IMG/VR virus record: IMGVR_UViG_3300021962_000708
Coordinates: 1 to 22,419 of that record
DNA length: 22,419 nt
Origin: a virus
Strand: one strand, 5' to 3'
Below the pieces are notes generated by a model. The model was not told the origin of the DNA. It saw only the letters and a program-made list of their open reading frames with translations, and did no database searches. A program made the translations under genes and the position numbers. Below are positions 1-22,419 of this stretch, one piece after another (position 1 is the stretch's first letter; each line of letters begins with the position of its first letter).

Positions 1-1371
1 GGCCAGGTGGTCATGTTCACGGGCACTTTGGGGGCGTCTGGTGGCCTGACCGCGGCACCAGCTACGGGCCTGACCAAAGATCAGTCACAGTACGTTCTGG
101 GGATTGCCGCCGAATCGGGCAACACCAATGCCTGGATTTTTGTGGTGGCCTTTGGCGAGGTCAAAGGAATCAACACCACGGGCGGCGCTGAAGCCTGGGC
201 ACAGGGCGACGAACTGTATTACAACCCTTTGGTGACTGGCGGGCTGACCAAGACCAAGCCATCGGTTCCGAATGCCATCGTGCTGGTGGCCGCGGTTGTC
301 CATGTTGGCACGTCCAACGGAATTTTGTTTGTTCGGCCCACCTACGGGTCGGTTTTGGGGGGCACTGATGGAAACGTCCAGTTTGGAACCCTTAACAACC
401 TTGACGTGCTGCAATACAACGGCACATATTGGACAAACGTCGCAGCCAGCACCCTATCGGTCAGTTTCGCAACCACGGCTGGAAGTGCAGGAAGCGCAAC
501 GACCGCTACAACGGCCACAAATCTTGCCGGTGGTGCAGCGGGCAGTCTCCCGTACCAAACAGGTGCCGGTGCTACTACGTTCCTGGGACTGGGAACCAGC
601 ACCTACATCCTGACCGCGGGCGCTAGTGCGCCAGGCTGGACTGACCCAGCCAGCATCACGGTTGGAAACGCAACAAACGCAACAAACGCAACGACCGCAA
701 CCAACCTAGCCGGTGGCGCAGCTGCCAGCATTCCCTACCAAACAGGAGCAGGGGCGACCACGTTCCTGGCGTCTGCGGCTGGCGATGCAGGAAAAGTCCT
801 ACAGAGCAACGGCACGTCGGCACCATCATGGGTCACGCCCGTGGCTTACGCGACGGTCACCGACGACACCACGACGAATGCGACCTACTACCCGCTGCTG
901 GCCAATCAGACCGCGGGCAACCTAACGACGACCTATTCATCGTCCACCAAGCTGCAATTTAACCCGTCCACCGGCCTGATGACGGCCACCGGGTTCAGCG
1001 GGTCGGGCGCAAACCTGACTAGTCTGCCCGCGGGCCAACTGTCGGGCACCATCCCGTCGGGGGTTCTTGGAAATTCCAGCCTGTTCATCGGCACCACGTC
1101 GATTGCACTGAACCGCGCCAGCGCCAGCCAGAGCCTGACCGGCGTCAGCATTGACGGCAGCGCAGGATCGGCGACGACCGCGGGCACGGCCACGAACGCC
1201 AACAACATCACAATCACCGACGACACGTCCACGAATGCGGACTACTATCCCGTCTGGGTCACCAACAGCACGGGAAACTTGCCCGCCAAGGTGACCAGCA
1301 CTAAACTTAAATTCAACCCGTCCAGCGGCGTTCTGACGACGACTGGCGGCATCGGTGGGGGTGCGTTTTGA
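1..1371 (+). CDS. Tail fibre protein, 5'-truncated by window edge
   Basis: The frame is open from base 1, so the true start lies upstream; GTG at 7 and ATG at 13 are internal. The visible 456 residues are Ala/Thr/Gly/Asn-rich, low in charge and strongly repetitive, as in phage fibre shafts. A 43-46 residue unit (GGAA-SxPYQTGAGATTFL, then SAPxW) occurs twice, near residues 174 and 235. A second unit starting DDT(T/S)TNAxYYP occurs near residues 288 and 407, followed each time by STKLxFNPS. Both units resemble segments common in uncultured-phage tail proteins. The C-terminus is GGIGGGAF; its G-rich codons form the ribosome-binding site of the next gene, which overlaps the stop. Receptor binding or tail attachment is inferred from composition and position. 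No enzymatic motif is seen. Confidence 0.75.
   Translation, partial: GQVVMFTGTLGASGGLTAAPATGLTKDQSQYVLGIAAESGNTNAWIFVVAFGEVKGINTTGGAEAWAQGDELYYNPLVTGGLTKTKPSVPNAIVLVAAVVHVGTSNGILFVRPTYGSVLGGTDGNVQFGTLNNLDVLQYNGTYWTNVAASTLSVSFATTAGSAGSATTATTATNLAGGAAGSLPYQTGAGATTFLGLGTSTYILTAGASAPGWTDPASITVGNATNATNATTATNLAGGAAASIPYQTGAGATTFLASAAGDAGKVLQSNGTSAPSWVTPVAYATVTDDTTTNATYYPLLANQTAGNLTTTYSSSTKLQFNPSTGLMTATGFSGSGANLTSLPAGQLSGTIPSGVLGNSSLFIGTTSIALNRASASQSLTGVSIDGSAGSATTAGTATNANNITITDDTSTNADYYPVWVTNSTGNLPAKVTSTKLKFNPSSGVLTTTGGIGGGAF
520..840 (+). repeat. Tandem-like coding repeat in tail fibre (two copies, 183 bp apart)
   Basis: Copy one (520-648) and copy two (703-840) encode NLAGGAA(G/A)S(L/I)PYQTG followed by AGATTFL and end in SAP(G/S)W. 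The link between them (about 669-702) holds the micro-repeat GCAACAAAC. Third-base differences between copies show an old duplication under protein-level constraint, not a recent DNA duplication. Confidence 0.75.
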
Positions 1372-1676
1372 ACTACACATGGAAAATCCTGAGCATTAAA
1401 GCCAAGGACGGCCTGATTACCCAGGCCCAGTACCATGCCCGCGTGGCCGAAGGCGAAGCCGCGGTGGAAACCGAGGGCACCTGGTTCTTTAAGGGCCAAC
1501 GCCTGGTTGTGCCGTTTGAAAAAGTCACCGAGGAAATGATCGTAGGCTGGATCAAGAACGAATCCGACGGCCTGATCGAAGCGCGGATGGCGCAGCAGTT
1601 GAAGAACCTGGCCGCACGGGATGAAACACCGCTGCCTTGGATGCCCCAGGTGTTCAAACCCAAATTTGAGGAATAA
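1368..1676 (+). CDS. Small tail-associated protein, DUF7936-like
   Basis: This 102-residue protein starts with MNYTWKI and contains a middle segment ending in VTEEMIVGWIK. This resembles small phage proteins of the DUF7936 type that sit beside fibre genes; the assignment is from memory of the family pattern and is moderate. The start is TTG at 1368, overlapping the TGA stop of the fibre gene. A GGTGGGGG sequence six bases upstream is a good ribosome-binding site and supports this unusual start. The C-terminus (KFEE) is encoded by GAGGA-containing codons that serve the tailspike gene starting three bases later. The function is unknown; a fibre-assembly or structural accessory role is inferred from context only. 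Confidence 0.65.
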   Translation: MNYTWKILSIKAKDGLITQAQYHARVAEGEAAVETEGTWFFKGQRLVVPFEKVTEEMIVGWIKNESDGLIEARMAQQLKNLAARDETPLPWMPQVFKPKFEE

Positions 1677-1678
1677 CT

Positions 1679-3583
1679 ATGGCAGTCAACCTTTCACCTG
1701 TTTTCGGCGTTGCTGGGCAACTATTCGACAACAACGGCAATCCGCTGGCCGGTGGGAAGATTTTTACCTACTTGGCCGGGACGACCACGAACGCCACGAC
1801 CTACACCAGCAGCAACGGCAGCATTGCCCACAGCAACCCCATCATCTTGGACGGTGCTGGGCGTGTCCCGTCGGGCGAAATCTGGCTGACTGACGGCATC
1901 ACCTACAAGTTTGTGGTGCAAGATGCCGCCAACAACCTGATCGGCACTTACGACAACCTGACCGGCATCAACAGCAACTTTGTCGCGTTTACAAACCAGC
2001 AGGAAATCCAGACGGCCACGGCAGGTCAGACGGTCTTTAACTTGACCACCATGCAGTATCAGCCTGGCACGAACAGCCTGTCGGTGTTCGTTGATGGCGT
2101 GAACCAGTACGGCCCAGGCGCACAGTACGCCTACGTTGAAACGGATCAAGACACGGTGACTTTTGTGTCAGGTCTTCACGTTGGCGCGTCGGTGAAATTC
2201 ACCACGTCGCAGTTAAATAGCAGCGGTGCTGGCGATGCATCGCAAATTTCCTACACCGCGCCATTTGCTTTGTCTGTAACGACAAACGTTGAAGACAAAT
2301 TGGCGCAATACGTCAGCGTCAAGGACTTTGGCGCTGTCGGCGATGGCGTAGTTGATGACACCACGGCCATACAAAACGCGCTGACGGAATCTGCGGGTAA
2401 GACGGTATTTTTCCCGAATGGCGTGTACAACATCAGCAACATCATTTTTGTTGACAGCAACACGGCGATTTACGGATATGGCGCGACGCTGTTCTGTACC
2501 AACGCATCTGCTGGTGGAACTGGCGTCTACATCACAGACCCGACCTATCTGGTTGGTGTTGAAAACGTCACGATTTACGGCCTGAAAGTTGATGGAAACC
2601 GAGCCGGTAGAACGCCGCCTGGTGCTGGCGCGTTGTTCTATGTGTCATCTGGCAAAAATCACACTTTAGTTGATTGCGTTGCGGTTAATTCCACTATTGA
2701 CGGATTCCAGATTGCAGGAGACACCAGTTGGGCTGGTGGCGTCAATAAAAACACCAGAATGTACAACTGTGAAGCAGACAATTCCTATCGGAATGGCCTG
2801 TCAGTTGTTGGCACTGACAACTTTGTTGATTACGGCGGCAAGTACCACGACACCAACGGAACCAGCCCAGAAATTGGCGTAGACATTGAACCCAACGGCG
2901 CAACCAGCCGCAATTACGGTTTTGCGTTTTACGGAACGCACGTTTATGACAACGCCCTTCACGGCATTTCGGTAAACGGATCGTCTGGCACCAACACCAA
3001 AGGGTTGATGTCAGGAGTTGTGTCAACTGGCAACGGTGGATATGGTTTTCAATGTGACCAAGCTATGAGCAACGTGAGAATTCACGCGCCACAAGCCAGC
3101 AACAACACACTTGGATCGTTTGATACTAGCGGTTATGCCTACGATCAAGACAACTTAAGCGAGCGCACAATTTACAGCGCAAGAGTGCGTAAGAGTGTCG
3201 GCCAGAACGTGACATCTGCGACCTTTGTTGATGTGACCAGTACGACGGTGACATACACGCCAAGATACCCAAACTCTGTGACCAGGCTGCGGGTCAAAGG
3301 CAACTATTCGTTGATAAATTCTTCTGGTACCGTTGTGTCCGCCTCAATACAACTTATCAACACAGGGACATCTGCGGTTGTAGATGATTGTTCTCCCATC
3401 ATTCAGGTCAACAACAACGGGTCAAATGCCCTGCGCCAAGATGGCACATTCTTCATGGCTGGCCAAGAAAACAACGTCGGCGTGACGCCCGTCAGCTACA
3501 AAGTCCAAGCAAAATTGAACAGTGGAACGTCAATAGACATTGGCGGTGTTGAGGTTATTGCTGAAGAAGTCAGCGGGGGTTAA
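1679..3583 (+). CDS. Tailspike with head-binding-like N-terminus and pectate-lyase beta-helix
   Basis: This 634-residue protein has three visible parts. Residues 1-100 (GQLFDNNGNPLAGGKIFTYL, NPIILDGAGR, IWLTDG, YKFVV) resemble the P22-type tailspike head-binding domain. Residues about 101-195 (ATAGQTVF, NSLSVFVDGVNQ) match a beta module frequent in phage fibres. From residue 212, VSVKDFGAVGDGVVDDTTAIQ is the hallmark start of the Pectate_lyase_3 right-handed beta-helix, followed by Asn/Gly-rich coils to about residue 500 and a C-terminal beta domain. Such proteins bind and often cleave surface polysaccharide; the substrate cannot be told. GC falls sharply inside the gene (58% at 1861-1920, 38% at 2641-2700 by hand count), consistent with exchange of the receptor-binding part. 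The ribosome-binding site GAGGA lies in the end of the previous gene. Confidence 0.88.
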   Translation: MAVNLSPVFGVAGQLFDNNGNPLAGGKIFTYLAGTTTNATTYTSSNGSIAHSNPIILDGAGRVPSGEIWLTDGITYKFVVQDAANNLIGTYDNLTGINSNFVAFTNQQEIQTATAGQTVFNLTTMQYQPGTNSLSVFVDGVNQYGPGAQYAYVETDQDTVTFVSGLHVGASVKFTTSQLNSSGAGDASQISYTAPFALSVTTNVEDKLAQYVSVKDFGAVGDGVVDDTTAIQNALTESAGKTVFFPNGVYNISNIIFVDSNTAIYGYGATLFCTNASAGGTGVYITDPTYLVGVENVTIYGLKVDGNRAGRTPPGAGALFYVSSGKNHTLVDCVAVNSTIDGFQIAGDTSWAGGVNKNTRMYNCEADNSYRNGLSVVGTDNFVDYGGKYHDTNGTSPEIGVDIEPNGATSRNYGFAFYGTHVYDNALHGISVNGSSGTNTKGLMSGVVSTGNGGYGFQCDQAMSNVRIHAPQASNNTLGSFDTSGYAYDQDNLSERTIYSARVRKSVGQNVTSATFVDVTSTTVTYTPRYPNSVTRLRVKGNYSLINSSGTVVSASIQLINTGTSAVVDDCSPIIQVNNNGSNALRQDGTFFMAGQENNVGVTPVSYKVQAKLNSGTSIDIGGVEVIAEEVSGG

Positions 3584-3585
3584 CG

Positions 3586-4926
3586 ATGGCACAGACAGGC
3601 TACACCCCAATCCTCATCTACAGCAGCAGCACGGCGGCGCAAGCCCCTGCTGTGGGCAATTTGACCAATAGCACGTTGGGGTCAGAACTGGCCATCAACA
3701 TCACCGACGGCAAGCTGTTCTACAAGGACAACGCCAACGCGGTGCAGGTCATCGCTTGGAAGGTTACGCCAACGAGCGCGGGCGGCACGGGGCTGACCAG
3801 CTACACCGCGGGCGACCTTCTGTACTACGCCACCGGCACCACGTTGACCAAGTTGGGAATTGGAAGCGCTTATCAACACCTTGGCGTTAATGCTGGCGGC
3901 ACTGCACCTGAGTGGCAAGCATCGGCCAATTCTGTTTTGACGGCCCAGGGCGACATGTTGTATGCATCGGCTGCAAACACTTTGGCGCGGTTGGCCAAAA
4001 ACACCACGGCTACCAGGTATCTGTCAAACACAGGCAGCAACAATAACCCGGCCTGGGCACAAGTTGACCTGACCAATGGCGTGACTGGCACTTTGCCTGT
4101 TGGCAATGGCGGCACTGGGTTGGCCACCTTAACTGCCAATCGTGTTTTGTACGCATCGGCGACAAATACTGTCGGCACATCTGCAAATTTGACGTTTGAT
4201 GGGACAACGCTACAAATTACTAGCGGAAGTTTTAACTTAGGCGCTGGTGGTGCCAATGGCTTTATCAGCGGCAACACTTGGTACGGGATCAATTCTGGCG
4301 ATTGGGTCTTCCAAGCGGGCAATGCATCACAAGGGTTCCGCTGGAACGGCAGCAGCGGCGGCGTCCGAATGTATTTGGACAATAACAGCAACTTGTTGTT
4401 GGGCACAACGTCCAGCCCTGCTGGAAGCGGAAATTTTTTAATCAACAACGGCAACGTAATTCAGGGAACCGCCGCTAAAGGATTTAACTTTACCGCCAAC
4501 AGCGCAGCCGCTGGCATGACCAGCCAGTTGCTGAACTGGTACGAGGAGGGTACGTTTACGCCAACTATCATTGGTACATCAACTGCGGGCACTGGTACTT
4601 ATAACGCGCAAGGTGGACGTTATACCCGCATTGGCCGCGTTGTAACTTTTCAGTTATATGTTGACTGGTCAGCGCATACAGGCACAGGAAACATGGAAGT
4701 GGCCGGTTTGCCTTTTACCTCAAACACAACCGGCGATTTATATTCAGCAGTGGCAATCCGCGCAAACAACATTGCATTGACGGCAGGGTATTATTTGCAA
4801 GGGTTTATCCTCAACAACTCAACGCAAATTCGACTTGGGCAATATCCAACCGGGGGAGGCGCTCAAGCAGCCGTTCCAATTGACACCGCTGGAAGCCTAA
4901 TAATTTCCAGTCAATACATTGTTTAA
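3586..4926 (+). CDS. Tail fibre protein with repeated shaft and C-terminal beta domain
   Basis: This 446-residue protein begins MAQTGYTPI and carries ELAINITDGKLFYKD at residues 34-48, a segment recurrent at the N-terminus of fibres in metagenomic phages. The shaft has two related units (GDLLYYATGTTLTKLG at about 76-91 and GDMLYASAANTLARL at about 122-136), each followed by a PxW-type end. GGTGL also occurs twice. The C-terminal 130 residues start at NWYEEGTFTPTI and contain GGRYTRIGRVVTFQLYVDW, a beta-rich terminal domain found in many fibres. The stop of the preceding tailspike is two bases upstream; GGGGG in its last codons acts as the ribosome-binding site. The probable role is receptor binding. 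No enzyme motif is seen. Confidence 0.8.
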   Translation: MAQTGYTPILIYSSSTAAQAPAVGNLTNSTLGSELAINITDGKLFYKDNANAVQVIAWKVTPTSAGGTGLTSYTAGDLLYYATGTTLTKLGIGSAYQHLGVNAGGTAPEWQASANSVLTAQGDMLYASAANTLARLAKNTTATRYLSNTGSNNNPAWAQVDLTNGVTGTLPVGNGGTGLATLTANRVLYASATNTVGTSANLTFDGTTLQITSGSFNLGAGGANGFISGNTWYGINSGDWVFQAGNASQGFRWNGSSGGVRMYLDNNSNLLLGTTSSPAGSGNFLINNGNVIQGTAAKGFNFTANSAAAGMTSQLLNWYEEGTFTPTIIGTSTAGTGTYNAQGGRYTRIGRVVTFQLYVDWSAHTGTGNMEVAGLPFTSNTTGDLYSAVAIRANNIALTAGYYLQGFILNNSTQIRLGQYPTGGGAQAAVPIDTAGSLIISSQYIV

Positions 4927-4935
4927 GGAATAATC

Positions 4936-6363
4936 ATGACGTTAACCAAAGCAACTTACTCCATGCTTGACGGCGCTGTCGTCAATATTCTTGATTTTGG
5001 CGCAACAGGTGATGGTGTTACTGATGACGCTAATGCAATTCAAGACGCGATAGACGCAGTTAGCACAAACTTTAACACTGGCTACGGCGGCACGGTGTTT
5101 TTCCCCAAAGCCATCAATAACGGAAATAATTGTTACCTTATCAACTCCACCGTTGAAGTTCCCCCTGGCGTTATCTTGGCCGGTGAAGGAATTGGTAATG
5201 CTAGCAATGTGTCTGGTTCGGCAATCAAAGTCAATTTTGATGGTGTTGGTATTCGGTTCATTCGGCGCAATCCAAGCGCATCGCTGTTCTATAACGGCGG
5301 TATGCACGACATTGCAATGCAGGGTACTGGCGGGTCTTCAACTACGGCTCAACGCCTTGTTGAACTAGGCGACTCGGCGCAAGTTAACACTCAAAACGGC
5401 GCGTGGAACGGGTTTATTCGCGATTGTTTGTTTAATAACACTCGCGGATTCGGCATTTTTTCTTCTCATTCGCAAGAATGGTTGATTGAACATAACATGT
5501 TCCGCGAGTGCAATCGCGCAATCAATTACAGCACAGTGCCAGCATCATCCCGCGTCGAAAACAACACGTTTATCAATGAGTCGGCAACGCCGTGTGATTA
5601 CGCAATAAATTACGAACCCGGTGCATTAGGCGGCGCTGCCGGGTTTGTGTTCAAGAACAACTATGTTATCGGCTTTGATTACGGCGTCTATGTTGCTGGC
5701 TGCAAAGGCGTGGTTATTGCAGACAACGTTTTTGAAAGCACAAAAGAATACTCTATTCATGCGTCAACCACTACATTTACAGGCACAAGCCTTGGATTGA
5801 CCGACGCTGTATTGCCAAGTTTGGATATTCGGGGAAACACATTCATCGCCCCGGGGGCTGGCGGCAACGCTACAAATGCTATTTATTTTGCAAACACTCG
5901 AAATTGCAACGTATCAAGCAACTATGTGCTGTCGCCTTACGCAACGCTTGGCGCAATTTTGGAAGTTTATCAAGACGCACCAAACACTTGCGTTGACAAC
6001 AACGTAGAAGCCCCGTCTTTACAAGGCAATAATTCAGGGACAGTGCCGCTGTATAACACGGCAAATACGGTTTGGGGTCAGCAATATGTTACGGCGTTCA
6101 AAAAAGAACAAGTGCTTTCCGCAAATTCCACTACAGCGTCTGCTCTTGGCCTAATTTCGATCATTTTGCAAAATGACGCTATAACAACCTTTGCCACCCT
6201 GTCAAATGGGCAAGAAGGACAGTGCGTAACCATTCATTCTGTGAACGCTGCTGCAACGGTGACAATTGACGGCAACACGCTTGTCATTCCGCAGTACGCT
6301 TGTGCGACCTATCAGTATTCAACTTTTTATACTGGATGGCGCTTAATCAGTAAATCGTTTTGA
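4936..6363 (+). CDS. Second tailspike, pectate-lyase beta-helix, no head-binding domain
   Basis: This 475-residue protein reaches ILDFGATGDGVTDDANAIQ, the Pectate_lyase_3 signature, only 17 residues after its start, so it lacks the head-binding domain of the other tailspike. It probably attaches through another tail protein. Long Asn/Gly-rich repeats (such as RVENNTFINE and IADNVFES) are typical beta-helix rungs. The C-terminus from about residue 390 is a separate beta region ending GWRLISKSF. The ribosome-binding site AAGGA lies ten bases upstream of ATG 4936. Base composition is lower in GC than the structural genes that follow (about 45% at 5461-5520), again suggesting a horizontally exchanged receptor-binding gene. 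The polysaccharide target is unknown. Confidence 0.85.
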   Translation: MTLTKATYSMLDGAVVNILDFGATGDGVTDDANAIQDAIDAVSTNFNTGYGGTVFFPKAINNGNNCYLINSTVEVPPGVILAGEGIGNASNVSGSAIKVNFDGVGIRFIRRNPSASLFYNGGMHDIAMQGTGGSSTTAQRLVELGDSAQVNTQNGAWNGFIRDCLFNNTRGFGIFSSHSQEWLIEHNMFRECNRAINYSTVPASSRVENNTFINESATPCDYAINYEPGALGGAAGFVFKNNYVIGFDYGVYVAGCKGVVIADNVFESTKEYSIHASTTTFTGTSLGLTDAVLPSLDIRGNTFIAPGAGGNATNAIYFANTRNCNVSSNYVLSPYATLGAILEVYQDAPNTCVDNNVEAPSLQGNNSGTVPLYNTANTVWGQQYVTAFKKEQVLSANSTTASALGLISIILQNDAITTFATLSNGQEGQCVTIHSVNAAATVTIDGNTLVIPQYACATYQYSTFYTGWRLISKSF

Positions 6364-6392
6364 CTTGACAAGCGCTTTCTTAACGCATAACC

Positions 6393-6629
6393 ATGATCCC
6401 AAAAGACAAACAGCAACACCTCCTAATGGGCGCGGCTTGTGCTGCGGTCTTGTGGGCTATTCACTTTGCGCCTGTTTGGGCGGCTGTGGCCATCGGAAGT
6501 GTGCTGTTTGGGGTGTTTTACGAAGTGCAGCAGTGGTATCGTAAAGAAGGCATTCCAGATGTCTGGGATGCAATAGCGACCGCACTGCCAGGCGTCATTG
6601 TGGGCGCAATTCTGTACATGAAGGGCTAA
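6393..6629 (+). CDS. Small membrane protein (holin-like, function unknown)
   Basis: This 78-residue protein has an N-terminal DKQQHLLMGAACAA segment reminiscent of DKxxHF small membrane proteins. Two hydrophobic stretches (about 10-38 and 60-76) are separated by EVQQWYRKEGIPDVWD. Similar proteins occur in many phages and prophages, sometimes labelled lipoprotein- or holin-like; I would not name a function. No good ribosome-binding site precedes ATG 6393. Upstream, TTGACA at 6365-6370 and the palindrome AAGCGCTT at 6370-6377 occupy the only sizeable gap in this part of the structural operon, so the gene may have its own expression signal. The gp4-like gene starts two bases after its stop, and AAGGGC near the stop could serve that gene. 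Confidence 0.65.
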   Translation: MIPKDKQQHLLMGAACAAVLWAIHFAPVWAAVAIGSVLFGVFYEVQQWYRKEGIPDVWDAIATALPGVIVGAILYMKG

Positions 6630-6631
6630 AA

Positions 6632-7612
6632 ATGACAACACCCTACGACATCATTACCCGGTCAATGAAGGACATTGGGGCTTTGGCCGCGGGCGAAATC
6701 CCGACAGCAGACGAAGCCCAAGACGGGCTGGACTTGCTCAACGACATGATCGCCCAGTGGTCAAACGAGAACATGATGGTGTTCTACCGCACCGAAATCA
6801 TCTTCCCGTGCGTTCAGAACCAGGTGCAGTACACCATCGGGCCAGCGGGCAACGTGTCGGCCAGGTTCGTGGGGTCAATCAGTGGCACCACTTTGACCGT
6901 GCCTGTGGATGGCGTGACCAAAGGTGCCATCACTATGGGCATGACCCTGACCGGCCCTGGGGTGCTGCCTGGCACCACCATTGTGGGATTTGGGACTGGC
7001 GCTGGCGGCAACGTCAACGAAGGCGGGACGTACACGGTCAGCCGCGGCCATACAACGCCCGTGGTGACGCAGATCATCGACGCCTACTACCAGCGCCCCC
7101 TGACCATTGAATCGGCGTTTGTGCGGGTCAACACCACGTCCAACGGCGTCCCGATCTACGGCGGCGGTCTGGACTACCCCATCGCCATTTTGAGCCTGGA
7201 AGAATACGAATCCATCGGCCTGAAGTCACTGAACGGCCCGTGGCCCAAGTCCATCTACTACCAACCGTCCGAGCAGCTGGGCACGATCTACGTTTGGCCC
7301 AATCCCGCCCAAGGCGAGATGCACCTGTTCACGCAGACCATCTTCCGCGAGTTTGGCGACCTGTACGGCACGATGGAATTCCCGCAAGGCTACAACATGG
7401 CGCTGCGCTGGTGCCTGGCCGAGCGCATGATGCCCATGTTTGGCAAGGTCAATCAGGTGCAGGTGGCGCAAATTACCGCCTACGCGGCCCAAGCAAAGGC
7501 GACAATCAAGCGCACGAACATGAAGCCGCCGCAAGTGTCCAAGTACCCTGACGTGCTGATGACAGGTCGGCCAAAGGATGCGGCGTTCATACTCGATGGC
7601 GGCTTCAACTAG
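6632..7612 (+). CDS. P22 gp4-like head-to-tail adaptor
   Basis: This 326-residue protein matches the P22 gp4-type tail accessory factor that closes the portal and carries the rest of the tail. Its helical N-terminus includes DIITRSMKDIGALAAGE and GLDLLNDMIAQWSNENMMV (residues 5-50), followed by the beta-rich IIFPCVQNQVQYTIGPAGN. Conserved later parts are RPLTIESAFVRV, GLKSLNGPWPKSIYY, and a C-terminal helix ending in a tail that includes MKPPQVSKYPD. Residues about 77-148 are an inserted SGTTLTV...GMTLTGPGVLPGTT module not found in the classic protein. The normal downstream partner, gp10, is displaced by an HNH endonuclease gene. The assignment is strong; the insertion is treated separately. 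Confidence 0.88.
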   Translation: MTTPYDIITRSMKDIGALAAGEIPTADEAQDGLDLLNDMIAQWSNENMMVFYRTEIIFPCVQNQVQYTIGPAGNVSARFVGSISGTTLTVPVDGVTKGAITMGMTLTGPGVLPGTTIVGFGTGAGGNVNEGGTYTVSRGHTTPVVTQIIDAYYQRPLTIESAFVRVNTTSNGVPIYGGGLDYPIAILSLEEYESIGLKSLNGPWPKSIYYQPSEQLGTIYVWPNPAQGEMHLFTQTIFREFGDLYGTMEFPQGYNMALRWCLAERMMPMFGKVNQVQVAQITAYAAQAKATIKRTNMKPPQVSKYPDVLMTGRPKDAAFILDGGFN

Positions 7613-7653
7613 GTTTTATAAATGTGCAATAATGGGGGCTTTTAGGAGTCGCC
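7613..7653 (+). promoter_or_regulatory. Possible weak promoter and RBS for the HNH gene
   Basis: This 41-base AT-rich gap sits in an otherwise packed operon. AATAAT (7628-7633) could be a -10, with TTCAAC (7604-7609) as a poor -35 at an 18-base spacer; TATAAA at 7617-7622 is an alternative. TAGGAG precedes ATG 7654 at normal spacing. The ribosome-binding site is convincing; the promoter is weak. Confidence 0.35.
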
Positions 7654-8163
7654 ATGAACGCAGGAAGACCAGCCAATACGCCAGAAGTGTTGTGGAACAA
7701 AGTTGATGTAAGAGGGGAAGACGAATGTTGGCCATGGAAGGGTTTTAAGGAAAAGTCAGGATACGGGCGAACTTGGATCAACGATGTTGGCTACTACGCG
7801 CATCGGGTCATCTTCAGTTTGGCGAATCCGGGACAGATTGAATTGAGAGCGCCAGCGAATAAGCGGGCAACAGGGTTTTTGATGCACACCTGTGACAATC
7901 GAATCTGCTGCAACCCAGCCCATTTGCGCGTCGCAAGCATCAAGGCGAACAACTTAGATTGTTTGCAAAAGGGTCGCAAAAAGCTGCCGATGGGCGAGAA
8001 TCACCATAGGTCAGTTTTCAGCGATGTTGAGATTCAACAAGCATTGGAAATGCGGCAATCGGGACATTCGGCAAGGCAGATAGCGATGAAATTGAACAAA
8101 AAACGTGCAACCATTGAATCGCTGCTGCGCCGCCATCGGTTGCGTGAGAGTAAAGGGGCGTAA
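7654..8163 (+). CDS. Free-standing HNH homing-type endonuclease
   Basis: This 169-residue protein contains an HNH_3-like core: DECWPWKG and YAHRVIFSL near residues 25-55, then MHTCDNRICCNPAHL (about 75-89) followed by KANNLDCLQKGR. The first His lies in MHTC, and the Asn and second His in CCNPAHL. The C-terminal 45 residues (VEIQQALEMRQSGHSARQIAMKL) look like a helix-turn-helix used to recognise DNA. Such genes are selfish nickases or nucleases that copy themselves into related phages. It interrupts gp4 and gp10, which are normally adjacent, and it ends two bases before gp10. Nothing suggests that the flanking genes are damaged. Confidence 0.87.
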   Translation: MNAGRPANTPEVLWNKVDVRGEDECWPWKGFKEKSGYGRTWINDVGYYAHRVIFSLANPGQIELRAPANKRATGFLMHTCDNRICCNPAHLRVASIKANNLDCLQKGRKKLPMGENHHRSVFSDVEIQQALEMRQSGHSARQIAMKLNKKRATIESLLRRHRLRESKGA

Positions 8164-8165
8164 CC

Positions 8166-9635
8166 ATGGATTTTGGTTTTGTCGGGGCGTCCTACACCAC
8201 CAGGTCGATCTACCAAGACGACCAGGAGTGCATCAACTTCTACCCCGAAATCGACCCGACGAAACAGCCAGGCGAAAGGGGGATTGTGGCGCTGTACCCA
8301 ACCCCTGGCCTGGTGACCGAAATCACCTTCCCCATCCCCGCCGAAATCCGCGGGCAGCGGGCGCTGTCGGGCCTACAGTACGCCATCGCGGTTTGTGGGA
8401 ATCGGGTCTACCGCATCGACCAGGCGTTGTCCTACACGCAGGTGGGAACGCTGACTACAAGCACGGGGCCGGTGTCGATTACCGACAACGTGATGACCGT
8501 GCAAGGGCTGACGGCCTACATTGTGGACGGCGTGAACCGCTACTACTACGTTGTGGCCACCAACACGTTCGTGACCTTGCCCCCGTCTGACGGGGCTTGG
8601 CAGGGTGCCGACGTGTGCGACACGGTGGACAACTACATCATCTACAACAAGCCAGGAACGCAGCTGTGGTCATCAACCGACTTGGGTTCGCCCCTGTCCA
8701 CTCAAGCCTGGTACGGGGCCAAGGATGGGTCGCCTGACAACCTGGTGGCCTTAATCGTTGACCACCGCCAGGTCTATCTGCTGGGCGAAGTAACCACCGA
8801 AGTTTGGGTGGACGTGGGCACACAGATTCCTGGGCTGCTGACCTTCCCGTTTCAGCGCGTGTCTGGGACATCCAGCCAGAACGGTATCGGGGCGCGTTTC
8901 TCGCTGGTGCGATACGCTGAAACGTTCATGTTCCTGTCCCGCGACACGCTGGGCACGGCCACCATCGGCATGATGATGGGCTACGAGTACAAGCGGGTTT
9001 CGACTCATGCGGTGGAAAACAGCCTGATCGGCGTGAACGTCGAGAACGCCCGCGCTTGGTCGATGCAGCAGGAAGGCCACGAGTTTTACGTCATCACCTT
9101 CCCTGACATTGACCTGACCTGGGTCTATGACCTGGCCACCCAGCAGTGGTTCAAATGGCTGTGGTGGGACAGCCCCAACGCGGTTTATCAGCGCCACCGC
9201 GGGCAGAACTGCATCGCCTTTGCCAACAAGAACCTGGTGGGCGACTACGAAAACGGCAAAATCTACGCCATCGACTTTGACGCCTACACCGACGCTGGCA
9301 ACCCGATCCGACGGCTGCGCCGCGCCCCGCACATCACGACCGACCTTCAGCGCCAGTATTTTGAGGAATTTCAAATCCAGTTTCAGCCTGGCGTCGGGCT
9401 GACCACAGGTGTAGGGGTAAACCCCCAAGCAATGCTGAGGTGGTCAAACGATGGCGGGTCTACCTGGTCAAACGAACATTGGGTCGGTATCGGTCAACAA
9501 GGGGTATATACCAACCGAGCCATCTGGCGGCGGCTGGGGTGGGCGCGTGACCGCATCTTTGAAGTGGCGGTGACTGACCCCGTGAAGGCTGTGATTGTGT
9601 CGGCCAACCTGAAGGCATCGCCTGGGGATAATTGA
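8166..9635 (+). CDS. P22 gp10-like packaged-DNA stabilisation protein
   Basis: This 489-residue protein begins MDFGFVGASYTTRSIYQDDQECINFYPE and matches the gp10 tail hub/stabilisation family (Phage_stabilise type), which binds the gp4 ring and prevents loss of packaged DNA. Other typical segments are YPTPGL, a run of beta strands with WYGAKDGSPDNLVALI, TSSQNGIGARFS, MMMGYEYKRVSTHAVE and WVYDLATQQWFKW. The C-terminal half ends in a Trp-rich region (LRWSNDGGSTWSNEHW) followed by RLGWARDRIFEVAVTDP. Length and order agree with the family. AAGGGG lies upstream of ATG 8166. The stop overlaps the next start (TGATG). Confidence 0.88.
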   Translation: MDFGFVGASYTTRSIYQDDQECINFYPEIDPTKQPGERGIVALYPTPGLVTEITFPIPAEIRGQRALSGLQYAIAVCGNRVYRIDQALSYTQVGTLTTSTGPVSITDNVMTVQGLTAYIVDGVNRYYYVVATNTFVTLPPSDGAWQGADVCDTVDNYIIYNKPGTQLWSSTDLGSPLSTQAWYGAKDGSPDNLVALIVDHRQVYLLGEVTTEVWVDVGTQIPGLLTFPFQRVSGTSSQNGIGARFSLVRYAETFMFLSRDTLGTATIGMMMGYEYKRVSTHAVENSLIGVNVENARAWSMQQEGHEFYVITFPDIDLTWVYDLATQQWFKWLWWDSPNAVYQRHRGQNCIAFANKNLVGDYENGKIYAIDFDAYTDAGNPIRRLRRAPHITTDLQRQYFEEFQIQFQPGVGLTTGVGVNPQAMLRWSNDGGSTWSNEHWVGIGQQGVYTNRAIWRRLGWARDRIFEVAVTDPVKAVIVSANLKASPGDN

Positions 9636-9874
9636 TGCCAGCCCTCACGAACATCAGGTTTCCCACGTCGCCGTTCATTGAACAGGCCACGGGCAGACCG
9701 TCGCGTGAGTGGATACAGTGGCTGCAAAACCCCAACCTGGTCAGCACCACGGTGCAGTATCAGATCATCAATGGGGGCGAGATTAACAACACGATTATCG
9801 GCAACGTGACGCCCGCGCAGGGCACTTTCACGCTGCTGACAGCCCTAAACGGCATCGGGGGGGGTACGTTCTAA
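9635..9874 (+). CDS. Short protein in the tail-needle (gp26) position
   Basis: The ATG at 9635 overlaps the gp10 stop as TGATG; a TTG one codon earlier is possible but less likely. GGGGAT upstream is the ribosome-binding site. The product has 79 residues: a Pro-rich N-terminal part (NIRFPTSPFIEQATGRPSRE), a Trp pair (WIQWLQNP), and then one copy of the INGGEINNTIIGNVTPAQGT type rung common in fibre shafts. It ends GIGGGTF like the fibre at 1371. In P22-type gene order this is the slot of the much longer needle gp26; that this protein is a reduced plug is inference. An eight-G tract (9857-9864) near its end supplies the ribosome-binding site for the next, overlapping gene. Confidence 0.7.
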   Translation: MPALTNIRFPTSPFIEQATGRPSREWIQWLQNPNLVSTTVQYQIINGGEINNTIIGNVTPAQGTFTLLTALNGIGGGTF

Positions 9875-10338
9875 TGGAACTGGAACTGATGAACGAAGTG
9901 CCGACCCGCGACCAGATTGACCGTCTGCAAGCGGAAATGGCCACAATGCCCCAGGCTGACCTACAGACCGAGCATTTTTTTAGCCCTGGGATGTACTGCC
10001 GCCGAGTGTTTCGGCCCGCGGGCACGCTGATTGTCGGCAAGGTTCATAAAGAGCCACACTTTTTTTTATGCGCCATGGGCGAGATAATCGCATGGACAGA
10101 AACGGGAATGCGGAAGTTGCAAGCCGGTGACGTTGTGGAATGCAAGCCCGGAACGAAGCGGGTGACCTTGGCGGTGACTGATGCTATCGGAATGACGATC
10201 CACAAGACCGACAAGACCGACCTGGACGAAATTGAAACAGAACTGATTGAGCCTGACGATTCGGCCTTGTTTGATTCGACAAACAAGTTGAAACAGATTG
10301 TTGGCCAGATGAAAGCCTTGGAAGGAAAAAGACTATGA
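9874..10338 (+). CDS. Cupin-fold-like phage protein
   Basis: This 154-residue protein has an N-terminal helix (RDQIDRLQAEMATMPQADL) followed by a probable single cupin barrel. GTLIVGKVHKEPHFFLCAMGE resembles cupin motif 1, although the spacing HKEPH differs from HxH, and GDVVECKPGTKRV resembles motif 2 without the usual His. The C-terminal 40 residues are acidic and helical. Similar cupin-like proteins occur among podovirus tail genes, where no enzymatic role is established. The ATG overlaps the previous stop as TAATG and is served by a G8 tract. The next gene starts inside its stop (ATGA). A structural or assembly role is inferred from context. Confidence 0.65.
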   Translation: MELELMNEVPTRDQIDRLQAEMATMPQADLQTEHFFSPGMYCRRVFRPAGTLIVGKVHKEPHFFLCAMGEIIAWTETGMRKLQAGDVVECKPGTKRVTLAVTDAIGMTIHKTDKTDLDEIETELIEPDDSALFDSTNKLKQIVGQMKALEGKRL

Positions 10339-11057
10339 CATGGGTTGCCGTTGCAATAGGTGGTTCAGCCGTTCTAGGCTACATGGGCGCACGAAAACAG
10401 GCCAGCGCCGCTGAATCTGCTGCTGCTGGACAAGCTGGTGCGGCAGAGTACGCTGCCAAACAGCAGCGCGAAATGTTTGACATCATCAACGCGCAGCAAG
10501 CCCCGTACCGTCAAGCCGGTTACGGTGCGCTGACGCGGATTGGTGAACTGCTGCCAGGTCTGACTGCGCCAGTGTCCCGTGAGGAAATCATGGGTCTGCC
10601 AGGCTACCAGTTTGGCATTGAGCAAGGTACAGGCGCAGCCCGCGCCAGCATGAACGTCAGCGGCGGCGGGTCAAACGTTGACCGCGCAGCCCAGAAGTTT
10701 GCAATTGACTACACCCTTGGGACGGCCATGCCTCAGGTCATTTCGCAGCGTCAGAACATTTACAACACCCTGGCGGGCATCGCTGGCATCGGTCAGACGG
10801 CGCAGACACAAACTGGACAGCTGGGCCAAGCCGCGGCCAGCAACATCGGACAAGCTGCAATCGGCGGGGCGACCGCACTGGGCGCTGGCCAGATCGGTGC
10901 TGCAAACGCCATGGCGGGTGCGTATGGAAACATTGGAAATTCCGCGATGATGTATTCATTCCTGAACAGGCCAGCAGCATCCACCGCCGCCGCGATGGGG
11001 CCGGTTTATGGCCAGCAACCGTTGCCCGCTTCTTTTGCTCCTTATCAGGTGGGTTAA
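10335..11057 (+). CDS. Ejection (DNA transfer) protein, P22 gp7-like position
   Basis: This 240-residue protein opens with a hydrophobic stretch (WVAVAIGGSAVLGYMGA, residues 3-19). An Ala/Gln-rich helical part follows with AKQQREMFDIINAQQAPYRQAGYGAL, a pattern seen widely in phage DNA-transfer proteins. Further on are GLPGYQFGIEQG, SGGGSNVDRAAQKFA and long Ala/Gly/Gln repeats (IGQTAQTQTGQLGQAA). Such proteins are packaged in the head, leave with the DNA and help form the channel across the cell envelope. Position directly after the tail-completion genes and before two larger virion proteins supports this. It overlaps the preceding gene by four bases (ATGA). Confidence 0.75.
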   Translation: MTWVAVAIGGSAVLGYMGARKQASAAESAAAGQAGAAEYAAKQQREMFDIINAQQAPYRQAGYGALTRIGELLPGLTAPVSREEIMGLPGYQFGIEQGTGAARASMNVSGGGSNVDRAAQKFAIDYTLGTAMPQVISQRQNIYNTLAGIAGIGQTAQTQTGQLGQAAASNIGQAAIGGATALGAGQIGAANAMAGAYGNIGNSAMMYSFLNRPAASTAAAMGPVYGQQPLPASFAPYQVG

Positions 11058-11060
11058 ATC

Positions 11061-12971
11061 ATGGCAGACCTAAGCGTAACCCCAATCGGCACCCAAGTTA
11101 AGCCCATGGCCACAATGAGCCTGGGCGACATGATGAACCTTGCCCGCGGCGCACAGGCGTACCAGCAAACCGAGCAAATGAACCCGCTGTTGCTGCAACA
11201 ACAGCAGCAAGTTGTTGAACAGGCCAGACAAGTCAATCCTTTGTTGTTGCAACAGCAGCAACAAACAACCCGCACCGGTCAGATTGCGTTGACTCTTGAA
11301 GAACAAAAAGAGCGCGAACGAATGGCCATGCAGCAATTTTTGTCGAAGCCAGAAAACTACCAGACCAACGGGCGAATTGACATTGACAAGCTGAACGCGG
11401 CTGTACCAAACCTTGCGCCATTAACTGGATCAGAGTACGTTGCGAAATTTACAACTTTGGGCCAAGCGCAAACGCAAGCCATTGATGCCAAGCAGCGTTT
11501 GACCCAAGATCAGCGCAGCATGATCGCGCAGCGGTTCAGCATTCTTGGCCGTCTTGGCATCCAAGACAAAAGTGCGTACATCGCAGAAATGGATTTGCTG
11601 AAAAAAGAGAATCCAGGCAACCGTGATTTGGCCGACTTAATTGATGCTTACAAGGTCACCTGGCAAGACATCCCGTCAGGCCCGCAACTGCCGTCCATGG
11701 CCATCGCTGGAGCCAACACGCTGCTGTCGCCCGCCCAGCAACAGGAAGCCTTTGCCCCGCGGGCTGGCACGATCAGCAGTGGCGCGGCTACGTTCCCGAC
11801 CACGACCACCGTTTCACCGGCTGGAGCGCCGCCTGTGCAGACTGTTGGCGGGACGCCTTTGGTTACCGCCCAACTTGGCCCAGGCCAGCGTGAAGTGGAC
11901 ACGGGTCGGGTTGACATGAACAACAATCCAATCGTTAACGTGTTTGACGCTAACGGGCGATTCCTTGGTCAGCGGTCTGGAAGTGGTACTCCTAGTGCTA
12001 CACAGTTGCCAGGTGGTACGCAACCGACGCCGCTTGGAGGTGCTGCTCCCCCAGCTGCGCCTGGCATTTCTTTCACCGCGCCGACCAGATTTAATCCACC
12101 AGGTGGCGGCATTGATGTAAACAGAGATATTTCAAGCCGCCAACAATCGTACCGAAACCTGATGGAGCAAGCCGCGCAATTGCGGGCTACGAATCCAGGA
12201 CAAGCGCGAGACTTGGAAGATAAGGCGCGTTATATCTTGCAAGGATTGAATAAAGACTACGGCATTCAGGCACAACAACCGCAAGGCATGGATACAGGGA
12301 CGGTGACCCCAGTAGCCCGCATTCCTCCTGGAGAAACACAAGATACGGTTAACCTTGCCAATCAAGTGCGGATTAAGGCATTGGAATCGGCAACACAAGT
12401 GCCGATGCAGAACTTCAACAACAACGAAATCATTAAGTTGGCTGATGAAGCATTGACGGGTCGGGGCGCTGGTACTCTGGCCAACCTGACTGGTGGTTAC
12501 GCCGTGTTCAACGCCGTCGGTCTGGGTGGTGGGAATGCAACCGCCCTGAACCAGTTGGGCCATTACATGGCGCTGCAAACCGCATCGCTGGCGCAGTCTG
12601 CTGGCCTTGGCACTGATGCCGCAAGGAACATTGCAGCCGAAAGCACCGGCACAATCAACTGGACGCCCGACGCAATCAAAAAGACGGCGCGGGTCAACAG
12701 ATCGCTGGCCACCGCTACTGACTTGTTTAATCAGGGCGTCCAAAGCGCATTTGAACGAAGCAAAGGCAACCCGTTGTCAGCGCGTGACTTTCAAAACCGC
12801 TGGTCGCAGACTGCTGACATCAATGCCATTCGATTGTTTGATGCGATGCGAAACAACGATCCTGACGCATTTAGGGAAATTGTTGATGGGGCTGGTGGGC
12901 CGCAATCGCCTGGGTTTAACAGGTTGAAGACCAAGGTTGAAGACATCAAAAAATTAGTCGGGATGCAATGA
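11061..12971 (+). CDS. Large internal virion/ejection protein, Gln-rich
   Basis: This 636-residue protein has a Gln-rich N-terminal region with the unit NPLLLQQQQQ repeated at residues 41-50 and 59-68. A helical part to about residue 200 (QAQTQAIDAKQRLTQDQRS) is followed by a Pro/Gly/Thr-rich linker (about 220-345). A second helical domain (NNNEIIKLADEALTGRGAGTLANLTGGY, then HYMALQTASLAQSAGLGTDAARN, about 447-530) ends in a charged C-terminus. The organisation and place between the two other ejection-type genes fit the second of the three P22-like ejection proteins (gp20/gp16 equivalents). There is no enzymatic motif. The stop overlaps the next ATG. Confidence 0.65.
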   Translation: MADLSVTPIGTQVKPMATMSLGDMMNLARGAQAYQQTEQMNPLLLQQQQQVVEQARQVNPLLLQQQQQTTRTGQIALTLEEQKERERMAMQQFLSKPENYQTNGRIDIDKLNAAVPNLAPLTGSEYVAKFTTLGQAQTQAIDAKQRLTQDQRSMIAQRFSILGRLGIQDKSAYIAEMDLLKKENPGNRDLADLIDAYKVTWQDIPSGPQLPSMAIAGANTLLSPAQQQEAFAPRAGTISSGAATFPTTTTVSPAGAPPVQTVGGTPLVTAQLGPGQREVDTGRVDMNNNPIVNVFDANGRFLGQRSGSGTPSATQLPGGTQPTPLGGAAPPAAPGISFTAPTRFNPPGGGIDVNRDISSRQQSYRNLMEQAAQLRATNPGQARDLEDKARYILQGLNKDYGIQAQQPQGMDTGTVTPVARIPPGETQDTVNLANQVRIKALESATQVPMQNFNNNEIIKLADEALTGRGAGTLANLTGGYAVFNAVGLGGGNATALNQLGHYMALQTASLAQSAGLGTDAARNIAAESTGTINWTPDAIKKTARVNRSLATATDLFNQGVQSAFERSKGNPLSARDFQNRWSQTADINAIRLFDAMRNNDPDAFREIVDGAGGPQSPGFNRLKTKVEDIKKLVGMQ

Positions 12972-15733
12972 TGACTGACATCGAAGAATTTGCAGCCAAA
13001 GTCTACAGTGCGCCACCACCGCCGCGTCCTGCGCCCCCGCAAGCTGCTGCGCCAGTTGCACCTGCTGCTGTACCCGTTGCACCACCTGTTGCACCTGTTG
13101 CACCCGCTGCACCCGCTGCACCTGTGGCACCCCAACAGCGGCCAGCTGGGCCTGTTTTGGACGGTCTAGACCCTGAACTGGCCAACCGTCTGAACCAGGC
13201 GCGGGAAGCATACCGCCTACGGTTTAATAAGGATTTGCCGATCACAAGCGGGGTTCGCACCCGTGAGGATCAGCAGCGTTTGTATGACCGCTGGAAGGCT
13301 GGCGACAAGTCAATCTATATGCCGCTGAACCCGGCAGACTATCCGAAGCAGACGACTTTTCACACAGACGCAGTTGATATTCCCACGTCAGTGCCCGAGC
13401 CGTTTTTGCGTGAATTTGGCATCCACCGTCCGCTGGGCAGCAAAGACCCCGTTCATGCGGTTGTGATGCCGAGCAGTCAACCAGCTGCTGCCGCCCCTGC
13501 TGCACGGCCAGCTGCACCTGGTGCAACACCCGCTGCGCCCGCCGCACCCGCTATTAACCCATCAGACCTGATGTCATCTCAAGCGGTGGATGCGTTTGCT
13601 GCCCAGGCTTATGGCCAGCCGCCCAAAAAAGGCGCTGTGGCCAGCAAAGTAACATCATTCCTACGCGGCAGCGCGGCATTGGCTGATACGCTATTGGGCG
13701 TTGTTCCTGGCGTTGCCGGGATGGCCACCTACGCTGGTGCCCGTGCTACTGGCCAAACGCCCGAGCAAGCTACCGCCACCCAAGCCCGTGTGACTGGTGC
13801 ATTGGAACGCCCTGTAGGCCGAGCCTTTGGCGTGACTGAAACGCCAGAGTACAAGGGCGAAGCCAGCCAGAAGATCATGGAATTTATTGGCGAGAACGTC
13901 GGCAAGGGTGCGGACTGGATCAGCAAACAGACTGGAATGCCTAAGGCCGATGTTGAGTATTACCTAAACCTTGGCCTGACCGCTGCGCCTTTCAGCAAGA
14001 CTGTGCAGCGTGAAGTAGGCATGGCTGGCCAGGCCGCAGGGCAAGCCGCAGGTAAAGTGGTGGAAGCCGTTGCCCAGGTTACGCCAGCACCTATCCGCAC
14101 CGCGGTCAGGGCTACGACTGAGGCCATTGCACCAGGCACAACCACAGCGCCCGCAAGAGCGCCGACGATTGGCGTTCCTGCTGCTCCTGTTGTCCCTGCT
14201 GCGCCCGCCGCCCCGCAGCCCGTCCTGGGCCGTGGCAGCGTTGGTGCCGCAGGTGTGCCTGATGCCACAATCATTCGGCAAGCATTGCTGACTGCAACCC
14301 CAGAATTTCAGCAGTTGTTTGGCAATATGCCGCTGGATAAAGTCAACACACCCGTGGTGCTGCGACGCCTTGAGGGCGATTCGTTGCCCATTCCTATCCG
14401 ACTGACTGAAGGCCAAGCCACTGGCGACGTGGTGAAGTTGTCCACAGAACAAAATCTGAGAGGAAAACAGCCAGCATTTGCCCAGCGGTTCAACGAACAG
14501 AACACCCAACTGGTGGAAAACGTGCCGCTGATCCGCGAACGCGCAGCGCCCGACGTGTACGCCACCAAGACCATCGAATCCAGCCAGGCGCTGATTGATG
14601 CCTACAAAGCACTGGACGATGCCCGCAGCGCCGACATCACTGCTGCTTACAAAAAGCTGGAAGATGCCAACGGCGGTCAATTCCCCGTAGATGGCCAAGC
14701 AATTGTGCGTAATGCAGACGCCTTGTTGGCCAAAAAAATGAAAAGCAATTTTGTGCCGCCTGAAATTGCCGCTGACCTTAAACGGTTCCGCGAAGGTGAG
14801 CCGATGACGTTTGAACAGTTTGAGGCGTTGCGAACGAATCTGGCGGCTGAAGGTAGAAAAGCCGCAAGGGCTGGCGACGGCAACAGGGAAGCCGCCGTCA
14901 ATTTTATTCGTGACGCTATGGAAGCCTTGCCCCTAAAAGGCGAAGCCGCAGCATTAAAACCGCTGGCAGACCAAGCCCGCACGTTGGCCAAGGCACGTTT
15001 TGATGCACTTAAAAAAGACCCAGCCTACAAGGCCGCGGTTGATGAAACCGTGCCCGCTGACAAGTACTTTGACAAGTTCGTAGTCAACGGGGTCAACAAG
15101 AACATCAACACGATGGTTGAAACGCTGGGCCGTGATTCTGTGGCCCATCAGCACATGAGGGCTGGCACCATTAACTGGCTGTCTGACAAAGCCGGTATCG
15201 TGGACGGGCGTGGAAACTTCAGCCAGGCCAACTACAACAAGGCGCTGAAGCGGCTGGACGACGTGAACAACTTTGGGGCCATCTTTGACCCTGACAGTCA
15301 GTTGCAGTTGCGAACCCTTGGCAACGTGGCCGCGTACACGCAATTCCAGCCCCGCGGTTCGTTTGTCAACAATTCCAACACCCTGGTGGGCTACTTGGCC
15401 AGCAAAGCCGCTGGTGGGCTTGAGCAGGTCGGTAATGTTGCGGGCCTGAAGACTATCGGCTACCCCATCGGCAGCGAAATACGCCGCGGCGTAAGTGCAG
15501 CCCGTGAGCGCCGCGAAGTTGAACGCGCCCTAAGCCCTACTGCTGGAACAACTCTGCCGCCTGGTTCCCAACCAGCTGGGTCTACCCTGCAAGAAGTCAG
15601 CCAGGGCAGGGTGCCAAATATCATCAACCCGCCACCACCGCCCCGCATTGAGCCAACGTTCGACTTTACACTTCCCCCTGGTGCGACTGACCTTGAGGCT
15701 TTGGGTAAGAGCCAGTTCAAGCGCAAGAAATGA
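12968..15733 (+). CDS. Ejection protein with M15/VanY-like domain and Pro-Ala linkers
   Basis: This 921-residue protein has, in order: a short acidic start; a Pro/Ala linker (15-58); a peptidase M15/VanY-like domain (about 60-167) with ITSGVRTREDQQRLYDRW, FHTDAVDI (His132, Asp137) and DPVHAVV (His163); and a second Pro/Ala linker (171-197). A hydrophobic helix follows (SFLRGSAALADTLLGVVPGVAG, about 230-251), then a third Pro/Ala linker (about 395-420) and a long helical domain (LRRLEGDSLPIPIRLTEGQATGD onward). The His-to-Asp spacing in the M15 motif is shorter than the usual HxxGxAxD, so activity is uncertain. A virion-carried peptidoglycan-cutting role during DNA entry is the natural reading. 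It starts at ATG 12968 (ATGA overlap); ATG 12971 is an alternative. Confidence 0.72.
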   Translation: MMTDIEEFAAKVYSAPPPPRPAPPQAAAPVAPAAVPVAPPVAPVAPAAPAAPVAPQQRPAGPVLDGLDPELANRLNQAREAYRLRFNKDLPITSGVRTREDQQRLYDRWKAGDKSIYMPLNPADYPKQTTFHTDAVDIPTSVPEPFLREFGIHRPLGSKDPVHAVVMPSSQPAAAAPAARPAAPGATPAAPAAPAINPSDLMSSQAVDAFAAQAYGQPPKKGAVASKVTSFLRGSAALADTLLGVVPGVAGMATYAGARATGQTPEQATATQARVTGALERPVGRAFGVTETPEYKGEASQKIMEFIGENVGKGADWISKQTGMPKADVEYYLNLGLTAAPFSKTVQREVGMAGQAAGQAAGKVVEAVAQVTPAPIRTAVRATTEAIAPGTTTAPARAPTIGVPAAPVVPAAPAAPQPVLGRGSVGAAGVPDATIIRQALLTATPEFQQLFGNMPLDKVNTPVVLRRLEGDSLPIPIRLTEGQATGDVVKLSTEQNLRGKQPAFAQRFNEQNTQLVENVPLIRERAAPDVYATKTIESSQALIDAYKALDDARSADITAAYKKLEDANGGQFPVDGQAIVRNADALLAKKMKSNFVPPEIAADLKRFREGEPMTFEQFEALRTNLAAEGRKAARAGDGNREAAVNFIRDAMEALPLKGEAAALKPLADQARTLAKARFDALKKDPAYKAAVDETVPADKYFDKFVVNGVNKNINTMVETLGRDSVAHQHMRAGTINWLSDKAGIVDGRGNFSQANYNKALKRLDDVNNFGAIFDPDSQLQLRTLGNVAAYTQFQPRGSFVNNSNTLVGYLASKAAGGLEQVGNVAGLKTIGYPIGSEIRRGVSAARERREVERALSPTAGTTLPPGSQPAGSTLQEVSQGRVPNIINPPPPPRIEPTFDFTLPPGATDLEALGKSQFKRKK

Positions 15734-15990
15734 ACAGGGAACAGATGATGGCGCATTTTGAGGAAGCGAACATTGATCCAGTCAAGTACGGTCAACTATG
15801 GGAAAAAGTCCAGGGTTACGAGCGCCGGTTTGATGAAATGGAAAAGAAGATTGACAAGATGGAAGGCAACCTGGAAAAGCTGGTCGCCTTAGCCAACCAG
15901 GGCCGCGGTGGGTTCTGGGTAGGGATGTCGATTGTGTCGGCTGCGTCTGCCGCGGCTGGTTATGTAATGTCCCATTTCGGGAAATCTTGA
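15730..15990 (+). CDS. Coiled-coil plus membrane-segment protein, XhlA/holin-like
   Basis: The 86 residues comprise a charged helical N-terminal half with heptad-like FDEMEKKIDKMEGNLEKLV (about 34-52), then a single membrane segment (FWVGMSIVSAASAAAGYVM). This arrangement is that of XhlA-type or DUF1515-like small phage membrane proteins, often found in lysis cassettes. It overlaps the stop of the ejection protein (ATGA) and is followed by a holin-like gene and an endopeptidase. Its exact role (antiholin, holin partner or membrane anchor) cannot be told. Confidence 0.65.
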   Translation: MNREQMMAHFEEANIDPVKYGQLWEKVQGYERRFDEMEKKIDKMEGNLEKLVALANQGRGGFWVGMSIVSAASAAAGYVMSHFGKS

Positions 15991-16002
15991 AAGGAAGACA
16001 CC

Positions 16003-16173
16003 ATGAAATCGTATCTACTTGAACGCATGAAGGAAGCATCGACCTGGCGCGGCCTGACCCTGCTGCTGACTGCTTTGGGCATCCCACTGGCACCTGGCGT
16101 GGCCGACGCGGTGATTGCCGTGGGCCTGGCCGTGGCCGGTCTGATCGGTGCCGTAACCCCTGATCGTCGATGA
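16003..16173 (+). CDS. 56-residue holin-like membrane protein
   Basis: A clear small gene of 56 codons starts at ATG 16003 with the AAGGAAG ribosome-binding site eight bases upstream. It begins MKSYLLERMKEASTWRGL, an amphipathic charged start. Two hydrophobic segments (LLLTALGIPLAPGV and AVIAVGLAVAGLIGAV) follow, and the end is TPDRR. Very similar short proteins (STWRGL, LLTALG, DRR end) sit directly before endolysin genes in many phages. Overlap of its stop with the endopeptidase start (ATGA) implies translational coupling. A holin role is likely but is assigned from size, topology and place only. Confidence 0.75.
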   Translation: MKSYLLERMKEASTWRGLTLLLTALGIPLAPGVADAVIAVGLAVAGLIGAVTPDRR

Positions 16174-16625
16174 CCTTCAAACTGTCCAAGCGGTCGCTGG
16201 CCAACCTTGAGGGCGTGGATCACCGCCTGGTGACCGTTGTTCACCGGGCCATTGAGTTGACCAAGGTGGATTTTGCGGTGATCGAAGGCGTCAGGACGCT
16301 AGAGCGCCAGATTGAACTTTACAACAAGGGTGCCAGCCAAATCCGCGAGGGTGGCAAACACGTTGTAGGTCAAGCAGTTGATCTGATGGCCTATATCGGC
16401 ACCAGAGGGTCTTGGGAACTGAACCTATACGATGACATTGCCGATGCCATGAAAGCGGCTGCAATCGAGCATAACGTGCCTTTGCGGTGGGGTGCCGCCT
16501 GGACGGTATCTGACATCCGCAAATGGCAGGGCACGATGGAATCGGCGATGAACTCTTACATTGACGAGCGCCGCCGCCAAGGTAAACGCCCGTTTATTGA
16601 CGGCCCGCACTTTGAAATCGTCTAA
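16170..16625 (+). CDS. Peptidase M15 endolysin (L-Ala-D-Glu / D-Ala-D-Ala type)
   Basis: This 151-residue zinc peptidase shows the complete M15 signature. FAVIEGVRTLERQIELYNKG (35-54) is the usual substrate-side region. GKHVVGQAVDL gives the zinc ligands His64 and Asp71 in HxxGxAxD, and GPHFEI near the end gives His147. LRWGAAW (105-111) is also typical. There is no signal peptide or membrane segment, so it needs a holin to reach the wall, consistent with the holin-like gene overlapping its start. It cuts peptide bonds in peptidoglycan; the exact bond cannot be decided from sequence. Its stop overlaps that of the convergent leftward operon. Confidence 0.88.
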   Translation: MTFKLSKRSLANLEGVDHRLVTVVHRAIELTKVDFAVIEGVRTLERQIELYNKGASQIREGGKHVVGQAVDLMAYIGTRGSWELNLYDDIADAMKAAAIEHNVPLRWGAAWTVSDIRKWQGTMESAMNSYIDERRRQGKRPFIDGPHFEIV

Positions 16626-17134
16626 AGTTTGATTGCGTTTAGGTTGAAGTTGTCGGACATGACTTCAGCATAGTCAAAATGACGGCCAAAGCAGTCCCTG
16701 AACGAAACGCATTCGTCTGACCAGCCTTCCACGGCGTTGTTGTAAATGTACGCCTTCTTGGGCACGGTAATGGTGCCGCACAGGAAGTGCAAACCCTTAG
16801 CCGTGACGCGCCAGAACCCGTCTGACCGCTTGCTGTCGTCGTCGTTGCCGCCCTGTTCGATCAGCCCCCACTTGGCCATGGTGGTGTAGTTTTTGCCCCG
16901 CAGCATCCAGGCCGGTGCAATCGGTGGGACGTTCACCCAGCCTTCAGCGTCGCACGGTGCCTTAGACAGCCACAGCAGCGCCAGGGCGTGGGTTTCGGTG
17001 ATGGTAAAGGGTGAAATCTTGCCCCACTTGCCGCAGCAGGGGCAATGGCCCCCGTCGCCTTCAATGGTGACCCGCCAGTCAGCCTTGAGTTTGGCCAGCA
17101 GAATTTCCTCATCGCTCCAGATTTCAAACTGCAT
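16622..17134 (-). CDS. Conserved phage protein with CPCC knuckle and winged-helix-like core
   Basis: The start chosen is the ATG at 17134 because AGGAGG lies just upstream; an upstream extension to 17266 would run across a separate small gene. The 170-residue product starts MQFEIWSDEEILLAKLK. GGHCPCCGKWGKI follows at 28-40; Cys31, Cys33 and Cys34 with His30 may bind zinc. The middle (HALALLWLSK, MLRGKNYTTMAKWGLIEQ, SDGFWRVTAKGLHFL) looks like a winged helix. The C-terminal third is aromatic and acidic. It is a recognisable conserved hypothetical of Burkholderiales phages. As last gene of the leftward operon it may act on DNA, but its function is unknown. Confidence 0.7.
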   Translation of the reverse strand: MQFEIWSDEEILLAKLKADWRVTIEGDGGHCPCCGKWGKISPFTITETHALALLWLSKAPCDAEGWVNVPPIAPAWMLRGKNYTTMAKWGLIEQGGNDDDSKRSDGFWRVTAKGLHFLCGTITVPKKAYIYNNAVEGWSDECVSFRDCFGRHFDYAEVMSDNFNLNAIKL

Positions 17135-17142
17135 GGCCCCTC

Positions 17143-17289
17143 CTAAAACCACAGGTAGAACCCGTGCAAGATGCCGATGGGAAAAAAGATCGCCCCAGCC
17201 AGTAAAAAGCCCCACATCCCATCTGCAAAGCAGGTGAAGACATGGGTTAACCAGGCGAGGAAACACAGAACGCCGATGATGTAACCCAT
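17143..17289 (-). CDS. 48-residue membrane protein
   Basis: A short gene is read on the minus strand from ATG 17289 to TAG at 17143, filling the gap between the SSB-like gene (10 bases upstream) and the CPCC protein (8 bases downstream). AAGGGG precedes the start. The product is almost entirely hydrophobic: a segment with FLAWLTHVFTCFADG, then GFLLAGAIFFPIGILHGFYL. Proteins of this pattern (AWxTHV, AGAxxFPIGIxHG) recur in phages and prophages as unknown membrane proteins. It has two predicted membrane helices and no known role. Confidence 0.75.
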   Translation of the reverse strand: MGYIIGVLCFLAWLTHVFTCFADGMWGFLLAGAIFFPIGILHGFYLWF

Positions 17290-17298
17290 GGTGGCCCC

Positions 17299-17556
17299 TT
17301 AGAACGGCGTGTCGTCCATGTCATCAAACCCGCTGCCGCGCTGCTGGCGGGGCTGGTCTTCCCGCGGCCTGGGTTCGTTCATGTACGCCCAGCCGTCCCA
17401 GCCGCCTTCCTTTAGCGGGATAACGTCAATCTTTAGCATTTCACCGTTCTTGGTGTCAATGACCGAGCCGATGCGCTGGTATCGGTTTTTCTGCTGGCCG
17501 TCTTTGTTGGTGTACTGGCCGGTGATGACGGTGATTTCTTTGGTGACTTTAGGCAT
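17299..17556 (-). CDS. Single-stranded-DNA-binding-like protein with SSB-type C-terminal tip
   Basis: The 85 residues begin with a beta-rich part (KEITVITGQYTNKDGQQKNRYQRIGSV, KIDVIPLKEGG), a pattern seen in short phage SSB-like proteins encoded beside recombination genes. A charged, disordered tail follows and ends DDMDDTPF. That last segment closely mimics the acidic DDxPF tip through which bacterial SSB recruits partner enzymes. It lies one base after the YqaJ-type exonuclease gene in the leftward operon, matching an annealase-exonuclease-SSB set. GGGGA is the ribosome-binding site. The assignment rests on tail motif and context more than on fold recognition. Confidence 0.7.
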   Translation of the reverse strand: MPKVTKEITVITGQYTNKDGQQKNRYQRIGSVIDTKNGEMLKIDVIPLKEGGWDGWAYMNEPRPREDQPRQQRGSGFDDMDDTPF

Positions 17557-17557
17557 T

Positions 17558-18187
17558 TCATTCCCCGATAATTTTCTTCAGTGCTGCAACCTTGGCGTCT
17601 ACTTCAGCCAAGAACTTAATAACCTCTGATTCCACGTCAGCCAGCCACTTATCGTCGCGCAAGACGCGGACAACAAACAGTTGGGCCTTGGCGGGCATCC
17701 GAGGGTCGAACACAACGTAGTCGCACCACGACCTGTCGGCGCAGCGCATCTGCCATTGCATTTGAGCGTAGTACTTAGATTCGACCGGGTTTTCGGCAAG
17801 CCAGCATTCCAAAGCGGTCTTGCTGTCGGGGCATTTGATCTCGACCATCCCATCATCGCCTACAAGGCCATCAGGGGACGCGCCAGCCGCTGCAATGGTC
17901 GGGTGAGGGATAAACCCCACCTCATCCACCATAACGCCCCTGGAGGCCTCATAAGCGGCCCTGGCAAACGGTTCCTGGTCGATGCCCCACTGCATGGCCG
18001 CGTTGGTGTAGGAATCGGCCTTGGTGCCGGTGACCCTCTCCAGCACCAGTTGGGTCATATAGTTGCCGCGGTCGGCCCCGTAGCCCGTCTTTGTCTTGGC
18101 CAAGACTTTGTACAGGCTGCTGGCGGTCACTTTGCCCAGGCGGGCGGTAAACCAATCGTCGGTGCGTTGTTCCATCATTTCAATCAC
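17558..18187 (-). CDS. YqaJ/lambda-exonuclease-type recombination nuclease
   Basis: This 209-residue PD-(D/E)XK nuclease has all family marks: EQRTDDWFTARLGKVTAS at the start; WGIDQEPFARAAYE (67-80); the catalytic set ASPDGLVGDDGMVEIKCP with Asp106, Glu116 and Lys118; and YYAQMQWQM (139-147), where the Gln and Met follow the lambda-exo pattern. It degrades the 5' strand at DNA ends to give single strands for the ERF annealase two genes upstream. GTG at 18187 is taken as start because it overlaps the preceding stop (GTGA) and AGGAG lies eight bases upstream. ATG at 18178 or 18175 is possible but badly spaced. Confidence 0.88.
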   Translation of the reverse strand: MIEMMEQRTDDWFTARLGKVTASSLYKVLAKTKTGYGADRGNYMTQLVLERVTGTKADSYTNAAMQWGIDQEPFARAAYEASRGVMVDEVGFIPHPTIAAAGASPDGLVGDDGMVEIKCPDSKTALECWLAENPVESKYYAQMQWQMRCADRSWCDYVVFDPRMPAKAQLFVVRVLRDDKWLADVESEVIKFLAEVDAKVAALKKIIGE

Positions 18188-18435
18188 TTTGCTTTCTCCT
18201 GATTTTGGGCTTTGAAAATTGCATATTCCGCTGTTGTTTTTGCCCCGACTTCAATGGTGATTCGCATTACCGGGTCACCGTCAACCCATACCGGGATGGC
18301 GATTTCATGCGGCACAGGCACTTTGGCGTTGTTGTAAGCCTGAATAGTTCTTGCGTGAATGTCGGATGCCGCTTCCCAAAGTTTGTGCATCGGATGGTCG
18401 GTGGTCACCTTAGACCGCAATCTTGAAGATTTCAT
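18184..18435 (-). CDS. Unknown 83-residue early phage protein
   Basis: The product starts MKSSRLRSKVTTDHPMHKLWEAASDIHARTI; the last part, VPHEIAIPVWVDGDPVMRITIEVG, is beta-rich and ends with a helix (AEYAIFKAQNQEKAK). It is soluble, with no motif I recognise. AGGAG lies seven bases before the ATG, whose TGA overlap with the preceding gene (ATGA) indicates coupled translation. Its place between the ERF and exonuclease genes suggests an accessory to recombination, but that is guilt by association only. Confidence 0.65.
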   Translation of the reverse strand: MKSSRLRSKVTTDHPMHKLWEAASDIHARTIQAYNNAKVPVPHEIAIPVWVDGDPVMRITIEVGAKTTAEYAIFKAQNQEKAK

Positions 18436-18653
18436 GCTTCTACTCCTAACTGTTCTGCAATTCTTTCAATGGCATCAACACAACTGATGTTCAAGGCTTC
18501 ATCAATCAGACGTAAAGATTGGTCAATTATTTCGTCATAAGTCCCTGGGTCGGCCTCCTTGATCGCTTCAAGCGTAAATTTGGCATCGTTTAATGCGTCC
18601 AGGTCTGCACTGTTGACGCGCTGCAAGATTTCGATGTCTTCTTTATTTGCCAT
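18432..18653 (-). CDS. Unknown 73-residue helical early phage protein
   Basis: ATG at 18653 is chosen because AGGAG sits seven bases upstream; a longer reading to 18701 has no such site and lies inside the ERF gene. The product is acidic and helical (DIEILQRVNSADLDALNDAKF, DEIIDQSLRLIDEALN, AIERIAEQLG) with no known motif. It overlaps the end of the ERF gene by 11 bases, and its own stop overlaps the next start by four, so it belongs to the recombination operon. Its function is unknown. Confidence 0.65.
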   Translation of the reverse strand: MANKEDIEILQRVNSADLDALNDAKFTLEAIKEADPGTYDEIIDQSLRLIDEALNISCVDAIERIAEQLGVEA

Positions 18654-19233
18654 TTGCTTTCTCCTTTTTGGCGCGTTCAATGCGGGCTTTCTTGGCGGCA
18701 ATCACCCGTGCCTGTAGCGTCTGATTGCCCTGGCAAGCCTCATAAGCTGCGGAATAGGCTTTGGCCAGGTCATCGCTGCTGGCGCTGGCCTCAATCGCTG
18801 ACAGGTGGTCGGTAATGTCAGGCGTTGGGGGTGCGGGCGGGGCTGTAGGGCGACGGCTGGCCGCGTTGGCGTCGTCGTCTTCTGGTGCGATACCGCAAGC
18901 GGCCATCAGGCTGTAGCGGCGGGCATAGGTCAGCGCCGAGCCGTAACCCTGGGGGTCTTGCTTGGCTGCGGGGACGTGCAGCTGTCCGCAGTTGATGACT
19001 TCACCCGATTCGTGGATGAAGACGGTTTCCACGATCACGCCATCGTCGCAGGGGCTGACGCGCTGGGTCAGTGCAATCCCGTTGTTGTTGAGGGCATCTA
19101 CCACCGCCTCAACGCAAGCGGCCAGGTCGGCGTAGCGTGATTTGAAGTGGGGGTTAGTGCTGGACTTCAGCGCGGGGCCAAATTCCTTCTGGGCCTTGAC
19201 CAAGGCCGCGGCTACTTTGTTGAACGTGTTCAT
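18643..19233 (-). CDS. erf: ERF-family single-strand annealing recombinase
   Basis: This 196-residue protein has the ERF core: NKVAAALVKAQKEFGPALK at the N-terminus, NPHFKSRYADLAACVEAV (27-44), and the family signature KQDPQGYGSALTYARRYSL followed by MAACGIAPEDDD. A Pro/Ala linker separates a helical C-terminal domain (TDHLSAIEASASSDDLAKAY...). ERF proteins anneal complementary single strands and circularise P22-like genomes; here the partner exonuclease and SSB-like gene lie downstream. ATG 19233 is preferred over ATG 19287 because AGGAG stands nine bases upstream and the preceding gene stops four bases away. Confidence 0.92.
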   Translation of the reverse strand: MNTFNKVAAALVKAQKEFGPALKSSTNPHFKSRYADLAACVEAVVDALNNNGIALTQRVSPCDDGVIVETVFIHESGEVINCGQLHVPAAKQDPQGYGSALTYARRYSLMAACGIAPEDDDANAASRRPTAPPAPPTPDITDHLSAIEASASSDDLAKAYSAAYEACQGNQTLQARVIAAKKARIERAKKEKANGK

Positions 19234-19237
19234 GGTT

Positions 19238-19432
19238 TCATACTCCTGTTGTCGTTGCACTGTTTCGTAAAACTGTTGGTGACTCATTTTTTTCTGCCAA
19301 AGGTTTCCAGCCGAACCGACGCCACGTTTTGGTGATGTCGGTAAACGCGGCGGGCGTGTACTTAAACCGGCTGTCCAAGATGTTGGGACGTACCGGCTGC
19401 GGTGGTGCGGGGACGGCGCGAAGCTGTTTCAT
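19238..19432 (-). CDS. Unknown 64-residue conserved early phage protein
   Basis: ATG 19432 is supported by a four-base overlap (ATGA) with the upstream gene. The product contains NILDSRFKYTPAAFTDITKTW followed by RRFGWKPLAE, a pattern (LDxRFKYTPA...T) that I recognise from short uncharacterised proteins of phage early operons. A Pro-rich start (RAVPAPPQPVRP) and a Ser/Thr-rich end lie either side. Its final codons contain AGGAG, the ribosome-binding site for ERF. Its function is unknown. Confidence 0.65.
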   Translation of the reverse strand: MKQLRAVPAPPQPVRPNILDSRFKYTPAAFTDITKTWRRFGWKPLAEKNESPTVLRNSATTTGV

Positions 19433-19560
19433 GACGACCACCAAGCGACGAGCAGCCAAGCCAAGCCGGTGCCGATGACAAGGGCCAGCAGGAAGCCTAA
19501 AGCGGCCTCTGTGCGGCTTTCGGCGTTGTCGGTCTTGTAGTGTTGACGGTACTGTTTCAT
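19429..19560 (-). CDS. 43-residue single-pass membrane protein
   Basis: This short gene starts at ATG 19560 with AAGGA seven bases upstream and ends at a TGA overlapping the next ATG. The product has a charged N-terminus (MKQYRQHYKTDNAESRTEAA) and one strong membrane segment (LGFLLALVIGTGLAWLLVAWW). The N-terminal part is probably cytoplasmic. No family is recognised. It is one of three small membrane proteins in the leftward half, possibly acting on the host envelope early in infection; that is speculation. Confidence 0.65.
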   Translation of the reverse strand: MKQYRQHYKTDNAESRTEAALGFLLALVIGTGLAWLLVAWWSS

Positions 19561-19569
19561 GGTGTTTCC

Positions 19570-19680
19570 TTAGAAGGGTGCAGCGGGCAATTTGTCGCGC
19601 TGCTGCTGTTGGTATTCACGTTCTTGGGCGGGTGTCCAGGGGATTGGCCCCCCTGGTGGGGGGAATGGCCAGTTAGACAT
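19570..19680 (-). CDS. 36-residue proline-rich early protein
   Basis: The reading is ATG 19680 to TAA 19570. It starts MSNWPFPPPGGPIPWTPAQE and ends with a charged Gln-rich helix and LPAAPF. The start overlaps the end of the preceding gene by eight bases, with AAGG about ten bases upstream. Packing against both neighbours (nine-base gap downstream) supports a real gene, and similar PFPPP...PWTP short proteins exist in phages. The terminal PF is weakly like the SSB tip but lacks the acidic residues. The function is unknown. Confidence 0.55.
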   Translation of the reverse strand: MSNWPFPPPGGPIPWTPAQEREYQQQQRDKLPAAPF

Positions 19681-19882
19681 TGGCAAGCACCTTGGCCTTG
19701 TTGATGGCCTGGGCCAGCATGGCCGCGGGGTAGATGTAGACGCCGACAATTTGTTCAGCGTCGGTGTCCAGCAACGTGACAGCAAGACCGCGTTGGGTGG
19801 TGGTCACGGTGGATGCAATGCCCAGGTCAGGATTGACAAAGGTTGCAATACGATTGGCGGGGATGGTCTTGACGGCGTTCAT
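19673..19882 (-). CDS. Unknown 69-residue early phage protein
   Basis: The product starts MNAVKTIPANRIATFVNPDLGIAS. It reads as a small alpha/beta protein: RGLAVTLLDTDAEQIVGVYIYP followed by a helix AAMLAQAINKAKVLANV. No motif is known to me, but the sequence is well formed with normal codon use. The start overlaps the stop of the gene above by four bases (ATGA). It belongs to the unit transcribed from the operator-controlled promoter at 20176-20205. Confidence 0.65.
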   Translation of the reverse strand: MNAVKTIPANRIATFVNPDLGIASTVTTTQRGLAVTLLDTDAEQIVGVYIYPAAMLAQAINKAKVLANV

Positions 19883-20133
19883 GCTGTCACCCCGCTGGCG
19901 TTCAATTGACCTTCCATGACCGCAAACAAAACGCCTTTGGCGCGGTTCAGAGTTTTACGAGCGCCTTCAACATCGCCGTAGGCCATTTGTTCCTGGGCGT
20001 CAGACATGAGGCCAGCAACGATCATGTTAGCGCCGTTGAACTTGTAGGTGAAGGAATCGGTAACGCTGTCCAGGAATTGCTGGAAGTTGCAACCATACAT
20101 TTGTTGGTCGCGTGAGGCTTGATTTGCATTCAT
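19879..20133 (-). CDS. Unknown 84-residue early phage protein
   Basis: This is a mostly helical acidic protein: SRDQQMYGCNFQQFLDSVTD, then ANMIVAGLMSDAQEQMAYGD and EGARKTLNRAKGVLFAVMEG. No family is recognised. It is the first gene after the operator-controlled promoter at 20176-20205. AAGGAG lies eight to nine bases before ATG 20133, at the end of the conserved leader shared with two other early genes. The position suggests strong early expression under the Cro-like regulator. Confidence 0.68.
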   Translation of the reverse strand: MNANQASRDQQMYGCNFQQFLDSVTDSFTYKFNGANMIVAGLMSDAQEQMAYGDVEGARKTLNRAKGVLFAVMEGQLNASGVTA

Positions 20134-20205
20134 CTTGATTTCTCCTTAATAGACCGCTTGCTGCGGCATGGTTGCATTGTAAGCCCGCTTAACACGGGCT
20201 GTCAA
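20134..20205 (-). promoter_or_regulatory. Operator-controlled early promoter P1 with mini-ORF leader
   Basis: On the minus strand, TTGACA (20205-20200) and TACAAT (20181-20176) are separated by 18 bases, close to a sigma-70 consensus. The palindrome TAAGC-GG-GCTTA (20180-20191) fills the spacer end and overlaps the -10 by two bases. Six bases after the -10 comes an ATG (20169), the predicted +1, opening a seven-codon frame (MPQQAVY, stop at 20146). A short CCGC/GCGG hairpin precedes AAGGAG. It drives the genes from 20133 leftwards. Confidence 0.82.
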
Positions 20206-20209
20206 GTGT

Positions 20210-20476
20210 TTACATCCGCACGGCCCGAGCGCAAGCAGCGTCCCAGTAGGGGCTGTCGGGGAAGATGCGAACCCGACCCTTTTCAAAGTAGTCGGTCATC
20301 ATGTCGGTGTTGTTTTCGTAGGGGGCCAGGTCGCGGAACACGCGGCCCAGTGCGCCTGTGTAGTCTCTGGCGTAGATCGTCACGCAGTCACGACCATCAA
20401 CCAGGGTGCCGCGGTGGTACCAGACCTTGGCTTTTTCGACGTTGTTGGTAACGTAGAACTTCATCATCTTGACCAT
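20210..20476 (-). CDS. Unknown 88-residue early phage protein
   Basis: The start is ATG 20476, eight bases after AAGGAG; two further ATGs follow within five codons. The product (MMKFYVTNNVEKAKVWYHRG, TIYARDYTGALGRVFRDLAPYE, FEKGRVRIFPDSPYW) seems a compact alpha/beta protein, rich in Tyr and Arg, ending CARAVRM. No family is recognised. It is a single-gene unit: its own operator-promoter lies upstream (20515-20544), and another promoter of the same type starts right after its stop. Such individually controlled first early genes often act on the host, but nothing in the sequence shows this. Confidence 0.68.
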   Translation of the reverse strand: MVKMMKFYVTNNVEKAKVWYHRGTLVDGRDCVTIYARDYTGALGRVFRDLAPYENNTDMMTDYFEKGRVRIFPDSPYWDAACARAVRM

Positions 20477-20544
20477 CTTGATTCTCCTTAAAAGACCCGT
20501 TAGGGCATGGTTTGATTGTAAGCCCGCTTTACACCGGCTGTCAA
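20477..20544 (-). promoter_or_regulatory. Operator-controlled early promoter P2 with two-codon leader
   Basis: The elements are TTGACA (20544-20539), an 18-base spacer and TACAAT (20520-20515). The operator core, read on the plus strand TAAGC-CC-GCTTT (20519-20530), overlaps the -10 by two bases and has one mismatch to the P1 palindrome. Six bases after the -10, ATG CCC TAA (20508-20500) makes a two-codon mini-ORF at the predicted transcript start. A CCC/GGG hairpin and TCTTTTAAGGAG follow. It drives the 88-residue gene. Confidence 0.82.
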
Positions 20545-20547
20545 GGA

Positions 20548-20730
20548 TTACGCGAAAGAAATTACGAAGCCCGATGTTTCGAGCATTTCAACGTAACCGG
20601 GAACGCGAGACTTGCGAATCTGGACAGAAACGCCGCCGTAGATCGCCTCTTTGGCAGATTCGGTAAGAGCCACGAAAGTGACCGTGGTTTCGTTGAAGTC
20701 AGAGGGAAGGATTTGGAAGTCAGCAGACAT
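20548..20730 (-). CDS. Unknown 60-residue early phage protein, first gene leftwards
   Basis: The product starts MSADFQILPSDFNETTVTFVAL and ends ETSGFVISFA. It is predicted to be mostly beta strand with one short helix (TESAKEAIY); GGVSVQIRKSRVPGYVEML is the middle. No motif is known to me. It is the first gene leftwards of the regulatory hub, with AAGGAG before ATG 20730 and its own operator-promoter (20778-20806). Its stop is three bases from the -35 of promoter P2, so the next gene is separately started. Confidence 0.68.
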   Translation of the reverse strand: MSADFQILPSDFNETTVTFVALTESAKEAIYGGVSVQIRKSRVPGYVEMLETSGFVISFA

Positions 20731-20806
20731 TTGGAACTCCTTAAAAGACCGCTTGCAATTCGCTACGGCATGACTGAATGTTAAGCTGGCTTACGCACCA
20801 CGTCAA
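20731..20806 (-). promoter_or_regulatory. Divergent leftward early promoter P3 with operator O1
   Basis: The elements are TTGACG (20806-20801), a 17-base spacer and TAACAT (20783-20778). Operator O1, TAAGC-TG-GCTTA on the plus strand (20782-20793), is a perfect 5-bp inverted repeat with a two-base centre and overlaps the -10 by two bases. Six bases downstream lies ATG CCG TAG (20771-20763), again at the predicted +1. A CCG/CGG stem and TCTTTTAAGGAG lead into the 60-residue gene. The -35 and -10 hexamers equal those of the rightward promoter. Confidence 0.82.
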
Positions 20807-20817
20807 CAACTATTTGT

Positions 20818-20829
20818 AAAGCCCACTTA
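20818..20829. promoter_or_regulatory. Central operator copy O2
   Basis: AAAGC-CC-ACTTA matches 8 of 10 arm bases of the early-promoter operator TAAGC-NN-GCTTA. It lies between the two divergent promoters, outside either core, inside a wider TGTAA-N7-TTACA inverted repeat (20815-20831). It could allow cooperative binding between O1 and O3. Confidence 0.55.
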
Positions 20830-20850
20830 CATTAGTCAGGTATTGGTGGC

Positions 20851-20885
20851 TTGACGGCAACAGCAAGTTGGCTTAACATCGCACG
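20851..20885 (+). promoter_or_regulatory. Rightward promoter P4 with operator O3, leaderless start
   Basis: The elements are TTGACG (20851-20856), a 17-base spacer and TAACAT (20874-20879). Operator O3, CAAGT-TG-GCTTA (20864-20875), overlaps the -10 by two bases exactly as in the leftward promoters. Only six bases (CGCACG) separate the -10 from the ATG of the Cro-like gene, so transcription should begin at or beside the start codon. There is no Shine-Dalgarno sequence. Confidence 0.82.
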
Positions 20886-21047
20886 ATGGACAAGAAACAA
20901 GCCATTGAAAAAGCGGGGTCGGCCATGGCGCTGGCCAAGTTGTTGGGCATCACGCGCCAGGCCATCAGCCAGTGGGGCGACGCCTTGCCCGCGGCCCGTT
21001 TGTGGCAGCTGAAAGCCCTGCGGCCCAAATGGTTCAAGGGCGGTTGA
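20886..21047 (+). CDS. Cro-like helix-turn-helix regulator
   Basis: This 53-residue protein is of the Cro/YdaS type. MDKKQAIEKAGSAMALAKLL leads into a helix-turn-helix (SAMALAKLLGITRQAISQWG, residues 12-31), then LPAARLWQLKALRPKWFKGG. The pattern SxxALAxxLGITRQAxxQWGxxxP is that of short phage Cro proteins. It has no oligomerisation or protease domain, so it is not a CI-type repressor. Transcription from promoter P4 would give a leaderless mRNA, with operator O3 in its own promoter, implying autoregulation. It is the likely ligand of all five operator copies (inference). Its TGA stop is embedded in the TTGACA -35 of the next promoter. Confidence 0.85.
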   Translation: MDKKQAIEKAGSAMALAKLLGITRQAISQWGDALPAARLWQLKALRPKWFKGG

Positions 21048-21073
21048 CAAGGAATTTTTTGTTGATGTATGAT
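21044..21073 (+). promoter_or_regulatory. Operator-free sigma-70-like promoter P5 for a small RNA
   Basis: TTGACA (21044-21049) and TATGAT (21068-21073) are 18 bases apart, both within one base of consensus. The spacer is T-rich and has no TAAGC/GCTTA operator, unlike the four neighbouring promoters, so it may be constitutive. The -35 overlaps the end of the Cro-like gene. The predicted start is near 21080, at the foot of the first hairpin of the RNA. Confidence 0.75.
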
Positions 21074-21079
21074 CCAAAC

Positions 21080-21241
21080 CGTCTGGAGTGGCATCCAGGC
21101 GAAGAAAGTAGGCTTAGAACCCCTCAGTTCGCTGTGGTGGGTCTTGACAAGCATCAAGCGAGGCTTTTGCCTACTTTCAATCGCCTTGTTGCTGCTCACG
21201 CCAAGAGCCAAGATCCACCAGAACGAATTGAGGGGTTTTTT
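21080..21241 (+). ncRNA. Compact structured small RNA candidate (about 160 nt) with pseudoknot
   Basis: Elements by hand pairing: a 5' hairpin (21081-21086 with 21095-21100); a single strand GAAAGTAGGC (21104-21113); and a long hairpin of 27 positions with two mismatches and two G-U pairs (21120-21146 with 21209-21235), capped by a 62-base loop. The loop contains GCCTACTTTC (21169-21178), a perfect 10-bp complement of the 5' strand, which would form a pseudoknot; the competing local hairpin AGGC-TTTT-GCCT shares its bases. Six Ts follow the long stem. A plus-strand frame from ATG 21065 runs through it, but its codons (AGA, AGG, CTT, CCA) are unlike the neighbouring genes. No known RNA family is recognised. 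Immunity, antitermination or antisense control are all possible. Confidence 0.72.
21209..21241 (+). terminator. Rho-independent terminator ending the small RNA
   Basis: The 3' arm of the 27-bp hairpin ends TGAGGGG, directly followed by TTTTTT (21236-21241). The closing pairs at the foot of the stem are four G-C. This is a strong intrinsic terminator for transcription from P4 and P5. Rightward transcription into the replication genes would need readthrough or antitermination, or a further promoter not recognised here. Confidence 0.72.
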
Positions 21242-21308
21242 GCTTTTGCAGACCGTACTCCGCACGAAGTAGGGGCCGCAAGTGGGGCTGCTCGGAAGGA
21301 AACCGCGA

Positions 21309-21461
21309 CACGGTATGCCGCAAGGCTAGGGGGCAGCTCCCGAATAACCCGTGCGGCTGGTCGAATCATCAAGCCGAGGGGCATACGGTATCCAACCCGT
21401 AGCATGATGATCCCGCAAGGGGGTGAAACCTTCCCTCTCTACTCCTGTTGGGGTAGGGGGG
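21309..21461 (+). ncRNA. Multi-helix structured RNA element in the replication-gene leader
   Basis: Consecutive helices by hand: CACGG/CCGTG (21309-21313 with 21349-21353), enclosing GCC-GCAA-GGC (21317-21326) and a GGGGG/CTCCC hairpin (21329-21341); CGGCT/AGCCG (21354-21358 with 21372-21376), abutting the first helix; TACGG/CCGTA (21384-21388 with 21397-21401); CCC-GCAA-GGG (21412-21421); and a 12-bp hairpin with TGTT loop (21434-21461). Two GNRA-type loops and coaxial packing favour a folded RNA. GTATGCC (21313-21319) can instead pair GGCATAC (21380-21386), so a switch is possible. The flanks 21242-21308 and 21462-21577 show no gene; the latter ends with a GGAG ribosome-binding site. No riboswitch, tRNA or intron family is recognised. 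Confidence 0.55.
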
Positions 21462-21577
21462 TCTTTGGGTGAAATTTATTGATTTGTGAGACACGGCTAG
21501 GTTTGGATTGATCCCCAGACTGAAAGGCGAACCTCCCGCTTGCCGCTGTTTCTTTACTGGAGGATTGGAGAAAAGCA

Positions 21578-21931
21578 ATGTTTGAAAGCGGGTTCGATAA
21601 ATTCTGGGCAGCATGGCCCAAAAGCCCGAGGAAGGGCGCAAAAGCGGCCTGTCTGGCCAGGTGGAAGAAGGGTCTGTACGAACACTGTGCAGACCAAATA
21701 ATCAAACACGTCGAGTGGCAAAAGACCACCGACCAGTGGCTGAAGGACAACGGGGCATTCGTACCTGCGCCCCTGGTCTACTTGAACCAAATGCGGTGGG
21801 ATGGGGCTGAAATACCTGAGCCAAAAAAGGTTGTCTCCATTTCGCAACAGTTCGAAGAACGCACTCGAAACGCTGTCCCGATGCCTGACTACATTCGTGA
21901 GCGCCTGGCGCAAATTAGGCGGGGCGTATGA
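21578..21931 (+). CDS. Replication-protein-like (O-type C-terminal domain)
   Basis: The 117 residues begin FESGFDKFWAAWPKSPRKGAKAA, the FdxFWxxYPxKxGKxxA pattern shared by C-terminal parts of phage replication initiators and helicase loaders. A helical segment follows, then TDQWLKDNGAFVPAPLVYLNQMRWDG, the equally typical W...G.FIPxPxTWLNxxxWxD motif. No N-terminal DNA-binding domain is present, so it is shorter than O-type initiators. It may be a free-standing version, with the initiator elsewhere. GGAG stands seven bases before ATG 21578. The stop overlaps the next ATG, and the last codons (RRGV) contain AGGCGGGG, the ribosome-binding site for it. Confidence 0.75.
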   Translation: MFESGFDKFWAAWPKSPRKGAKAACLARWKKGLYEHCADQIIKHVEWQKTTDQWLKDNGAFVPAPLVYLNQMRWDGAEIPEPKKVVSISQQFEERTRNAVPMPDYIRERLAQIRRGV

Positions 21932-22191
21932 CCCGCAACGAAGGCCGCCAGCTGCTGAACAGACTGCAAGAGGGAACATCCTTTGACCACGAACAAATCA
22001 CCGCGGCCCTCATCGCAACAGGCGACCTTGCCGGGTGGCGAGACATGGACGGAAGCCTGGCGGCGGGAATGCGAAGCCAGGTACTGGGTCAATCGGTACA
22101 AGCAACAGCGCAGCCAGGCGTGGTGGGAGCAGACCAAGCAGGACATACGCAAGGCGCGTGGCCAGGCTGGTCTAGATACCTTGATTGCTGA
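21928..22191 (+). CDS. Short early protein, convincing only in its first ~35 residues
   Basis: ATG 21928 overlaps the previous stop (ATGA) and has a good ribosome-binding site. The first 35 residues (RNEGRQLLNRLQEGTSFDHE, then QITAALIATGDL) match small phage proteins that usually end soon after ATGDL. Here the frame continues to 22191, but the last ~50 codons have composition unlike a protein (many Gly, Gln and Ala, rare codons). They lie wholly within the better-supported gene starting at 21983. Either the original stop was lost or the tail is read through as an overlap. Confidence 0.55.
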   Translation: MTRNEGRQLLNRLQEGTSFDHEQITAALIATGDLAGWRDMDGSLAAGMRSQVLGQSVQATAQPGVVGADQAGHTQGAWPGWSRYLDC

Positions 22192-22231
22192 CATGAACAA
22201 GGAATGGAATGCGACGGGCAGCAAAGATTGA
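21983..22231 (+). CDS. Small conserved phage protein (DUF7696-like), TTG start
   Basis: This frame has normal codon use (CAG, AAG, GCC, CGC) and a well-formed sequence: ETWTEAWRRECEARYWVNRY, then RSQAWWEQTKQDIRKARGQ and LDTLIADMNKEWN. This is the pattern of short phage proteins of the DUF7696 kind (WRxxCEARxxL...RxxxL..V...RG). TTG 21983 is proposed as start with AGAGGGA about eight bases upstream; TTG 22028 is the alternative. It lies inside the preceding frame for about 209 bases and overlaps the nuclease gene by 23. The function is unknown. Confidence 0.68.
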   Translation: MTTNKSPRPSSQQATLPGGETWTEAWRRECEARYWVNRYKQQRSQAWWEQTKQDIRKARGQAGLDTLIADMNKEWNATGSKD

Positions 22232-22419
22232 TGCAAACCAGACACAAGTTGTTGAGGCGCTACGGGCGGCTGGCGCTACTGTCCAGTCTCTGGCTGCTGT
22301 TGGCCAGGGCGTACCTGATCTGCTGGTTGGATTCCAAAGCAAGACACTACTTATGGAAGTCAAAGACGGTCGCAAACCGCCGTCGGCAAGACAACTGACC
22401 GATCAGCAACTGACCTGGC
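22209..22419 (+). CDS. VRR-NUC nuclease, 3'-truncated by window edge
   Basis: The frame is open from ATG 22209 to the window end (70 residues seen). It shows the VRR-NUC core: MRRAAKIDANQTQVVEALRA, then GVPDLLVGFQSKTLLMEVKD and PPSARQLTDQQLTW. The catalytic PD...ExK set is visible (Asp in GVPDLL, Glu and Lys in LMEVKDG), and the LTxxQxxW end is typical. Stand-alone phage members are Holliday-junction or flap-cutting nucleases placed with replication genes. AAGGA lies about six bases before the ATG, in the end of the overlapping preceding gene. The C-terminus lies beyond the window. Confidence 0.85.
   Translation, partial: MRRAAKIDANQTQVVEALRAAGATVQSLAAVGQGVPDLLVGFQSKTLLMEVKDGRKPPSARQLTDQQLTW

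Follow-up and report, generated by a model that had tools for sequence, protein, structure and literature searches.

In this study, we find that the early promoters of a lambdoid-type phage place an ATG exactly where transcription is predicted to start, and we consider it probable that these are Cro-type, operator-controlled promoters whose transcripts begin on AUG, giving a leaderless cro mRNA in one direction and, in the other, mRNAs at whose 5′ ends a terminal uAUG and a hairpin act. A bolder proposition, that the early transcripts start with a 5′-terminal AUG by design, as the message of a leaderless repressor and elsewhere as part of a 5′ cassette used repeatedly (an AUG cap with hairpin, U-run and Shine-Dalgarno sequence, SD) which docks or parks 70S ribosomes and tunes or protects the early mRNAs, is offered as a speculation that we regard as rather unlikely in its full form.

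In the window, that is, the whole 22,419-nt stretch of IMG/VR record IMGVR_UViG_3300021962_000708 that was analysed (22.4 kb, both strands), the pattern TTGACN-N15-20-TANNNT-N6-ATG has exactly four matches, all in the early control region, whereas 300 dinucleotide shuffles yield 0.04 matches on average and never more than 2. These are the leftward promoters P1, P2, and P3 and the rightward promoter P4 (Table 1), and the positions and layout given in a preliminary description of this region, four promoters on one template with ATG at the predicted +1, are confirmed. That description also stressed that a single ruler recurs in four places. The spacing is real, but P1 and P2 are near-identical (35/39 positions), P3 and P4 being far less alike (22/38), and since P1 and P2 are copies the four promoters are not independent cases. 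The operator TGTNAAGCNNGCTTACA, with at most three mismatches, has five matches in the window, one in each promoter and an extra one which was absent from the earlier list; this count alone is weakly unusual, in that 7 of 100 shuffles reach five, yet all five matches fall within 700 bases. The overlap of operator and −10 by exactly two bases, as previously described, holds for the TAAGCNNGCTTA core, but with the whole 17-mer the overlap is four or five bases. The palindromes within P1–P4 are putative Cro operators, and judging from the sequence the P22-Cro-like repressor most likely binds all five copies, four of which lie inside sigma-70-type promoters. Each of the four promoters would start in the classical geometry of a −10, six bases, and then an A, the initiating A being the A of the AUG.

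Table 1. Promoters, operators, predicted leaders, and genes of the early control region (window positions)
Feature	Position	Strand	Description
P1	20205-20167	−	TTGACA-18-TACAAT-GCAACC-ATG; −35 20205-20200; −10 20181-20176; ATG 20169-20167 at predicted +1
P2	20544-20506	−	TTGACA-18-TACAAT-CAAACC-ATG; −35 20544-20539; −10 20520-20515; ATG 20508-20506 at predicted +1
P3	20806-20769	−	TTGACG-17-TAACAT-TCAGTC-ATG; −35 20806-20801; −10 20783-20778; ATG 20771-20769 at predicted +1
P4	20851-20888	+	TTGACG-17-TAACAT-CGCACG-ATG; −35 20851-20856; −10 20874-20879; ATG 20886-20888, the cro start codon
Putative operator in P1	20178-20194	−	TGTTAAGCGGGCTTACA, 0 mismatches to TGTNAAGCNNGCTTACA
Putative operator in P2	20517-20533	−	TGTAAAGCGGGCTTACA, 0 mismatches to TGTNAAGCNNGCTTACA
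Putative operator in P3	20779-20795		1 mismatch to TGTNAAGCNNGCTTACA
Putative operator in P4	20862-20878		Degenerate, 3 mismatches to TGTNAAGCNNGCTTACA
Fifth putative operator	20815-20831		TGTAAAGCCCACTTACA, 1 mismatch; between P3 and P4, outside any promoter
Predicted P1 leader	20134-20169	−	uORF MPQQAVY* 20169-20146; hairpin +3 to +17, 20167-20153; SD AAGGAG 20147-20142; gene ATG 20133
Predicted P2 leader	20477-20508	−	AUG CCC UAA 20508-20500; hairpin GCCC-UAAC-GGGU 20506-20495; SD AAGGAG 20489-20484; gene ATG 20476
Predicted P3 leader	20731-20771	−	AUG CCG UAG 20771-20763; hairpin +3 to +24, 20769-20748; SD AAGGAG 20742-20737; gene ATG 20730
cro	20886-21047	+	53-aa P22-Cro-like repressor, predicted leaderless (Pfam P22_Cro profile, upstream comparison)
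Gene under P3	20548-20730	−	60-aa protein
Gene under P2	20210-20476	−	88-aa protein, phrog_18717
Gene under P1	19879-20133	−	84-aa protein
Erf-like annealing protein	18643-19287		Further leftward
YqaJ exonuclease	17558-18187		Further leftward

These promoters and genes belong to the early control region of a lambdoid-type phage, and they are arranged in the manner of lambdoid early regions. Neither an S24 repressor nor a Pfam integrase was found in 24 related IMG/VR records (28–37 kb, L082–L141), which may be incomplete and in which a non-S24 repressor would escape; these phages apparently carry a Cro-like repressor without CI or integrase. The nearest named match is a Limnohabitans phage from freshwater, which is only a lead as to a freshwater origin. 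Limnohabitans phage DC33 was considered as a named isolate carrying these cassettes and rejected: its match to the window covers only 118 bases, and none of the cassettes occurs in the 12 kb of it that were read. Its 39-kb record (PQ492659.1) bears the taxonomy line Inoviridae, which is at odds with its size. Among the structural genes of the window, a 169-aa ORF (7654-8163, + strand) resembles an HNH-type endonuclease by eye.

At P1–P3, the ATG at the predicted +1 is not the gene start. The real starts lie behind AAGGAG, at +37 (P1), +33 (P2), and +42 (P3) of the predicted transcripts, and the leaders share one layout: 5′-AU, a GCC(C/G) hairpin, a U-rich stretch, AAGGAG, and the gene ATG. The AUG would therefore cap a short leader before genes that are themselves normally SD-initiated, an AUG at the predicted 5′ end combined with a downstream SD-led gene being the arrangement of 5′-terminal uAUG mRNAs. 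In predicted folds, exactly two 5′ bases are left unpaired, +2 among them, and a short stem of 4–5 pairs begins at +3 and encloses a loop of 4 to 16 bases. Among 44 distinct leaders, +3 is a G opposite U in 42, +4 and +5 form C-G pairs in all 44, and at +6 the pair takes two forms, C-G (34 leaders) and G-C (10 leaders); because complementarity at +6 was a collection criterion, only the two states of this pair count, and not how often it is paired. These two states support, but do not prove, a real RNA hairpin. Folding energies of single leaders were no better than those of shuffles, no Rfam family matched the leaders in the promoter region, and the predicted folds of the cro mRNA contain no such 5′ hairpin. 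A second leader class occurs at the P3 position (e.g., L085, L101, L113, and L261), and consists of GGGAACCGTAGTGATTGATAACGCCC, a loop, and GGGTC; its hairpin lies near +17 and it has no AUG at +1.

The preliminary description had proposed that there is constraint on the +1 ATG itself, and this proposal withstands a comparison of the −10-to-ATG distance among relatives. In relatives fetched by protein similarity, a promoter-plus-operator scan which required GCT before the −10 but not ATG, and which included the cro promoters, placed ATG at offset 6 in 120 of 142 distinct sites, with at most nine sites at any other offset. A scan for the leader hairpin, again with no ATG required and with sites fetched by an ATG-containing pattern left out, gave offset 6 in 121 of 143 distinct promoters. 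When the 5′-terminal-hairpin leaders were clustered at 80% identity (n = 49), +1 was A in 49, +2 was U in 46, and +3 was G in 48; position −1 was C or T in all of them, and −6, −5, and −3 carried 0.2–0.5 bit only. At 90% identity, AUG stood at +1 in 72 of 76 clusters. Taken together, AUG occupies +1 to +3 in about 95% of the 5′-hairpin leaders from relatives, none selected on AUG, although such counts overstate independence because the relatives share ancestry. For several of the database scans, the counts are those among the matches listed. In the IMG/VR pattern scan for the GAAA-loop hairpin alone, AUG was present in 14/16 operator-linked leaders; in the UNAC-loop scan, among the matches listed, 27/43 operator-linked contexts have AUG at their end, and the non-AUG contexts are mostly of the class whose hairpin lies near +17. 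The −10-to-ATG distance is thus almost invariant in the hairpin leaders, and for cro it is invariant within the clade. The 5′-terminal-hairpin leaders that lack AUG still have A at +1 (reading ACG, AAG, AAU, or ACU) and keep both hairpin and SD, which indicates that the AUG is favoured, not essential.

It is possible, though in our judgement somewhat doubtful, that mRNA protection alone accounts for the leftward leaders. The 5′-terminal hairpin at P1–P3 would then be the object of selection, slowing attack by RppH and RNase E since it leaves only two unpaired bases, and the AUG would be a by-product, made up of the A at the start site, a U at +2, and a G that belongs to the stem. Both RppH and RNase E require a single-stranded 5′ end, and E. 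coli mRNAs are known to be stabilized by stem-loops at the 5′ end (PMC3997798). The G opposite U at +3, the two states of the +6 pair, and the retention of the hairpin in AUG-less leaders all agree with this explanation. However, +2 is unpaired and is nevertheless U in 46 of the 49 clusters, so that the hairpin alone does not explain the conserved U; moreover, the related class carries its hairpin away from the 5′ end, and the cro mRNA shows no such hairpin in its predicted folds. The conserved unpaired U argues for the AUG itself and the AUG-less leaders speak for the hairpin, and both elements may be active.

A leftward AUG without function, carried along by a preference for starting on an A after a pyrimidine and by duplication of the cassette, seems unlikely to us. 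The invariable A at +1 after C or T in all 49 clusters is what a favoured start site would give, and P1 and P2 are indeed copies; yet U at +2 and G at +3 are kept at 94–98% across clusters while the six preceding bases drift.

The short uORFs themselves could matter, in that AUG-CCN-stop would yield a Met-Pro dipeptide and park or drop a ribosome at the 5′ end, for which the bar minigenes of lambda provide a precedent. Indeed, 46 of 65 short uORFs read AUG-CCN-stop (MP-stop), and distinct AUG-bearing leaders with long loops have a stop at codon 3 in 25 of 33, with all three stop codons in use. The other 8/33, however, have CAG, CAA, or CGA at codon 3 and no stop, tetraloop leaders encode MPETVF or run on, the uORF of P1 in the window has seven codons, and other leaders encode unrelated peptides or read past the gene start. 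As the uORFs are conserved neither in length nor in peptide or stop, a peptide or a strict AUG-Pro-stop minigene was rejected as the main role, and we find the minigene reading very improbable.

In our preferred reading, the 5′ AUG and the 5′-terminal hairpin of P1–P3 most likely act at the 5′ end of the mRNA, through ribosome docking and/or protection from decay, and peptide synthesis would not be the purpose of the AUG. At P1–P3, ribosomes may load at the 5′ end. Two observations weigh against this reading as well: since the G of the AUG is also the first base of the hairpin, the hairpin might interfere with leaderless initiation at that AUG, and in one class at the P3 position this hairpin lies near +17 and there is no AUG at +1.

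At P4, the AUG is the start codon of cro, and we therefore propose that Cro is made from a leaderless mRNA. The product matches the Pfam P22_Cro family (48.1 bits, cut-off 30.2), and since the frame has no ATG, GTG, or TTG upstream, translation could begin no earlier than the ATG at 20886. Exactly 6 nt separate the −10 from the cro ATG in the window and in 57 of 62 distinct upstream regions of cro relatives, and the six intervening bases occur in 25 different versions among the relatives. The other five regions are from distant relatives, three with 7 nt, one with 5, and one without a clear −10. No SD (GGAG, GAGG, or AGGA, 4–18 nt upstream) was found in any of the 62 regions. A length that is kept while its sequence drifts, together with the lack of an SD, predicts a leaderless cro mRNA; by this comparison of sequences, a leaderless mRNA with its AUG at the predicted transcription start is well supported. 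Sigma-70 transcription would start at the A of the cro start codon, and leaderless initiation would follow, probably by 70S ribosomes. Leaderless initiation was among the explanations first suggested for all four promoters, and it is well supported at P4 but falls at P1–P3, where genes start elsewhere, so that the original interpretation as a whole is partly supported. That cro relies on a promoter other than P4, with translation from a longer transcript that has a leader, is most improbable given 62 upstream regions without an SD and a promoter conserved at a fixed distance in 57 of them.

The sequence downstream of cro holds further features. At 21044-21247 (+ strand), a promoter-like TTGACA-N18-TATGAT without an operator overlaps the end of cro and is followed by a 168-nt stretch of very high predicted stability (−85 kcal/mol, z −7.9) with a U-run at its end. 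L082, L083, L102, and L108 have comparable stretches downstream of cro, in which the stem sequence is changed, and the stretch in the window, which has no Rfam match, is a candidate phage small RNA. Matches to int-alpA RNA (RF02996) are also found downstream of cro, in the window at 21490-21563 (+ strand, 24.8 bits) and in L087 at 3170-3245 (37.4 bits, the sole match above the curated 35.8), as well as in L133, L118, L276, L096, L113, L102, and L082.

The promoter geometry has a well-known counterpart. Lambda PR reads GATAAT-GGTTGC-ATGTACTAAGGAGG, with ATG-TAC-TAA-GGAGG following the six bases, so that, as at P1–P4, a −10 and six bases precede an ATG at +1 (position 38023 of the lambda record, the known PR start). 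The ruler is the same, and the geometry is thus not new; searching the literature for the leader string of lambda PR gave no hits. The lambda PR/cro transcript has a short uORF, AUG UAC UAA, which runs into GGAGG and the cro ATG, and lambda cro is SD-led and without a 5′ hairpin, whereas in the window it is the leftward genes that carry uAUG leaders, and cro is predicted to be leaderless. What appears to be new is the repetition of the geometry through one regulon, the hairpin cassette, and a predicted leaderless cro throughout a clade. The cI mRNA of lambda is leaderless too. The cro genes of P22 and phage 21 encode members of the same Pfam Cro family as the window cro, but they are preceded by GGAG and lack a −10 at six bases from the ATG, which rules out leaderless cro as a general trait of P22_Cro proteins. 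A parallel is the telomere phage PY54, in which 5′ RACE showed that the cro and cI mRNAs begin at the A of the AUG start codon (PMC4488713), as predicted here for cro. PY54 Cro binds a single operator and apparently does not repress its own synthesis, in contrast to the window, where the cro promoter itself contains a putative operator; the arrangement is kept here across a clade.

For the leftward leaders, there are precedents in E. coli, where SD-led mRNAs with a 5′-terminal uAUG bind 70S ribosomes through it and expression of the downstream gene can change (Beck, Fleming, & Janssen, 2016; PMC4965119). Like P1–P3, these mRNAs have a 5′-terminal AUG before a short SD leader; they belong, however, to scattered host genes, and the effect on the downstream gene is variable there. 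The window differs from them in repeating one cassette within a phage regulon, with the hairpin directly after the AUG. The stabilizing 5′ stem-loops of the ompA and papA type (PMC3997798) similarly leave few unpaired bases at the 5′ end, but at P1–P3 a short stem of 4–5 pairs adjoins an AUG, and this combination recurs in several early units. The 5′-terminal AUGs on SD-led mRNAs are known from those scattered E. coli genes, and here they are repeated within one regulon and kept across dozens of related phage loci, in which natural AUG-less, hairpin-keeping variants form a comparative set for setting 5′-end ribosome loading against mRNA protection, and to which the clade-wide conserved repressor gene, predicted to be leaderless, adds.
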